Of a DNA stretch of 64,000 bases, positions 1 through 64,000 are shown piece by piece. The notes under the pieces were generated by a model that was not told the origin of the DNA, made no database searches, and saw nothing but the letters and a program-made list of their open reading frames with translations. The stretch comes from Terriglobia bacterium (lineage in GTDB: Bacteria; Acidobacteriota; Terriglobia; Acidiferrales; UBA7541), in the NCBI GenBank assembly GCA_020073485.1, contig JAIQFB010000004.1, positions 62,001 to 126,000 of the forward strand, in the 5' to 3' direction. How positions within the stretch are numbered: position 1 is the stretch's first letter; every line of letters begins with the position of its first letter. The position numbers were made by a program, and so were the translations under genes.

Positions 1-488
1 TGTTGGCAATGGGCCACCGGGATTTTCAGATCGTGGTGGTGGGGCAGGGTGCGGAAGAGAAGTGGCTGCGCGAACATCTGCAACATGCGGAATTCACCGG
101 ACTACTGGCCGGGCGCGAGCTGTCCCAGGCATTCGCGAATCTCGACCTGCTGGCGTTTCCTTCGGAGACCGATACCTTCGGCCTTGTGGTTTTGGAAGCG
201 TTCGCTTCGGGCGTGCCCGCCGTGGTTACCGCGGGTGGCGGTCCGAAATTTACCGTTCGCCACGGACAGACGGGATATGCGGCGGACACGTTCGATGACT
301 TCGCATCGTACACGTCGCTGTTGATGTCCCGCCCCGACTTGCGATCCGCCATGGGCGCCGCGGCCCGCGAGCAGGCCCTGGGCACTTCCTGGGACCGCAT
401 TTTTGATGGCATGTACGAGGCCTACGAACGCGGCATTTTCCCGGCAGCAGTCGCCGAACACACTGTTTTCGATACCGCCACAACCTGA
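1..488 (+). CDS. Glycosyltransferase family 4 (group 1), C-terminal part, cut by window edge
   Basis: The reading frame is open from the left edge and ends with TGA at 486-488, so only about the last 161 residues are visible. The segment carries the C-terminal Rossmann half of a GT-B glycosyltransferase: a hydrophobic strand (QIVVVGQG), then the nucleotide-sugar binding block ETDTFGLVVLEAFASGVP with the E-x7-E pattern of GT4 enzymes, followed by a glycine-rich GGGP turn and the closing helices. Such enzymes transfer a sugar from an NDP-sugar to a lipid or glycan acceptor at the inner face of the cytoplasmic membrane. The acceptor cannot be told from this fragment. A TTG at position 3 is only a codon within the frame; the true start lies upstream of the window. 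Confidence 0.85.
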   Translation, partial: LAMGHRDFQIVVVGQGAEEKWLREHLQHAEFTGLLAGRELSQAFANLDLLAFPSETDTFGLVVLEAFASGVPAVVTAGGGPKFTVRHGQTGYAADTFDDFASYTSLLMSRPDLRSAMGAAAREQALGTSWDRIFDGMYEAYERGIFPAAVAEHTVFDTATT

Positions 489-570
489 CGGAATTGCAAG
501 CCGCGTCTTCCAGTAATCATGGTATTTTTAAAAAATGAGACCATTGCCTATTCCCGAAAGTGTGCTTTCC

Positions 571-1338
571 ATGATGACACGCAAATATATTTCCACCGCG
601 GCCGCTTTCGCGCTGCTGGCGTGCCTGTTGTCTCCGGCAAAGGCCTCATTCGCGCAGGATACCGCAAAAACTCCGGCGCAGCCGCGGCTGACTCTTCCGG
701 AAGTCGTGGAACGCCTCACGGAAAGGAACGCCGAGCGCGCCGCGGCGCTGTCGGGTTATCGCAGTGAGCGCACCTACCAGATTGACTACAAAGGTATTCC
801 CAGCGCCATGCATGCCGAGATGGTTGTGGACCTGAATTACAGCGCGCCTTCCACCGAGGATTTCAAGGTGGTCTCCCAGAGCGGATCCAAGCTGTTGATC
901 GATCTGGTTCTGAAACGGTTGCTGGAGTCCGAGCGCGAATCCCATGATGACAAGAATCGCGACGGCGTCCAGATCACAGACCGGAACTATAATTTCACGA
1001 TGCTCGATTCACAGGAAGTCGTGGACGGGTGTTCCTACGTTCTGGGCGTCGAACCGAAGGCTCCCAGCAAATTTCTATTTCGCGGACGCATATGGGTGGA
1101 TGACAAGGATTTCGCCGTTTGCAGGATCGAAGCCGAGCCGGCAAAGAATCCATCCTTCTGGATCAAGAAGACCGAGATCCATCACTCCTTCATGAAAGTG
1201 GGCGACTTTTGGCTGCCGGCGCAGAATACTTCGGTTTCGCACATCCGTCTGGACGGTCACGCCACTTTGACCATCAAGTACGGCAACTACGAAGTCCAGA
1301 CGACGCACGCGCTCAACATGCACGCTCCCCAGCCGTGA
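571..1338 (+). CDS. Secreted LolA-like (outer membrane lipoprotein-sorting-like) protein
   Basis: A 255-residue protein begins with a clear signal peptide (MMTRKY then about 16 hydrophobic residues, cleavage near ASFAQ). The mature part matches the pattern of acidobacterial proteins annotated as outer-membrane lipoprotein-sorting proteins: beta-strand repeats such as YRSERTYQIDYKG, SGSKLLIDLVLKRLL, FLFRGRIWVDDKDFAVCRIEAEPAKNPSFW and DFWLPAQN, a LolA/LolB-like half-barrel. The role would be periplasmic lipid or lipoprotein handling, but this is inferred from fold only. The frame extends to an upstream ATG at 535; I prefer 571 because it gives a normal signal peptide. Single gene, about 80 bp after the glycosyltransferase on the same strand. 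Confidence 0.75.
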   Translation: MMTRKYISTAAAFALLACLLSPAKASFAQDTAKTPAQPRLTLPEVVERLTERNAERAAALSGYRSERTYQIDYKGIPSAMHAEMVVDLNYSAPSTEDFKVVSQSGSKLLIDLVLKRLLESERESHDDKNRDGVQITDRNYNFTMLDSQEVVDGCSYVLGVEPKAPSKFLFRGRIWVDDKDFAVCRIEAEPAKNPSFWIKKTEIHHSFMKVGDFWLPAQNTSVSHIRLDGHATLTIKYGNYEVQTTHALNMHAPQP

Positions 1339-1376
1339 ACGCTTAGCGCAGACTAAAGTCCACGTACCGCCTGAAA

Positions 1377-3167
1377 TCAGCCCTTCACGGTTTCTGCAGC
1401 TGCGTTTCTTCCCGCGATGCGGCCCTGCACGGTGCACCTCGCCAGACCATGCAGGCTGAACCCGCCCGCCGATTCGCCTCCGCAGTACAGCCCCGGAATC
1501 ACGTTGCCGTTCAGATCCACTACCTGGCACTTCGCATTGATCCTCAGCCCCGAGCGCGTGTCATGGATCACCGGCGTCGCCCATGCGGCGTGAAACGGCG
1601 GCGTCTGAATCTTGTATTTCGGCGTGGGCTTGGCGAAGTCCGCATCCTTGCCCGCGTCCACGAACGAGTTGTAGCGCGTCACGGATTCCTGCAACGCATC
1701 GGGCGGCATCGGCACGCGCTGATATTTGTTGTTAATCTTGCCGGCCAAATCCGCGATGGAATCGGCGGAGAAAAAATATCCGCGCGCGGTGTCCACGTAA
1801 GGCGGCGCGACCTTCCATCCTTCGCGCGTTACCGCGTCGGAATCGAAGATCGCCCAGATCGGGCCGCCTCCGGCATGTGTGTCGCCGATTCCCGCCATGG
1901 CCGCATTCAGGAAATTCGACGGCGAGTACTTGAGATTCGCGGCGTTCAGGTAGCTGTCCGGGACATAAGGCTTGATGGAATTGTAATTGTTTGCCGGGAA
2001 CTGCCCCGCCGTCTCATCGTAAAATCTCCGGCCGATCAAATTTACGAGAATCACGTTCTGATAATCCTTCACAAACAGGCCGGAGGCGCCGGCCTTGGGA
2101 AAAATGGGGCTATCCGGCTGCCAGGAAAGATTCACGTAGCCGTACTGGCATCCGATCCAGCCCGCCTTGGTGACATTCTGGCCGAATTCTCCGGATTGAT
2201 TGAAGGCGCCCCAGAGCGATGCGCCGATGGCCATCGCGGCGATCTCTCCGCTGGCATCCTGAAAAGACCACGGCTCGCCGGCCACTTGATATTCCTCGGT
2301 GAGGCGCGGATCGAAAATTCGGCGGAAGTTTACGTTGCTGCTGTGTCCGCCGGTGCCGATGATCACGCCTTTGCGCGCGCGGATGTTCACGGTTTTTCCC
2401 TGACTCGACGCCGAAATTCCCAGCACCCTGCCCGAATTCGGATTTTCGCGGACGATGCCCGTCATCTTGTGTTCCAGTAATATCTGCACTCCCAATTTTC
2501 TTGCCGTGGCCTCGAGCGGACGGATCAGGCCGACGCCTGAAGATGTGATGGCCCCTTTATCGGGAGACAGCGGGCCGCCATTCTGCGGGAGCGCCCAGCC
2601 AAGGGGCGCGGCGTGGCTCTCGCGCGGCGCCGAATTGCCGCACGCGTGCCCTCCTTGAGTATCCGGAGCTTTTTCCACGAACGTGACGCCGTGTTCGACC
2701 AGCCACTCGTAGGTCTTGGCGCTTTCGTCGGAAAAGGCGCGGATGATTTCCTTGTCGTTGTAGCGGTAATCGGGAAACCCGTTGGGCTCGACGACGGACC
2801 AATCCGTCAGGTCGGAGAATAAAATATCGGGCGAGTCGACCACTCCGTATTTTTTCTGGCGGCTGGTGCCACCGCCCAGAGCGACGTTTCCGCCGCTCAG
2901 GATCGCGTGTCCGCCGACGTCCGTGTTGGCATCGATCAGGATGACCGAGACTCCGCCCTCAGCCGCCTGAATCGCCGCGGGGAGGCCCGTGGCTCCCGCG
3001 CCGATGACCACGACGTCCGCTTCTTTATCCCAATGCGCGGGGCGCCCTTCGGCCTTCATGGCTTCCACGCCCAGACCGGTCAGCGCGGCCGCGCCTGCTC
3101 CGGTGGCTGTGGTCTTGATGAAATCACGGCGGGAAAAATGCTTCTGATCGGGATTTTTTCGTTTCAT
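1377..3167 (-). CDS. Tat-exported FAD-dependent oxidoreductase, fumarate reductase/flavocytochrome c family
   Basis: This 596-residue protein opens with a Tat signal (SRRDFIK at residues 12-18, then an Ala/Gly-rich hydrophobic stretch) and continues with an FAD dinucleotide-binding fold (VVVIGAGATGLPAA near 50-63, SGGNVALGGG near 92). The C-terminus has the second FAD-contact block of the fumarate reductase / 3-ketosteroid dehydrogenase / urocanate reductase flavoprotein family (GLYCGGESAGGFSLHG). It would reduce or dehydrogenate an enoate-type substrate in the periplasm. No CxxCH is present, so unlike fused flavocytochromes it needs an external electron carrier. The gene is divergent, 166 bp apart, from the heme-c propeller gene at 3334, a plausible partner. 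The substrate is unknown. Confidence 0.85.
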   Translation of the reverse strand: MKRKNPDQKHFSRRDFIKTTATGAGAAALTGLGVEAMKAEGRPAHWDKEADVVVIGAGATGLPAAIQAAEGGVSVILIDANTDVGGHAILSGGNVALGGGTSRQKKYGVVDSPDILFSDLTDWSVVEPNGFPDYRYNDKEIIRAFSDESAKTYEWLVEHGVTFVEKAPDTQGGHACGNSAPRESHAAPLGWALPQNGGPLSPDKGAITSSGVGLIRPLEATARKLGVQILLEHKMTGIVRENPNSGRVLGISASSQGKTVNIRARKGVIIGTGGHSSNVNFRRIFDPRLTEEYQVAGEPWSFQDASGEIAAMAIGASLWGAFNQSGEFGQNVTKAGWIGCQYGYVNLSWQPDSPIFPKAGASGLFVKDYQNVILVNLIGRRFYDETAGQFPANNYNSIKPYVPDSYLNAANLKYSPSNFLNAAMAGIGDTHAGGGPIWAIFDSDAVTREGWKVAPPYVDTARGYFFSADSIADLAGKINNKYQRVPMPPDALQESVTRYNSFVDAGKDADFAKPTPKYKIQTPPFHAAWATPVIHDTRSGLRINAKCQVVDLNGNVIPGLYCGGESAGGFSLHGLARCTVQGRIAGRNAAAETVKG

Positions 3168-3333
3168 TCGGCATCACCCACAAAAGCGAATTTGAGATTG
3201 CTCTTGCGGAAGAACATATGCCCGGCGTGGTCTTGTGTCAACGTGGGATCGTCGTGATGGTCGCAAGACCTTGTGGCCAATCCTCGCACAAATGTGGTGT
3301 AGGAATATTGGAAAAACGCTAGGATGAGCGCTT

Positions 3334-4950
3334 ATGCGAACACTACGTGGAGTTTTCGGATTATTTGGACTGGCTGCTTTCTTCGGCCCGATGTGTTACG
3401 GCGCTTCCATCACCGGCACGGTGAAAGGCCCGGACGGCTCCGCGTTCCAGGGCGCATTCGTCGAGGCGCAGAACTCGAAAACCAGAATCACCACCATCGT
3501 GCTTTCCGATAGCCAGGGCCGCTATCGTGTACCCGATCTCGTGGCGGGCGATTACCGCGTGCAGATCCGGGCCGTCGGTTTTCACGCCGATCCCAAGGTG
3601 GGCATCACACTCACCGCCGATCAAACCGCCTCGACCGATTTTTCGCTGGAGAAGGCCATCGTCCGCTGGAATGAAATTTCCCAATACCAGGCGGCGCAAC
3701 TCTGGCCGCCCGCGAAAGGCAAGGACCTGATTTTCGGCCACTGCAACATCTGCCACCAATTTCAGACTCGCATGGCTTCGGTTCGGCGGGATTTGGACGG
3801 CTGGAAGGACCGCGTTGCGTACATGCGGGAAGCAATGGGTTTCAGTATTTTCCTGGGACCTCATTTCAGCGATCAGGACGCGGAAGAAGTTGCCACTTAT
3901 CTGACCAGCCTGTTTGGCCCCGATTCCGTGCTGCCGAAATCCGCGGCCGACATGCCCGGATACGCGAAGACCGTGCGGCCCTTTAGCAGCGAGGCCATGA
4001 ACATTGTGTACGTGGAGTACGAAATGCCGGGCCCGAGCCGCATGCCATTCAGCGCCGCTCCCGACAAGAACGGTTTCCTGTGGATCCCCGATTTTGGCGT
4101 GGCCAATAAGATCACCCGGCTCGATCCGAAGACGGGCGAGATGAAGGATTTCTCGATTCCCAACGTCGGGACCGGCGGAGTTCATTCGGCCGTGCCCGCA
4201 GCGGACGGTTCCGTCTGGCTCGCCGAGCAAGGCCCGAACAAGATCGGCCGGTGGGACCCCGCGACGCAGCGGATCACGGAATTTCAGGATGCCTACCTGC
4301 CCGGAAAAGAGGGAACCGAAGACGGCGGATCCAAGCACACCATCCGCATGGATCCCAGCGGAAAGGTGTGGGCCAGCGGAGTCCCGCTGACGCGCTTCGA
4401 TCCAGAGACCGGGAAATTCGCCCGCTTTGTCGAAGGCGAGTATGCATATGACGTCAAACCTGATAAAAACGGCGATGCCTGGTTCACGAGCCCGTTTGCG
4501 GGCAAGATCGGCAAGGTGGACGGCAAAACGTCGCAGGTTTCGCGGTGGGCGACTCCGACGCCGGATTCTCATCCCCGGCGCATGGAGATCGGACCGGACG
4601 GAATGATTTATACTGGAGAATATCAAGCGGGAAAAATCGCTCGGTTCGACCCGAAAACGCAAACCTTCAAGGAATTTCCGTTGCCCGGACCGGACCCCAC
4701 TCCGTATGCTCTGGGTTTTGATGCGAACGGCTATCTGTGGTACGACTCGCACAATATGGGTGAAATCGGGCGATTCGATTCAAGGACCGGGAACGTGATC
4801 GAATATCCGTTTCCGCACACCGAGCTTGCCATGCGTGAATTTTTCCGCGATGCGCAGGGAAGGATGTGGTACGGCTCCGCGCCTAACAACAAAGTCGGCT
4901 ACTTTTATCTGGCGGGAAAAAGCGGCGCTGCCGGATCAGGCGGGAAGTAG
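3334..4950 (+). CDS. Secreted Ig-like / monoheme c / Vgb-type beta-propeller fusion protein
   Basis: A 538-residue exported protein with three parts. After a signal peptide (residues 1-23) comes a carboxypeptidase-regulatory-like beta-sandwich (about 25-100; SITGTVKGPDG, GRYRVPDLVAGDY). A short segment with one heme-c site, CNICH at 137-141, follows. From about 215 to the end there is a six-bladed propeller of the virginiamycin B lyase/SMP-30 type, with blades repeating DKNGFLWIPDFG, ADGSVWLAEQG, PSGKVWASG, KNGDAWFTSP, PDGMIYTGEY, ANGYLWYDSH, AQGRMWYGSA. The heme site suggests electron transfer; the propeller is either a binding platform or a lyase-like domain. Two paralogues with the same order lie at 42897 and 46722. 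Start chosen at the ATG preceding the signal peptide, with AGGATGAG upstream. Confidence 0.85.
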   Translation: MRTLRGVFGLFGLAAFFGPMCYGASITGTVKGPDGSAFQGAFVEAQNSKTRITTIVLSDSQGRYRVPDLVAGDYRVQIRAVGFHADPKVGITLTADQTASTDFSLEKAIVRWNEISQYQAAQLWPPAKGKDLIFGHCNICHQFQTRMASVRRDLDGWKDRVAYMREAMGFSIFLGPHFSDQDAEEVATYLTSLFGPDSVLPKSAADMPGYAKTVRPFSSEAMNIVYVEYEMPGPSRMPFSAAPDKNGFLWIPDFGVANKITRLDPKTGEMKDFSIPNVGTGGVHSAVPAADGSVWLAEQGPNKIGRWDPATQRITEFQDAYLPGKEGTEDGGSKHTIRMDPSGKVWASGVPLTRFDPETGKFARFVEGEYAYDVKPDKNGDAWFTSPFAGKIGKVDGKTSQVSRWATPTPDSHPRRMEIGPDGMIYTGEYQAGKIARFDPKTQTFKEFPLPGPDPTPYALGFDANGYLWYDSHNMGEIGRFDSRTGNVIEYPFPHTELAMREFFRDAQGRMWYGSAPNNKVGYFYLAGKSGAAGSGGK

Positions 4951-4986
4951 CGCGGGTTTATACCGCGAGCAAATACCATTAGCAAA

Positions 4987-5058
4987 GGCTTCAGCCTGTG
5001 GGTTTTCGTCGCCTGCAAGATCGATTACGTCGGCACTAAACTCCAACAGGCTGAAGCC
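4987..5058. repeat. Inverted repeat between convergent genes
   Basis: A perfect 13-bp inverted repeat, GGCTTCAGCCTGT at 4987-4999 and ACAGGCTGAAGCC at 5046-5058, lies between the convergent genes ending at 4950 and 5080. Each arm is itself nearly palindromic (CAGGCTGAAGCCTG on the right). It has the form of a short dispersed REP-like element and could end transcription from both sides. No second copy was noticed in the window. Confidence 0.6.
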
Positions 5059-5079
5059 TGTTCTACGTAAACCCTCGTC

Positions 5080-5739
5080 CTAGTGATCCGCGGGGAGCGG
5101 CTGTAGCGGTGTCTTTCCGCCTGGAGCGGGTTCCTCGGCGGCGTTGGCCAGCATGGCTACCGACGCGTACGTTCCGCTGACCATCAACAAGTCGACCACC
5201 TGCTGTTCGGAGAAAATTTCGCGCGCGCGCTTGAACGTGGCGTCGCTCACCGCATGTTTGGTCGCGGCTTCCAAGCACAGATCGTAGACCACCGCTTCGT
5301 CGGGTTGCATGTTTGCCGGACGCCTTCCTTCCTTGAGATCGTTGGCCACAGACTCGGAAAGTCCCGCCTTGATTGCCAGGGGATAGTGCGCGACCCATTC
5401 GATCTGCGAAGTCCAGAGCCGCCCCTGGATCAGAATGGCGAACTCATTGAGTTTGCGCGGCACAGTTGTGTTGAAGCGCAGATAATCGAGCAGCTTGAGC
5501 ATGCGGTCGGCCATCACGGGGCTGCGCAGCAAGGGATTGTACGGGCCACTGATGCCGATGCTGGAAACTTTCAGGATTTCATCGGCCACCGGGCGCTGCT
5601 GTTCGTTGAGATCTTCCACTTTCAGCTGGGGAAATCGGGGCTCCTTCTGCGCCGAAAACGCCACAGGCGTTGAAATGACGAGCGTGGCCACGGCTCCAGC
5701 CAGCGTTACGCTCATGATGAACAGGGCCAACACTTTCAT
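5080..5739 (-). CDS. Secreted carboxymuconolactone decarboxylase (CMD/AhpD-like) family protein
   Basis: A 219-residue protein with an N-terminal hydrophobic signal (MKVLALFIMSVTLAGAVATL) followed by an all-helical CMD-family core. Recognisable are the LNEFAILIQGRLW helix and the EWVAHYPLAIKAGL motif, matching the E-W-x2-H-x3-A-x2-A-G-L pattern of the family. The peroxidatic CxxC pair of true AhpD is absent. Family members decarboxylate 4-carboxymuconolactone or act as thiol peroxidases, but are normally cytosolic, so the export signal is unusual. It stands alone between a propeller gene (convergent) and a VOC gene (same strand). Its substrate is not predictable. Confidence 0.8.
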   Translation of the reverse strand: MKVLALFIMSVTLAGAVATLVISTPVAFSAQKEPRFPQLKVEDLNEQQRPVADEILKVSSIGISGPYNPLLRSPVMADRMLKLLDYLRFNTTVPRKLNEFAILIQGRLWTSQIEWVAHYPLAIKAGLSESVANDLKEGRRPANMQPDEAVVYDLCLEAATKHAVSDATFKRAREIFSEQQVVDLLMVSGTYASVAMLANAAEEPAPGGKTPLQPLPADH

Positions 5740-5837
5740 GGATGTTTCCTCCTGGGATTTGCTTGTAAGATTCTTGCAGCGGTTCCGCTAAGTCTAACTT
5801 GCCTGCCCGCCGTTGCCGGGTCAAGCGAATAACCGGA

Positions 5838-6869
5838 TCATTTTATTTCCACAATTTCGATAGCCACGCGGTCCGGGCCCTCGATCATGGCCGCACGCGT
5901 CGCGCCCCATGGGTGAATTTCTTCCAGGAACCCGACCCCTTCGCTCTTCAAGCGTTCGACCGTGGCCGGCAAATCCGCAACGCTCACGGCCCAATGATCC
6001 ACGACGTAGCCTCGCGGGCTGGTCAGCCCGCCGCCCGGCCACGGCCGGATCAGGATGTCGATATCGCCAAAACGCACGTTGCCGCCGGGCTCGCGGACAA
6101 ATCCCGGAAACTTGTAGAACGACGGCCATGTTGGCGCCGAGTACCGCTGTTTGCAGTCGCTTCCGGCCGGCGCGCTGGCTACATTTGGCGGAATGGTCGC
6201 GCCCATGTGCGCCACGTACCACTGCATGGCGCACAGCGGGTGCTCATGAAACATGTGCACGTGATTGAAGCGTTCCGGTTCACCCGGCGCGCCTTGTGCG
6301 TTCTCGATCATCGCATCGTCGGGGCCGCGCAGATAGCCGAAGCCGCCCTTATGCGTCGGCTCCATGCCTTTCGCGCGCATTTCGATGATCTGCTCCTGTG
6401 TTGGAAGTCCCGGCAGGACATCGCTAGACATATCCACGAGTTTGCCGTCGGCGGCGTCCCACATCTGAGCGATCTTCAGGCCTTTGGCGCGGAAATCGTG
6501 GTCGTATTTTTGCGAGTCCGGAGTATTCCAGCCGAAATGCCAGATCGAATCCTGCGGCGCGTTCAGCTCCGTCTTGGGCGGAGCACTCACTTTGGTAAAA
6601 AGGAGATAAATGTTTCCCGTCTTGACGGCCTCGTAGCCGTTGAACGTTGTCCGCGTCGTGGTGGCCGGATAGGGCCGCAGGTAATAGTCGGCCGCGGCTT
6701 TGGGATCCACCGAATTCAAGTGCACGTGATGAAAATGCATCGGCGCGATTGCTGGCGCCTGGGCGGGGGCGGCCGCGGGCGGCTGTGCGAGAACGGTGCG
6801 ATGCGGGAGAGAATATGCCGCCAGGGAAACCGCGGCCAGCAGGACGATCCACGCGCTCAGTTTTTTCAT
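5838..6869 (-). CDS. Exported glyoxalase/VOC-superfamily protein
   Basis: A 343-residue protein with a signal sequence (MKKLSAWIVLLAAVSLAAY, cleavage after VLAQ) and two VOC-type beta-alpha-beta-beta-beta modules. HFHHVHLNSVDPKAAADYYLRPYP is the first strand with its metal-binding His; FNHVHMFHEHPLCAMQWYVAHMG and DHWAVSVADLPATVERLKSEGVGFLEEIHPWGATRAAMIEGPDRVAIEIVE form the second, with the usual terminal Glu. VOC enzymes use a divalent metal for glyoxalase, dioxygenase or epimerase chemistry, here in the periplasm. The frame reaches an earlier ATG at 6902, but the ATG at 6867-6869 places the signal peptide at the N-terminus. Probably co-oriented with, but separate from, the tannase-like gene upstream. 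Confidence 0.8.
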   Translation of the reverse strand: MKKLSAWIVLLAAVSLAAYSLPHRTVLAQPPAAAPAQAPAIAPMHFHHVHLNSVDPKAAADYYLRPYPATTTRTTFNGYEAVKTGNIYLLFTKVSAPPKTELNAPQDSIWHFGWNTPDSQKYDHDFRAKGLKIAQMWDAADGKLVDMSSDVLPGLPTQEQIIEMRAKGMEPTHKGGFGYLRGPDDAMIENAQGAPGEPERFNHVHMFHEHPLCAMQWYVAHMGATIPPNVASAPAGSDCKQRYSAPTWPSFYKFPGFVREPGGNVRFGDIDILIRPWPGGGLTSPRGYVVDHWAVSVADLPATVERLKSEGVGFLEEIHPWGATRAAMIEGPDRVAIEIVEIK

Positions 6870-6956
6870 AGACCCACGGAATATACCAAATTTAACGAGC
6901 ACTGGCTGCGCCGAGGAGACAAAATCGAACCCGGCAAGATCCTGAATCTCTTTCCG

Positions 6957-8561
6957 CTACTTCGCTCCGGCGCAGGCAAAATTCGCGGCGTCGTTCTCGC
7001 TGCCCGAACCCTTGTACGTTGCGACCTGCGGGTAGGGACACACCGGACGGGTGCGCTCGACACCTTGCTGGGGATCATCGTCCTTGAACTTTGTGGCAAT
7101 GAGTTTGGCGGGGGCAATCCCCTGGTCAACCCAGCGGTCGAGCGCGCCGATGATGTCATTTTCGGGGTCGTTCTTTTTATATCCCTTTTGGCCAAGACCC
7201 CCAAAGGTATTCGGACCGGGGCCTCCATTGCAGTGATACAGGCCCGGCATCATGAAAAGGCGAACAAACTCGCCGGTCGCCTCACCACTGTTTTTGCGGA
7301 CGTCATTGTAATACTGCACGGTTCGCAACGGCGGCGTCGAATGATCCGCCCAGCCGTTGTACAAAATGAGTTTCCCGCCATGGGCCTTGAATCCGGACAA
7401 GTCCGTGTTGTCGGCGTCCTGATCTTTTTCAAACGGGATCAACGACTCAGGATCCTTGTCATAATCGAAGTCCCGGACCGAATCGAATTTCGGGCCAAAG
7501 ACGATCCAGCGCATGAAACTGTCCATGTACATAAAATCGCTGGAGGGGTACCCGTGCATCGTTCCGACGCCGGTGATGTAATACGGGTAGTCGCCTTCAT
7601 GCCCCGGTGAGTATCCGACATACAATCGCTTTCCAGAGGAATTTACCGGACCATTGAGAATCTTTTGCCACGCCGTCACTTGTTTTGTGGTCAGGCAATT
7701 GGGACCGTCCGCGCCCGCGCACGTTAAAACCTTCGGATCGAACTCGCATTTATCGGGACGGTCAATCAAGCCGTCGGCAAGGCCATCCTTGGCGTCGCAC
7801 GCGGCCAAGGTCGCTCTTTCCATCGCGGGAATTTTGTACGGGGGAATCTCCGAACCTAAAAGAGCGTGCTGCGTCCAATCAAACATCATCATCGCTTTGG
7901 TCCGGTCGACGACGGCGCCTCCCGCAACCACGCCGTCAAAATCGTCCGGATACCGCTGCACCTCCATGAGCGCCATCTTGCCGCCGTTCGAGCATCCACA
8001 AAAATAGGAGCGGCGCGCCGGCGTTCCGTAATAGGCCTTGACGACTGCTTTTGCCAACAGCGCAACCAGATGAGTGGCGCGATGCGCGTAATTCACCTGG
8101 GACTGCGGATTGTTGTACATGGCCGACGCATCCCAGTGGAAGCCGCGATGTCCGGTGTCCGAACCGGCCGCGGCGTAACCCCTCGCCAGTGCGTCGTTGA
8201 GTTCCGGAACCGATCCGTTGTACCCGCCTCCGCCAACGTAGAAGAATTTGTTGTTCCACGCCTTGGTGGGGAGCGCCACCTCGAACAGAATCACAGTCTC
8301 GAGCCCGCCCTGCACACGGCAGTACTCCGGCACTTCCCCTTTTGCCGCGATGAGGGTCGCTTCGGTAATGACGGTGTCCTTCAGTTTCAGTCCGAGCAGC
8401 TTAGAACAGTCCGGCGTGGCTGCCGGAGCGGCCGCAAGGCCAAGCGGCAGCAGCAGCACCGCGGCCAGGCCCGCGAGAAACACCCTTGGCCCCTTGCAGG
8501 ATCTGGCGCATGCTCGTAAAAAGCCGGCGTTTCGCCGGTGCGGATCAAGGCTTTTCATCAT
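6957..8561 (-). CDS. Secreted tannase/feruloyl esterase family hydrolase
   Basis: A 534-residue exported serine esterase. The signature CS-D-HC arrangement of the tannase family is visible: nucleophile block FCGCSNGGKMAL (Cys next to the catalytic Ser), Asp in NGWADHSTPP, and catalytic His preceded directly by Cys in LYHCNGGPG; the two Cys form the family's disulfide next to the triad. A hydrophobic export signal (FLAGLAAVLLLPLGLAAAPAAT) precedes the mature protein. Enzymes of this family split ester bonds of galloyl, feruloyl or related aromatic acids. The ATG pair at 8556-8561 follows GGAAAGGA, a good ribosome-binding site; the frame itself reaches 8603. Confidence 0.88.
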   Translation of the reverse strand: MMKSLDPHRRNAGFLRACARSCKGPRVFLAGLAAVLLLPLGLAAAPAATPDCSKLLGLKLKDTVITEATLIAAKGEVPEYCRVQGGLETVILFEVALPTKAWNNKFFYVGGGGYNGSVPELNDALARGYAAAGSDTGHRGFHWDASAMYNNPQSQVNYAHRATHLVALLAKAVVKAYYGTPARRSYFCGCSNGGKMALMEVQRYPDDFDGVVAGGAVVDRTKAMMMFDWTQHALLGSEIPPYKIPAMERATLAACDAKDGLADGLIDRPDKCEFDPKVLTCAGADGPNCLTTKQVTAWQKILNGPVNSSGKRLYVGYSPGHEGDYPYYITGVGTMHGYPSSDFMYMDSFMRWIVFGPKFDSVRDFDYDKDPESLIPFEKDQDADNTDLSGFKAHGGKLILYNGWADHSTPPLRTVQYYNDVRKNSGEATGEFVRLFMMPGLYHCNGGPGPNTFGGLGQKGYKKNDPENDIIGALDRWVDQGIAPAKLIATKFKDDDPQQGVERTRPVCPYPQVATYKGSGSENDAANFACAGAK

Positions 8562-8963
8562 CTTCCGTTTCCTTTCCGGCGTAGCGTCCTTCGCACGGTC
8601 CATTTCCTTGTCGACGCAACTCGCAAGTTCGTTGCCTCAAGTTCCCGCGCGCGCTCTGCAAATTTCCCCTGGGTCATTCGGACACTTGCGTTTCCATTCA
8701 TGTATGCGGGCAACTTACTCCCGTGCCGGCGTCACGTCAACTTGAAGAGTTTTCCTGATGATGGACGAATCGCACGCGGGCCATTCCATCCGCGGGGCGG
8801 CTTCTTTTCCAATCTCAATGGTTGTCGCCGGGAACCGCCTCCGCGCCGGTGCATGCGCGAAGTGTTTTTACCTTGTTTTAACGCACAGGAACGCCTCGAT
8901 TAACGTAAGATGTCGCCGCACACCCTCAATCTGGTCGAGCGCGGGCGGAATGGGAGAACCATC
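8562..8963. other. Divergent intergenic region without recognised features
   Basis: About 400 bp between the divergent tannase-like gene and TrpB2. It must hold both promoters, but I see no convincing operator, RNA motif or additional gene. The TrpB2 frame extends back to an ATG at 8910. Confidence 0.5.
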
Positions 8964-10316
8964 GTGGACGAATACAAATATTTGCTTTCAGAACGCGACT
9001 TGCCGAAGAGTTGGTATAACGTCGTCCCGGATCTGCCGCAGCCGATGTCGCCTCCATTGCATCCGGGGACGGGGCAGCCGGCGGGCCCCGCCGATCTGGA
9101 AGCGATTTTTCCGCGCGCGTTGATCGAGCAGGAAGCTTCTTCCGCGCCCCGTATTCCGATCCCCGATCCGGTGCTCGATATGCTCCGGCTTTGGAGGCCC
9201 ACGCCGCTGCACCGCGCCCGGCGCCTCGAAAAGGCACTGGGAACTCCGGCGAAAATTTTCTATAAGAACGAATCGGTCTCCCCGGCGGGCAGCCACAAGC
9301 TGAACACGTCGATCGCCCAGGCGTACTACAACAAAGAGCAGGGCATCAAGCGCCTGGCTACCGAGACCGGAGCCGGCCAATGGGGCAGCGCGCTTTCGTT
9401 TGCCTGCCAAGTGTTTGGACTCGAATGCTTTGTGTACATGGTGAAATGCAGTTATTTCCAGAAGCCCCACCGCCGCACGCTGATGGAATGCTGGGGAGCC
9501 AATTGCATTCCTTCGCCAAGTGACCGCACCATCGCCGGCCGCAAAATTCTGGCAGAGGATCCGGACTGCCCCGGGAGCCTGGGCATCGCCATCAGCGAAG
9601 CGGTCGAAGACGCGGCGCTGCGGAAGGACACCAATTACGCGCTCGGCAGTGTCCTAAACCATGTTCTGCTCCACCAGACGGTGATCGGGCAGGAAGCCCT
9701 GGCGCAACTCAAACTCGCTGGAGCGTTCCCGGATGTGGTGATCGGCTGCTGCGGAGGCGGCAGTAATTTTGCGGGGATCGCGTTTCCATTTGTGCCGCTG
9801 AAAGCGGGCGGCAAGCAGATTCGCCTGGTGGCTGTGGAACCCGCGGCGTGCCCGACAATGACCAAGGGCGTCTATGCGTACGATTTCGGCGACAAGAGCG
9901 GTATGACGCCTCTCTTGAAAATGGACACGCTCGGCCACGATTTTATTCCACCGGGAATCCATGCGGGAGGCCTGCGCTACCACGGCATGGCGCCGCTGGT
10001 CAGCCTGCTGCATCGCGCGGGCGTGGTCGAAGCGGTCAGCTACACGCAATTGAAATGCTTTGAAGCGGCCGTCCAGTTCGCAAGAAGCGAAGGCATCGTC
10101 GTCGCGCCGGAAACTTCGCATGCGGTGTGCTGCGCGATCGACGAAGCGCGCAACGCCAAGGAGGAGGGGAAGGAAAGGACCATCCTTTTCAATTTGAGCG
10201 GCCACGGACACTTCGATATGGCCGCGTACGAAAAATATTTTGCGGGCGAGCTCACCGATTACGAATATCCCGCCGAAAAAGTTCAGGAAGCGCTGGCGCA
10301 TCTGCCGCGTACATGA
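8964..10316 (+). CDS. trpB: TrpB2-type tryptophan synthase beta chain-like PLP enzyme
   Basis: A fold-type II PLP enzyme of the TrpB2 branch: N-terminal [13 protein letters not shown] and [15 protein letters not shown] lysine in [11 protein letters not shown] (residue 112 from the chosen start), [15 protein letters not shown], and phosphate-binding glycine loop GCCGGGSNF. TrpB2 enzymes condense indole with serine to tryptophan and often work without a TrpA partner; no trpA is near. The GTG at 8964 follows GGGAGA by 8 nt and matches the usual TrpB2 N-terminus (450 aa); the ATG at 8910 would add 18 residues with little homology. Cytoplasmic, transcribed alone. Confidence 0.88.
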
Positions 10317-10425
10317 TCTTTATGGATGCGGTAGCGCCGATTTGGCTTTGGGTGCGAAACGCCGTTTCTCGAGCTTGGCCGCGGATCCGAACGAAACTTG
10401 TTATCAGTCTCGCATTTTCCGCGGG

Positions 10426-11766
10426 CTACTTGAATGGCCCGAGGTCGATGGCCGCGGCCATGGCCTGGTAGCCGGCATCGTTCGGATGCAGGTGGTCGCA
10501 GGAGTCGTACGCCGCAAGGAATTGTTTCGGATTGTTCGGATCGCGCGTGGCGGCGTCAAAATCGATCACCCCATCGAAGGCTTTGCCGGTGCGGATCCAT
10601 TGATTCACGGCCTGGCGCTTAGCCTCGCCCTCGGCGCTGTAATACGGCGCGCCGTAAAACGGAGTCATGGTGGCGCCGAAGATCTTCACGCCCTTCGAGT
10701 GGGCCGCGTCGATGAGCTGCTGGTACCCGGCGATGATATCTTCGGCGGTTGGCGTCGGATTGGTCCGGGCGTTCCCGATGTCATTGATGCCTTCCATCAA
10801 TACGACGTGCGTAACACCGGGCTGCGAAATCGCGTCGCGCTCAAATCGTGCCAGCGCATTGATCCCCGCCTGATAAGCCCCCTCGCTCAACACGCGATTG
10901 CCGGCGATCCCCGCGTTCATCAACCCGATTTTTACCGGAGACGCCTGGGAGAATAGCCGCCGCACGAGCTGATCGGGCCAGCGATTGTTCGTGTCCGGCG
11001 TCGAGCGCGTGCCGTCCGTGATGGAATCGCCGAACGTCACCAGGCCGCCGACCGATTCCGGCGCCTGGACCTCGACGCGATAGATCACGAACCAATTCTG
11101 CATGGCCGCCACCACCGGCAGCTTCACCGCGCCTGCGTAGTTGCCCGTCTCCGAAACGTAATTGGTCTGAAACGCGGCGGCGTGCATGGTCAGCGGCGCC
11201 GGCGTATCGGTGTTACCGGGCAGGTACAGATCGATGGCGAGGTCCGACATCTGCGGAACCGATAGACTCACTGGATCGCTGGTGATCACCGCGTACGCCG
11301 GAATCGCAATCGTGGACTTTCCGCTGAAGGTCAACAGGCGATCGGAGGCGGGCTCGATGGCCGCACTCTTGTCGCGCAGCGCGAGGTGAGCCGCGCCAAT
11401 CAACAGCGGCGCGTTTCCATACGCATTGCTGAGCACGATGCGGACACTGGAGCCGCCGATGCTGGTGTGCACAATCTGGCGCAGCGTCTGATTATTGAAA
11501 TGCATGAACGTAAGCGGCGCCGGCGGCGCCGCGGGACACTGATTTGGCTGAAACGGCGGCAGGGCGGGAGCAACCGGCGGCGGTGTCTGGGGACGGCCCA
11601 CTTCGGAAGTGGACCACGTGCCCACCCAATGCTCGTTGCTCCCGCGCTGCGCGGGCCTCGCTGTGCGAATCGCCAAAAGACAGAGAGGGACCAAAACGAA
11701 AACGGCAGGAACAATCCGCCGTTGCATGGTTCGCCTGAAGTGTAGCCGTCCGCTTATATTCTTCAT
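10426..11766 (-). CDS. Secreted SGNH/GDSL-family hydrolase
   Basis: A 446-residue exported esterase-like protein. An N-terminal signal segment (RRIVPAVFVLVPLCLLAI) precedes a beta-rich N-terminal module (about 45-230) and the SGNH domain: block I TFGDSITDGT with the nucleophilic Ser, block II Gly in NAGIAGNRV, block III Asn in MEGINDIGN, and block V DHLHPND with the catalytic Asp and His. This arrangement resembles carbohydrate acetyl-esterases or lipases that act on secreted polymers. An internal ATG at 11725-11727 would shorten the region before the signal by 13 residues and is equally possible. No strong ribosome site precedes either start. Confidence 0.85.
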   Translation of the reverse strand: MKNISGRLHFRRTMQRRIVPAVFVLVPLCLLAIRTARPAQRGSNEHWVGTWSTSEVGRPQTPPPVAPALPPFQPNQCPAAPPAPLTFMHFNNQTLRQIVHTSIGGSSVRIVLSNAYGNAPLLIGAAHLALRDKSAAIEPASDRLLTFSGKSTIAIPAYAVITSDPVSLSVPQMSDLAIDLYLPGNTDTPAPLTMHAAAFQTNYVSETGNYAGAVKLPVVAAMQNWFVIYRVEVQAPESVGGLVTFGDSITDGTRSTPDTNNRWPDQLVRRLFSQASPVKIGLMNAGIAGNRVLSEGAYQAGINALARFERDAISQPGVTHVVLMEGINDIGNARTNPTPTAEDIIAGYQQLIDAAHSKGVKIFGATMTPFYGAPYYSAEGEAKRQAVNQWIRTGKAFDGVIDFDAATRDPNNPKQFLAAYDSCDHLHPNDAGYQAMAAAIDLGPFK

Positions 11767-11823
11767 GTTCGTTTCGATCCCCTGCGCGGATTCCGTCTGG
11801 CCGGTTGAGGCGTTTTTCCGCCT

Positions 11824-13092
11824 TTACTTTTGCAGCAGGAACCTTTGCACCCGCTCGCCGTTGAACACTTCACCGGTATAAAGGTTGCCCTTGGAGTCGG
11901 TAGCCTCCATATGAACGCCGAAGAACTGGCCGGCGTTTTGGCCCATGCTTCCCAATGTGCCCAGCACCTTGCCAGTCTTGCGGTCCAGGAACCAGACGTG
12001 ATTGTTGGTGAGATCGGAAATATAGAGCAGCCTCTGCTCTTTGTCGTTCGAGAACATCACGCCGCCGGTCGAGCCGCCCACGCCCGTCCATTCGGCCATC
12101 TTTATTTCCTGCTTGAAATTTCCCTGCTTGTCGGTCACGTGAATGCGGTTGCCCGCCCGGTCGGCCGCATACACCAGGCCGTCGTTCGAGAAATTAAATG
12201 TCAGGTGGCCGACGAATTCCTTCGCCATCGGACCATTCGGAGTGTAGGCGTGGTCGGCGGGAGCGATGCTGATTTCCGAGAGCTTGTGTCCATAGGCGCC
12301 CCAGCCGCGCTTGAACTCGAATTTGTCCAGCGAGAAGACCATTACTCGCCCGCCGAAAGCGTTGTCGGCAATGTAAATCTCGTTGGCCGCATCGTCCGTG
12401 CGGATTTCCTCGATTCCGCCCACAATCATCGGCGTGGTCGGCGGATATTTGGCGATGAAGGCAGTTCTTGCCAGTGCCGCCGCTGTTCCAGCTCCATCTC
12501 CGCGGGGGCCGCGCGGGGTGCCCGGTATCGTGAGGAATCCGGCAATCGGGCCGGCGCTGCCCTCACCGGGAGCGCGGGTCGGAAGAGTCGGCTCTGTGAA
12601 TGGCTTTCCATCGGGCGTTTCGGGAACGTGAGGCACCGCCATCAGCATCTTGCCGGTTTTCGGATCGTACTTGCGGACGTTGTTTTGCCCGAGGTAGACA
12701 AACCCCTTGGTGTCGACAGCCATGCCGTGCCCTTGCGGCGCGTCGAATGAGCCGATGACGTCGCCATCCTTGTAGCCGGGGCCGTCATGCCCTGCGATGT
12801 GGATCATCGACGGAGGATGTACGCAGCAATCGGCAATCGGAGGATTCAGTTCGGCTTCGACTTCGATGGAAGTCAAATCGTTCGGACGGTCGTACACCCA
12901 AACGTTGTCGTCCTTGTCCACGGCCAGCCCCGTGACGCCGCCCATTTTCCACTTGTTCGGCAGCGGCTTGGGCCAACTGACATCGACCTTGAACTTGGGC
13001 GCGCTTTGATTCTGCGCCGCCGGTCCGCTCGCCAGGAAAAATACAAAAACAACGCCGAGTGCGCCCGCAAAAATCCATTTGAACTTTGCCAT
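11824..13092 (-). CDS. Secreted NHL-repeat beta-propeller (peptidyl-amidoglycolate-lyase-like)
   Basis: A 422-residue protein with a signal peptide (MAKFKWIFAGALGVVFVFFLASGPAAQ) and about six NHL-type blades (TGLAVDKDDNVWVYDRP, GHGMAVDTKGFVYLGQNNVRKYDP, LTFNFSNDGLVYAADRAGNRIHV, RLLYISDLTNNHVWFLDRKTGKVLG, HMEATDSKGNLYTGEVFNGERVQRF). The mature N-terminus FKVDVSWPKPLPNKW and the final GEVFNGERVQRF are shared with the proteins at 29577 and 41393, so the three are one family. Related propellers include the alpha-amidating lyase domain, but no activity is shown. The start at 13090-13092 follows AAAGGATGGG; the long open frame up to 13380 is not coding-like. Confidence 0.82.
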   Translation of the reverse strand: MAKFKWIFAGALGVVFVFFLASGPAAQNQSAPKFKVDVSWPKPLPNKWKMGGVTGLAVDKDDNVWVYDRPNDLTSIEVEAELNPPIADCCVHPPSMIHIAGHDGPGYKDGDVIGSFDAPQGHGMAVDTKGFVYLGQNNVRKYDPKTGKMLMAVPHVPETPDGKPFTEPTLPTRAPGEGSAGPIAGFLTIPGTPRGPRGDGAGTAAALARTAFIAKYPPTTPMIVGGIEEIRTDDAANEIYIADNAFGGRVMVFSLDKFEFKRGWGAYGHKLSEISIAPADHAYTPNGPMAKEFVGHLTFNFSNDGLVYAADRAGNRIHVTDKQGNFKQEIKMAEWTGVGGSTGGVMFSNDKEQRLLYISDLTNNHVWFLDRKTGKVLGTLGSMGQNAGQFFGVHMEATDSKGNLYTGEVFNGERVQRFLLQK

Positions 13093-13376
13093 AGTGATCC
13101 CATCCTTTTTCAAACGAAGATGTCCAACCCACGGGACTGTTGCGCGGAGTCTATTCCGCAGAGTCCGGAACGTCAACAAGTGGCGCGAGGCGCCGGCAGT
13201 TCCGCTCGCCCTATGATCGGCAAGTAAAGGCAGGCTTCCGCCGTCATCGGCTGCTTGCGTCCATTTCCACATGTTTGAAAGCATGGCAACGCCGGAGGAG
13301 CGGCATTCAAAGGCGGATAATACCTTGGCGAATAGCGGATTCCGTACCCTGAGGCGACGCACGGGGCCGCGCTGTC

Positions 13377-14027
13377 TCACATCATCCGGGGCAATCCCTG
13401 GCGCACCGTATTCTCCAGGTCGGCGATGGCGCTGGCCACTTTGCGGCTGATGGTTTCCAAGTTGGAAAGCAGTTCGATGCGCTCATGCCGGCTCGCAATC
13501 TGTTCAGCGCTGAGCACGTAACTCAGCAGGCCGCAGGACTCGGCCAAACTGACCAGCATGATGTCGCGCGTTTCGGGAATCGAATCGGAGAGGATGGCAT
13601 CGGCCAGCCGCAGGCGGACGTCCCGCTGCGGGCGGTTGTCGGCCATCGGGAAGCGCTCGACATCGATGATCCACAGGCGCTTGGATTTTTCGTGCTTCAA
13701 AATTCCCTGGCGGATGAGCGATGCGAGCGCTTCGCCCTCCAGATCGTCGCGCCGGGAAAATATCTCCTCGATCCACTCCCGCACCGAGGTGATATCGCCG
13801 CGTTGAGACATGGCGGCCAAAACGCGGTCCAGCGTGGCACTGCCTGTGGGGCTTCGATCGAGGATGTGAATCTGTTCCGTGTCGGTATCGATCTTGCGAG
13901 CCAGGGCTAGGTCAAAGAACACTGCGCCGACCAGAGCATACGCGGTGCCGTAGGGCCGCGTGGAACGCAGCGCGCCGGAATTCTCGTCCACCGCGAGCAA
14001 CACCACTTCTTCCAGCATCGTCAACAA
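13377..14027 (-). CDS. GPP34 (Golgi phosphoprotein 3-like) family protein
   Basis: A 216-residue soluble protein with the bacterial GPP34 layout: EEVVLLAVDENSGAL, a helix AYALVGAVFFDLALARKI, the linker LDRVLAAMSQRGDITSVREWI, a winged region LIRQGILKHEKSKRLWIIDVERFPMAD, and the terminal helical half LADAILSDSIPETRDIMLVSLAESCGLLSYVL. Eukaryotic GPP34 proteins bind phosphatidylinositol-4-phosphate; bacterial members are widespread in actinobacteria and acidobacteria with unclear roles, possibly membrane association. The start codon overlaps the end of the STAS gene upstream by 7 bp, so the two are probably translationally coupled. Confidence 0.8.
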   Translation of the reverse strand: MLTMLEEVVLLAVDENSGALRSTRPYGTAYALVGAVFFDLALARKIDTDTEQIHILDRSPTGSATLDRVLAAMSQRGDITSVREWIEEIFSRRDDLEGEALASLIRQGILKHEKSKRLWIIDVERFPMADNRPQRDVRLRLADAILSDSIPETRDIMLVSLAESCGLLSYVLSAEQIASRHERIELLSNLETISRKVASAIADLENTVRQGLPRMM

Positions 14028-14338
14028 GGCAGTTCTCCCTGGATGCGCAGCAGCTTATGCAGGCCCGTGGTCTCAAACACTTCCTGAACAAATTTGTTCA
14101 GACAGCAGATGGCGAACTCGGAGCCGCGGGTTTGCGCGGCGCGCGCGGCTTGCAGCACCGAGCGCAGGCTGGCGCTCGAAATGTAAGTGAGCGCGCTAAA
14201 ATCGGCGGCCACCCGGGCATTTCCCTCCACGGCGGATCGCAGCGCCGATTCCAGCGCGTCGGCGGCTTCGCCATCGGCGCGGCCGGCAACGGTGACAATT
14301 CTCCAGTCCCCCCGCGTCTCCTCAGTCACCTGAATCAT
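14021..14338 (-). CDS. STAS-domain anti-sigma factor antagonist
   Basis: A 105-residue single STAS domain: MIQVTEETRGDWRIVTVAGRAD, then VAADFSALTYISSASLRSVL, which holds the phosphorylatable serine position of SpoIIAA/RsbV-type antagonists, then FAICCLNKFVQEVFETTGL. Such proteins release a sigma factor or a partner by binding its anti-sigma kinase when unphosphorylated. The ATG at 14336-14338 follows GAGGCGAG; the frame is open further upstream to 14671 but that part is not STAS-like. No kinase or phosphatase is adjacent, and the only coupled gene is GPP34, suggesting a STAS-GPP34 signalling pair. Confidence 0.82.
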   Translation of the reverse strand: MIQVTEETRGDWRIVTVAGRADGEAADALESALRSAVEGNARVAADFSALTYISSASLRSVLQAARAAQTRGSEFAICCLNKFVQEVFETTGLHKLLRIQGELPC

Positions 14339-14579
14339 TCTCGCCTCAGCTTTCCAGGGCCATTCGTCGCCGCCATTGGCGGCCATTGCTGAACACACAC
14401 CGTCGCTGCAGGTGTGGCCATCGGCCGGCCGAGATTGTACTACCGAACGATTTCGCACGATAGGCAAGAGCCATGAGTCGCGAGAATTCTCCATGGAATG
14501 GAGATGAAACGGAAATGCCGGGCGGTACTGTGGGCTTGCAAGCCTCGATTCGGATACGATATTCGCGAAAGGAGCCGCG

Positions 14580-14663
14580 ATGACTTCAGTCCGTCTGCGT
14601 TTGGAAAATGGCGGGTATATCGAGCTGCTGGATTCGTTTGGTAACGCCACACTGGAACATTGA
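14580..14663 (+). CDS. Possible 27-residue mini-protein
   Basis: ATG at 14580 preceded by AAAGGAG at a good spacing opens a 27-codon frame (MTSVRLRLENGGYIELLDSFGNATLEH). The ribosome site is better than for many real genes here, but nothing is recognised and it may be the remnant of a longer gene that continues, broken, to 14898. Confidence 0.25.
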   Translation: MTSVRLRLENGGYIELLDSFGNATLEH

Positions 14664-14715
14664 GACCACAATTACGCCGGGTCCATCCGGAACGGCGGCT
14701 CCTTGCGGAAATGTC

Positions 14716-14898
14716 ATGAATTTCTACACGGGAATGCGATGGAAGAAAAGTTTCTTTTGAATCTGGAAGGCAATTGGGTATCCCGAGGAGCTGAAGGCAG
14801 GCTTTTTAGAGAAATATCCTGGGAAGGTTGAAGGCCCCGACGATAGGTTCATTCTACTCACCGGGTGCGTCGGTGACCCCTTCGACCCCGACAACTGA
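14716..14898 (+). pseudogene. Probable interrupted coding remnant
   Basis: A frame from ATG 14716 (MNFYTGMRWKKSFF) is stopped by TGA at 14758-14760, then continues open with protein-like composition (IGYPEELKAGFLEKYPG, PDDRFILLTGCVGDPFDPD) to TGA at 14896-14898. The second half has no start codon of its own. I read it as a decayed gene or the tail of one; no family was recognised. Confidence 0.35.
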
Positions 14899-15046
14899 CG
14901 TGATCACAAGTGCGAGAAGAAACCAACCCCACCGCCCCTTCGAAAAATCAAGAAGGAACGACCACCCGGAAATTCAAACCTAAAGGCTGCGCCGCCCGCC
15001 GATCATGCTTACTCCCTTACAGGCGTCAAATGCGACGCCCCTTAAA

Positions 15047-15709
15047 CTATTTTGGCAAATCGGGCTGATGCAGGATGAACGACAATGGCTCGTTCGACAC
15101 TTCGACACGCTTGACCTCGAAACAGGATGGGAGGAGGTCGTAAGGCACACCAACCTTTGAGTAAATGTTCTCGAACAGGGTCACACTTACGTTTCCACTA
15201 CGGTCAGACAAATGACCTACTGCACTGAATGATGTATTCTTAGTGTATTGGAGCTCGCTATTTCTTCCATGAAACCAATCGGTTCTTTTTCTAGTGTTCT
15301 TGTCAATCAGAAAGGTAATTTCGCCGTACATGGCAGCGATGAAATCATGACTCTCAGTTCCGTGCACTTGAAAAATGGGATCGATATTATTGTAAATCAG
15401 CAGTATCGAAGGAATGCCTTGATCGGCTCCGTACCGTATCTGTTTCTTTGAGCGATTTATCCTGTCGCGGACGTGGGCGCCTATGATTCGGGAATGTGAC
15501 AAGATATTCGGGCTGGACGGGTCTTTTACGACTCCAAAGCTTTCATCTTCCGTTAGTTCTTTCACTTCGACCATCAATTTAAGGTCGCCCACTAGTATCA
15601 GGTAGTCTGGCCTGTGACACGCTTTCTCTTTAACTTCTTCGACCTTCTGAAACGGCACCTTATTGGTGATCAAGAACCGTTCGAATAACTGTTCCGATTT
15701 TGTCTTCAT
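15047..15709 (-). CDS. Hypothetical protein with PD-(D/E)XK nuclease-like motif
   Basis: A 220-residue protein without signal or membrane segments. Residues 5-50 hold a pattern typical of the PD-(D/E)XK nuclease fold: an N-terminal helix with Glu (SEQLFERFL), HRPDYLI (Asp 35) and MVEVKEL (Glu 48, Lys 50). The following helix is rich in Arg/Lys (HVRDRINRSKKQIRYG) and is followed by a hydrophobic strand, SILLIYNN. This is compatible with a restriction- or repair-type endonuclease, but no family is recognised. Base composition and codon use (many A/T-ending codons) differ from neighbours, hinting at horizontal transfer. It is divergent from the unknown gene at 15865. Confidence 0.6.
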   Translation of the reverse strand: MKTKSEQLFERFLITNKVPFQKVEEVKEKACHRPDYLILVGDLKLMVEVKELTEDESFGVVKDPSSPNILSHSRIIGAHVRDRINRSKKQIRYGADQGIPSILLIYNNIDPIFQVHGTESHDFIAAMYGEITFLIDKNTRKRTDWFHGRNSELQYTKNTSFSAVGHLSDRSGNVSVTLFENIYSKVGVPYDLLPSCFEVKRVEVSNEPLSFILHQPDLPK

Positions 15710-15864
15710 GTAATGATCCTTTAGGGTCCGTTACCGCTCCTCTAATCATACACGCGAGTAGTCTACTGCGCGTCCCGATGCCATAGAACCACATTTACCA
15801 TAATCGCCACACCACGGCATGGTTACCAGCCCATGTTAGAATCCAATCCTAGATGGAGGATGAC

Positions 15865-16431
15865 ATGGCAACACCGAGCATATTGTTTTCACGAAAGGAC
15901 AAATGCGATGATGCGGAAACAATACTTTATGAAATTGACCTGCTGCGCTTCACGAGGGGGCGGTTGCTTTCGTCCAATTCAGCGTGGACACAGCGCGACG
16001 AGTGGGTCTACTTGGAAAGCTTTCTGTTGCATTTCCGTAATCTGATCGAATTCTTTGGGAAGCCGAAGCCAGATAAAGACGATTTAACTGTTCAACGCCC
16101 GAAGGACTTTAGGACATGGAAAGCCCTGACCAAACCTGATATTGAATTAATGACTAGACCGGACCTTTGGAAAAAATATGAAACTAGGCAGAATCCCGAA
16201 TCGATCTCAAAATATCTCCATCACTGTACGAAGCGAAGAACTATAAAGAAGAAATGGGACGTCGAAGCCATGTTCTCAGAACTGCGACCGGCTATCGACA
16301 AGTTCGAGTCCTTACTGCCCGAATACAAGCCCGTTACAGGGTTGACTCAAACACGAGGCGTTTCCTTTCTCGATGGGAATTCAACCGCTAGCACTAGAGT
16401 GTGGGATTCAAGTTTGGTCCCTGAAAAGTAG
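15865..16431 (+). CDS. Hypothetical cytoplasmic protein in AT-richer island
   Basis: A 188-residue protein of unknown function, predicted mostly helical and soluble. The segment ESFLLHFRNLIEFFGKP is reminiscent of helical HEPN-like accessory proteins, but the R-x4-6-H catalytic motif of HEPN RNases is not present, so this is not claimed. The ATG at 15865 has a strong site, GGAGGA, 4 nt upstream at 15855-15860; an in-frame ATG at 15853 overlaps that site. Codon use is AT-richer than in the surrounding genes, like its divergent neighbour at 15047, and the two probably arrived together. Confidence 0.6.
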   Translation: MATPSILFSRKDKCDDAETILYEIDLLRFTRGRLLSSNSAWTQRDEWVYLESFLLHFRNLIEFFGKPKPDKDDLTVQRPKDFRTWKALTKPDIELMTRPDLWKKYETRQNPESISKYLHHCTKRRTIKKKWDVEAMFSELRPAIDKFESLLPEYKPVTGLTQTRGVSFLDGNSTASTRVWDSSLVPEK

Positions 16432-16672
16432 AGTGAAGTGACCATGGGCGGTGATCTGGCAGTTTGCCCGGACATTAGACGATCCTGAATCGGAGGGTAC
16501 CCCAGCCTTCGACTTTTGAAGGCCAAGTTTTTGACTTGACGCTCGTGAACCGGATCAACGGACGCATCAGGAGCCCACAAAACAAGGACTCAAACCGGAC
16601 ATTACGCCCAACTTCGCTCCGGGCGTGTAGCCGGAGCGATGTAAGGGTTCCGAAATTTGGGTGACGCCTTGC

Positions 16673-18151
16673 TCACTTCCCCGGAGCGGGCAACGTCTGT
16701 ATGGGCGCAGAGCACAACTCTTCGACGGGCTGCTCCGATTTGTATTCCAGTTTCTTGGGCGGGGCGCATCCTTCTTCCTTGGTCAGCAGGAGGCTCGGCT
16801 TCCCGATCTCTTCTTTCTCGGCCTTGGCCGCGATGGGCGCAAGTTCCTTCTTCATCTGCTCGTACGCGGACGTCTGCACGACGGCGTCCGGCTTTGCTTC
16901 CAGGAAAGTGATCTCGCGCTGGGTCTGCACCATCCTCTGATAGAAGGGCGGGTGCGTGCGGAACCAGCTCACGCCGTTGACGTAGCCTTTCTTTGTGGCC
17001 ATTTTGTCGAAGAAGCGGATGAACCCGCTGGGATCGTATCCGGCGCTCCACGCATATTGGACGCCGAGTTGGTCCGCTTCGAGTTCGTAGTCGCGGCTGA
17101 CGCCCAGCAATTTGAGGTTGAGCACCAGGCCCAAACCGAAAAATCCATACTGCAACGCATAATACATGCCAATGCCCGCTACGCCGCCGGTCAGGACGAT
17201 GGCGGCGATTTGCGCTGCCTGGTAAAGAATGCTGGCGATGGTTGCGCGTTTCATGAGCTTGTTCGCGTGCCGGGCCGTATCGTGCGAGATTTCATGAGCG
17301 ATGACGCCCGCCAGTTCGGACTCGTCGTCGGTGGCTTCCAGCAGGCCGCGCTCGATGAACAGATACCCGCCGGGCAGCGCGAATGCGTTGATTTCCCGGG
17401 ATTGCAGCACGGTGATGTGCAGGGGAATTTTCAGATCGGAGTGCTTGGCAATTTTCTCCCCGACCGACCGGACGTATTCCTGGATAGCCTTGTCCTCGAG
17501 TTCGGGCGGCATGAGGCCGAGGCGTTTCAGTTCCTCGACGGATTGCGCGCCGCGCTTGATGTCGTCCTGCTGATTCGGCTCGATCTCACGGAATCCGATG
17601 TCCTTTACGTCTCCCCAGCGTCGCGTGTGATAGGTTCCGCTCGCGAGTTCCTGCTGGATTTGTTTGTATTGAGCGGGCCATTGTTGAATGACATCCAATT
17701 TCGCGTTTAGGTTGTCATACGCAGTGGGAATGGCCTGTCCGGAAAGGATGTCGGCTTCGCTCCTCAACATATCGAGGTTTTGAATGGTGCAGTGGGCCTG
17801 CTTGCGTTGCTCCTCGTTGAGCGTCGCCGTATTTTTCTTGAGATCCTTGCGGGCGGCGTCAATCTGATCGCCGTACTGCTTGGAATGCGTTTTGAAGCGG
17901 CCCACGCAGAGATCCTTTCCACTCTTGAGCGAGTTCCGCTGCGATTCGATTTCCGAGGCGCTGAATTCCAGCTTTGGCGCCAGCTCGAAAAGCTCCATGT
18001 ACGATTTGTTCAGGTACTCGCGCAGCGTGAGCGTCTGCGCTGACCGGATCGGCGATTGCTGCGCGTAGGCCAGGCCTTCCCCCAAGGTTGGCAGCAAGGC
18101 CATCACGGAACAATGCAGAATCGCGACTGACTTCCGGAATAGGTTTTTCAT
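16673..18151 (-). CDS. Secreted M48-family zinc metalloprotease
   Basis: A 492-residue exported protein. After a signal peptide (about 1-30) and a charged, coiled-coil-like segment (residues 40-150) comes an M48 peptidase domain: INAFALPGGYLFIERGLL, the zinc site VIAHEISHDTARH (H-E-x2-H), a hydrophobic hairpin, and the third ligand glutamate in DYELEADQLGVQYA. Relatives (BepA/YfgC, LoiP) act in outer-membrane protein quality control in the periplasm. The extra N-terminal helical region is not standard in those proteins. Ribosome site GAAAGGAG precedes the ATG; the leader is an unusual purine-rich repeat (18160-18213). Confidence 0.87.
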   Translation of the reverse strand: MKNLFRKSVAILHCSVMALLPTLGEGLAYAQQSPIRSAQTLTLREYLNKSYMELFELAPKLEFSASEIESQRNSLKSGKDLCVGRFKTHSKQYGDQIDAARKDLKKNTATLNEEQRKQAHCTIQNLDMLRSEADILSGQAIPTAYDNLNAKLDVIQQWPAQYKQIQQELASGTYHTRRWGDVKDIGFREIEPNQQDDIKRGAQSVEELKRLGLMPPELEDKAIQEYVRSVGEKIAKHSDLKIPLHITVLQSREINAFALPGGYLFIERGLLEATDDESELAGVIAHEISHDTARHANKLMKRATIASILYQAAQIAAIVLTGGVAGIGMYYALQYGFFGLGLVLNLKLLGVSRDYELEADQLGVQYAWSAGYDPSGFIRFFDKMATKKGYVNGVSWFRTHPPFYQRMVQTQREITFLEAKPDAVVQTSAYEQMKKELAPIAAKAEKEEIGKPSLLLTKEEGCAPPKKLEYKSEQPVEELCSAPIQTLPAPGK

Positions 18152-18159
18152 TTCGGCTC

Positions 18160-18213
18160 CTTTCTCATCTTTTCTCGTCTTTTCTCATGATCATTTCTCG
18201 TCTTTTCGCATTT
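18160..18213 (-). repeat. Purine-rich short direct repeats in the M48 gene leader
   Basis: Read on the minus strand, the 55 bp before the protease start repeat GAGAAAAGA-like units about four times (GAAAAGACGAGAAAT, GAGAAAAGACGAGAAAAG, ATGAGAAAGGAG). Only the last copy makes a ribosome-binding site. The origin may be slippage; a role in translation initiation is possible. Confidence 0.5.
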
Positions 18214-18257
18214 TGGGGGCCGCCGAATGGCCCCGTGAACTCACTCGGTGGAATCCT

Positions 18258-19349
18258 TCACTTGCGCCCAGGCCCGACCGGCGCGGTATAGCCTTCACGC
18301 GTGTAGACCACCGGCTTCTGTTTCTTGCCCTTGGGAGTTGTGACGATCATCGGGCTCCCGTCCGGCCGCACGATCTCGACTTTCAGCTTGTGGTATTTGC
18401 CGTCGTGCGCAAGATTTTCCGGCGAGAAACCAATCCTGTACTGGCTGCGAAGAAACGTGGCCACGTTCCTGAAAATATCGGGGATTTCTCCCTCAAACCG
18501 GGGAAACCACGCACTGCCGCCGGATAATTTCGCGAATGACTGCAGTTGATTCTTTGCCTGGATGTATGAAAGGGAACTGCCCCCGGAGAGCTGCGTTTCA
18601 GCCCGCAGATATTCGGCTTCCGCCACTCCCACGCAAAAGATGGTCGCGTCGCTCCCCTTAACTCGCCGTAGCACGTCGTTGAGATTGCTCTGGCTCATCG
18701 TGTTGGCCCCAGTGCCGATGATCAGAATGGATGTTTTTCCTTTTACGCGCTTGAGGCGATCCAGGGTATCGATGAGGGCGTCAAACAGGTTGGCCTCGTG
18801 GAATTGAGGATAGACCAGCATGCTGAGCTCTTCCTGGACGGCAGCCCGATTTCGCGTGAAATCGACTCGAACCGTCGGCTTGATATCGTAGGTAACTAGA
18901 GCGAGATAGTCCTTTGGCTCCAGGTGATCGAGAAACGCCGATCCCCAGGAAGCCGCCTTATAGGCGAAATAATCGTAGGAGCTGCCGCTGTTTTCCAGGA
19001 GCATCACGATCGTGATCGGCGCGCCCGTCGGCTCAAAAGTGGTAATCGCCTGCGCCTTGCCCTCGTCCAGGACGCGGAAGTTTTCCTTCTTGAGCCCGGC
19101 GAGGACCAACCCATCTTCATCCGTCGCAAGGACATCGAGACTCACGAGCGCGGTCTCCACCGAAATGGCAGGGCCGGGAATCTTTGGCTGGGGTTGAGGC
19201 GACGGGGCTTGGGGGACCCGGTGCCCCGGTGGCGGCGGGATGGGACCGGGCTGTCCCTGTGCGGCCAAACGGGCCGTGCCTGCCAGGAGAATCACCATGG
19301 CAAGAGCAGCACTCGTTATCGCGAAGGCCCCTGCTCTGATGGTGTTCAT
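18258..19349 (-). CDS. Secreted VWA-domain protein
   Basis: A 363-residue exported protein: signal peptide (1-30), Pro/Gln-rich linker (32-62), then a von Willebrand factor A-like domain beginning ISVETALVSLDVLATDEDGLVLAGLKKENFRVLDEG, the form common in acidobacterial VWA proteins. The MIDAS motif, normally DxSxS, reads ENSGS in LLENSGSSYDY, so the first metal ligand is Glu. The rest includes YLALVTYDIKPTVRVDFT, the helix DALIDTLDRLKRV and SQYRIGFSPEN. Function probably protein-protein contact in the periplasm or on the cell surface. A CRP-type palindrome (19412) lies about 70 bp upstream of the start. Confidence 0.8.
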   Translation of the reverse strand: MNTIRAGAFAITSAALAMVILLAGTARLAAQGQPGPIPPPPGHRVPQAPSPQPQPKIPGPAISVETALVSLDVLATDEDGLVLAGLKKENFRVLDEGKAQAITTFEPTGAPITIVMLLENSGSSYDYFAYKAASWGSAFLDHLEPKDYLALVTYDIKPTVRVDFTRNRAAVQEELSMLVYPQFHEANLFDALIDTLDRLKRVKGKTSILIIGTGANTMSQSNLNDVLRRVKGSDATIFCVGVAEAEYLRAETQLSGGSSLSYIQAKNQLQSFAKLSGGSAWFPRFEGEIPDIFRNVATFLRSQYRIGFSPENLAHDGKYHKLKVEIVRPDGSPMIVTTPKGKKQKPVVYTREGYTAPVGPGRK

Positions 19350-19411
19350 CGGATTTCTCGCTCGAAGATTCTAGTGCTGTAACTCTTCTAACGGTAATCA
19401 CAGGCAGCGGC

Positions 19412-19427
19412 GGTGAGCAATGTCACC
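19412..19427. promoter_or_regulatory. CRP/FNR-type palindrome upstream of VWA gene
   Basis: GGTGAGCAATGTCACC: NGTGA-N6-TCACN with both half-sites intact, centred 70 bp before the VWA start codon. Matches the family of palindromes described for 52015 and others. Confidence 0.55.
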
Positions 19428-19600
19428 GCCATTTGTGACGCGGAACACAACCGCTAAGGACCGAAGGCGGAAGAGCGAGGAAAACTTGGAATTATCGATT
19501 GCCAGTAGATTCTTCAAGAGCACCCCATTACGAAGGAAGTCTGGCTCCTCAGACAATGCTCAACCTTTTTTGAAAACTACGTTATATGGGCTTTCTTCGC

Positions 19601-19616
19601 GGTGACCCATGTCACT
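19601..19616. promoter_or_regulatory. CRP/FNR-type palindrome upstream of a broken gene
   Basis: GGTGACCCATGTCACT, centred 79 bp upstream of the ATG at 19688. It is the same class as the other seven palindromes, but its downstream gene appears to be destroyed. Confidence 0.5.
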
Positions 19617-19687
19617 TCACAATTCCAGAGACTATCTTTGCATGCCGGTTTGACGCATCATGCGATTTCCAATTCGGGAGGTTTGCC

Positions 19688-19834
19688 ATGAAACCACGAA
19701 TTCTGCTTGCAGTGGGTTTGATTTCGAGCGTGTGGTTGGCAGCGATGCCGGTCAGGTCACGAACGGCTTTCATCAAGACACTTCGAGGATCGAACTGGCG
19801 GGCACCCGCCAAGACGCCGATAACCGCGACATGA
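19688..19834 (+). pseudogene. Signal-peptide start of a lost exported protein
   Basis: ATG at 19688 follows GGGAGG at ideal spacing and encodes a good export signal (MKPRILLAVGLISSVWLAAMPV). Immediately after, near 19755, the plus-strand frame loses protein character and ends at 19834, because the DNA there is an inverted alcohol dehydrogenase fragment. The start looks real; the mature protein is gone. Confidence 0.45.
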
Positions 19835-19869
19835 CCGCCGATGCGCACACAGGTCAAGGATTTCGATTA
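19740..19869 (-). pseudogene. Fragment of a zinc-type alcohol dehydrogenase
   Basis: On the minus strand, after a stop at 19867-19869, the frame reads SKSLTCVRIGGHVAVIGVL followed by AGARQFDPRSVLMKAVRDLTGI. This matches the part of NAD(P)-dependent medium-chain alcohol dehydrogenases just before the C-terminus (GG.V..IGVL.G....DPR.LLMKA). Only about 40 residues survive, with no start and no neighbouring domain, so it is a relic. It abuts the signal-peptide start on the other strand, marking a rearrangement. Confidence 0.6.
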
Positions 19870-20017
19870 AGTCCCGATCCTCTGACGTCGGCACACTTTT
19901 CTTAGGAGACAAATCGCAAAGAATAGAGACTAAAAAGAGGGGTTACCAGCATGCAAGGCAGAACTGATCACCCATCCCGCGACAAACTGCTGCAGATGTC
20001 TTACAAAAATCCAATCC

Positions 20018-22498
20018 CTACCTTGCAGGTTCAAGAATTAACCGTTGGCTGACATGCTGTTCCACCGCCGCTCGCGAATACAACATCGGGATGTATTTTC
20101 CCTGGTCCCACAATGGCATCAAATCCGCGTAGTGTGTGCTCCCCGGAACTCCACTCTCGCCTGGTGAATTAACCATGACGGAATTATCCCAGGCACCTAC
20201 GTCGAGAATCTGCCGCCAAGTCGGACCGCCAGTCTGGTAGAAGACGGACTCGCCTCGGCGAGCGCCTCCAGTGGCATTGATGGTGCTCGCGTCGCCCGGC
20301 CGCGGTATGGGGCCGAGGTTCACCAAAGGCTTCATTTCCGGAATGGTTTCGAGCGGGTGGTGGAACACGACCGAGTGGATCTGCCCCCATGACCATTTTG
20401 AAGAGTCCGAGCCTTCCATCTGCGAAAGCCGCATGTATGCGGCCTGCAAGGTGTCGAGCATGATTTGTGTCCGGGCCGCCTCTGGTTGATTTCCGAAAGT
20501 CTCTGCATCTGGATGCTCCAGGCGGCGGATGATAGGGTCCGCAGCTCCGTTTCCCACGATGCGCGCGACGGCATTCGGATCCGCCGCTCCAGTGACGGCG
20601 ATCATGCGGTGCATCACGGCCTCTTGTAGGCCGTTGAGCCACAACTCATAGAGCGCCGCTGCAGCGGAATCGCGCGTGGCAGCGCCGTCCCAATGCAGAA
20701 TCATTTGGGTGGCCGGATCCTGGCTGTTTCCGCTGACTTCGCCTAGTAAACGCACCAACGCGCGGCCAGGAAGCGGTGTAACGTCATTCTGGATACGCTC
20801 CATGTCTGCAATCCCCAGTTTGTGCTTCTGGTCCACGGCTTGTTGCAGAAGCTCCGTGATGCGGTTGAACCGGTCGGGTTCTGTCCATTCGAAGCCGACC
20901 TTATAAGGATAATTCTCCGGAATCATTTTTTGGTTTGCGCTCGCGATAAATCCACGCTCGGGATTGTATTGGTGTGGCAATTCCGAAGTTGGAATCCAAT
21001 TTTCCCATTCGTAGCCACCGGTGCCGGGCTCCGGCATCAGCCCAGTCCAATTTTTTCGCACTGGCTCAAGACCCACCGAATGCTCCCCGATATTGCCGTC
21101 CACATCCGCGTAGACGATATTGTGTGTGGGTGCTTTCCAAACCTTGACGGCTTCCTCGAATTCATTCCAGTTCTTGACCCGGTCCATGGTCAGGCACCCG
21201 AGATAGCCTGCCGTCCCAGGATCGGAAAGCACGGACCGCAGCGCCAGAGCGCGATGAGTGGCCGCATCTTCCCAAAGGACGGGTCCATGCCGGGTGAATT
21301 TCAGTTCCACCACCTGGTCGGGTTCGCCTTTGATGTGAAACGTGGCCTTCTCAACTTTCATGGTGCCCCAGCCGGACTCCGTCTTATACCGCAGCGGATC
21401 GGACGGATCGAGATCCTCAACGTACAGGTCTTGCTGATCCATGCCGAAGATAGTCCAGCCAAAGCCCACCCGCTCGTTATGCCCACCCTGCACGCCCGGT
21501 GATCCAGCTTCAGTTGAACCAATCACGTCCCAGCCCGGCGAAACCAGGTGCACAATGTAGCGAAGCGAGGGCACGATATTGACGGTGCGATGCGGGTCGT
21601 TCGAGAGAATTGGACGCCCGGTCAAGGTGAGCTTTCCGGAAACGACCCAGTTATTGCTGCCCCAATTTTCACTGTCCCATTCGACGGGGAAATTTTCCGC
21701 GGTCTTCTTTAACGGAGGGAAACTGATTCCTACGTCGCTGCCTACAAGATTGCGCACCAGGCTCGACGACAATCCCGAAAGCTCAAGGCCCGGAGCCGGG
21801 TCGAGCTCCACCGCGGGATTAAAATCATAGAGAGTCGAGGCCTTTTTGGCGCCAATCAACTTGACGAGTTCCGCATGCGCGAGTTCGGCGACGGCATTGC
21901 GCGTCATCGGGAAGCCGGCCATTCGTGTCAGGACGTCCTCCGGTTTCCAGAGTTCGGGCGCGAACCCGGCGGCTTTGAAATCGGGTGTGAGTCCCGGCCC
22001 GCCGGGTGCCGAAATCGCCTTGATGTAGGCGTTGATGCCTTCGGTGAAAGCTTCCAGAATTTGTTTCCCGTCCGGAGCGTAGCTCGCATATTCGGCAGCC
22101 ATGTCTCCGCGGTAGCGCAGGAGTCTGGCGCCGATGTCCCGCTGCAGGAACGTCGGCCCCAAAATCTCAGACAAAGTTCCTTGCCCCGCACGCTTCCAGA
22201 TCTCCATTTGAAAGAGTCGGTCTTGCGCCGTGGCATAGCCTTGAGCAAAAAACATGTCATGCTGATTCTGGGCGTAAATGTGAGGAATACCCCAGGTATC
22301 GCGAATAATGGTGACAGGCTGCTTGAGTCCTGCAAGCTTCTGCGTGGAGGCATACCCGGAGGAGTGAGGTTGGCCGGCGCCAGTGCTTCGGGACAAAGTA
22401 TCTGAACTTTGCGCGGCGCTGGGTTTCAGAATCGGGAGAAGGGCTACGGCCAAAATAGTTGTCACCACGAACAGGACTGCTGCTGCATACCGTCGCAT
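20018..22498 (-). CDS. Exported penicillin acylase family N-terminal nucleophile hydrolase
   Basis: An 826-residue S45 family amidase precursor. A signal anchor or peptide (AAAVLFVVTTILAVALLPIL) is followed by the alpha chain (VTIIRDTWGIPHIYAQNQHDMFFAQGYATAQDRLFQM), a linker, and the autoprocessing site with the new N-terminal Ser in ENWGSNNWVVSGKLTLTGRP, then LSNDPHR. The beta chain has the usual WTIFGMDQQDLYVE and FTRHGPV segments. Such enzymes cut amides of acyl side chains, including beta-lactams and acyl-homoserine lactones. I place the start at the ATG 22496-22498 because AGGAGG lies exactly 6 nt upstream; the frame itself reaches 22525. Confidence 0.9.
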   Translation of the reverse strand: MRRYAAAVLFVVTTILAVALLPILKPSAAQSSDTLSRSTGAGQPHSSGYASTQKLAGLKQPVTIIRDTWGIPHIYAQNQHDMFFAQGYATAQDRLFQMEIWKRAGQGTLSEILGPTFLQRDIGARLLRYRGDMAAEYASYAPDGKQILEAFTEGINAYIKAISAPGGPGLTPDFKAAGFAPELWKPEDVLTRMAGFPMTRNAVAELAHAELVKLIGAKKASTLYDFNPAVELDPAPGLELSGLSSSLVRNLVGSDVGISFPPLKKTAENFPVEWDSENWGSNNWVVSGKLTLTGRPILSNDPHRTVNIVPSLRYIVHLVSPGWDVIGSTEAGSPGVQGGHNERVGFGWTIFGMDQQDLYVEDLDPSDPLRYKTESGWGTMKVEKATFHIKGEPDQVVELKFTRHGPVLWEDAATHRALALRSVLSDPGTAGYLGCLTMDRVKNWNEFEEAVKVWKAPTHNIVYADVDGNIGEHSVGLEPVRKNWTGLMPEPGTGGYEWENWIPTSELPHQYNPERGFIASANQKMIPENYPYKVGFEWTEPDRFNRITELLQQAVDQKHKLGIADMERIQNDVTPLPGRALVRLLGEVSGNSQDPATQMILHWDGAATRDSAAAALYELWLNGLQEAVMHRMIAVTGAADPNAVARIVGNGAADPIIRRLEHPDAETFGNQPEAARTQIMLDTLQAAYMRLSQMEGSDSSKWSWGQIHSVVFHHPLETIPEMKPLVNLGPIPRPGDASTINATGGARRGESVFYQTGGPTWRQILDVGAWDNSVMVNSPGESGVPGSTHYADLMPLWDQGKYIPMLYSRAAVEQHVSQRLILEPAR

Positions 22499-22647
22499 AT
22501 CCATCCTCCTGACATTCACAGTCATGCCTGGCTCCGTCTCATGCTTTAGCCTTCATCCGGGATTCTCATTTTTGGTTGTTGGTTGACCGATAATGTATAC
22601 CCAAGGAAGGGAGCTGGCAATTCTTCCGCAACGGAGGGAGGACGCGC

Positions 22648-22770
22648 ATGCGAACGGCGATCTGTTATCTCCCGCGAATGGGCTCAGAGCGTCCAGAGCC
22701 GGTCTGTTGTGGGTGTTTGACATCAGCGGAAATGGGAGTGAGTAGAGAGCAAAGAAACACTGGCTGTTGA
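22648..22770 (+). CDS. Possible 40-residue small ORF
   Basis: GGAGGGAGG stands 6 nt before ATG 22648, and the frame runs 40 codons with a CCGC motif. Its stop overlaps the start of the epimerase remnant. The strong ribosome site is the only support; it may be the start region of a gene disrupted by the same event that truncated the epimerase. Confidence 0.25.
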   Translation: MRTAICYLPRMGSERPEPVCCGCLTSAEMGVSREQRNTGC

Positions 22771-23165
22771 ACGGCGACAAGATCCCGACCGGGGAGACTG
22801 CGCCGACGGAACAGATGTTCCCCGACCCCAATCGAATTGCGCTCAAAGACTACAACTTCGATGAAGTGTTTAGCGATCTCGTGCGCGATGCGGACGGCCG
22901 GGCGCTAATGAGGGTCAAAGGCAAGTCGCAGCAGCTGGAGGTGCTGTTCGTACCCAAGTACAACACGGTCGTGGTCTTTTCCCCACAGCCGCGCGATTCA
23001 GACAATCGCACTGGCTCAATTCCGAATTTTATTTGTTTTGAGCCAATGGCCGGCATCACGGATGCGATGAATCTGGCTTATCGTGGGCTCTATTACGAAC
23101 TTCAGATGCTCCCGCCCGGGGAAATTTGGCAGGAGAGCTTCTGGATTCGCCCGAGCGGCTTCTAG
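22767..23165 (+). pseudogene. C-terminal remnant of an aldose 1-epimerase
   Basis: The 132-codon frame encodes only the last part of an aldose 1-epimerase (galactose mutarotase): IPTGETAPTEQMFPDP, LVRDADGRALMRVKG, NFICFEPMAGITDAMNL and ELQMLPPGEIWQESFWIRPSGF, including the E-P motif near the catalytic Glu. Full-length proteins are about 300-350 residues; the N-terminal two thirds, with the catalytic His residues, are missing. The frame is closed by TAG at 22743 just upstream and there is no ATG, only TTG 22767. It is most likely a 5'-truncated pseudogene. Confidence 0.75.
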
Positions 23166-23605
23166 CCTGTGTATGCAAGTAAGAAACTCCGCCCGTGGCC
23201 ATGCTCCCTCCGCAGGCTTCTCGCTGTCGTAGTCATGCGGGTGGATCATTTTTATGCTACGTCCGTTGCAGACCTGGAGGGTATACAACGCCCGCTCGGT
23301 TGATGAGTTCCTGGAGGGGAAGTTCCTAACCTTTGCGAGGAATCGAAATCAGCAACAAAGGAACAGAGATGGATTCATGTGACGTCCTGATCGTCGACCC
23401 ACGTGAGTGTGGATCAGTGGTTCCATCATTGTAACGATCCTGTACTACGGCATTCAGGATAAGAGTGGACGAGTGGCCATGCAGCGGACAATCTGTTGTG
23501 ATCATAATCACGCCCAGTAAGACCAACATTCGGTCTGCAGTTTTGTTGCGAGCTATTTTGTCCCCCTAAGCGCTGAGGGCAATCATGTCGAAACACAATA
23601 GGTAA
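23166..23605. other. Intergenic region without recognised gene
   Basis: About 440 bp between the epimerase remnant and the convergent NosR-like gene. It contains one CRP-type palindrome (23497) but no convincing protein-coding gene; a 21-codon frame beginning at 23370 (MDSCDVLIVDP) is too short to support. Confidence 0.5.
23497..23512. promoter_or_regulatory. Orphan CRP/FNR-type palindrome
   Basis: TGTGATCATAATCACG, a close match to TGTGA-N6-TCACA. No start codon lies at the usual distance on either strand, and it is downstream of the NosR-like gene. Confidence 0.45.
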
Positions 23606-25387
23606 TCAGTGATGATGACGTGCAGACATGGGCTGTGACAATAAATAGACATTAAGGAAGGTAAAAGCCGCCGCGATCATCATCATCGGAAAGACTGCCC
23701 TCAGAGCCAGCTTCCTTTCCCGATAGTTCCTCAATGAAAGTTTCCAGCCTATATACAGGGAGAGCAGATAGAACCCCGACAGGATAGACATCTGGAGGTA
23801 ATAAATGAAAACGTCGGTTGCAAGCGGCCCAATCCGCCAATTGGCTGTGCCGACATGGAAAACAGTCAAATCGTTAATCGTGCGCTGGATGACTGGGACA
23901 ATCCCCGGCCCCTCTTTAAGTAGGTGCAAAACGTTGTGGGCCAGATGCAGCGCCAATCCGATGGGGACGAACATGTAGCCAAAGATTGTAAAGGTCTCTT
24001 TATAGCCGAATCTGGGCGAATGAACCATCCCACGGCTCAGTTGTGATGCAAGCAACACCAACAACGGGGCGACCAGGAAGCTGGACACAAAATAGACGAC
24101 GGTAAATGTCAAATTCTCGATCATGGCGTGGTTTTTAATCCCCACCAGAGAAAAAGGGATGAAGTGCGACATCCGGTCCATCCATGCATGCCAGGGCTCG
24201 ACCATGTGGCCGGTAACCATGAAGACGACTCCGACAAGCAAAATAGCCAGAAATGCTTCGTCGAAACGCCGGTGGGAGCTTGACCAAAGATCTTCCGCGA
24301 ACGGTCTTAACGTGAAGGAAATGTTGTCTTTCGGGCATGTCTTTACGCATTCGCCGCACAGATTGCAGTAATTATTGCGGTCCATGGCCGAGGGAAACTC
24401 GAACATCATACATCCCTCTCCTTTTTCGTTGCCGCGGTAACAATCCTTAGTCAAGCAGGTTGAACAAGCCGCGCGATTCTTGGCGCGAAGCTCAAGCGGC
24501 GAAACCATGGAGTAAAGTCCAATCAGTCCTCCGATCGGACATAAATGGCGGCAGAACGTTGCCCGCTGGAAAAAGAGTCCCGTGAGAATCGCAACGGTGG
24601 AGATTACGACCACAAGCCACGCCGTGCGGCTCGGGCTGCCAACGATTCCAAAATATTCATCCGCCCAGGTCAGAATCACGAAAGCCAGAGTGGCCAGCCA
24701 GACATTTCGCAGGGCGGGAGGAAATCGCCTGATCGGTTTGAATATGCGGGAGGTCCAGACAGTCAGGGCGCCAAAGGGACACATGGTGCACCAAAGCCTC
24801 CCAACCAATACGAAAGCGAAGATGATAGCCGCCCACCAAATCGTCCACGTCATCTTGGTTGCGAAATTCCTTCCTCCGTCCTGCGTGTCAAAAAAACCGA
24901 GATAGATAACCAGGGCAAAGATTAGAAGATTCGGAACCTGCAATATCAGCTGAAAGTATCTCCACTTTACGAGGGCTTTTACCCCGCGGAACTGCAATAG
25001 ATCGAAACGGCCCTGATTCCGAGGACGAGGAGATCCGCGAGTGAAGAGAAGGGCGACGGTGAGTCCCGTTAGAAAAACCATCGCGCCAAGCGTCCACCAT
25101 GGATGGAACATGGGAACTGGCTGGATGGGAACCTCTGGTTCGCCGGCATAGCGGGGAACTAATTCCATACCGCAATCGGGGGCTATTCCCGCCCTGTCTA
25201 ATTTATAAGCGGGGTGCATGGGGTCGTACCAGTAGAGAACCTGGTGTTCTGCCAGCGGAGGCGGTTCTTTGATCGGGGACGCCTTCGCGACCTGTCCATG
25301 CCCGGTTGTGGTCGCAGTTTCATGTGCGAAAGCTGAAGGCAAGACCAATAAAACCAGCGCTAGCGCAAAAACAATGAGTCTATTCAT
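23606..25387 (-). CDS. NosR/NapH-like polyferredoxin membrane protein with CusB-type metal-binding motif
   Basis: A 593-residue protein. Residues 1-22 are a signal; 51-80 carry YWYDPMHP and CGMELVPRYAGE, the heavy-metal-binding motif of CusB-type copper/silver adaptors. A transmembrane helix (about 97-113) and further helices follow, with the C-x3-CP motifs of the NosR/NapH/RdxA family (LWCTMCPFGAL, FCRHLCPIGGL). Two cytoplasmic-type iron-sulfur motifs come next (CSTCLTKDCYRGNEKGEGC and CNLCGECVKTCP), then 4-5 C-terminal helices and a His-rich end (ARHHH). The family moves electrons from quinol across the membrane. The motif fusion hints at a copper-linked redox role. The start at 25385-25387 places the signal first; a CRP-type palindrome lies 82 bp upstream. 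Confidence 0.82.
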   Translation of the reverse strand: MNRLIVFALALVLLVLPSAFAHETATTTGHGQVAKASPIKEPPPLAEHQVLYWYDPMHPAYKLDRAGIAPDCGMELVPRYAGEPEVPIQPVPMFHPWWTLGAMVFLTGLTVALLFTRGSPRPRNQGRFDLLQFRGVKALVKWRYFQLILQVPNLLIFALVIYLGFFDTQDGGRNFATKMTWTIWWAAIIFAFVLVGRLWCTMCPFGALTVWTSRIFKPIRRFPPALRNVWLATLAFVILTWADEYFGIVGSPSRTAWLVVVISTVAILTGLFFQRATFCRHLCPIGGLIGLYSMVSPLELRAKNRAACSTCLTKDCYRGNEKGEGCMMFEFPSAMDRNNYCNLCGECVKTCPKDNISFTLRPFAEDLWSSSHRRFDEAFLAILLVGVVFMVTGHMVEPWHAWMDRMSHFIPFSLVGIKNHAMIENLTFTVVYFVSSFLVAPLLVLLASQLSRGMVHSPRFGYKETFTIFGYMFVPIGLALHLAHNVLHLLKEGPGIVPVIQRTINDLTVFHVGTANWRIGPLATDVFIYYLQMSILSGFYLLSLYIGWKLSLRNYRERKLALRAVFPMMMIAAAFTFLNVYLLSQPMSARHHH

Positions 25388-25461
25388 ATCGGTCCAACCC
25401 GCCGAAACAGTGACTTCAAGGGAAACACTTAAAATTCTCCTCTTAATCACAGCCAAATTGC

Positions 25462-25477
25462 TGTGACGAAGGTCACC
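25462..25477. promoter_or_regulatory. CRP/FNR-type palindrome upstream of NosR-like gene
   Basis: TGTGACGAAGGTCACC, centred 82 bp upstream of the NosR-like start (minus strand) and about 283 bp upstream of the Cys-rich gene at 25753 (plus strand). The core GTGACGNAGRTCAC is shared with 31325 and 36734. Confidence 0.65.
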
Positions 25478-25752
25478 ATCCCCTATGACGTGCCAAAGGC
25501 CCGGGCAAATCAATCGGAACATGCAATTTCGACCTCTTGTTTGCACAAGAACTTAGGCCAGGCATACTCGGCATCTTTAATATGTACGAAAAATCTTGCA
25601 GCGATCTCTTTCTGGAATTGGTGGTATATATGGAGCCAAGCACGACGTATCGAAAGATGACTAGGTAAAACAAGCATTGATAGACATTGGGACATGCTTG
25701 ATTGCTCGGGAGTCTTGCATCTCACGCTGCATTGTCCACAAGGAGCACACCA

Positions 25753-26127
25753 ATGGGCTTCGACAAAGAGGAAATGATTGAGCAGTTGAAGTTTGAAATC
25801 GAAATGATTGAGAAGGGAGGATACGACGCTTCGGTGCGGGAACCTCGCAAAAATCCGGAAATCTTCCGCGATTCGATTACCTGCCTTAACGTAGGTCTTG
25901 AGGAAAAGGAGCATCCTTGCTCGGATTGCTTTTTGAGCCAGTTCGCACCCCCCGAGCTGCGCAACTCCACAGGTGACATCTGCCATAAGATTCCGCTCAA
26001 CGAAAAGGGCGACACGGTCGAATCGCTCAAGGCTGAAGACGATCAGCAGAAGCTCCAAACCACTGTTTTGGGCTGGCTGAAAAGAACTGTCGCAAAACTG
26101 GAAGAAGAAGTCGCGCGCAAAGAGTAG
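25753..26127 (+). CDS. Hypothetical small cysteine protein
   Basis: A 124-residue soluble protein of unknown family, acidic and helical at both ends (MGFDKEEMIEQLKFEIEMIE and LKRTVAKLEEEVARKE). The centre has four cysteines: C44, C56, C59 and C77 followed by His (TCLNVG, HPCSDCF, DICHKI). This is a possible iron-sulfur or zinc site. The ATG follows AAGGAG at suitable spacing; an upstream in-frame ATG at 25702 lacks one. It is divergent from the NosR-like gene with a CRP-type palindrome between them, so it may belong to the same respiratory response. A longer open frame on the other strand is a shadow. Confidence 0.65.
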   Translation: MGFDKEEMIEQLKFEIEMIEKGGYDASVREPRKNPEIFRDSITCLNVGLEEKEHPCSDCFLSQFAPPELRNSTGDICHKIPLNEKGDTVESLKAEDDQQKLQTTVLGWLKRTVAKLEEEVARKE

Positions 26128-26259
26128 GCGTCGCGACATTTCATGACTCACGACGATTTCGAAGTCTGAGGCCGTGGAAGAATCGAGTGTTGTATAGACA
26201 ATGACAATTCAGTCGAATACCAGCTAGCGTTCCCCGTCAGGTCGCTGCGCATGCCGCTT

Positions 26260-28071
26260 TTATTTTTCCGGAATGACGGGTAACAGGAGATAGCTGTCGT
26301 GCTGTCCTCCGGTGATGATGCGATTGGTGCCACCGAATTCCACGGGGTCACGACCGGTATGAAGGAACGCTCCCGACCCACGATACGCCACCGGCGAATT
26401 CATCCCCTTATAGGCCCCCGATGAGTCGATCGGGCGCTCGAAATCTTTGCCCTGCAGCACAAGGCTGAGCCGGTATCCCTTCGGGAACACCATACTAGTA
26501 GGCCAGACCTCGACCTCTACGGGGTAGAGTTCGCCGGGCATGAGTTTTTGTATTTCGTCATGGGGATGCCAGGGGCGATAGGGTTTCGATCGGTTCGGAT
26601 CAAGCTTGCGATGGGAGACGCGCAGCCAACCTTGGGTTACCGGAACGGCGGGATCGTTGGCCCCTCGGAATGTCACTTCCTTCCCGTCCGGCCCGAATGC
26701 CTGGAGCGTTGCGAAGATGTCCATGTCGGTGGTCGAGGAAGATACCCACAGATGCGCGACAATGGGGCCGGTGATTTCCGTGTCCTTGTCAAATGGAGCG
26801 GTTGAGAACGTCACGCCATCGGTCATGGCTTGATAGCTGGCGGTGTTCTCGGCCGCCGGGTTCTGCGTGCTGAGGCTCTTGTCCTGGGCGTTCAAGTAGA
26901 ACTTGGTCCACTGCGTGCGAGCGATGGGCCATTCGTTTTCTTTGCGCAGCGTCTCGCCGCCGGGCCGCCGAATTGCGAGCTGTACGCGCGGCTCCTTTTC
27001 CCAGCCGTTGTTGACGCCTTTCAGATAGTGATCGAAAAACCGCATCTGCAGCGCCAGCGACTCCGGCATGTAGTACTTCTCAAAGTGCGTGCCAGTGTGC
27101 ATGATCAGCCACTTCTCCTTGGAAGAAGCGAGCATAAACCCTTCGGTATTGCCTCGCAGGTGCTGGGCCAGTCCGCCCCAGTTTCCTGCCGAAAGCAGCG
27201 GCACCGTGATGCGGCTCACATCCGGCCGTCGCGCCCGCATCCATTCGTCGTCCAGGAAATGCTTGGCTGCCTCGCCAGGCAGATCAATCCGATTCCCCAC
27301 CAGCAACTCCTGACTCAGCGTGATCGGGCCGCTGCCTCGTTCCCCGGTATCGGGATCCGTATAACCATCGGGATTGCCATGCTGAGTCCGCACGATAGCG
27401 GGGCCCCAAACGATTTTATCGAGCATGATGTTGGTGTAGATGCCGCCGTGGAACATCCACTCACGATAAAAATCTTCGCTTCCTTCCCAGGGAAGCATGG
27501 CCGTCAGATGCGGGGGTTGCAGCGCCGCCACCATCCACTGCGTCATGGCGTAATAGGAGATGCCCAGAAGCCCCACTTTTCCGCTGGACCAAGGCTGTCT
27601 GGCGGCCCACTCGATCGAATCGTAAAAATCGCGCGCCTCCTGCGGCGACCAGGGATCGAGATAACCGGGCGACTTCCCGGCGCCTCGCGTATCCACGTGC
27701 ATGATGATGTAGCCCTTCGGCACCCAGCGCTCGGGATCGGCCGCTTCGTGCCGCAGATATTTGCAACTCGACCCGTTGCGGCACAAGTCCGGATAGAACG
27801 AGAGTTCTTCCTTGAAGGCTTGGGGGAAATAGCCTGCCGCCGGATTATCCTTGCCATACGCGCTGAGAGCCAGAATGACCGGATATTTGCCCGGGGCAGC
27901 TGGGCGATACACATTCGCTTTCAAAGCCAGGCCGTCGCGCATCGGGACGTCAACGTCTTTATCAATCTGCATGTACGCGGGTGCCGAATTCTTTTCTTGC
28001 GCATTTGCGTTAGCGGCCAGCAGAAGAGCCACAATGGCCAGCGCGCTTATGCTGCGTCCAAAACGGCTCAT
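26260..28071 (-). CDS. Exported CocE/NonD-family (X-Pro dipeptidyl-peptidase-like) hydrolase
   Basis: A 603-residue alpha/beta hydrolase of the CocE/PepX type with a signal peptide (MSRFGRSISALAIVALLLAANANAQ). The domain begins VDVPMRDGLALKANVYRP, has the oxyanion/strand segment YPVILALSAYGKD, the segment GYIIMHVDTRGAGKSPGYLDPW, and the nucleophile elbow GLLGISYYAMTQW. The catalytic His is probably in MHTGTHFEKYY; the C-terminal jelly-roll (ITGPIVAHLWVSSSTTDMDIFATLQ) is characteristic of the family. Substrates are esters or acyl-prolyl peptides, unknown here. The frame reaches 28152, but the ATG at 28069-28071 gives the signal peptide at the N-terminus. Confidence 0.88.
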   Translation of the reverse strand: MSRFGRSISALAIVALLLAANANAQEKNSAPAYMQIDKDVDVPMRDGLALKANVYRPAAPGKYPVILALSAYGKDNPAAGYFPQAFKEELSFYPDLCRNGSSCKYLRHEAADPERWVPKGYIIMHVDTRGAGKSPGYLDPWSPQEARDFYDSIEWAARQPWSSGKVGLLGISYYAMTQWMVAALQPPHLTAMLPWEGSEDFYREWMFHGGIYTNIMLDKIVWGPAIVRTQHGNPDGYTDPDTGERGSGPITLSQELLVGNRIDLPGEAAKHFLDDEWMRARRPDVSRITVPLLSAGNWGGLAQHLRGNTEGFMLASSKEKWLIMHTGTHFEKYYMPESLALQMRFFDHYLKGVNNGWEKEPRVQLAIRRPGGETLRKENEWPIARTQWTKFYLNAQDKSLSTQNPAAENTASYQAMTDGVTFSTAPFDKDTEITGPIVAHLWVSSSTTDMDIFATLQAFGPDGKEVTFRGANDPAVPVTQGWLRVSHRKLDPNRSKPYRPWHPHDEIQKLMPGELYPVEVEVWPTSMVFPKGYRLSLVLQGKDFERPIDSSGAYKGMNSPVAYRGSGAFLHTGRDPVEFGGTNRIITGGQHDSYLLLPVIPEK

Positions 28072-28379
28072 GCTCGATGTGTATAACACCTTGGTTCCTC
28101 CCCATTTGCTTCGCGGCTTGATTCGGTGTGAGTGATCGCAGCTATGGCTCAATCTTATGATTGGTGCGCTACACTGGACAAGCGCGAATCCCGCTGCTCT
28201 CGCGAAGCCTGACGACTAACTGAAGTGCTCAAACAACACGTCCTTCCGGCTCAATGGTTCCATGTTACTCCCACAACAAGCCCGACTGACTCTTGTCCCG
28301 TATCCGGCGTCTGTCCAAATTTACTTGATCTAACGTTCGATTTCGCCCATCAAACGCATTAAGAAAAGTTGCCTGGCGT

Positions 28380-29153
28380 TCAATGCCCCAAGAGATCCTT
28401 GAAAAAGCGCGTCATCGCCACCTTGTATTCCGCATCGGCGCGCACCTCCGAGGGGTTCTGCGGCTTCGTAAACCCATGCGTGGCACCGCTGTAAAGGTTG
28501 ACCTCGAAGTCCACTTTGGCGGCGCGGAATTGCGAAATTACCGCATTGACCTCATCCATCGGTGCAACCGGGTCTTCAGCGCCGTGCAGGATAAGGACGC
28601 GCCCCTTAATGTTCTTGGCGGCTTCCGGGGTGAAATTGCGGAATGCTCCGTGTACCGAGATGAAGCCGAGAAGCGGCGCACCGGTTTCAATGAGTTCAAT
28701 TCCAACGGTGCCTCCAAAGCAGTAGCCGACCGAAGCAAGTTTCGCCGGATCGACCATCGGCTGCGCCTTGAGGACATCGAACCCGGCCAAGGCGCGCGCA
28801 CGCATCAGCGTACGGTCATTGTTGTAGATCGTAATTAGGTCCGTCATCTCAGGAACGGTCTTGGGTACAACGCCCTTGCCGAAAATGTCCTCGGCGAACA
28901 CCACATAGCCGAGATTGGCGATCATCTCGGCATCCGCGAGGGTGCCCGCCGAGAAGCCGGACCGGTCATGAATCATCAACACACCGGGCTGCCGGCCTTG
29001 GACGGAGTCGTTATAGACGAGATAGCCCGATAGCGCCGTGTTGCCCTGCTTGTAGTCGATCCATTGGGTTTTCGTGGCAGCTTGCGCCGCGTTGGCCAGC
29101 AGAATCATGACAGCGGCGGCTAGGGCGCAGGTCACGAGGCGTGCGATTTTCAT
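28380..29153 (-). CDS. Exported dienelactone hydrolase family protein
   Basis: A 257-residue alpha/beta hydrolase with a signal peptide (MKIARLVTCALAAAVMILLANAAQA). The Cys-type nucleophile elbow SVGYCFGGTVG, the acid in LHGAEDPVAP and the histidine in YSGATHGFTKP form the Cys-Asp-His triad of dienelactone hydrolases. The mature protein would open lactones or esters in the periplasm. ATG 29151-29153 is preceded by GGGAGGAG, an excellent site; the frame extends uselessly to 29459. Single gene; the next genes on both sides are transcribed independently. Confidence 0.88.
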   Translation of the reverse strand: MKIARLVTCALAAAVMILLANAAQAATKTQWIDYKQGNTALSGYLVYNDSVQGRQPGVLMIHDRSGFSAGTLADAEMIANLGYVVFAEDIFGKGVVPKTVPEMTDLITIYNNDRTLMRARALAGFDVLKAQPMVDPAKLASVGYCFGGTVGIELIETGAPLLGFISVHGAFRNFTPEAAKNIKGRVLILHGAEDPVAPMDEVNAVISQFRAAKVDFEVNLYSGATHGFTKPQNPSEVRADAEYKVAMTRFFKDLLGH

Positions 29154-29576
29154 TGGCTCCTCCCGAAAGCATTTGCACAACTGCTGCATTGTCGCATTTC
29201 GGTAGCGCCGGGCAAGTCCTGCCTGTGAAAATCGGGCTGATTTGAATGTAACGGACTTCATAGCTTTCTCCGAGGCGACTCTGGCGCGCCTCTTCGCAGA
29301 CGTAGTCCCAGCGTTTCTGCGATCGCCGGGATGAGGGATTTTGAGCAGTGGTAGCTTCTTGGACTGGCGCAGGAACGCCATGGCGTGCTGGGGCATGTGC
29401 TCTGTTTCATTGCCTACTGACACGGTTGGGAGTACTTTATCGGCAGGCCAAGAGGCCAAAAAAGAATATCCGGTGTCTGCGCGTCATTGCAGCAGGAGAA
29501 GAGCATTGTGCCCGTTTCACCTAGAATCGCGAACCAGGACAAAGATCCCGAGAGGCAAAACAGAGGAGGAATTCCA
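29154..29576. other. Divergent intergenic region
   Basis: About 420 bp between the dienelactone hydrolase and the NHL propeller genes, which diverge. Apart from the two strong ribosome-binding sites at its ends, I see no operator, repeat or gene. Confidence 0.45.
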
Positions 29577-30962
29577 ATGAAAGCGGCCGTACGAACAATC
29601 GCAATACTCGTTGTTGCAGCGATGTTCTGCGCGACAATCGGTTTCATCGTGATGTTGAGGCGCCCGGTAAAGGCGGCTGCGGATCAGTATGTGCAGTGGT
29701 CCGATCCGGATAACCCGAGCGATCAATTGGTGACCGGCCCCTATCGAGTGGACCCGAATTGGCCCAAGTTTCCGGGCCCGAAGGGGTGGACGTTTGGGTC
29801 GACCCAAGCCGTCTTCGTGCAGAACCCGGACCGCATCTTTGTGGGCATGCGAGGCGAACTGCCCGATATAACGCACGTCAAGCCCACCGTCGCAGACCTC
29901 GAGACCGATGAAGGAATGCCGGTGCACATGGCGGTTCCCGGGCCGCTGTTCGCGCGAGACGCATCCGTGGGTGAATGGATCAGCCCCGGCGAAGCCACTG
30001 ATAAATACAAGGGCATCGCGGACAAGGACTACAAGTGGGAACACATCATTACGGTATACGACAGCCAGGGAAACGTGAAAGAGGCGTGGACCCAGTGGGA
30101 TTCGCTGTTCGGCCGGCCCGACCCGAGGGTGCTTTCCCAGGGCCGCGTCCACAAGATTCTGATCAGTCCCTACGATCCGGAAAAGCGCGTGTGGGCCATC
30201 GACGATGGCCACCATGTCATCCGGATTTTCAGCAACGATGGGAAAAAACTGCTGCAGACGATTGGCACCTATGACACGACGACCGAGAGGAATGCCATCA
30301 AGACCGGCCTCACCGGTCTTCCGTCACTCACCAGGAAAACCGGCCCATCCGACAAGACTTTCGGCCGCCAGACCGATATCGCGTGGCTGCCGGACGGCAC
30401 CTTCTTCGTCTCCGACGGCTACGAGGAAACCCGTGTGGTGAAATTCGACAAGAACGGCAACTTCCTCAAGGCGTGGGGCGAACTGGGCGACTGCCAGGGC
30501 ACCCCGGTTCACTGCAATGAGAAGCGCCCGGGCTACTTCAACACCGTGCACGGCATTGTCATCGATAACCAGCGCCGCATCTACGTCGACGACCGGGCCA
30601 ACCGGCGCGTCCAGATCTTTGATGAGAACGGCAAGTTCCTCAACCAGTGGTATCTCGGCGACGGGCCGACGCTCGTGTACCACTTCTTTATGTCCGCCGA
30701 TCAGCACCTCTGGATGTCGGACGGTTATGGGAACTTCAAGTTCTATAAGTACGACCTGAACGGCAAGCTGCTGTATTCGTGGGGCTCGACGTTCAACGGG
30801 CCCGGCGGACTGTTTGGAGTGCACCAGTTTAGCGTGGACCAGAACGGCAACCTCTATACGGCAGAGGTGCACCACGGTCGTCCGCAGAAGTTCGTTCCGC
30901 GGAAGAACGCGCCACAGGAGTTGCTGGTAGGCCAGCCGGTCCGCGCAGCCTGGCAAGACTAA
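29577..30962 (+). CDS. Exported NHL-repeat beta-propeller protein
   Basis: A 461-residue protein with an N-terminal hydrophobic signal or anchor (VRTIAILVVAAMFCATIGFIVML). The mature protein starts VDPNWPKFPGPKGW, like the VD-x2-WPK motif of the proteins at 11824 and 41393. NHL blades include TQAVFVQNPDRIFVGMRG, HKILISPYDPEKRVWAIDDGHH, TDIAWLPDGTFFVSDGYEETRVVKFD, HGIVIDNQRRIYVDDRANRRVQIFD and HQFSVDQNGNLYTAEVHHGRPQKF. Role unknown; family relatives include amidating lyases. ATG 29577 has GAGGAGGA just upstream. The gene ends in a strong hairpin terminator. Confidence 0.82.
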   Translation: MKAAVRTIAILVVAAMFCATIGFIVMLRRPVKAAADQYVQWSDPDNPSDQLVTGPYRVDPNWPKFPGPKGWTFGSTQAVFVQNPDRIFVGMRGELPDITHVKPTVADLETDEGMPVHMAVPGPLFARDASVGEWISPGEATDKYKGIADKDYKWEHIITVYDSQGNVKEAWTQWDSLFGRPDPRVLSQGRVHKILISPYDPEKRVWAIDDGHHVIRIFSNDGKKLLQTIGTYDTTTERNAIKTGLTGLPSLTRKTGPSDKTFGRQTDIAWLPDGTFFVSDGYEETRVVKFDKNGNFLKAWGELGDCQGTPVHCNEKRPGYFNTVHGIVIDNQRRIYVDDRANRRVQIFDENGKFLNQWYLGDGPTLVYHFFMSADQHLWMSDGYGNFKFYKYDLNGKLLYSWGSTFNGPGGLFGVHQFSVDQNGNLYTAEVHHGRPQKFVPRKNAPQELLVGQPVRAAWQD

Positions 30963-30968
30963 AAGAGC

Positions 30969-31022
30969 AAAGAAAGGCGGGGAAGCCGGGGGGGAGGCAA
31001 TCTCCCCCTGGTCCCTTTCTTT
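30969..31022 (+). terminator. Long stem-loop terminator after the NHL propeller gene
   Basis: Seven bases after the stop codon, AAAGAAAGG (30969-30977) pairs with CCTTTCTTT (31014-31022), and inside it GGGGAG (30991-30996) pairs with CTCCCC (31002-31007) around a 5-base loop. The outer arm supplies the U-rich 3' end. Confidence 0.7.
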
Positions 31023-31324
31023 GATGTCGGCGGCTGCAGCGACGGCAGGTCATCGCCGCGCGCGGACCGAGCTCAGGCGGATCCAGCAGGCGTGAAGCTG
31101 GCTACGAGTGCTACTGCGAGAGAGATCCGTCTGAACTTAGGTACCAGCCACACCTGCGGTCCTCGACTTCCGCCGTTCCTGACGAGTGGAATACTCGAAA
31201 GCGATCCTCGGTTAGGTGAGACGCAAACAGTCAAATCGAGCCTTACCAAGATCTAAACCGGATCGCGCCCAAGAATCGGCGTTATCAGAATGTAGCCCCC
31301 TATCGGCGCGGCTGTCTAGCATAT

Positions 31325-31340
31325 TGTGACGCAGATCACT
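31325..31340. promoter_or_regulatory. CRP/FNR-type palindrome upstream of small membrane protein
   Basis: TGTGACGCAGATCACT, centred 98 bp upstream of the ATG at 31431. Matches the shared core GTGACGNAGRTCAC. Confidence 0.65.
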
Positions 31341-31430
31341 AGGGTCTGTGTTAGCCGACACGGCCAATTTTGATTAACAAGATAGTCTTAACTCGGCCCA
31401 ATAAAGCCCAAGGTTGGAGGGAGGAAAATC

Positions 31431-31709
31431 ATGGAACCATCAATGATCCTCGTGATGCTTTTCAGTGCGTGGGGTGTCGTCACGGCCGTTCTGGTCGTTC
31501 TTCTGATCTACCGCACGATGCTGTCATCAAGGGAAGATGACCAAATCTTCATCGATGCGGCAGAGCACCATCACTTCGAAGAGCAAAAGGAACTTATTGC
31601 CAGGATGACGCGACTCCAGAAGCCAATCATTGCGCTGGCTTCGATTTCGGTTGTTCTGTTCCTTTCAAGTGTCAGCTTCTGGGCTTATCAAGGATGGATA
31701 AACCCCTGA
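31431..31709 (+). CDS. Small two-helix membrane protein
   Basis: A 92-residue protein with two transmembrane helices (about 5-27 and 66-86) joined by a charged, His-rich loop (REDDQIFIDAAEHHHFEEQKELIARMTRLQ). GGAGGGAGG lies a few bases upstream of the start. No family is recognised. Its size, topology and the CRP-type palindrome upstream suggest an accessory or assembly factor of a respiratory membrane complex; this is inference. The HNH gene follows 56 bp downstream. Confidence 0.65.
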   Translation: MEPSMILVMLFSAWGVVTAVLVVLLIYRTMLSSREDDQIFIDAAEHHHFEEQKELIARMTRLQKPIIALASISVVLFLSSVSFWAYQGWINP

Positions 31710-31765
31710 GTTGGCGGCAGCCGCGGACTTGTGACCAGGAACGGAGTTAAAGGTGAGGGTGTGCA

Positions 31766-32095
31766 ATGCCACTAGATCCTTGGACGCTGCGTTGGATTGC
31801 AAAGCCGGTGACGCGGGTACAGGGATTACACATTCTGGACCGAGACCACTACCGCTGCCAGTACTGCGGGCTCGATGGCAAAAGCAGTTTTGAAAACGCC
31901 CTCCTGATGTGTATTGATTTCATCGTCCCGCGTGCACGGAGAGGTAGGAGGGTTCCCAGCAATCTGGTGGCTTGCTGTCGCCCGTGCAACCTCATCAAGG
32001 GCCGCCGGTTATTCCACAATTTTGAAGAGGCAAAAGCGTATGTCGTGGCGGAGCGTGCAAAGCTTCGCAAGGTGTGGGAAGAGAAAATGAGGTGA
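31766..32095 (+). CDS. HNH endonuclease-domain protein
   Basis: A 109-residue protein with a compact HNH/Zn-knuckle domain: CQYCG, then LLMCIDFIVPRARRG in place of the usual DHxxP segment, and NLVACCRPCNLIKGRR as the second Cys pair with the asparagine. The first histidine position reads ID, so the catalytic His is doubtful; HILDRDHYRCQYCG supplies another His nearby. Such small HNH proteins are nucleases of restriction, phage or repair systems, but no partner is visible here. Ribosome site GGTGAGGG upstream of the ATG. Confidence 0.75.
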   Translation: MPLDPWTLRWIAKPVTRVQGLHILDRDHYRCQYCGLDGKSSFENALLMCIDFIVPRARRGRRVPSNLVACCRPCNLIKGRRLFHNFEEAKAYVVAERAKLRKVWEEKMR

Positions 32096-32343
32096 CCGGT
32101 TTTCTTTTACCAGCGTCCCCCCCCCCAGAGTGAATTCGACTCACGATCCCCGACCTACCAGCGGTCTTTTGGCCCTGTCTCGCGATTGGTGAAGTTCGTG
32201 TATTTCTTGTCGAATCAATATTATAGCCTTGGTTCATTAAGTGGCTTTTTGGTTCCCAAAAGTACATCCGTACTGCCTGCCTGTTACCTCCGTGCCATTG
32301 GCTCTCCCCTTCCACTGGTACACCCTTGTTTGGTCCCCAATTT

Positions 32344-34734
32344 ATGCATACCGCAGACGAAGTCGACGAGCTTTTAAGGGCGCGAGCTGAGATTGATGAG
32401 AAGCTCCGTCGACACAAGAATGCCTTGACGGTCCTGTTTACGGACGTCGTTGGCTCGACTGGCTTTTTTGAGCGCAATGGCGATACGGCCGGGCTAGTGA
32501 TGATCCACCGCCACGATGAACTGGCCGCGCGCGCCATCCAACAACATGACGGTAAAGTGATTAAGACAATCGGTGATTCCGCGATGGCAGAATTTCCGAA
32601 TCCAGGGTCGGCTGTGCGCGCAGCCGTGGAGATCGAGCGTCAATTTCTAAGTCTGAATTTGACGTTGCCGGAAGATCAACGTGTAGAGGTTCGCATTGGA
32701 GTGCACACCGGCGTAGGCTTTCGGAAGGGAAATGATTTATTCGGGGATGTGGTCAACGTAACGGCGCGCATCGTGAAGCGCACGGCGCCGGCGCAAATTC
32801 TTATTTCCCGTGCAATTTATGAAGTCATATCGGAAGACGCCGACCTGCACTGCCGATGGCTGAACAAGCTCACGATCGACGGGCGCACGGAAAAGGAAGA
32901 TATCTTCGAAGTTGTCTGGACCGACATACAAACCCATCGTGACGCGCAAGACAGGCGGGCGGCCTCATCCGACCTCCCGGCGCGTTATGAAGTCTTATCT
33001 CAGATTGGAACTGGCGGAAGCGGCATAGTCTATAAAGTTCGCGATCTGGAAACTGCCGAAATTGTGGCCCTGAAAATTATCAAGCCCGAGATCGCTTCCG
33101 ATCCAAATGTCCAGGAAAATCTCAAAAGAGAATTGTGTCTCGCTCGCAAAATTACACACAAAAATGTTTGCCGAATCCATGAATTCAGCCGGTCGAACGG
33201 GATGGCTTACACTTCAATGGAATTTGTCGAAGGCGAGTGCTTATCCTCCAGGATATCTCGCGTCGGACCACTCCCTCTGAACGAGGCGCTGGAGATTGCA
33301 CTACAAATTTGCGCCGGTCTCCGCGAGGCCCATGTTCAGAGAATTGTGCACCGAGACCTGAAGCCAGCAAATATCATGTTGGACCGGAACGGTACTGTGA
33401 AGATCATGGACTTCGGCATTGCGCGAATGGTTCAGCGTGATGGTCCAATGACGGGCACGATTGTCGGCACACCGGCGTATATGGCGCCCGAGCAGGCTGA
33501 ACTCAAGCCTGTGAGTTCTTGCACCGACATTTATGCGCTGGGGCTTGTGTTCTACGAAATGATCACAGGGACCGCTGCCTTCACCGGGGACACCCCCGTC
33601 GCTGTAGCCTTGAAGCAAATTCGAGAGTATCCGAAGCGACCTAGCGAAATTGTACCGCTGGTTTCAGGTGCCATCGAAGCTGTGATTATGAAGTGTCTGC
33701 AAAAGGATGCTGCGAAGCGCTTTCAGTCCGTGGCTGAATTCGAAATTGCCCTCGTGAGGGCCGCGAAAGCCAGACGCAGCAGTCCCTGGGAAGCCGCCAT
33801 TAACCGAGGGCTCATACGATCGGAACTCGAGATTCGCAACCGTTTGCGCCAAGGAGTTGAAAAGGCGAAAGTTTTTTTACAGAGGCAAGATTGGGGTCCA
33901 CTGATAAGAATCCTGGAAGACCGTACCGCGATGCTTGGCGTAACTGGCCTTGTCGGGGCCTTAACTGTCTTTTTGTTTTTCGGGGGATGGAAGCCCCGTA
34001 CGAGTAATGCGCAGACCGTCCATGTCGCCAGTCAGAATTCTCTGTCGCCTGTCGCTGCGGTCAATGGCGCCAATCCTGATTTCACAATGCTTCCGGCGCA
34101 GAATTCGTTGAACCCGATTACATCGCGCCAGGTTGACCTGAATGAAGATTCTAAGACCGCCAATGGGAAGACGCCATCGTCCGATCTGGGATTGCCGAAT
34201 GACAATCTTGGACTCCAGCCTGCTACACTGCCAGGAGTTTCTCCAAAGCCGTCTCGAATTGTGAGAAGCGTGAAATCGCCAGTTCGCACAGACAAGAGGA
34301 ATGACTATTCGGGCGAACAACATTCGGCACAATTGCAGAAGCTGGCGAGCCCGACACAGCCTGAGATTCTGACATTGGCAGGTGCCCCAAAATCCGTAGC
34401 TCAGGAACCTGCGACAAATTCACCACAGCCAAACACTGTGTCCGCACCAACCGTCGAACCTGCAATCGCGGCGAGCCAGCCAAAGGCTGGTGGCAATGCG
34501 ACCAAAACGCCCAAATTGTATTTCGAGGTGGGGACGTTCAAGGACGAGACCTGGGCGAATAATGCGGTAGACAAATTGACCCAGCTAGGTTTTCACCCCG
34601 TGCTAATTCACAAAAACCTCTTGTGGTCGCAGTCCTATCACGTCGAAGTTGGCCCATACACAAACCAAAAAGACATCGCGGAAGCGCAGCAAAGCCTCGC
34701 TTCGCAAGGTTTCAAGGCGCACCCCGTAAAATAA
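32344..34734 (+). CDS. Class III nucleotide cyclase - Ser/Thr protein kinase - SPOR fusion protein
   Basis: A 796-residue fusion. Residues about 25-215 form a class III adenylate/guanylate cyclase domain with both metal Asp (LFTDVVGSTGF; KTIGDSAMAEF) and the DVVNVTARI substrate motif, so it looks active. Residues about 218-480 are a Hanks-type kinase: GTGGSGIVYKV loop, ALKIIKP lysine, HRDLKPANIM catalytic loop, DFGIA and APE motifs. A single transmembrane helix (TGLVGALTVFLFFGGW, near 550) follows, then a low-complexity Pro/Ser/Asn linker, and a C-terminal SPOR domain (LYFEVGTFKDETWANNAVDKL ... YHVEVGPY), which binds denuded septal peptidoglycan in other proteins. ATG 32344 is preferred to TTG 32326; neither has a clear ribosome site. 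Confidence 0.85.
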   Translation: MHTADEVDELLRARAEIDEKLRRHKNALTVLFTDVVGSTGFFERNGDTAGLVMIHRHDELAARAIQQHDGKVIKTIGDSAMAEFPNPGSAVRAAVEIERQFLSLNLTLPEDQRVEVRIGVHTGVGFRKGNDLFGDVVNVTARIVKRTAPAQILISRAIYEVISEDADLHCRWLNKLTIDGRTEKEDIFEVVWTDIQTHRDAQDRRAASSDLPARYEVLSQIGTGGSGIVYKVRDLETAEIVALKIIKPEIASDPNVQENLKRELCLARKITHKNVCRIHEFSRSNGMAYTSMEFVEGECLSSRISRVGPLPLNEALEIALQICAGLREAHVQRIVHRDLKPANIMLDRNGTVKIMDFGIARMVQRDGPMTGTIVGTPAYMAPEQAELKPVSSCTDIYALGLVFYEMITGTAAFTGDTPVAVALKQIREYPKRPSEIVPLVSGAIEAVIMKCLQKDAAKRFQSVAEFEIALVRAAKARRSSPWEAAINRGLIRSELEIRNRLRQGVEKAKVFLQRQDWGPLIRILEDRTAMLGVTGLVGALTVFLFFGGWKPRTSNAQTVHVASQNSLSPVAAVNGANPDFTMLPAQNSLNPITSRQVDLNEDSKTANGKTPSSDLGLPNDNLGLQPATLPGVSPKPSRIVRSVKSPVRTDKRNDYSGEQHSAQLQKLASPTQPEILTLAGAPKSVAQEPATNSPQPNTVSAPTVEPAIAASQPKAGGNATKTPKLYFEVGTFKDETWANNAVDKLTQLGFHPVLIHKNLLWSQSYHVEVGPYTNQKDIAEAQQSLASQGFKAHPVK

Positions 34735-35110
34735 TCTTCTCCCTCACTCCAAAGAAGAAATGGAATTCGTTTTAAGGGTTTACAACTCGAACGAACTTGC
34801 CACTACTACAGGCCTTGACTGGATCGCGAGATTCCGGAAGCCACTTCCCGAGAAACGGGGCGGTCTCGATAGGTCGTCGCAACGCTATGACGTCGGCCTT
34901 TGATCAGGACGTAAAGAATCACTGGCTAAGGTGGGAACTCGTCGGTGAGCCTTTCTGTATTCGTTTTCGAGGTGAGAGGAGCCTCAAGGTAACGCCATGA
35001 GGCTCCAGGATTGGCGGGGCAGTAGACGCGGAAAGACCGAGGAAAGAGATTTTGGCGTGAAGCGAAGGGTCTCCACTGACGGTCCATAATTACAGGTCCG
35101 TGGATGATAT
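34735..35110. other. Convergent intergenic region with a hairpin
   Basis: About 375 bp between the fusion gene and the receiver gene, which converge. It holds the hairpin at 34978-35006 and no other recognised element. Confidence 0.45.
34978..35006. terminator. Perfect 9-bp hairpin between convergent genes
   Basis: GGAGCCTCA (34978-34986) and TGAGGCTCC (34998-35006) form a perfect stem with an 11-base loop. No T-run follows on either strand, so termination is only a possibility. Confidence 0.4.
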
Positions 35111-35515
35111 TTAGGCAGCCGCATGGAATATCTTCTCGGAGCCGATCGTATCGGCGAGGGCTGACCAAATGATTGCCTCTGCTTCCACCGGATTGGGTGG
35201 GCAAACGATAAAATCAAGTGCGCCGGCTCCAAGGGCTTTCAGGTACGAATCCCAATCAGAGGAATGTGAAAGTACTATGACTGGCGGGTGAGCCACCGAT
35301 TTCTTCACTTCCCTCAACACCATACGGAAATCACCATCGGTCAGAATGTCCTTGCAAAAAACCAATCTAAACTCCTCTTGGGGCAATAAGGTCCGTGCTT
35401 CTTTCAAGTTGGAGCAACAGATTGGACCTAGTCCGCACTTAAGGGCCGAAGCGACGATCCTTTGCCGATCTTCTCCCGGCTCGCAGATGATTAGGGCAAG
35501 TTCGATATTTGGCAT
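35111..35515 (-). CDS. Response-regulator receiver-like protein, degenerate
   Basis: A 134-residue stand-alone CheY-like domain: LALIICEPGEDRQRIVASALKCG, FRLVFCKDILTDGDFR (the Asp in CKD at the phosphoacceptor position), PPVIVLSHSSD with the switch Ser, and LGAGALDFIVCPPN. The conserved Lys of the K-P motif near the end is missing (CPP), so phosphorylation may be altered or lost. It is the third gene of the STAS / FNR-like regulator / receiver group, 37 bp downstream of the regulator, and likely adjusts that regulator's output. No histidine kinase is near. Confidence 0.7.
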   Translation of the reverse strand: MPNIELALIICEPGEDRQRIVASALKCGLGPICCSNLKEARTLLPQEEFRLVFCKDILTDGDFRMVLREVKKSVAHPPVIVLSHSSDWDSYLKALGAGALDFIVCPPNPVEAEAIIWSALADTIGSEKIFHAAA

Positions 35516-35552
35516 TTCTCCTCCTCGTCAAGGCCGATCTTAAGGGACATTC

Positions 35553-36269
35553 CTATAGGTTCGCGTAGCCTTCCAAGGCCGCACGATTGGGGATCATCAG
35601 TGTCGATCCCTGTATGGCAACCAGGTGTCGTACCTTGAAATCGCTCAAAATGCGCGTAACCGTCTCACGAGTGGTGCCGATGAATTCCGCAATTTCTTCG
35701 TGCGTCAGAGGCAGCTTGATTCGCGTGCCCTCTTTCGTTTGTTGGACTCCCTCTGACCAGGTGAGTAAAAGTCGAGCGAGTTTTCCCTGCGCGGAAGCTG
35801 AGAGTCCGATCGTGTGCAATTGTTCGCATGCGCCTCGATACTGGGAACTCATCTGCTTCACTGCGTTTTGAGAGGCTTCGGGATATTTTGCAAGGAAATG
35901 CAGGAAATCTTCCCGGCGCACAAACGCGACCTGGCAGGGATGGATCGTTTCGGCCGTCACTTCATATGGTAGACCTGCCATGGCGGCAATCAGTCCGAGC
36001 AATTCTCCTGTCCTGGCAATTCTCAGGATGAGGGTCTTGCCCTCGGGTGAGCTGATGGAGAGTTTTACTTCGCCTTCGCACAGGACGTAGACCCCCCGCG
36101 CATCCTGTTTCTCGACGAACAGCAAGGCGCCCTTTGGATAGGTGGCCGTGGACTTGATTGCGTCAAATTCCTTTACCGCCAAGGGCGGCAACTCGCAAAA
36201 GAATCCTGAACCCTTCATCTTGCAAGTCTTGCAGCCATCGTTCAGCTCCAATCCGTATGGACCTTTCAT
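35553..36269 (-). CDS. FNR/CRP-family transcription regulator with FNR cysteines and CRP-type recognition helix
   Basis: A 238-residue regulator. N-terminal CKTCKMKGSGFFC gives C13, C16 and C25; C112 (IHPCQVAF) aligns with FNR Cys122, so all four [4Fe-4S] ligands of FNR appear present, with wider spacing (C-x2-C-x8-C). Residues 28-125 form the cyclic-nucleotide-binding-like beta barrel, then the dimer helix (near 130-160) and a winged helix: LPLTHEEIAEFIGTTRETVTRILSDF, whose RETVTR (201-206) equals the CRP recognition helix, predicting TGTGA half-sites rather than FNR's TTGAT. ATG 36267-36269 overlaps the stop of the STAS gene upstream (ATGA) and has GAGGAGG. Likely oxygen/NO-sensing activator of the nearby respiratory genes. 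Confidence 0.88.
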   Translation of the reverse strand: MKGPYGLELNDGCKTCKMKGSGFFCELPPLAVKEFDAIKSTATYPKGALLFVEKQDARGVYVLCEGEVKLSISSPEGKTLILRIARTGELLGLIAAMAGLPYEVTAETIHPCQVAFVRREDFLHFLAKYPEASQNAVKQMSSQYRGACEQLHTIGLSASAQGKLARLLLTWSEGVQQTKEGTRIKLPLTHEEIAEFIGTTRETVTRILSDFKVRHLVAIQGSTLMIPNRAALEGYANL

Positions 36270-36589
36270 GATTGCCTCCTCAGCATGGCGTTTAGATCGG
36301 ACGTTCTTCGAATATGTTGTTGAGCCTGTTCCGCGAAATATTTCGTGAGTGGCGTATCCGCAATGAATTCGGCGCACGACGCCTCGTGTATTTCAGCCAG
36401 TAAATTACAGCCGGTCCCGTCGACATGCGTAACGCCGCGAAGGTCCACCAGGAGCTTTTTTTGTCCCAGGGAAGGCGCCAACTCCCGCCACGCTTGCTGC
36501 AACGCTGAGACGGTGGACTTTGCGATGTTCCCTTCAATCTTCATGGTTATGCCTTCAGCGTCTGCCTGTTGAATCGTCACTCTTATCAT
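36266..36589 (-). CDS. STAS-domain protein coupled to the FNR-like regulator
   Basis: A 107-residue STAS domain: VTIQQADAEGITMKIEGNI, LLVDLRGVTHVDGTGCNLLAEIHEA and a C-terminal helix rich in Gln and Arg. The phosphorylation-site region reads VDGTG, with Thr in place of Ser. Its stop codon overlaps the start of the FNR-like regulator by 4 bp, which ties the two translationally. A CRP-type palindrome (36734) and a hairpin (36654) lie upstream. Possible roles are an anti-anti-sigma factor or a direct partner of the regulator. Confidence 0.8.
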   Translation of the reverse strand: MIRVTIQQADAEGITMKIEGNIAKSTVSALQQAWRELAPSLGQKKLLVDLRGVTHVDGTGCNLLAEIHEASCAEFIADTPLTKYFAEQAQQHIRRTSDLNAMLRRQS

Positions 36590-36653
36590 TGATCTGCTTG
36601 ATCCCTTGTTATTGCGATTTCAAAGAGGCAATCCAGGAGCCAAATCGCTATTC

Positions 36654-36678
36654 GAAAGGGAAGTATCGTATCCCTTTC
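36654..36678 (-). promoter_or_regulatory. Leader hairpin of the STAS / FNR-like operon
   Basis: GAAAGGGA (36654-36661) pairs with TCCCTTTC (36671-36678) around a 9-base loop, between the palindrome at 36734 and the STAS start at 36589. It may stabilise or attenuate the leader; no T-run follows. Confidence 0.4.
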
Positions 36679-36733
36679 CGGAACAATGGCTTAGTCGGAA
36701 GGAGTGTCTCATGTGCGCTAGCACACAAAACAG

Positions 36734-36749
36734 AGTGACGAAGATCACT
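36734..36749. promoter_or_regulatory. CRP/FNR-type palindrome upstream of the STAS / FNR-like operon
   Basis: AGTGACGAAGATCACT, centred about 152 bp upstream of the STAS start. Shares the core GTGACGNAGRTCAC with 25462 and 31325, and would make the regulator autoregulated. Confidence 0.65.
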
Positions 36750-37010
36750 GGCGATTAATCGTCGCTATTGACTAGATACAGTCTTTCCGTTCGATTCCAG
36801 GCTCTTCATTTTGGAATTGAGGACGGGCCCGGTATCAGAGCGAATCAATTTCGATGCGGGAGCGCCGATTGCCATTTTCCAGGCCAATCCGCGGGAGGCG
36901 GCCGCTACTTCGGAGCAAACATTTTATGACGTCAGTAGGGAAGGATAGCGATTTCTGACCAATACGGAATCAAAGCAGCTGGGCGTCGAACCGATGTCCA
37001 TCATTCCGAA

Positions 37011-37193
37011 TTGGACAGCAAAACTGAACAAGTAATACTCCCCTCCGGCGCAAAACTCGGCTCTTACGAAGTCGTCGCGCAGTTCGGTGTCGGAGGGATG
37101 AGTGTGGTCTACGAAGCCGAAGACCTCCAGCAGCACCGCCATGTCGCGCTAAAATTTCTGCCTCCGGAAATGGAGAACGGGTCAGATCTATGA
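37011..37193 (+). pseudogene. N-terminal remnant of a Ser/Thr protein kinase
   Basis: About 60 codons encode only the first lobe start of a Hanks-type kinase: LGSYEVVAQFGVGGMSVVYEAED (glycine loop) and HVALKFLPPEM (ATP lysine), then a stop at 37191-37193. There is no ATG and no catalytic loop. It is a truncated relic, probably cut at its 3' side, next to the convergent phosphatase gene. Confidence 0.7.
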
Positions 37194-37201
37194 TACGGAA
37201 G

Positions 37202-38005
37202 TCAGGCGGCAACCTTGGAGCAGTTGTCAGACGATTTGGCGGATTCCAGAACCGGCGTCGCGGCCGTGAGCGAGAAATCCGCGACCAGGGGAAGGTGATC
37301 CGATGCCAGCAGTGAGTTGCGAGTCTTGTGAAGGGTAAGGCGGTTGAGACGCAGCGCTGGATCAAAATAGATGTGATCCAGGTGAAGGAACGGCAGCGGC
37401 CCCGGATAGGTCCGCGAACGGTTCAAATGTTGCCGCAGATCGGGGGCGACGAAGTGCTCGCGGAGCAAACGAGTAGTGAGTCCACGTGTCCATTCATTAA
37501 AATCTCCGAGCACGATACGCGGACCGGTGAGTTCCGTGTGATGCAGGATTTTCGGACTGACGAGTTTCCGCGCCTGCTTCCTGCGCTCCCAAAAAGCCGT
37601 CCCCATGTGGATGTTGAACACGTGGAGCAGAGCGCCTCCCGGCAGAACCGTATCCACGCGAAGACATCCGCGAGGCTCACGGCCACTGGTACTGATGTCA
37701 TAGTTGCACGTGGCGTGTAACGGATAGCGGCTCAATAATGCGTTCCCGTATGTCCCTCCCTTGTGCAGGCGATTCTCACCGAAGTGAAAGTTCATCCCTA
37801 ATTCGGCGGCCATGAACTTGGCTTGGTCTTTTTCGGGCTGGTCCGAACTAATCCGAACGACCTCCTGCAAGGCGATAATGTCGGCATCCACGTCGCGCAA
37901 GACGTCTACCAGGCGTTCCGGACGGACCCGCCCATCGAGTCCGCGGCATTTGTGAACATTGTACGTTGCCACCCGGATGCGATTCGTATTGTTGGGTTTA
38001 GTCAT
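37202..38005 (-). CDS. Endonuclease/exonuclease/phosphatase family protein
   Basis: A 267-residue EEP-fold protein: IRVATYNVHKCRGLDGR, ADIIALQEVV with the metal Glu, VFNIHMGTAFWERRKQ, VLGDFNEW and LLASDHLPLVADF with the catalytic Asp-His. Relatives hydrolyse phosphodiesters in DNA or phospholipids. The gene starts about 100 bp after the end of the phospholipase D gene on the same strand; this pairing suggests a lipid-linked role. The ATG at 38003-38005 follows AGGGGAA; the longer frame to 38167 overlaps the phospholipase D gene and is unlikely. Confidence 0.85.
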   Translation of the reverse strand: MTKPNNTNRIRVATYNVHKCRGLDGRVRPERLVDVLRDVDADIIALQEVVRISSDQPEKDQAKFMAAELGMNFHFGENRLHKGGTYGNALLSRYPLHATCNYDISTSGREPRGCLRVDTVLPGGALLHVFNIHMGTAFWERRKQARKLVSPKILHHTELTGPRIVLGDFNEWTRGLTTRLLREHFVAPDLRQHLNRSRTYPGPLPFLHLDHIYFDPALRLNRLTLHKTRNSLLASDHLPLVADFSLTAATPVLESAKSSDNCSKVAA

Positions 38006-38102
38006 CAAATTCCCCTGTTCATTGGATGCCTGCAAGCACGATGGGGATGCAGTGGAAGGTCGGCGGTCGACGCGGAAGATCCAATGGTCGATGACCGTCC
38101 CG

Positions 38103-39548
38103 CTAACGATCTCTATTGACACGCAGTCTGTAGATCCGGACCAGCAGGGCGAGTACGACCCAAACACAGAAAAGAACGACCGGAATCGAAATGACGAGCG
38201 GCCAGATGGCGCCGAGGATCGTCACGCACAGCACTAGGGCCGCGGAGATGGCCAAAGCACCCACTTCCGGAGGACCCAGACCGCGCCGGCTTGTTATCGC
38301 CGCGCCGAGGGTGTTGCCGGCCCTCAATAGACCCACCATGGCGCGGCCTCCACTTCCCTCGGCAATTTTCAAATGACGAGGCCGCCGTGCTGGTTGTCCG
38401 GCGGAACGCACCTTTTGCCTTGGACTCAACACGATTTCCACGGAGTGAGCCAGATCGTTCAGGTACATCTCCTCCATCTCGCGGGCGAATCCCTCGTCTT
38501 CAACCACAACATCGAGTTCCCAATTCCCCAGCCAACTCGCAATATTAAGATTCGTGGAACCCACACGGGCCCACCGACCATCTGCGACTGCCGTTTTGGC
38601 GTGTAGCATTGAACCGTTCCACTCAAAAATTCGCACTCCCGCTTCGAGCAGTGTTCGATATCCAGCGCGCGACAAAGTTCGGACAATCGGGACGTCGTTG
38701 GTCCTGGGCAACAGCAGCCTCACGTCAACTCCATCCATCGCCGCTGCCCGAAGCGCCTGGATGTACGGTGCGGTCCCGATAAAGTAGGCGTCCGTAAGCC
38801 AGATCGTTTGCCTGGCCAACGCACCAATCAATTGATCGAATCGGTAAAGACTGCCCGTGTTTGGATAGCTTGCCACGATTCGCAGAGCCACATCGCCTTC
38901 CGGCCAGGCGGCCCTCCCATCCCCAAGATCGTCCGTGAGGAGCGGGGATCCTAAGATCGCCCACATCTGCGCAAACGCGTGCTCGATGTCGGCTACGGCC
39001 GGACCTTGGATTTCGACACCAGTGTCGCGCCATGGCTCAACGCCTCGTTTTGGGTCACCCACCCAGCTACGCCCGACGCAGAGGCCAGTCACAAAGCCGA
39101 CACGGCCATCCACGGAAAGCATCTTCCTATGGTCTCGCCTAAGCCACCCGAGGGGGCTGTCCAAATGAGGGGGATTGAAACAACGAACTTCGATACCGGC
39201 ATTCTTCAGCGACCGCCAAAATGGACTATACCTGTGTCCGAGTGCTCCCATCCAATCGTAGATGAGCTTGACGCGTACCCCCTCGCGCGCCTTCGCCGCA
39301 AGCGCCTCACGAAACTGCCACCCAATTTCGTCGGCATGAATAATATAACTTTCAAAATGAATGGTATTTCTGGCTTTCCGAATGGCTTCAAACCAGGCTG
39401 CGTAGTTCTCCGTCGCATCTCTCAGGAGTCTTACTTTGTTTCCGGGGATTAGAGGGGCGCCCGCTGCTCGTGAAAAGGCCTGGTCCGCGATAATCCGACT
39501 TGGCACACGCGCTTCTCGTTGAAGTTCTTTGAGAATCTCGTCAGACAT
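38103..39548 (-). CDS. Phospholipase D-family, cardiolipin synthase-like protein
   Basis: A 481-residue protein with two HKD motifs, [12 protein letters not shown] and [11 protein letters not shown], each followed by the usual GFVTG or GSTN. The N-terminal module [20 protein letters not shown] is typical of bacterial cardiolipin synthases. In contrast to classical Cls, whose membrane helices are N-terminal, two helices are at the C-terminus (about 430-470), ending in basic residues. Product: cardiolipin or another phosphatidyl transfer, on the membrane. First gene of a two-gene unit with the phosphatase at 37202. Confidence 0.85.
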
Positions 39549-39906
39549 GTACCCTCATCTCTTGCGCTCCGACAGCGCCGTGCCTTGCCGGAGAGCGTTG
39601 TACCATGTTTCGTGCTAATCCCGGTTCAATTCATTCAGTGGGTTCGACCTCTTCGGGTGGGATTCCTGCCAGATGGCGCTGGAACGTGAGAGTCGCCGGA
39701 ACATTCTCGCGTCATGGCCCCAGTCTGGTGAAACCCCTACTGCTGCCTGACTGACTCCATCATTTGGACCGCCAGAGATAACGCAGTCCTGAAGGACTCA
39801 AGTCTTCAACTTATCCGCGTAGCCATTCATCTTCGGGAGCAGTGGTTAGAAGCGCAAATCCGTTAAGAAAGTACCTCGACTTTCGACGCACCAACCATTG
39901 AACCCC
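39549..39906. other. Intergenic region upstream of IS remnant
   Basis: About 360 bp with no gene, repeat or operator that I can support. It joins the phospholipase D gene to the IS110 remnant and may contain more decayed insertion sequence. Confidence 0.4.
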
Positions 39907-40032
39907 GTTTATCACGGCAAACACGGTCTACGAGCCCTGAAGGAGTTGGTGCGCAGTTATCTCACCATCACCAAAGATCTCGGACGGGTCATGACGCGGG
40001 TGAAGGCGCACCTCTGGACGAACACGTGTTGA
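39907..40032 (+). mobile_element. Remnant of an IS110-family transposase
   Basis: The frame VYHGKHGLRALKELVRSY, continuing LTITKDLGRVMTRVKAHLW, matches the central part of IS110-family (DEDD) transposases, where VYHG.HG.R.LKEL.RSY.T...D..RV..R.KA precedes the transposase domain. Only about 40 codons remain, without start or flanking domains, closed by TGA at 40030-40032. No terminal repeats were seen. Confidence 0.65.
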
Positions 40033-40088
40033 CAAACAGATTTGACGCGGCCAACATTTTGTCTGCAAGAAAAGCTAGGGAGGCTGCG

Positions 40089-41276
40089 ATGTTAAACCGG
40101 CGCCAATTTCTTTCAGCCGCCGCAGGTGCGAGCGCGGCGATGTTCGCCCACACGCAGACAGCATTCCCGGCGAGCTATGACTTGATCATCCGGGGCGGGC
40201 GAGTCATCGACCCTTCCGTGCGGCTCGATGCGATCCGCGACGTGGCCATCTCCGGAGGCCGAATCGTCGCGGTCGAAGCCACCATTGCGGGCGACGCAAC
40301 GGACACCTTCGACGCGCGAGGCAAGCTCGTCGTCCCTGGTCTTCTCGATATTCACACCCATGCCGGACGCACGGCTGAGGGACCCGGCCTCATGCTGCAG
40401 GACGGTGTGACCGGGTGGATCGATGCGGGATCGCAAGGGGCTGATCGCATCGGCGAGACGATTGCCGTCGCCCGATCGTCGTTGCAGCAAGGGCGGGTGC
40501 TGATCAACATCGGGCGCGCCGGCATCTTGCCGGAAGGTGACACGATGGACTTGAAACGCGCGGATGTCGATGCGGCGCGTGACGCGATCGCGAAGAACCG
40601 CGAATTCATTGTCGGCGTCAAAGCGCGGCTGTCGCGGGATGTCGCGGGCGAAAACGACTACGAGGTGCTTCGCCGCGCTCAGGAGGTGGCCACCTCTTTC
40701 GGCTTGCCCGTGATGATTCACATGGGGCAGACGGTCTCGCCGCTTCCCAAGCTCGTTGACCTGTTGAAGCGCGGCGACATCGTTACTCACATGTTTGCGC
40801 CGCCGCCCAACAGCATCATCGACGACAGCGGTCACATCCTGCCCGAAGTGCTGGCGGCGCGGCGCCGCGGCGTCTGGTTCGACGTCGGCAATGGGCAGAC
40901 CGGACACATGAGGTGGGACACCATTGCCGCAATTATGAAGACCGGTTTTTGGCCCGATACGTTCTCTACCGACTGGAACACGAACGCCCATCAGACCGGG
41001 GTAATCGACCTTCCCAACTGCATGTCGAAGCTGTTCGGCTACGGCATGACTCTAGATGAGGCGATCGCGCGGGCCACCGTCAATGCTGCGCGCCTCTTCC
41101 CATTGTTCAACGACCGTGGCACGCTCAATGTGGGCGCGCCTGCCGATGTGGCCTTGCTCGAACTGCGAAAAGGAAATTTCGAATTCCTCGACAACTACAA
41201 AAACAAGATCACCGGCCACCAGAGGCTTTTCCCGAGAGCGACCGTGCTCGGCGGGAAGAGGGTCCCGCGCGCCTAG
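40089..41276 (+). CDS. Tat-exported amidohydrolase/deacetylase-type metallohydrolase
   Basis: A 395-residue amidohydrolase with a Tat-like signal (LNRRQFLSAAAGASAAMFA). The enzyme begins YDLIIRGGRVIDPSVRLD and has metal ligands in LLDIHTHAG (HxH), VKARLSR (probably the bridging Lys), MIHMG (His), VTHMFAP (His) and FSTDWN (Asp). This is the dihydroorotase/amidohydrolase-deacetylase type. It would hydrolyse cyclic amides, N-acyl amino acids or similar compounds. ATG 40089 follows AGGGAGG; the ATG-less start of the frame at 40026 lies in the IS remnant. No operon partner. Confidence 0.85.
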   Translation: MLNRRQFLSAAAGASAAMFAHTQTAFPASYDLIIRGGRVIDPSVRLDAIRDVAISGGRIVAVEATIAGDATDTFDARGKLVVPGLLDIHTHAGRTAEGPGLMLQDGVTGWIDAGSQGADRIGETIAVARSSLQQGRVLINIGRAGILPEGDTMDLKRADVDAARDAIAKNREFIVGVKARLSRDVAGENDYEVLRRAQEVATSFGLPVMIHMGQTVSPLPKLVDLLKRGDIVTHMFAPPPNSIIDDSGHILPEVLAARRRGVWFDVGNGQTGHMRWDTIAAIMKTGFWPDTFSTDWNTNAHQTGVIDLPNCMSKLFGYGMTLDEAIARATVNAARLFPLFNDRGTLNVGAPADVALLELRKGNFEFLDNYKNKITGHQRLFPRATVLGGKRVPRA

Positions 41277-41392
41277 CGGACATGATCTTTTATCATGCTG
41301 CCTCCGGTTTGGGAGGTTATGGTTCTCAAATAGAAGGTCCAGTTCTGGGAGGGAGCATTACAAGAAGCCCCATGTCAAATCTGAGGAAGAAC

Positions 41393-42511
41393 ATGATCTC
41401 AAGGACAGCCGTGCTATTGGCCGCGGGGTGTTTGAGCCTTATCGCTGTCTCTCCCTTCGCATTGGCACAAGTCGCGCCACCACAATACAAAGTTGATCCC
41501 TATTGGCCAAAGGAATTGCCCAACAATTGGATTGTGGGACAGATCGGTGGAATGAGCGTAGACAGCCAGAATCACATTTGGGTTCTGCAGCGCCCCGGAA
41601 GTAACACTCCGGACGAGATAAGCGCGGACCCTAGTTCACCGCGCCATGCCATGTGTTGCCTTCCCGCGCCGCCGGTGCTCGAATTTGACACAGAAGGGAA
41701 CCTTCTAAAATCCTGGGGCGGCCCCGGTGCGGGCTACGATTGGCCGGGCGTGGAACATGGGATTTATGTCGACAAAGCCGGAAATGTCTGGATTGGCGGC
41801 AATGGCCCGAATGATCGCCAGGTACTGAAGTTCACCAATGACGGAAAATTTCTCAAGCAGCTTGGCCATCCATCCAAAGAATCGGTGAACAGCGCAGATA
41901 CAACGATCCTGGGCCGGCCTGCTGGCCTCGAGATCGATGAAGCCGCCCACGAGCTGTATATCTCGGATGGATACATGAATAAGCGCGTGATCGTTTATGA
42001 CACGGATACGTTGGCTTTCAAGCGCATGTGGGGTGCATACGGGAATGTCCCGAACGATGCCGATCCTGGACCGTACAAAGGAAAAGGGAATGCTCCCATC
42101 GATCAGCAGTTCAGGTCCCCAGTCCATTGTACGCACGTCTCGGTCGACGGGCTGGTTTATGTTTGCGATCGCAGCAATGATCGAGTTCAAATATTTACCA
42201 AGCAGGGCAAATTCTTGAAGGAATTCTTCGTGCATCCGGAAACTCTGGAGCCCGGGACCGTCTGTGACATTGTCTTTTCGCATGATCCGGGACAGGAATA
42301 TATCCTAGTGGCCGACGACACTGATAACGTGATCTGGACGCTCCGACGGAGCGACGGAACAGTTGTGGGCATGTTTGGACACAACGGTCGCAACGTAGGA
42401 CAGTTTCACGCGATACATCAACTGGTTTCGGATTCCTACGGGAATTTGTATGAAGGGGAAGTAGAAACCGGGAAGCGTGTTCAGAAGTTTGTGCTTGTTA
42501 GCGGAAAATAG
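41393..42511 (+). CDS. Secreted NHL-repeat beta-propeller protein
   Basis: A 372-residue exported protein (signal MISRTAVLLAAGCLSLIAVSPFALAQ). It begins YKVDPYWPKELPNNW, like the proteins at 11824 and 29577. Blades include GGMSVDSQNHIWVLQRPG, HGIYVDKAGNVWIGGNGPND, AGLEIDEAAHELYISDGYMNKRVIVYD, THVSVDGLVYVCDRSNDRVQIF, and the terminal HQLVSDSYGNLYEGEVETGKRVQKF. A 'CC' pair (MCCLPAPP) occurs where 11824 has DCCVHPPS. ATG 41393 has GAGGA 5 nt before it; an earlier ATG at 41372 is also in frame. Role unknown, possibly a lyase. Confidence 0.82.
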   Translation: MISRTAVLLAAGCLSLIAVSPFALAQVAPPQYKVDPYWPKELPNNWIVGQIGGMSVDSQNHIWVLQRPGSNTPDEISADPSSPRHAMCCLPAPPVLEFDTEGNLLKSWGGPGAGYDWPGVEHGIYVDKAGNVWIGGNGPNDRQVLKFTNDGKFLKQLGHPSKESVNSADTTILGRPAGLEIDEAAHELYISDGYMNKRVIVYDTDTLAFKRMWGAYGNVPNDADPGPYKGKGNAPIDQQFRSPVHCTHVSVDGLVYVCDRSNDRVQIFTKQGKFLKEFFVHPETLEPGTVCDIVFSHDPGQEYILVADDTDNVIWTLRRSDGTVVGMFGHNGRNVGQFHAIHQLVSDSYGNLYEGEVETGKRVQKFVLVSGK

Positions 42512-42896
42512 GGTTGCGAAGTCCGCCTCTGCGAGTGCTGCTAGCGCTTAGGGGCACACCACATCTTGCGCGGCGCCACATCCCGCAGCAAGAGATCGCA
42601 TGCCAGCTCGGAAACGATATCGTTGATTTCTTGTCCCCGGAATCTGAATGCGCGGCGGTGTTGCAACTCGATTGTGCGAAGCCTGGAAATCCAATTCCTC
42701 CTTATTGGCCTTTTCAAATTATCGTGAAGGGATGTAAGAATCATGGAGCGAAGACACTCCAGAATCATTCCAGTTGACACTCCGGAACGTTGGGCGGTAA
42801 GGTCCGGTGCAGACCAGTCATTTTTTCGGTAATTCCCGGGGAAAAATACGGCAGGCAGTTGGTTTCCCACGCGCCATCTACTATTGGAGGCGAATC
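42512..42896. other. Intergenic region without supported gene
   Basis: About 385 bp between two plus-strand genes. A minus-strand frame of about 109 codons (42541-42870) and a short plus-strand frame cover it, but neither has a ribosome site or recognisable features. Confidence 0.4.
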
Positions 42897-45188
42897 ATGA
42901 ATTTAAACGGGAGCTTTCGGATCGGGCTCGTTCTATTGCTGGTGTATTCGCTTGCCGCGTTTCTCAGCAAAGTGGAGGCCGGACAGTCGAGACAGGCTGA
43001 AACCACTCTTCAGATCAGCTCAAGCGATATCGGCGGGGTTGTTGCCAGCTCGAAAGGGCCCGAAGCGGGCGTCTGGGTAATTGCCGAGACCACTGATCTT
43101 CCCACCAAGTTTGTCAAGATCGTCGTTACCGATGATCAGGGACGCTACATGCTCCCCGAATTGCCGAAAGCCACCTACCAGGTATGGGTGCGGGGATATG
43201 GCCTCGTGGATTCGCAGGCCGTGCAAGGCATGCCCGGAAAGCCGCTAAACCTCACGGCGGTGATTGCGCCAACACCCAAAGCGGCTGCGGACTACTATCC
43301 GGCTGTGTATTGGCTTTCTCTCATCAAGGTGCCCGACAAGAGTGAGTTTCCCATGAAGCCCACACCCATGCCTCCGTTTAAGGGAGAAACGGCGGGGCTG
43401 GGCACGGCTTCGCCAATTGGGATTACGCCGATTGCTCAGCGGGAAGGTGGCGCCAGAGCCAACCAACAAGCTGTGCCAAATGAGGAAGCGCTTGCTCTGC
43501 GCCCCATCACCACGCAGGAGCAGTGGATCGACGTCATGAAACAGGGTTGCCAGCAATGCCACCAGCTTGGCGACTATTTCACGCGCGATCTCACGCACCT
43601 GTCGCGATTTGGTTTCAAATCGCCCGAGGAGGCGTGGGCTACGCGCATCCACTTCGGTCAGGCTGGCGCCGACCGAATGAGCGGCACGCTCCCCCGTTTC
43701 GTTGACCAGCAACGCGCTATCAAAATGTTTACCGACTGGAGCGACCGGATCGCGGCAGGCGAGTTGCCGCCAACCCCCCCGCGTCCGGATGGGATTGAAC
43801 GTAATCTTGTCATCACGATGTGGGACTGGGGAAAACCCTCAGGGCACCCGCATGACGAGATCAGCACCGACAAGCGCCATCCTACGGTGAACGCCAACGG
43901 GCTGGTTTACGGCGCTGATTTCAACGATGACGACCTTCTCTGGGTCGATCCACTTAAAAATACTGCCGGCGCCATCCATGTTCCGACCATTGCGGACCGG
44001 TCGACGATGAAACCCACGTGGCCGAAGAATATCTCTGCCCCATCACCATTCTACGGAAACGAGATTCTATGGAATGGCGTGGGTGGCCCGCATAACCCGA
44101 TGATGGATGAGAAGGGAAGAGTGTGGGTTACGTCGAATATCCGCCCCGCTGAAAATCCGGATTTCTGCAAGGCAGGTTCGAGTTCGCCGTTTGCGCAATA
44201 TTTCCCACTGAACACAGCGGGCAAGCACGCCGCTGTCTACGACCCCGAGACAAAGCGGTTCATTCCCATCGACACTTGCTTCAACACGCACCATCTTCAA
44301 TTCGGTTACGACAAGGACGATACCTTGTTCTTTAGCGGGCCGGGCGGGCAGGCCTTCGGCTGGCTCAATACTCGGGTTTTTGATGAAACCGGAGACGCGA
44401 AGAAGGCCCAAGGATGGTGTCCTGCTTATCTCGATACCAACGGCGACGGCAAGATTGACCCGGCTGTTGACAAGCGAATCCCCGTAAATGGCTACGGCGC
44501 CATCGTGAACCCCAAGGACGGCTCGATCTGGTTTGCTACCACCAATCCCACTCCTGGACACTTGCTTCGCATGACTCTCGGCTCAAACCCGCCGGCTACC
44601 TGCATGGCGGAGGTGTACGAACCCCCGTTTTATAATCCGAGGGCGCCCGGGATCTCCGGGTATGCGCCGCGCGGCGTTGATATCGACCGCGATGGCGTGA
44701 TCTGGACTGCACTTTCGGGCAGCGGTCAGCTGGCGAGCTTCGACCGAAGCAAGTGCAAGGTGTTGAACGGTCCAACGGCGACGGGCCAGCAATGCCCGGA
44801 AGGTTGGACAGTTTATACGGCGCCCGGACCCAAGATGAAGGGTGTTACGGACGAGAGTAGCGCCGATTTCGAGTATTACAATTGGGTAGACCAGTTCAAT
44901 ACCCTCGGCCTGGGAGAGAACATCCCGATCGTGACAGGCACGAGTTCAGATTCATTGCAAGCGTTCAATCCCAAGACGAAAAAATGGACAATTTTGCGCG
45001 TGCCGTATCCTATGGGGTTTTTCTCGAGAGGAATGGATGGCCGGATCGACAATCCCAATACCGGTTGGAAAGGTCGCGGAATCTGGGCGACCTACGGCGG
45101 GGATATGACATGGCACATCGAAGGCGGCGCCGGCACGAAGAATAAGGTCGTCAAGTTCCAGCTTCGCCCGAATCCTCTGGCTGATTAA
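42897..45188 (+). CDS. Large secreted Ig-like / heme c / beta-propeller protein
   Basis: A 763-residue exported protein. Signal peptide (about 1-30), then a carboxypeptidase-regulatory-like sandwich (about 40-115; DIGGVVASSKGPEAGVWVIAETT, GRYMLPELPKATYQVWVRGYG). A heme-c site, CQQCH, occurs near residue 219 in a region VMKQGCQQCHQLGDYFTRDL. A larger propeller follows to the end (VNANGLVYGADFNDDDLLWVDP, DEKGRVWVTSN, PKDGSIWFATT, RDGVIWTALSG) with further loop insertions including a calcium-type DTNGDGKID. It is a long cousin of the proteins at 3334 and 46722. ATG 42897 follows GGAGG by 5 nt. Confidence 0.83.
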   Translation: MNLNGSFRIGLVLLLVYSLAAFLSKVEAGQSRQAETTLQISSSDIGGVVASSKGPEAGVWVIAETTDLPTKFVKIVVTDDQGRYMLPELPKATYQVWVRGYGLVDSQAVQGMPGKPLNLTAVIAPTPKAAADYYPAVYWLSLIKVPDKSEFPMKPTPMPPFKGETAGLGTASPIGITPIAQREGGARANQQAVPNEEALALRPITTQEQWIDVMKQGCQQCHQLGDYFTRDLTHLSRFGFKSPEEAWATRIHFGQAGADRMSGTLPRFVDQQRAIKMFTDWSDRIAAGELPPTPPRPDGIERNLVITMWDWGKPSGHPHDEISTDKRHPTVNANGLVYGADFNDDDLLWVDPLKNTAGAIHVPTIADRSTMKPTWPKNISAPSPFYGNEILWNGVGGPHNPMMDEKGRVWVTSNIRPAENPDFCKAGSSSPFAQYFPLNTAGKHAAVYDPETKRFIPIDTCFNTHHLQFGYDKDDTLFFSGPGGQAFGWLNTRVFDETGDAKKAQGWCPAYLDTNGDGKIDPAVDKRIPVNGYGAIVNPKDGSIWFATTNPTPGHLLRMTLGSNPPATCMAEVYEPPFYNPRAPGISGYAPRGVDIDRDGVIWTALSGSGQLASFDRSKCKVLNGPTATGQQCPEGWTVYTAPGPKMKGVTDESSADFEYYNWVDQFNTLGLGENIPIVTGTSSDSLQAFNPKTKKWTILRVPYPMGFFSRGMDGRIDNPNTGWKGRGIWATYGGDMTWHIEGGAGTKNKVVKFQLRPNPLAD

Positions 45189-45393
45189 TTTTGCGGCTAG
45201 CTGCGCTCCTTCACACGCTTGCTTACGGAAGGTCGGCTATCTAGAAATTATTTCCGCCGGTTGGTCTGAAAATTGATTTCAGGGCGCAGCGTCACTTAGT
45301 TCTTGGCGATTTCTCGGCCGGGTCGAGTTGAGAATCTTCAGCCATTCGGAATGGAAGGCGGGGCATAATCCCGGTGCACCGATAGGAGGAAAC

Positions 45394-46401
45394 TTGAAAA
45401 TCCTGGTGGTTGGTCTCTTCGTTTTGGGTGTGGCGATTGCCGTCCCTTTCGCACAAAGCCAGAGCGATTCGCGCCCGACGATCGCGAACGAACAAGATTT
45501 CCGCCGAGCGATGAAGGAGCTTTCCAACTGGGGACGATGGGGGGCGGACGACGAGCTGGGCGCCGCCAATCTCATAACACCCGCGAAGCGGAAACAGGCC
45601 CTCGCTTTGGCCAAGGAAGGCGTGCCCATTTCACTTGCTCACGACGTTGCTCAGGAAGTGGCCGCGGATGCGCCCTTCATTCTGGAGAGAACTCTGAACG
45701 ACGTCACGGACTCGGGCACCACGGATCGCTACCAATACACGGGCACGTATCATGGGGTGGTCCACAGCCATATGGATGCCGTCGATTGTCATGTCATGTA
45801 TGAAGGCAAGGGATATAACGGCCGGGCGATGGAAGATATCAAAGCCGCGGGTGGCTGCCCGAAAGGGAACATCACTGCTCTGAAGGACGGAATTGTGACT
45901 CGTGCCATCCTGTTCGACGCGACGCGCTTGCCGGGGAAAGCCACGGCACAGGGATGGCTTGAGCCGGGAACGGCTGTCCATCGAGAAGACCTCGAAGCCC
46001 TGGAAAAGTTGGAGCATGTAAAGGTCGCTCCCGGTGACGTCATCCTTCTATATACGGGGCGTTGGAAGCGGCGCGCCGAAAAGGGACCGTGGAGCAGGGA
46101 AACAGGTTTCGCCGGTTATCATGCGGACGTCGCCTACTTTTTGAAAGAGCGTGGCGTATCTTTCATCGGAAGTGACGGCCCGACTGACGTGATGCCATCG
46201 GGCTTTCCCGCGCCCATCAGAATACCGCTTCATCAACTGGCGCTGGCCTCGATGGGCGTCGATATTTTCGACAATCTCGATTTCGAAAGAGCCGTCGAGC
46301 ATGCGAGGCAGGTGAATCGTTATGAGTTTCTGTTCTCGGCTGCCCCGCTGCGGATCGCGCTGGGAACGGGTTCGCCGCTGAACCCGCTGGCGATCTTCTG
46401 A
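45394..46401 (+). CDS. Exported cyclase family (kynurenine formamidase-like) protein
   Basis: A 335-residue exported member of the putative cyclase family (PF04199). The metal-binding segment YHGVVHSHMDAVDCH corresponds to the HxGTHxDxPxH motif, with altered Gly-Thr and Pro. TRAILFDATRL, VAPGDVILLYTGRWKR and FIGSDGPTDVMPSGF are typical family blocks; the last carries the usual SDG. Relatives include arylformamidase and isatin hydrolase. The start is a TTG at 45394 with AGGAGGA directly upstream, giving the signal peptide MKILVVGLFVLGVAIAVPFAQ; an ATG at 45328 would add 22 residues before it and is less likely. Confidence 0.85.
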   Translation: MKILVVGLFVLGVAIAVPFAQSQSDSRPTIANEQDFRRAMKELSNWGRWGADDELGAANLITPAKRKQALALAKEGVPISLAHDVAQEVAADAPFILERTLNDVTDSGTTDRYQYTGTYHGVVHSHMDAVDCHVMYEGKGYNGRAMEDIKAAGGCPKGNITALKDGIVTRAILFDATRLPGKATAQGWLEPGTAVHREDLEALEKLEHVKVAPGDVILLYTGRWKRRAEKGPWSRETGFAGYHADVAYFLKERGVSFIGSDGPTDVMPSGFPAPIRIPLHQLALASMGVDIFDNLDFERAVEHARQVNRYEFLFSAAPLRIALGTGSPLNPLAIF

Positions 46402-46721
46402 ACCGGCAATAATCTGAACTTGTAGGAGGCCATTTAGGAGTTCTGGCCATAAAGAAAACTTAGGGCCGCGCCGTCATCTAGGCGCAGACGCAACTGGTCC
46501 AATGGGTGGAAGGGTCGCGATCCCTCTACTCCGTCCTCGCCAGTTGGACTTAAAATGGGGGGACCTTCAATCATCCCGTTAGAAGCTTGCGTCAGGATGG
46601 CTGATTCAACCCGCCGTGTCCAGACTCATCATCTTTAAGGAATAAATCAAAAGGAATAGTTGGTTGACTAAGAACCGTGCGGACACGCACGCCAGCGTGT
46701 GGAGGGCCTGAAAATTGTCGC
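46402..46721. other. Convergent intergenic region
   Basis: About 320 bp between the convergent cyclase-family and propeller genes. No hairpin terminator, repeat or gene could be supported. Confidence 0.4.
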
Positions 46722-48371
46722 CTACCGCGAAGCCACAGTCTGCGAGTCTCCCGGATCGAGCATGCCAAGTTTGTTGCTCCACCATTCGCCAAACCATATG
46801 CGGCCTTTGCTGTCGAGACCGATGAAACGAGGGTAAGCGCCGCGGGTAGGTATCGGATATTCGACAAACTGCGCCGTTTTCGGATCGAATCGCGTAATGT
46901 TGTTTCCGCTGAAATCTCCGTACCAGATATAGCCAGTCTTCGAATCCTCGACGAGGCCGTAGGGCCGGGCCTTCGCAGTAGGCGGCTGATACAAGGTAAA
47001 GGCGTTGGTCTTTGTGTCCAGCTTCCCAAGCTTGTTGCCCATGAAGTCGCTGAACCAGACGTTGTCCCGCGAATCCACCATGATCCCATCCATATTGGGA
47101 GTTGACGGAGGCCTGAATTCGGCGATCGCTCCGGTTTTGGGATCAAGGCGCGCGATCAGTCCGAGCAGCCACTCCGTGTACCAGACGTTTCCTTTAGAAT
47201 CGACGGCGACCGCATAGGTAATCCCCGTAGGTTTCCCGGGCAGTTGCGCATACGCTCCGGCGGAGTCTTCGGGATACGCTGCGGGGACAGGATGTTTGAA
47301 GGCTTTGAATTTTTCAGTTTCTATATCAAAGCCGAAAAATTCATCCGATGAGCTCATGGAGGAAAGCCAAAGATTTCCGTCCGGTGCGACAGCGATTGTA
47401 TGTGTCCCAGCTGATTTCTCTGGCCATTTGTACTCTTTCAAGGCGCCGCTTGTTGGATCGACTGAAACGATCTTTGCCGAGAGGTTCACTGCGTCCAACG
47501 GCATCCACAGGCGGCCATCCTTTCCGACAATCGGCGTGTGCGGCACCGACTTCGGCGAGGGAACGGGGTACTCAGTGAATTTCTGCGAAGCGATATCGAA
47601 TCGCCCCACCTTGTTGGACTGGTAGTCGTATTCCGCAAACCAGGCAATATCCCGCGCCGGATCTACGGCGACACTATGCACCCAGGCATCCGGTGTAGGG
47701 ACTCTATACTCGCGATAGGTGGCCTTCAGTGCCGCGTCAGAAACTTCCGCATGCTGGATCTGCCCTGTGGTAGGCAGTTCGGAATCCGGTCCAAAATATG
47801 GGGAATCCGGCCCAAAATATTTTTCCAGCGCGGCGCCGAGTTTATTGAGCTCATCCGGGCTGTATTTGGGTTGAAACATGCGCCTGTCGCCCGTCATGTT
47901 TGGGAGAAATTCCTGCCATTGCGCCGAGGTGCTCCCGCGCCTGTTCATGATCCTGTCAAAACTGTGGCAACTGATGCATGCCGCACGAATCATGCGCGTT
48001 TGCGCGTTGTCCGGCAAAAGGGCATCGATGTCGGCTGCGCTCAGGCGTGTCAAGTCAAGGCGCGGAGACAGACTGAAATTTGTATCCGCTGCCTGCGCCG
48101 CATCCAGCTTCTGCCTCTTGGCCGCGAAGCCGTAGGCCTCAACGGACAAGTCGTAATTTCCAGCGGGAACACTAATTTCGTATCGGCCGTCGGACTGCGA
48201 ATACCTCGAAACGGTCACGTCTCCGGCGGTCGCTTTCACGATCGCTCCGCGGACTGGCTTGCCGGCGGCGTCTGTCACAACACCATGAATCACGGCGTCT
48301 GTGGCCGAAAGAGTCGCTGAGAGGCAAAACACCGCGCAAGCTGCCATTACGAAACGATTGAAGATTCGCAT
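46722..48371 (-). CDS. Secreted Ig-like / monoheme c / Vgb-type beta-propeller fusion protein
   Basis: A 549-residue paralogue of 3334. Signal peptide (MRIFNRFVMAACAVFCLSATLSA), carboxypeptidase-regulatory-like domain (AVIHGVVTDAAGKPVRGAIVKATAG, GRYEISVPAGNYDLSVEAYGF), a linker with the single heme site CISCH (RAACISCHSFDRIM), then a propeller (HSVAVDPARDIAWFAEYD, GKDGRLWMPLDA, APDGNLWLSSMS, VDSKGNVWYTEW, VDSRDNVWFSDF, DSKTGYIWYGDF, LDSKGRIWFGEW). Shared spacing of heme and propeller with 3334 suggests a common electron-transfer use. ATG at 48369-48371 follows AAGGAG. Confidence 0.85.
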   Translation of the reverse strand: MRIFNRFVMAACAVFCLSATLSATDAVIHGVVTDAAGKPVRGAIVKATAGDVTVSRYSQSDGRYEISVPAGNYDLSVEAYGFAAKRQKLDAAQAADTNFSLSPRLDLTRLSAADIDALLPDNAQTRMIRAACISCHSFDRIMNRRGSTSAQWQEFLPNMTGDRRMFQPKYSPDELNKLGAALEKYFGPDSPYFGPDSELPTTGQIQHAEVSDAALKATYREYRVPTPDAWVHSVAVDPARDIAWFAEYDYQSNKVGRFDIASQKFTEYPVPSPKSVPHTPIVGKDGRLWMPLDAVNLSAKIVSVDPTSGALKEYKWPEKSAGTHTIAVAPDGNLWLSSMSSSDEFFGFDIETEKFKAFKHPVPAAYPEDSAGAYAQLPGKPTGITYAVAVDSKGNVWYTEWLLGLIARLDPKTGAIAEFRPPSTPNMDGIMVDSRDNVWFSDFMGNKLGKLDTKTNAFTLYQPPTAKARPYGLVEDSKTGYIWYGDFSGNNITRFDPKTAQFVEYPIPTRGAYPRFIGLDSKGRIWFGEWWSNKLGMLDPGDSQTVASR

Positions 48372-48606
48372 TTCAGGCTCCTTGGGAGTTCGCACTGTCA
48401 AAGCGTTAATGCAATGATGCGTGCATTCTACATCGTTTCGATTTCAAGAGAGTGCCCATTAAAAAACGGGGAGGTCACTGAAGCGATCTCCCCGAAGAGT
48501 CTCATCGGTAACTGACTTTTCCCGCCGGATAACATATGCGCTGCCCTTGACACAGCCCGCGCTGTTGGGGATTATCATGCCGACTTTTGGAACGCGGGAG
48601 TGTGCG

Positions 48607-49920
48607 ATGGTCAAAAAGGTAGGCGCCGAGACGATTACCAACCCCTCGCGGCGCGGTTTCTTGGCGACTGCCGCGGCAGCGGGGTTCGGAAGATTGGCGA
48701 TCGCGCAAAGCATGCCCACGCGTCCTGCCATCATGCAGACCGATTTTTCGACGCTTCCAGCTTACGGAAACGGCACCATTCCTGCCGGCATCCGCTCGCG
48801 CCAGATCGCAAATGTGAACGGCATGACTGTGCATATTCTGGAGGCAGGTTACGAGACGCCGGGCCGGCCAGCGATCTTGCTCTTGCATGGCTTCCCGGAG
48901 CTCGCCTATTGCTGGCGCAAGGTGATGCCGTCTCTTGCGGCTGCCGGCTATCACGTAATCGCCCCCGATCAGCGGGGTTACGGTCGCACCATTGGCTGGG
49001 ACGATTCCTACGATGCCGATCAGGATCCGTTTCGCATTCTCAACATGACGCGAGACGCCATCGGGCTCGTCTATGCGCTTGGTCACCGGTCGGTAGCGAT
49101 GGTGGTTGGACATGACGCAGGTGCGCCTGTCGCCTCCTGGTCCGCGCTCATCCGCCCCGATATTTTCCGTTCGATCACGATCATGAGCTCACCATTTGAA
49201 GGCGCGCCCTCATTGCCCTTTGACACAGCGAACGGCGCCCCCCTACCGCGCCCGGCAGTCACGGACGATGAGCTTGATGCCGAGCTCGCCAAGCTCAACC
49301 CACCTCGAAAATACTATCAGAACTATCAGCGTACTCGCGGCGCCAACGACGATATGCTTCATGCGCCGCAAGGCCTGCACGCCTTCTTCCGCGCCTATTA
49401 CTTCTACAAGAGCGCCGATTACAAAGGGAACAATCCTCATCCTCTGAAGGCGCGCACCGCCGAGGAGATGGCGCAAATTCCGACCTATTATGTGATGGAG
49501 AAGGACAAGGGCATGGCTGCGACCGTTGCGCCGTTCATGCCGCCGGCGGATTACATCGCGAAATGCAAATGGCTGACTGAAGCCGAGGTTGATGTGTACG
49601 CGACCGAATACGGCAGGACTGGTTTCACTGGCGCGCTGCAGGGCTATCGCGTGCGGCGGGGCTCCGATCCCAGAAGTATCGCTGAGATGCAGACGTTTTC
49701 GGGACGCACCATAGATGTGCCCTCTCAATTCATCGCGGGGAAAAGCGATTGGGGTGTCTATCAAACACCAGGTGCGGTCGACAAGATGCGCAATAGCGCC
49801 TGCACGCATATGGTCGGATTCCATCTTCTCGATGGCGCTGGACATTGGGTGCAGCAGGAACAGCCGGAACAGGTGAACGCATTGCTCGTTCAATTCCTGC
49901 GCGATTACGCAAATCCGTGA
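48607..49920 (+). CDS. Tat-exported epoxide hydrolase-like alpha/beta hydrolase
   Basis: A 437-residue alpha/beta hydrolase with a Tat signal (PSRRGFLATAAAAGFGRLAIAQ). LLLHGFPELAYCWRKVMP provides the HGxP oxyanion element, VVGHDAGAPVA the nucleophilic Asp of epoxide hydrolases and haloalkane dehalogenases, and GAGHWVQQEQPEQV the catalytic His. FRILNMTRDAIGLVYALG and the cap region (TYYVMEKDKG) also fit the epoxide hydrolase class. Substrate unknown; location periplasmic. The ATG at 48607 follows GGGAG; in-frame ATGs at 48547 and 48577 are possible but would push the Tat signal inside. Confidence 0.87.
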   Translation: MVKKVGAETITNPSRRGFLATAAAAGFGRLAIAQSMPTRPAIMQTDFSTLPAYGNGTIPAGIRSRQIANVNGMTVHILEAGYETPGRPAILLLHGFPELAYCWRKVMPSLAAAGYHVIAPDQRGYGRTIGWDDSYDADQDPFRILNMTRDAIGLVYALGHRSVAMVVGHDAGAPVASWSALIRPDIFRSITIMSSPFEGAPSLPFDTANGAPLPRPAVTDDELDAELAKLNPPRKYYQNYQRTRGANDDMLHAPQGLHAFFRAYYFYKSADYKGNNPHPLKARTAEEMAQIPTYYVMEKDKGMAATVAPFMPPADYIAKCKWLTEAEVDVYATEYGRTGFTGALQGYRVRRGSDPRSIAEMQTFSGRTIDVPSQFIAGKSDWGVYQTPGAVDKMRNSACTHMVGFHLLDGAGHWVQQEQPEQVNALLVQFLRDYANP

Positions 49921-50019
49921 TCGCATATGCCGCGCGCATCGACCAACCAAGCTTATTCATTCGGCCGAATCACATTATGAGTACTCCCACAGGGGCAATG
50001 TCACCGGTGATGCGAAATT

Positions 50020-50187
50020 GACCTGACCTGGGATTTTTCGATGGTGAAGGACACCAGCCTGCCGATGCTGGGAGAGAATGGGAGCCTGCAAATTCGGGCG
50101 GAATTCTTCAATACCCCAAACACCGCGAACTTCGCACTCTCGGAAAGATTCAGGAGCTTAAGTCTTCGGCACTATCGCACCCTCTAA
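50020..50187 (+). pseudogene. C-terminal remnant of a TonB-dependent receptor
   Basis: Between 50020 and TAA 50185-50187 the frame reads DLTWDFSMVKDTSLPMLGEN, then LQIRAEFFNTPNTANFALSERF. This is the C-terminal beta-strand signature of the large acidobacterial Ig-like/TonB-dependent receptors (WDFSL.K...L.E...LQ.RAEFFN..N..NF). The frame is closed by a stop just upstream (50008-50010), so only about 55 codons survive. Surrounding DNA (49921-50290) shows no other intact gene. Confidence 0.7.
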
Positions 50188-50289
50188 GCATGAGGAATTG
50201 CCATCACTCGTAATTCCCTGAAAATACTGTTCCTACGTGGTTTCGATCCCCCAGTTCCTATTCGCCGCCAGAGTGCCGCATGTGGATGG

Positions 50290-50323
50290 AAAAAAGCCCT
50301 CAGCCGTTTTCACGACCGAGGGC
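50290..50323 (-). terminator. Rho-independent terminator downstream of moeA
   Basis: On the minus strand, GCCCTCGGTCGT and ACGGCTGAGGGC pair along 12 bases (two G-U wobbles) around a GAAA tetraloop and are followed by TTTTTT. It lies about 300 bp after the moeA stop, so the transcript has a long 3' untranslated part or another, unseen RNA; 50324-50620 holds no supported gene. Confidence 0.82.
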
Positions 50324-50620
50324 CCAGCCCGCCTCGCTCAATTTAGGAGTGTGACCTAACTGACTCCGATCGTAGGACCCACTTTGCAGGGTCGCGCGAT
50401 TCCAAAAAAAAGACTGGAACTGGGGCCACCGGCGCATGCCAGTCCCAAGCGAATCTTGCAATTGACAAAGTTATGCCGACCTCACTGCTCTCTCTATTTC
50501 ACCATGCCCCGTTACCTGCGGCCGAAAGATCAACGCGAAATTATGTGCCAACGAAATCTGATTTCGCGAGGGTCGCCGTATGCAGTGAGTGGAATTAAAT
50601 CAATAACCTCAACCAAGGGT

Positions 50621-51982
50621 TCACGTGGAGTGAATGACGCCCCGCGTAGGCAAGGCACAACGCCATGACGAGATCGTCGTGGTACCCGCAGGCCGCTCGA
50701 GTAGGACGGAATCGCGCTCGTCCTGGGTAATGCTACCTGCACCTGCGAGCCCATGAGGCCATTCAAACACTTCCACTTCGACAAGCTCCCCCGAATTCAT
50801 CCGAGAAACCCCTCCCGAAGAGGTCTCACGAACGACGATAATCGCATTCGCATCCGCTGCCGTGCGTACCAGGGCCGAGCACTGATTATTGAGCGGGGTC
50901 ACCACAAAGCCGTTCGCAGTCAGATCGAGGCGCGCCAACACAAAATAGCGGCGTTCCGAACGAGCATGTAGGGAGCCCTGCAAACGTGCGCGCACTACGG
51001 GCAAGTTCGTTTCCTGTTTCCCAGCCAATCGCGCCATGACGGGCCGGACTAACTCCTGGAAACATACAAACGCGGCCGCTGGGGTGCCGGGGAGCACGCA
51101 AATGGGTTTGCCATGCCACACGGCGAAGCCGAAGGGCTTGCCGGGCCTCATGGCCACTTGTTCGAAAATAAATTTGGCGCCTAAGTCCTTCAATACGCCC
51201 TTGACAAAATCGCGCTCTCCGCTCGATGCGCCGCCCGTCGTGACCAGAAGGTCTGAATCGTGACGTGCGGACTCAAGCATGGCCGACAGGATGGTGGGGT
51301 CATCAGGCGCCGTTCCGCGATCGTGAGGCACACCGCCGAATTCGGTGACAAGGCCGATAAGCGCAATCGCATTGCTATTGCGTACTTGGCCGCGGCCAGG
51401 TGTTACGGCCGGATCTACAAGCTCCTGCCCGTTACACAAAACGGCCACACGAGGACGCTGGAATACCCGTAATTGCGTCGTTCCCGCGAACGCCAGCAGT
51501 GCCAGTTTTCCGGCGCTTAAGGGTTCACCCGAAGCAATCAGCTCCTCGCCGCGGCGAATGTCTTCACCCGGCGGGAAGACACAAGCGCCCGAGGCAACTG
51601 GCGCAAAAATGCGGATGGTGCTGTTCTGGCGCTCAATTTGCTCAAACGGGATCACTGCATCGGCGCCGTCAGGCAAGGGCGCGCCTGTGGTGATTGCAAG
51701 CGTGGTGCCGGGCGCAAGAATCGATTCCGATTCCGCTTCCTCAGCAAAAACTTTTCCTGCTAGGGGAAGTTCCAAGGGATGTTCCCGAGTCGCGTGGAAG
51801 CATTCCGCTGCTCGAACGGCGTAACCATCCATCGCCGAGCGAGGGAATGGAACAGCGTCTGCATCGGCCGCAACTGTCTCTGCCGCGATGCGGCCCAGCG
51901 CGTCGCGAACTGAAACTCTTGTCGCTTCCAGTGGCTGGACAGATGAGAGAATCGTGTTGCGAGCATCATCGAAGCTAATCAT
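50621..51982 (-). CDS. moeA: MoeA, molybdopterin molybdotransferase
   Basis: A 453-residue MoeA: N-terminal ALGRIAAETVAADADAVPFPRSAMDGYAV (the SAMDGYA motif), domain 1-2 LAPGTTLAITTGAPLPDGADAVIPFEQ, the MoCF-binding domain VAVLCNGQELV and DLLVTTGGASSGERDFVK, and CVLPGTPAAAFVCFQELVRP (PGNP usually, here PGTP). It inserts molybdate into molybdopterin, making the cofactor for NarG next door. After the normal end (ELVEVEVFEWPHG) comes a tail of about 40 residues, unlike most MoeA. A perfect CRP-type palindrome is centred 40 bp upstream of the start. Confidence 0.93.
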   Translation of the reverse strand: MISFDDARNTILSSVQPLEATRVSVRDALGRIAAETVAADADAVPFPRSAMDGYAVRAAECFHATREHPLELPLAGKVFAEEAESESILAPGTTLAITTGAPLPDGADAVIPFEQIERQNSTIRIFAPVASGACVFPPGEDIRRGEELIASGEPLSAGKLALLAFAGTTQLRVFQRPRVAVLCNGQELVDPAVTPGRGQVRNSNAIALIGLVTEFGGVPHDRGTAPDDPTILSAMLESARHDSDLLVTTGGASSGERDFVKGVLKDLGAKFIFEQVAMRPGKPFGFAVWHGKPICVLPGTPAAAFVCFQELVRPVMARLAGKQETNLPVVRARLQGSLHARSERRYFVLARLDLTANGFVVTPLNNQCSALVRTAADANAIIVVRETSSGGVSRMNSGELVEVEVFEWPHGLAGAGSITQDERDSVLLERPAGTTTISSWRCALPTRGVIHST

Positions 51983-52014
51983 ATGGGAAGGTTAACTTGT
52001 TCAGGGAAAACTGC

Positions 52015-52030
52015 TGTGACTTTGATCACA
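52015..52030. promoter_or_regulatory. Perfect CRP/FNR-type palindrome between moeA and the CMD gene
   Basis: TGTGACTTTGATCACA: TGTGA-N6-TCACA, fully symmetric at both half-sites. It is centred 40 bp from the moeA start (minus strand) and about 140 bp from the CMD-family start at 52163 (plus strand), so it may serve both. Confidence 0.75.
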
Positions 52031-52162
52031 GCGAAACCTTGCATGTGATTCTTTTTGCGTATCCTGGCAGTCACAGCGTGTTTCTTAGATTCTGACGTCT
52101 TGTCCTGCTCAAAGCTCGTAGTATGCTTGGCCCGCAGAAGAAAACATCAGGGGAGGTGTTAT

Positions 52163-52480
52163 ATGAAGTCCGATCTTCCACAATGGTCCCGCCGATTCGA
52201 GAAGACTTACGCAAAGGTATGGAAATCTTTTCAGGATCTTGGCGAAGTATGTCATGGGTGGGGGCCTCTGGATGCCCATACAAGACGTCTAGTAAAAGTC
52301 GGAATCGCGGCGGGAGCGGGTTCGGAGGGCGCATTGCATTCGGCCGTTAGAAACGCTTTGGCGGAGGGCGTGTCGAAAGATGAAATCCGACATGCCATCT
52401 TGCTGTCCATCACTACAATCGGATTTCCAAAAGCACAGGCTGCTCTCAGTTGGGCTGAAGATATTCTCACCAAGAAATAG
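52163..52480 (+). CDS. Carboxymuconolactone decarboxylase/AhpD-like family protein
   Basis: A 105-residue cytoplasmic protein of the CMD family: PLDAHTRRLVKVGIAAGAGSEGALHSAVRNALAEGVSKDEIRHAILLSITTIGFPKAQAALSWAEDIL. The AhpD CxxC is absent (GSEGAL), so the peroxidase mechanism is unlikely. Genes of this type often sit beside anaerobic respiration genes. ATG 52163 follows GGGGAGG; an upstream ATG at 52055 lacks a site. Divergent from moeA and just before the nar operon, with the CRP-type palindrome upstream. Confidence 0.8.
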   Translation: MKSDLPQWSRRFEKTYAKVWKSFQDLGEVCHGWGPLDAHTRRLVKVGIAAGAGSEGALHSAVRNALAEGVSKDEIRHAILLSITTIGFPKAQAALSWAEDILTKK

Positions 52481-52623
52481 GGACCCTTCTCTTGCGGTGT
52501 TCCCCTATCGAGCATATCAGATCGGCTTGGGGATCGTGTCTCCCATAGCCCACCGTCGACCCTCCTCTGGATGCTCCATTTTGAATTTTCCCGCTGCGCT
52601 AAGTGACAATCTACACCAAAAAA

Positions 52624-52639
52624 CGTGACCCGAATCACA
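52624..52639. promoter_or_regulatory. CRP/FNR-type palindrome upstream of the nar operon
   Basis: CGTGACCCGAATCACA, centred 86 bp upstream of the Rrf2 start at 52718. Placement suits activation of the whole Rrf2-cytochrome-nar transcript. Confidence 0.7.
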
Positions 52640-52717
52640 TGAAAGGGTGATGCCGGTTACAGCGTCGGCCGAACCAATTGTGGAATAAAGGGTCCTGAAT
52701 TCAAGAAAGGGCCTTGC

Positions 52718-53212
52718 ATGATCCTGCAACGTTCCTCCGAACTCGCCATCCGGGCTGCTTTATTCCTGGCCCAGCAGGCCCCCGGGAAGCTTTCCCCTGT
52801 TCACGAAATCGCGGCGCACACAGGAGTTTCCGAGGCCTACCTCGCAAAGATATTGCAGCGACTGGCCGGCACCGGCTTGGTGCGTTCATTCCGCGGCCCG
52901 GGAAAGGGCATGGAACTTGGCCGGGCACCCTCTTCCATCACTTTGGACTCTATCGTGTGCGCAATTGAGGGCGCCATGAGGGACGACGAATGCGTGCTCG
53001 GCATTGGAATTTGTTCGAAGGAAACTCCCTGCACCCTGCACACGGAATGGGTTCCGATTCGTACCGCGATCCTTGCGCTTCTGCGAAACACCACTCTCGC
53101 CAATTTGGTTGAGATCGCCCAAGGCCATTCCAATAAGTCACTCGAGTCGATGCTCGGCGAAAGGAATTCTTCCGCCCAAGCGCATGTCAGCCGGGGAAGG
53201 AGGCACCCGTGA
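52718..53212 (+). CDS. Rrf2-family regulator with three cysteines
   Basis: A 164-residue Rrf2 protein: winged helix SSELAIRAALFLAQQ, VHEIAAHTGVSEAYLAKILQRLAGTGLVRSFRGPGKGMELGR, and the cluster-binding loop C92-x6-C99-x5-C105 (ECVLGIGICSKETPC), similar to NsrR and IscR. Such regulators sense nitric oxide or Fe-S status and usually repress. It is the first gene of the nar operon; its stop overlaps the start of the cytochrome c gene by 4 bp, so it is probably co-translated and autoregulated. The C-terminal tail after 135 is Ser/Arg-rich and variable. Confidence 0.88.
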   Translation: MILQRSSELAIRAALFLAQQAPGKLSPVHEIAAHTGVSEAYLAKILQRLAGTGLVRSFRGPGKGMELGRAPSSITLDSIVCAIEGAMRDDECVLGIGICSKETPCTLHTEWVPIRTAILALLRNTTLANLVEIAQGHSNKSLESMLGERNSSAQAHVSRGRRHP

Positions 53213-54051
53213 GCCCCCAGCGACGTCTATTGATTGCCGTTTTGCTCGCGCTTGCGCTGCCGCGTTTCGCGGCGGCACAAGTTGCCAATGACTTCTTTCA
53301 ACAAAACTGTTCGACTTGCCACACGATCGGCGGTGGCCGGTTAGTCGGCCCGGACCTGAAGGATGCCGTGCAGCAAAAAGATCGCGAATGGTTAGAACAT
53401 TTTATACAAGATCCGGAAGCGGTCTTGAACAGCGGCGATCCCTATGCCTTGCAACTGAAAAAAGATGCAAACGGAATCGTCATGCCCAAGATGCCGGGCG
53501 TGACGCCGCAAATGGCGGAAGAATTGCTGAACATGATTGAAGTGCAATCGAAGCTCCCGAAATCGAGTCTCGCGGGGGTGACCGTCAGCGAGCAGCCCTT
53601 CACAGCCAACGATGTTTTGACCGGCAGGGAGATCTTTCTGGGCAAACACAAACTGAGTCAAGGAGGGCCTCCCTGTGTCTCCTGCCATACGCTCGGGTCG
53701 ATCGGTGGTCTTGGAGGCGGGCGCCTCGGCCCGGATTTGACTCTGGTTTATAAGCGGCTTGGCGGCCGGAAATCACTCGGTGCATGGCTTACCGCTCCTG
53801 CCACACCGACCATGCAGTCGGTTTTCCGCAATCATTCGCTGCAGTCCGCGGAAATCCTGCCGCTCCTGGCTGTTTTTGAAGATTCGTCTCAGCAATCACA
53901 ACCCGCGAACGCAAACAGTCAAATTAAATTTTCCTTAGCGGGTATTGCGGGCGCTCTGCTCGGCTTGGCTTTCATGGGTTGGGTCTGGCGAGGCCGGATC
54001 CGGACCGTAAGGCGAGCTTTGGTTAGCGGCGCGCAGCGAGGTGCGGCATGA
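53209..54051 (+). CDS. NarC-like membrane-anchored diheme cytochrome c
   Basis: A 280-residue exported cytochrome. Signal peptide (about 1-23), heme site CSTCH (34-38) with MPKMPG probably providing Met ligand, second heme site CVSCH (156-160), and a C-terminal transmembrane helix (about 238-258) ending in basic residues. The gene starts with GTG (ribosome site GGAAGGAGG upstream) and overlaps both neighbours by 4 bp. A cytochrome c directly preceding narG is known from Thermus (NarC), where it feeds or anchors the nitrate reductase. Confidence 0.85.
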
Positions 54052-57000
54052 AATCGAAAAAGGGCATGAGCTGGATCAAGGACGAAAGCGATCCAAAGCT
54101 GCGCGGGTGGGAAGAGTTTTACCGCAACCGCTGGCAGCACGACAAAATCGTGCGTAGCACACACGGAGTGAACTGCACCGGAGGATGCACGTGGCAGATC
54201 TACGTGAAAGATGGAATCGTCACCTGGGAAATGCAGGGACTGGACTACCCCTTGTTGGAAGCTGGTTTACCTCCTTACGAGCCACGCGGGTGTCAGCGAG
54301 GTATTTCCTATTCCTGGTATCTCTACAGCCCGCTGCGCGTGAAGTATCCGTACATGCGTGGCGCGCTTCTGGATTTGTGGAAACAAGCGCGCACCAAGTT
54401 CGAAGATCCGGTTCAGGCCTGGCAATCGCTGGTTGAAAATCCCGAGGCCCGGCAGCGGTGGCAACGCGCTCGCGGCAAAGGCGGATTCCGGCGGGCCGAT
54501 TGGGGCACGGTGCGGGAACTGATCGCGGCCAGCTGCGTCTACACGGTTCGCAAACACGGGCCGGATCGCGTGGCAGGTTTTTCGCCGATTCCGGCGATGT
54601 CCATGATCAGCTACGCCGCTGGAGCTCGCTTCCTGCAATTGATGGGTGGCGTCTCCCTCTCGTTCTACGACTGGTATTGCGATCTCCCACCCGCATCACC
54701 GGAGACCTGGGGAGAGCAGACCGACGTCAACGAGTCGGCCGATTGGTACAACGCAAAACTTCTCGCGGTAATGGGTTCCAACCTCAACATGACGCGTACG
54801 CCGGACTGCCATTTCGCCGCCGAAGCCCGGCACAACGGCAGCAAGATGTGGGTTTTCTCACCCGATTTTAGCCAGGTAGCAAAATATGCCGACGAATGGG
54901 TGCGAGTGAATGCCGGGCAGGACGGCGCCTGGTGGATGGCTGTCAATCACGTTCTGCTCAAGGAATTTCACCACGATAAACAGGTTCCTTACTTCGTCGA
55001 CTACACCAAGAAATATACGGACGCGCCGTACCTGGTCGAATTACAAGAGATCGAAGGCGGGTACAAACCCGGACAATTACTGCGGGCCAACCGGCTGGCG
55101 AATTACAAAAGTGTCGAAAACGGCGACTGGAAATTTTTGATGTGGGATGCGGCCGATGGCCGGCCGAAGATGCCCATGGGCAGCTCCGGATTCCGCTGGG
55201 GAAAAGAGAAAGGCAAATGGAATCTTGAACTCAAGGACGGCATCGACGGTTCCGAAATCGATCCCACACTCAGTTTCTTGACCCAAAATGACGGAGTAGT
55301 GCAGGCACGTTTCGACGATTTTGCCGAGGGGCGGGCGTTGCTGCGCGGCGTTCCGGTCCGCAAAGTGAAGACGGCGGATGGAGGAATCGCCATTGTTACG
55401 ACCGCCTACGACCTGCTGATGGCGCAGTACGGCGTGGACCGCGGCCTGCCGGGCCAGTACCCGAAAGATTACGACGATGCTGATGCTCCTTATACGCCGG
55501 CGTGGTCGGAAAAATTCACCGGCATGGGCCGAGACGTCGTGCTTCGCTTTGCGCGCGAATGGGGTAACACGGCTTTGCTTACCAAAGGAAAATGCACGGT
55601 CATCATCGGGGCTGGAATCAATCACTGGTATCACGGCAACCTGATGTATCGCGCCGCGATCCACGCGATGATGTTTTGCGGCTGCGTTGGCGTCAATGGC
55701 GGAGGGCTGGCGCACTATGTCGGACAGGAAAAGTTGGCTCCGATGGAGTCCTGGTCGTCGATTGCGTTCGGGCGCGACTGGCTGCCGGCGTCCCGGCTGC
55801 AAAATGCGCCGAGCTGGCACTACGTCCATACCGATCAGTGGCGCTACGAAAAACAATTCACGGACTACCACACGGTTCCTTCCGATCAAGGGCCTGGGTC
55901 TCTGGCCTCTGGCCACACTGTGGACGTGCAGGCGCGGGCCGTGCGCAACGGCTGGCTGCCGTTTTATCCGCAGTTCAATCGCAACCCTCTCGACCTGGTC
56001 CGCGAAGCCGAGCAGGCCGGCGCGAAGACCCAGGAGGAAGTCAGCGCATACACGGTAGAAAAACTGAAAAGCGGCGAGATGAAATTCTCGGTCGAAGATC
56101 CGGATGCCCCGGAAAACTGGCCTCGTGTCTGGTTTATCTGGCGGGGCAACGCACTTATGGCCAGCGCCAAGGGGCACGAATATTTCCTCAAGCACTATCT
56201 CGGCACGCATACCAACGCCATCGCCACCGATATCGCCAAGGATGAGGTGAAAGATGTGGTCTGGCGCGATCCGGCGCCGCAGGGAAAGATGGACCTCGTC
56301 GTGGACTTGAACTTCCGGATGGATACTTCGGCGCTTTACTCCGACATTGTCCTGCCCGCCGCTACCTGGTACGAAAAGGCCGACTTGAACTCCACCGACA
56401 TGCACAGTTTCATTCACCCGCTCTCCGCGGCGGTGCCGTCTTGCTGGGAATCGAAAAGCGACTGGCAGATTTTCGGCGAGCTTGCAAAGGAATTTTCCAA
56501 ATTGGCCGCGCCATATTTCCCCAAGCCGGTTTGGGACCTGGTGGCCACGCCCCTGGCGCACGATACGGCCGCCGAGATTGCCCAGCCGGACATGCGCGAT
56601 TGGAAGCGCGGTGAAGTGGAAGCGATCCCCGGTAAGACGATGCCCGGATTGAAACTTGTCGCGCGGGATTACGCCAATCTCTACAACCAATATATTTCCT
56701 TCGGACCGCAAGTCCGCACGCTGGGATTGGGCGCGCACGGGACGCACTACGCCTGTGCGGATGTATATGACGAGGCCGTGAAGAATCAGCCCGTTTCGGC
56801 GTGGGGCGGCGAGCGATATCCTTCGCTGGAAGACGACGAGGATGTTTGCAATCTCATTCTGCAGTTCGCGACGGTAACCAATGGCGAGCTGGCCTATCGG
56901 TCTTATCGAGACATGGAAGAGAAGGTCGGCTTGCCGCTGGCACAGCTAGCGGAACGCAATCGCGGCGTGCGAGTCAGTTACAAAGGGCTGCAGGCTCGGC

Positions 57001-57692
57001 CGAAGAGGCTGATCAACAGCCCGATGTGGTCGGGGCTGACCGAGAACGGCCGCGCCTACGCGCCTTTCACCTACAACATCGAATGCCTCGTGCCCTGGCG
57101 CACGCTGACCGGGCGGCAGCATTTCTATCTCGATCATCTCGGCTATATTCAATTCGGCGAACACCTGCCTACGTACAAACCCAAACCGCTGCCGGTGGAA
57201 TATGCCGACCTGCGGTTGAGCCGCGAAGTCGGTCCGACGCTGACGCTCAATTACCTCACGCCACACGGGAAGTGGCACATCCACTCAACGTATGGAGACA
57301 ACCATCGGATGACAACATTGTCGCGCGGCATCGAGCCGTTGTGGATGAACGACAAGGATGCCACCGACATAGAGATCAATGACAACGACTGGGTCGAAGT
57401 GCACAACGACAACGGTGTTGTCGTGACGCGGGCCGTGGTCAGCGCGCGTATTCCCCGCGGCATTTGCATCCAGTATCACTCTCCGGAACGGACGCTGTCG
57501 GTTCCGACCTCGCCCTTGCGGAACAACCGCCGCGCCGGCGGGCACAACAGCCTGACGCGCGTGCGCCTGAAGCCCAATCTCATGGTCGGTGGTTACGGCC
57601 AGTTTACATTCCATTTCAACTACTGGGGTCCGGTCGGTTGCAACCGGGATACGCACGTCTTTGTGCGAAAGCTGCCCGAACTCAAATGGTAA
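54048..57692 (+). CDS. narG: Respiratory nitrate reductase alpha subunit NarG
   Basis: A 1214-residue molybdoenzyme, close to the usual 1200-1250. The FS0 cluster ligands H39, C43, C47, C82 ([11 protein letters not shown] and EPRGC) are those of NarG, and [20 protein letters not shown] gives the Mo-ligand Asp (D212 by spacing to E. coli D222). Bis-MGD binding blocks continue through [15 protein letters not shown] and the C-terminal domain to [12 protein letters not shown]. There is no twin-arginine signal, so the active site faces the cytoplasm as in NarG. Start ATG overlaps the cytochrome stop (ATGA). NarH follows 11 bp downstream. Confidence 0.97.
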
Positions 57693-57703
57693 GGAGCGCC
57701 GCC

Positions 57704-59194
57704 ATGAATGTCCGATCGCAAGTTTCGATGGTCTTTCATCTCGACAAATGCATCGGCTGCCATACGTGCAGCATTGCGTGCAAGAACCTTTGGACCGACC
57801 GGCGCGGCACCGAATACATGTGGTGGAACAACGTCGAGACCAAGCCCGGCACGGGTTTCCCCACGAAGTGGGAGGATCAGGAGAAATACCACGGCGGCTG
57901 GGAGGTGAAGAACGGGAAGCTGCAACTGAAATCCACCAGCAAGGCGCAGACTATTTTTAACATCTACCACAATCCCAGCATGCCCACGATGGACGACTAC
58001 TACGAGCCTTGGACCTACGATTATCAGCACCTGTTCAATGCGCCCGAAGGCACTGATCAGCCTACCGCTCGTCCGATCTCGATGGTCACCGGTGAACTCA
58101 TCCAGATCGAGGCTGGCCCCAATTGGGATGACGACCTCGGCGGTTCGCCCGTCTATGCGGAAAACGATCCCAACCTGAAGGGCCTGACGCCGGATCAGCG
58201 CGCGCAACTTGTCGCCGTCGAGCGGCTCGTCTTCTTTTACTTTCCACGCATCTGCAACCATTGCCTGAATCCGGCATGCGTGGCGTCGTGTCCCTCGGGC
58301 GCGCTCTACAAGCGGGGAGAGGACGGCATCGTGCTTGTGGACCAGAAACGCTGCCGTGGCTGGCGGATGTGTGTTGCGGCCTGCCCGTACAAGAAGATGT
58401 TCTACAACTGGAATACTGGAAAATCCGAAAAGTGCATCCTCTGTTACCCGCGCCTGGAGACCGGCCAGGCGCCCGCGTGCTTCCATTCCTGCGTGGGCCG
58501 GATCCGGTACCTGGGCGTGATGCTTTACGACGCTTCGAAAATTGAAGAAATGGCTTCGCTGCCGGATGAAGACTTGGTGGAAGCGCAGCGTTCCCTGGTG
58601 CTGGACCCGAATGATCCGGAAGTCGTCGCCGCGGCGCGGAAAAGCGGAATTCATGAATCGGTCATCGAGTCGGCGCAGCGCTCGCCAGTGTACCAGTTCG
58701 TGAAGGTCTGGAAGATTGCTCTGCCGCCGCACATCGAATACCGCACGATGCCGATGCTGTTTTATGTCCCTCCGATGTCTCCCGTGATGTCCAATGTAGC
58801 GGACGGGACCATTCACCATGTCTCGGACAATCTGTTCCACGACATTGACGAATCCCGCGTGCCGCTCAAGTTTCTCGCGAATCTGTTTGGCGCCGGCCAT
58901 GAAGAGTTCGTGCGTTACGCGCTTCGAAAGCAGAAGGCCGTGCGATGGTATCGCCGCGCGGTGACCGTAGGAGACGTCGAAATGGCGACGGCGGAACGAA
59001 TGCTGCGCGAAGCGGATTGCTCTCCGGAACAAGCCGAGGCGATTTATCGCCTGACTTCCCTTTGCACATTCGACGATCGTTTCGTTATTCCGCCCATGCA
59101 TCGCGAGGAAGCGATTCAGATGATGGAAGACCCGCTTGAGCACAAGCAGGGCGTCGGCTTTGGATTCCTATCCGGGCCGCGCCGAGGAATGTGA
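57704..59194 (+). CDS. narH: Respiratory nitrate reductase beta subunit NarH
   Basis: A 496-residue electron-transfer subunit with four iron-sulfur clusters: CIGCHTCSIACKN (C16, C19, C22, C26), CNHCLNPACVASCP, the CRGWRMCVAACP motif in which Trp replaces one Cys (the [3Fe-4S] cluster), and CILCYPRLETGQAPACFHSC. It passes electrons from NarI heme to NarG. Start ATG has AAGGAG; the upstream open frame within narG is not used. The last base of its TGA is the first base of the narJ ATG. Confidence 0.97.
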   Translation: MNVRSQVSMVFHLDKCIGCHTCSIACKNLWTDRRGTEYMWWNNVETKPGTGFPTKWEDQEKYHGGWEVKNGKLQLKSTSKAQTIFNIYHNPSMPTMDDYYEPWTYDYQHLFNAPEGTDQPTARPISMVTGELIQIEAGPNWDDDLGGSPVYAENDPNLKGLTPDQRAQLVAVERLVFFYFPRICNHCLNPACVASCPSGALYKRGEDGIVLVDQKRCRGWRMCVAACPYKKMFYNWNTGKSEKCILCYPRLETGQAPACFHSCVGRIRYLGVMLYDASKIEEMASLPDEDLVEAQRSLVLDPNDPEVVAAARKSGIHESVIESAQRSPVYQFVKVWKIALPPHIEYRTMPMLFYVPPMSPVMSNVADGTIHHVSDNLFHDIDESRVPLKFLANLFGAGHEEFVRYALRKQKAVRWYRRAVTVGDVEMATAERMLREADCSPEQAEAIYRLTSLCTFDDRFVIPPMHREEAIQMMEDPLEHKQGVGFGFLSGPRRGM

Positions 59195-59757
59195 TGGACG
59201 CGAAATCGATTTGCGAGCGATTTGCAAAGCTTTTCGAATATCCGGGCGAAGACTATCGCGCGAATGCCGAAGAGTGCCTGACAGCTCTGCAAGGCGAGCA
59301 CTCTACGTCGTCAGAGTCGTTCGAAGAATTTTGTGCGCCGATTCGGAATCTAAGCACGGATGATCTGCGGGAACTCTTCACGCGAACATTTGATCTGAAT
59401 CCGATATGCACGCTCGAAATAGGCTGGCAACTATACGGGGAAGATTATCAGCGGGGCGAGTTCCTGGTGAAGATGCGAGAACAATTGCGTGAGTTTGATC
59501 TCCGGGAGTCCGGCGAGCTTCCCGACCATCTGTCTCACGCACTCGTCTTATTGGCGCATTTGGAGCCGGACGAAGCGGCCGCATTCGCGGGAGGGTTTCT
59601 GCTCCCGGCACTCGACAAAATGCGTACGAACTGGCGGGAAGACCGCAATGCCTTCGCCCCCTTGCTCGAATCGGCTTTCTCGCGGCTCCGCAGCGAATAT
59701 CCGTACGACCCGGCAAAAATGCCAATCCGGAAGCCGGAACTGCCGATTCTGCAGTGA
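59194..59757 (+). CDS. narJ: Nitrate reductase assembly chaperone NarJ
   Basis: A 187-residue (from ATG 59194) helical TorD/NarJ-type chaperone: ERFAKLFEYPGEDYR, LFTRTFDLNPICTLEIGWQLYGEDYQRGEFLVKMRE (the conserved YGEDYxRG), LPDHLSHALVLLAHL, FLLPALDKMRTNW. It binds NarG before cofactor insertion. A GTG one codon earlier (59191) is possible but inside the narH stop. The stop at 59755-59757 directly precedes narI. Confidence 0.93.
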   Translation: MDAKSICERFAKLFEYPGEDYRANAEECLTALQGEHSTSSESFEEFCAPIRNLSTDDLRELFTRTFDLNPICTLEIGWQLYGEDYQRGEFLVKMREQLREFDLRESGELPDHLSHALVLLAHLEPDEAAAFAGGFLLPALDKMRTNWREDRNAFAPLLESAFSRLRSEYPYDPAKMPIRKPELPILQ

Positions 59758-59769
59758 ATGGAGGCGAAG

Positions 59770-60468
59770 ATGACGAGTGCATTCCCATTCCACAATCAGC
59801 TTTGTTTTATTGTCTTTCCTTACGTCGCGGTGCTGACTTTCTTGCTCGGCACAATTTTGCGCTATCGAAAGGATCCGTTCACCTATTCGAGTTTGTCATC
59901 CCAATTCCTGGAGAATCGCAAGCACTTCTGGGGACTCGTCCCATTCCATTACGGGATCGTGGCCGTACTGGTCGGGCACATCGTTGCGTTTCTCTTGCCG
60001 CGTCAGATCCTCGAATGGGATAGCCAACCGCTGAGACTTTACATCTTGGAAATATCTGCATTGATTTTCGGTCTGCTCACCGTTGTCGGTTTGGTGGGAG
60101 CAATTGCGCGGCGCTTGACGGTTTCCAAAGTGCGCGTGGTTACGAATGGATTTGACTGGTTTGTGCTTTCCCTCCTGCTCGTGCAAACGATCAGTGGCGT
60201 TTACGTGGCGATTTTTCATCCCTGGGGATCGGCGTGGTTTGCCGCGGCCATTTCGCCGTACCTTTGGTCGCTCGCTCGATTTAATCCCGATCTCGGCTAT
60301 GTGTCCATGATGCCCTTGGGTGTGCAGCTGCACATCCTGATGGCTTTCGTCATCATCTTCGTCACCCCCTTCACCCGGCTCGTGCATGTTCTGGTTGCTC
60401 CGAATCCCTATCTTTGGCGGCGGCGGCAGGTGGTTCGCTGGTATCGCTCGCAAAAAGAAGCTTCATGA
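59770..60468 (+). CDS. narI: Respiratory nitrate reductase gamma subunit NarI
   Basis: A 232-residue membrane cytochrome b with five transmembrane helices. Heme b ligands match E. coli spacing: H60 and H70 (FHYGIVAVLVGHI) and a second pair 18 apart (LQLHILMAF, RLVHVL). It oxidises quinol and anchors NarGH. The ATG at 59770 follows GGAGG by 5 nt; an in-frame ATG at 59758 right after the narJ stop adds four residues. The stop overlaps the start of the porin gene (ATGA). Confidence 0.93.
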   Translation: MTSAFPFHNQLCFIVFPYVAVLTFLLGTILRYRKDPFTYSSLSSQFLENRKHFWGLVPFHYGIVAVLVGHIVAFLLPRQILEWDSQPLRLYILEISALIFGLLTVVGLVGAIARRLTVSKVRVVTNGFDWFVLSLLLVQTISGVYVAIFHPWGSAWFAAAISPYLWSLARFNPDLGYVSMMPLGVQLHILMAFVIIFVTPFTRLVHVLVAPNPYLWRRRQVVRWYRSQKEAS

Positions 60469-61988
60469 AACGAAGCGTGCCATCTACGAAAAAGGGCAGA
60501 CTGCTCGGCGCTGCCGGAATTGCAGCTCTGGCAATATCTCTTTCGTGTTGGCCTGGCAGGGCATGGGGACAAGCGGCGCCGTCAAAGCCGGAGCCAACGA
60601 AAACAAAAATACACAAGCTGGGGCCGTTCAACATTTCGGCCAGCTGGCGCTTTCGCACCGAGGCGTGGGACTTTTTCGAACCATCCACGGGCCAAAATGT
60701 TTATGCCTTCGAACATTCCCTGTTGAGAATTGGCATCGGCCAGAAGACCGACGCGTTCGAATGGCTTCTTGAGGGCGCGGCGGATGGCATTTTTGATTTG
60801 CCTCCGGCTGCCGTGCAGCCTGGGAGGCTGGGCCAACTCGGTTTGGGTGGGACCTATTATGCCGCGAACGGGAGTGTTCGAAACACTGCCAGCGGTTTCC
60901 TCAAGCAAGCTTACGTAGGGTTCACACTCCCGCAAAAGGGCAAGGTAAAACTGGGGCGTTTCACGTTTCTCGATGGCGTGGAGGTCCAGCCGAAAGATAA
61001 GACGCTTGCGACCTTGGTCAACACTCGTATCGCTCAACGATTGATCGGGGATTTCTCATTTTCCGCGGTGCAGCGGAGCTTTGACGGAGCCCAACTGGGT
61101 TTTGACATCGGGAATTCAAATATTACTCTTTTCGGTGCACGGCCCACGGAGGGCGTCTTTCAAATCCGCGGGATGAATGAGCTGGACATCAACCTTTTCT
61201 ACGGCGCCTTCACTGTTCCTGTCACGATGAAGAACAACGCGGGGGAACTGCGGGTTTTCGCAATCGGATATATGGACGACAGGGCGGGTGTCGTGAAAAC
61301 CGACAATCGCCCGGTGGCTATCCGCACAGCCGATACGGGTCAAATCCGCATCGGCACGTATGGCGCGGACTACGTCCATGTGCTGCATACCGACCATCAA
61401 GGTCAATTTAACTTCCTCCTCTGGGGAGCTTTTCAAAACGGCGGTTGGGGCGTGCAAACGCAGCGGGCCGAAGCGTTCGTCGGCGAACTCGGATGGCAGC
61501 CGCCGGTCCATGTGATCAACCCCTGGTTCAGTGCCGGATATTCGTACGGCAGTGGCGACGCGAATCCCAACGACACTATCCACGGCACGTTCTTTCAAAT
61601 CATGCCAACGCCGCGTCCCTACGACCGGTTCCCGTTCTACAACATGATGAACAACGAAGATTTCTATGGATCGGCGGTGTTCCGGCTCCCTCGCTCCTTC
61701 TCCATACGAAGTGAACTTCACGCTCTCCGCCTTACCAATACACAGGACCTCTGGTACGGCGGCGGCGGAGCGTTTCAGCCGAATACATTTGGGTATACAG
61801 GCCGAACCAGCGGTGGTGCCCGCAGTCTGGCGAACGTGTGGGACGTGAGCTTGGACGTGCCGTTGCGATACGGGTTCAGCGTCACGACTTACTACGCGCA
61901 TGCCTGGGGAAAAAGCGTGATCGCAAACATTTTTCCCGCTGGCACCAACGCGCAATTTGGGTACGTGGAGACAAACTTTCGGTTCTAA
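60465..61988 (+). CDS. Outer-membrane porin (alginate-export-type beta-barrel) of the nar operon
   Basis: A 507-residue outer-membrane beta-barrel. Signal peptide near KKGRLLGAAGIAALAISLS, mature start around QAAPSKPEPT. The body is alternating strands (SASWRFRTEAWDFFEP, HSLLRIGIGQKTDAFEWLLEGAAD, VKLGRFTFLDGVEVQP, FSAGYSYGSGDANPND with the DxNPND loop, SFSIRSELHALRLT) ending in NFRF, the classical terminal phenylalanine for barrel assembly. The family includes alginate-export AlgE-like porins. The start overlaps the narI stop, so it is part of the operon and may let nitrate or nitrite cross the outer membrane. Confidence 0.85.
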   Translation: MKRSVPSTKKGRLLGAAGIAALAISLSCWPGRAWGQAAPSKPEPTKTKIHKLGPFNISASWRFRTEAWDFFEPSTGQNVYAFEHSLLRIGIGQKTDAFEWLLEGAADGIFDLPPAAVQPGRLGQLGLGGTYYAANGSVRNTASGFLKQAYVGFTLPQKGKVKLGRFTFLDGVEVQPKDKTLATLVNTRIAQRLIGDFSFSAVQRSFDGAQLGFDIGNSNITLFGARPTEGVFQIRGMNELDINLFYGAFTVPVTMKNNAGELRVFAIGYMDDRAGVVKTDNRPVAIRTADTGQIRIGTYGADYVHVLHTDHQGQFNFLLWGAFQNGGWGVQTQRAEAFVGELGWQPPVHVINPWFSAGYSYGSGDANPNDTIHGTFFQIMPTPRPYDRFPFYNMMNNEDFYGSAVFRLPRSFSIRSELHALRLTNTQDLWYGGGGAFQPNTFGYTGRTSGGARSLANVWDVSLDVPLRYGFSVTTYYAHAWGKSVIANIFPAGTNAQFGYVETNFRF

Positions 61989-62044
61989 GCAGGACACAAT
62001 GTTTCCGGCCGCGATATCAAGAGACGACCGGTGAGAGGTTTACC

Positions 62045-63403
62045 ATGATTCGCATCGAAGGAACACCAAAACGGGCGCTTTGGAGTGCAACGCTAGGTTT
62101 CTTTGCAGGCTTTGCGGCAGTGGCACTTTTTGGTCCCTCGGCCACCCGCTTCCAGCAGGTCATGGAGCTTGGGCCGATGGCTGTCGGGTTTCTGGTGGCT
62201 GTGCCCGCGTTTTCCGGCTCCTTGCTTCGAATCCCATTTTCGGCATGGGTAGATACGACGGGGGGTCGCAAGCCCTTCCTTGTGCTGCTCGGTCTTTCTT
62301 TGGTGGGTATGGCCGGCCTGACGTGTGTTACCTGGTTTTTTTATCCCGCCCGCCTGACCGTCGCGTTTTATCCGCTCTTATTGTTTCTAGGAGTGTTGAG
62401 CGGATGCGGTATCGCCACATTCACCGTGGGCATCAGCCAGGTGTCGTACTGGTTTCCGCAACGCCAGCAGGGCCGGGCGCTTGCGATCTTTGCCGGAGTG
62501 GGCAACCTCGCGCCGGGGCTATTTTCTCTATTCCTGCCTCTGGCCCTATCTCGCCTGGGTCTAGGCGGATCCTATATTTTGTGGTTTTGCTTTCTTGCGG
62601 CGGGTACCGCCCTCTATGCGATATGGGGCAGGAACAGTACTTATTTCCAGCTCCAGAAACATGGATTAACGCCGGAGGAAGCCAGGATACAGGCTCGCGA
62701 ACTCGGCCAGGAGTTGTTTCCGGCGCGAAGTGTGATGGAAAGCCTGCGAATCTCCGCACGGGTTTGGCGGACGTGGGCGCTGGTTTGGATCTACTTCACA
62801 ACCTTCGGTGGTTTCATCGCGCTCACGGCGTGGTTGCCCACGTACTGGATGAAATTCTTCGGAGTAAGTCTTGTGAAAGCGGGAATGCTAACCGCCGCCT
62901 TTTCCATTCTGGCATCGCTCGTGCGGGTCGGCGGCGGAATTCTTGCGGATCAGCTGCAGGAAGGAGGCGAGAATACCGCTATCCTTGCACTTCTGATTGC
63001 GCTGGTCGGAGCGCTGGTGATGACCAGTTCACATCAATTTGAACTCTCGGTGCCGGGCGAAATCCTTCTCGCAGTCGGCATGGGTGTATGTAACGCGGCA
63101 GTTTTCAAGATCGTGCCGCAGGCCGTTCCCGAGGCCGTCGGGGGAGCTGCGGGCTGGGTCGGGGGATTGGGCGCATTCGGTGGCTTCGTTATTCCTCCAG
63201 TGATGGCTTTCGCAGTGCACAACCTAGGAACGACGGGCTATGCCATCGGCTTTGTGACGTTTGTTTTCTTGACGCTGTTTTCACTTTCCATGGCCTGGAT
63301 TCTCAAGTACACGCGAGAATTCGTCGTCCTTCAAACGGGGCAGGCAGAAGGCCATTCGGTACGGGAGACTTCGGTTCCAAGAGCGATGGAGTCCCACCGT
63401 TGA
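62045..63403 (+). CDS. narK: NarK-type nitrate/nitrite transporter (MFS)
   Basis: A 452-residue protein with 12 transmembrane helices. NarK features: SGSLLRIPFSAWVDTTGGRKP with the TM2 arginine and the MFS loop, nitrate signature 1 FAGVGNLAPGLFSLFLP, the second arginine in SILASLVRVGGGILAD, and nitrate signature 2 AAGWVGGLGAFGGFVIPP. It takes up nitrate or exchanges it for nitrite. ATG 62045 follows GAGAGG; 56 bp after the porin, so likely the last operon gene. The frame extends upstream into the porin gene but that part is a shadow. Confidence 0.93.
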   Translation: MIRIEGTPKRALWSATLGFFAGFAAVALFGPSATRFQQVMELGPMAVGFLVAVPAFSGSLLRIPFSAWVDTTGGRKPFLVLLGLSLVGMAGLTCVTWFFYPARLTVAFYPLLLFLGVLSGCGIATFTVGISQVSYWFPQRQQGRALAIFAGVGNLAPGLFSLFLPLALSRLGLGGSYILWFCFLAAGTALYAIWGRNSTYFQLQKHGLTPEEARIQARELGQELFPARSVMESLRISARVWRTWALVWIYFTTFGGFIALTAWLPTYWMKFFGVSLVKAGMLTAAFSILASLVRVGGGILADQLQEGGENTAILALLIALVGALVMTSSHQFELSVPGEILLAVGMGVCNAAVFKIVPQAVPEAVGGAAGWVGGLGAFGGFVIPPVMAFAVHNLGTTGYAIGFVTFVFLTLFSLSMAWILKYTREFVVLQTGQAEGHSVRETSVPRAMESHR

Positions 63404-63476
63404 CCATGACGAATCAGCTCATGCTCATACCTCTTCACACTACCGTGAGCGGAATGGGCAAGGTCCAAAGGAAAAC

Positions 63477-63662
63477 CTATCGTGTTGGTAGCATCGGCCC
63501 GTGATGATTCATATGGGGGTTGGGTGTCTGCTCTTGCTGGATTATTTGAAAGGCACCACGCGAGGTTCTCTCCACCGCATCCGATCCGCAGGTGCTACAC
63601 CGACCATGGCTGTCCAACTCAATTTGTGATATGCAGTTAACGCAGAACCATTGTTTCTTCAT
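63477..63662 (-). CDS. Small zinc-ribbon protein
   Basis: A 61-residue protein: MKKQWFCVNCISQIELDSHGRCSTCGSDAVER, a two-CxxC zinc ribbon (CVNC, CSTC), then a Gln- and His-rich tail (IIQQEQTPNPHMNHHG). GGGGGGAG precedes the ATG at 63660-63662; the longer frame to 63764 lacks one. Convergent with narK. Function unknown; possibly an RNA/DNA-binding or chaperone adaptor. Confidence 0.6.
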   Translation of the reverse strand: MKKQWFCVNCISQIELDSHGRCSTCGSDAVERTSRGAFQIIQQEQTPNPHMNHHGPMLPTR

Positions 63663-64000
63663 CGGCTCCCCCCATTGACCCTGGCTGTCGATTAAGCGGC
63701 ACTTGATCTCAAAACAGTGCAATGACTGGGCCAAGACCGTGATGGGGACAGCTTTTCCTGACAATCTGTGTTCTGAAAGTGACAGGTACCCGCGGCGAAA
63801 ACACTAGGCTTATCCCGGACAAAGTTTTGCGGTCTTGAAGACCGATTTCATGCCGCATAGCCGCAGAACCGAAACCTGCAAAAAGTTCCAATCACACCCA
63901 TTTCTTACATAGCGGGCGCATGTCCGCCTTAGCTAGTGCTACGAGCGCTAGCGACACTCTGCGTTGTGGCACATAGCGCGTGTCAATCTCCTTCGCGAAA
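63663..64000. other. Right-edge region without recognised gene
   Basis: About 340 bp to the window end with no supported gene. A short inverted repeat around CTAGTGCTACGAGCGCTAG (63933-63951) has no clear meaning. Confidence 0.4.

Follow-up and report, generated by a model that had tools for sequence, protein, structure and literature searches.

A copper-export-type motif on a membrane polyferredoxin

Why would a membrane-bound iron-sulfur protein carry, at its N-terminus, the copper-binding motif of an efflux adaptor? This question is raised by a gene in a 64-kb stretch of DNA, hereafter called the window, from a soil-type Acidobacteriota bacterium whose genome measures 5.05 Mb and is 97% complete. 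As assembled, the gene is an unbroken ORF that begins with an ATG at 25387 and encodes 593 aa, in the order signal peptide, heavy metal binding domain (HMBD; residues 52-78), and nine predicted membrane helices, with twelve conserved cysteines of the NapH/NosR-like polyferredoxin type; the ORF may stem from a chimeric assembly. The initial annotation had placed a copper motif (residues 51-80) and a polyferredoxin in one ORF, which we confirmed, with YWYDPMHP at residues 52-59 and CGMELVPRY at 72-80. We found no description of a polyferredoxin paired with a heavy metal binding domain in the open-access literature, and the HMBD-polyferredoxin is the only polyferredoxin of its kind that we found in its own genome. 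Feature coordinates are collected in Table 1.

Residues 52-78 matched PF19335 (HMBD, Pfam; E 3.1e-9) with 37.1 bits, above the cut-off of 23.6. E. coli CusB in the PDB (3h94/3ne5) matched residues 12-85 with an E value of 1.9e-10, which indicates that YWYDPMHP/CGMELVPRY is no chance motif. The NCBIfam CusB model aligned with residues 12-83 only (E 1.2e-10) and gave 40.4 bits versus a cut-off of 390, so that the protein does not qualify as a full-length adaptor. The Cu(I) ligands of CusB are M21, M36, and M38 (PMC6235853). M57, C72, and M74 align with these three residues at equal spacing, with a cysteine in place of the middle methionine, which keeps all three CusB ligand positions as Met/Cys/Met and marks M57/C72/M74 as candidate copper ligands. 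The earlier reading of the motif as a CusB-type Cu(I)/Ag(I) site therefore held, and the site would belong to the part of an electron-transferring polyferredoxin that is predicted to face the periplasm.

Residues ~46-83 are up to 78% identical to adaptor-like ORFs of Acidobacteriota. Scanning peptide patterns of the HMBD-polyferredoxin across genomes of 84,980 species yielded 50 relatives, of which 28 (loci L035-L062) have a near-identical YWxDPMHP...CGM in an ORF without a polyferredoxin. Most of these ORFs are complete and of RND-adaptor size, and from size and motif they are probably CusB-type adaptors. The sole polyferredoxin among the 50 relatives (L034) is without an HMBD. The HMBD-polyferredoxin shares with the RND efflux adaptors CusB and SilB the HMBD motif at the N-terminus and its three positions for copper ligands, but unlike them it has no adaptor domains, and its remainder is a polyferredoxin. 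In its own genome, the only other HMBD lies in a P-type ATPase. A copper locus of that genome (L132:8080-11827) comprises a Met-rich protein, an HMBD P-type ATPase, and a CsoR-like gene, which counts in favor of the copper role proposed below (the names CsoR-like, feoB-like, cytochrome oxidase subunit, and hydrogenase maturation, here and below, come from reading the sequences, without a Pfam or NCBIfam call).

The polyferredoxin core and its predicted topology

The core matched Fer4_5 (E 1.5e-11), and its best curated match was NapH of NCBIfam (E 5.6e-14), with 51.9 bits versus a cut-off of 234. The cysteines begin with a CxxCP pair (residues 200-204), followed by a CxxxCP pair (279-284) and two four-cysteine sets; the CxxxCP and the two Fe-S sets of the initial annotation stood, with the correction that CxxxCP is the second pair and CxxCP the first. 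In an alignment of 36 members, C200, C203, C279, C283, C316, C326, C341, C344, C347, and C351 are invariant, C308 is conserved at ≥90%, and C311 is frequent. Fer4 (Pfam) matched the four-cysteine sets with an E value of 0.0037, under its curated cut-off, and a profile search of the PDB returned short ferredoxin-type matches and nothing else.

Judged by hydropathy and positive charge only, the HMBD would lie outside, followed by nine further membrane segments, and the C-terminus would be outside as well, whereas the Fe-S cysteines would be inside. One predicted face of the membrane thus bears the HMBD together with the conserved Met/His residues described below, and the opposite face bears the Fe-S cysteines. 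Two AlphaFold2 models are of low confidence (mean pLDDT 45.6 and 37.6); their helices broadly match the predicted segments, and both are too poor to bring the proposed ligands together, which counts against the copper role.

At E values up to 1, there was no FMN-binding family among the Pfam matches and no CcoG family among the NCBIfam matches. The HMBD-polyferredoxin resembles NapH/MauN and NosR polyferredoxins in its CxxCP/CxxxCP membrane ferredoxin layout, but its NapH score is far under the cut-off, no FMN-binding domain was found in it, and E. coli NapH is far from it in the tree described below, which places it beside CtaG-fused/YtkA-linked proteins. We rejected a NosR/NapH identity, the NosR type having been the earlier assignment, on these scores, domain content, and tree position.

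Table 1. Positions of the features within the window
Feature	Position	Strand	Basis or remark
HMBD-polyferredoxin gene	23606..25387	-	continuous ORF; HMBD, Fer4_5, and NapH-like matches
Predicted signal peptide, residues 1-22	25322..25387	-	hydrophobic segment 4-22, end ...SAFAH
HMBD/CusB-type motif, residues 52-80; candidate ligands M57 (H58), C72, M74	25148..25234	-	PF19335; alignment with CusB 3h94/3ne5
CTMCP, residues 200-204, predicted cytoplasmic end of membrane helix	24776..24790	-	C200, C203, P204 invariant in 36 homologues
CRHLCP, residues 279-284	24536..24553	-	C279, C283 invariant
Two four-cysteine sets, residues 308-326 and 341-352, candidate [4Fe-4S], predicted cytoplasmic	24332..24466	-	cysteine conservation
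GHMVEPWH, residues 393-400, predicted periplasmic	24188..24211	-	M395 kept across wider clade
HLAHNVLHLLKEG, residues 481-493, predicted periplasmic	23909..23947	-	H484, H488 kept across wider clade
C-terminal QPMSARHHH, residues 585-593, predicted periplasmic	23609..23635	-	M587 kept across wider clade
CRP/FNR-type palindrome TGTGACGAAGGTCACC	25462..25477	.	about 75 bp before start codon
CRP-type palindromes of the window	19434, 23497, 25462, 27205, 31325, 52015 (perfect), 52624		
CRP/FNR-family regulator, N-terminal Cys motif (CKTC...FFC)	35556..36377	-	Crp/Fnr-family models, all below cut-offs
Possibly co-regulated nitrate respiration genes and palindromes	52015..60465	+	palindromes 52015-52030 (moeA side), 52624-52639

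Orthologues and recurrent fusion to copper-related domains

Full-protein genome-wide searches covered sampled Acidobacteriota, and pattern scanning was added once for genome contigs and once for plasmids; a search for viral relatives found none. Across 396 genomes from the phylum, orthologues at 52-54% identity occur in four besides the window's own (G148, G095, G226, and G131), and all four belong to the class of G095, a different class from that of the window. The order of the window is represented by 94 further genomes, and none of these encodes an orthologue; eight genomes there gave matches of 30-33% at most, the window's own genome excluded. The GC content of the gene is 52%, versus 56.5% for the window, which together with the patchy distribution suggests horizontal acquisition.

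The four close orthologues (labeled 'Hisrich' in the tree) have no HMBD, which indicates that the domain is not essential to the core and counts against the copper role. The initial annotation had named a regular lack of the motif among homologues as a refutation of its reading; the motif itself is indeed missing from these proteins, yet their N-terminal regions are longer and contain histidines, with a His-rich stretch in G131 (HDHQAHDHGEA), short clusters in G148 (HDHHAMHEGG) and G095, and fewer in G226. Hhalign probabilities for YtkA-like N-domains in the orthologues were only 10 and 46, too low to establish such a nature. The G131 orthologue is divergent from a feoB-like gene. A flavodoxin-like gene is divergent from three orthologues (L092:2862-3440, L093:10692-11330, and L094:4893-5609), and the first of these genes matched Flavodoxin_4 with an E value of 3.6e-4, below the cut-off; this neighbor may point to another redox role and is a point against the copper role.

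In a tree of 42 rows, with E. coli NapH and no NosR sequence among them, the window protein groups within the clade of its orthologues (100/99, starred). The sister group consists of CtaG-fused and YtkA-adjacent polyferredoxins, with support of 93/94 that narrowly misses the starred level, and CuA-fused polyferredoxins form a separate starred clade; a topology test rejected a grouping of the CuA-fused rows and the window protein. A relative in G003 (33% identity) has a different HMBD, and a single origin of the fusion in the two proteins was likewise rejected (AU p 1.6e-60). The HMBD has been fused at least twice independently. Pfam identified CtaG in three other relatives, COX2 in four, and cupredoxin in five. 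Taken together, these fusions reveal one electron-transfer core recurrently joined to varied copper-related domains (HMBD twice, CtaG, and CuA-like).

M395, H484, H488, and M587 are present throughout the wider clade (12/12 members), and G003 has them too. The CtaG-fused/YtkA-adjacent polyferredoxins of Acidobacteriota in the sister clade share M395, H484, H488, and the QPM C-terminus with the window protein, but they have a CtaG domain, or no fused copper domain, where it has the HMBD. The CuA-fused polyferredoxins, one of which is near nosZ, are alike in core family and in having a periplasmic copper-type N-domain, but in their clade H484, H488, and M587 (QPM) are absent, and a methionine occurs at 395 in 2/14. 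At L099:7173-13264, a CuA-type polyferredoxin lies near a NosZ with nos_propeller.

A possible role in copper redox at the periplasmic face

We tentatively propose, at a little under an even chance and from sequence comparison, that the HMBD-polyferredoxin is an inner-membrane Fe-S protein that would exchange electrons with copper at the periplasmic face, with a CcoG-like function and expression at low oxygen. Cytoplasmic-side [4Fe-4S] clusters would pass electrons through the membrane part to periplasmic copper, or take them from it. The copper would be held by the N-terminal HMBD (Met57/Cys72/Met74), and Met395, His484, His488, and Met587 would form a second predicted copper site. The reaction could be a CcoG-like reduction of Cu(II) to Cu(I), or the reverse, and the job would most likely be to hold copper in the periplasm at the redox state that its export, or its delivery to copper enzymes, requires, under the control of a putative FNR/CRP-type low-oxygen regulator. 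Copper is the presumed substrate, and the metal may be iron or silver instead.

We favor this reading because the HMBD keeps the three CusB positions as M/C/M and because a conserved Met/His face is predicted opposite the Fe-S cysteines, and further because of the His clusters of the orthologues, the CtaG/YtkA sister clade, one member of which (G394) adjoins genes reading as cytochrome oxidase subunits, the occurrence of related polyferredoxins by P-type ATPases and in FTR1/Fe-transport operons, the feoB-like neighbor of one orthologue, and the precedent of CcoG. In a review, CcoG is described as a polyferredoxin that acts as a cupric reductase, has Fe-S clusters and Cu sites, and raises copper sensitivity when lost (PMC7558416). 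CcoG/FixG of cbb3 oxidase assembly is likewise a membrane polyferredoxin tied to copper redox and copper-enzyme assembly (PMC7558416), but the HMBD-polyferredoxin does not match the CcoG model and has an N-terminal HMBD, which is not among the CcoG features cited here. Against the proposal, no copper gene lies beside the HMBD-polyferredoxin gene, which stands alone among unrelated genes in the window. A 124-aa protein with CSDC and CH residues and without a Pfam family is encoded divergently from it at 25754-26127.

The initial annotation had suggested electron delivery to a copper site or copper-linked N-oxide respiration. The first part gained from the further conserved Met/His residues at the predicted periplasmic face. 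N2O respiration is unsupported because the nosZ propeller was not found in the genome: nos_propeller gave no match there, and control genomes gave none either, with the profile recognizing the Acidobacteriota NosZ of G120 (E 1.6e-21). A natural copper-export-type site on an electron carrier, combined with conserved Met/His residues, makes electron exchange between polyferredoxin and copper testable by mutagenesis.

Upstream palindromes and probable low-oxygen expression

The CRP-type site previously noted upstream was found again as TGTGACGAAGGTCACC, which has one mismatch to TGTGA-N6-TCACA. The window contains seven palindromes with at most one mismatch versus 1.25 expected, a count reached in 0/100 shuffles. 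Across the genome, TGTGACN4GTCAC, the strict form, occurs 11 times at 10 distinct places, versus 2 times for the reversed control, and some of the genome-wide sites precede a CRP/FNR-family regulator, hydrogenase-maturation-like genes, and a molybdopterin oxidoreductase. Within the window, sites precede a moeA-like gene and a group at 52718-60465 that comprises an Rrf2 regulator, a cytochrome c-like gene, narG, narH, a gene in the narJ position, and narI, with narG, narH, and narI scoring over the NCBIfam cut-offs. These nitrate respiration genes are possibly co-regulated, and the shared palindrome type lends weak support to a broader link with anaerobic respiration. Expression of the HMBD-polyferredoxin probably occurs at low oxygen via an FNR/CRP-type regulator, with both the binding regulator and the oxygen response predicted; the CRP/FNR-family regulator of the window is a candidate reader of the palindrome. 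No such palindrome was seen before the orthologues.

Alternative functions

The most probable alternative, in our view still unlikely, is that the protein serves as a heme-copper oxidase assembly factor, which would supply reduced copper to CuA or CuB, as CtaG/YtkA-linked polyferredoxins may and CcoG for the cbb3 oxidase. The composition of the sister clade and the oxidase-like neighbors of its G394 member are consistent with such a factor, as are the three strong COX1 genes in the genome (two weak COX1 matches are NnrS-like proteins), in which no CtaG match was found. However, no oxidase gene adjoins the HMBD-polyferredoxin gene, the palindrome suggests low-oxygen use, and orthologues are absent throughout the 94 other genomes of the order, a comparison based on orthologue presence.

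Less likely again, the protein could be an oxygen-independent copper redox enzyme. It would oxidize or reduce copper in the periplasm against the respiratory chain while the cell respires anaerobically on nitrate and multicopper oxidases, which depend on oxygen, are out of action; copper would dock at the HMBD. We regard it as quite improbable that the HMBD merely serves for docking or buffering, or was carried along in domain shuffling, and that the core has an unrelated redox task in the membrane, perhaps with flavodoxin. Such a role would fit the four HMBD-free orthologues and the flavodoxin-like gene beside three of them, but it is opposed by the independent HMBD fusion in G003 and by related clades in which this position is taken by copper-related domains of the CtaG or CuA type.

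An iron-linked carrier, which would take electrons from periplasmic Fe(II) oxidation or reduce Fe(III) for uptake, is more improbable still. Related polyferredoxins sit in Fe2+-transport protein/cupredoxin/FTR1 operons, and the feoB-like gene beside the G131 orthologue points the same way; however, the FTR1-operon polyferredoxins are distant in the tree, no iron gene adjoins the HMBD-polyferredoxin gene in the window, and the Met/Cys at the HMBD ligand positions are soft-metal ligands. The least probable reading is the earlier one of a NosR/NapH-type electron donor for N-oxide respiration, which accords with NapH as the best curated match, with CuA-fused relatives near nosZ (G120) and molybdoenzyme-like genes (G351), and with a palindrome of this type before the narG genes, but is opposed by the NapH score, the missing NosR-type FMN-binding domain (Pfam), the lack of a nos_propeller match in the genome, and the rejected grouping with the CuA-fused clade.

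At a separate locus (L133:8804-11847), an NnrS-like gene, a RIC iron-sulfur repair gene, and a CRP-family regulator form a likely nitric oxide response cluster.
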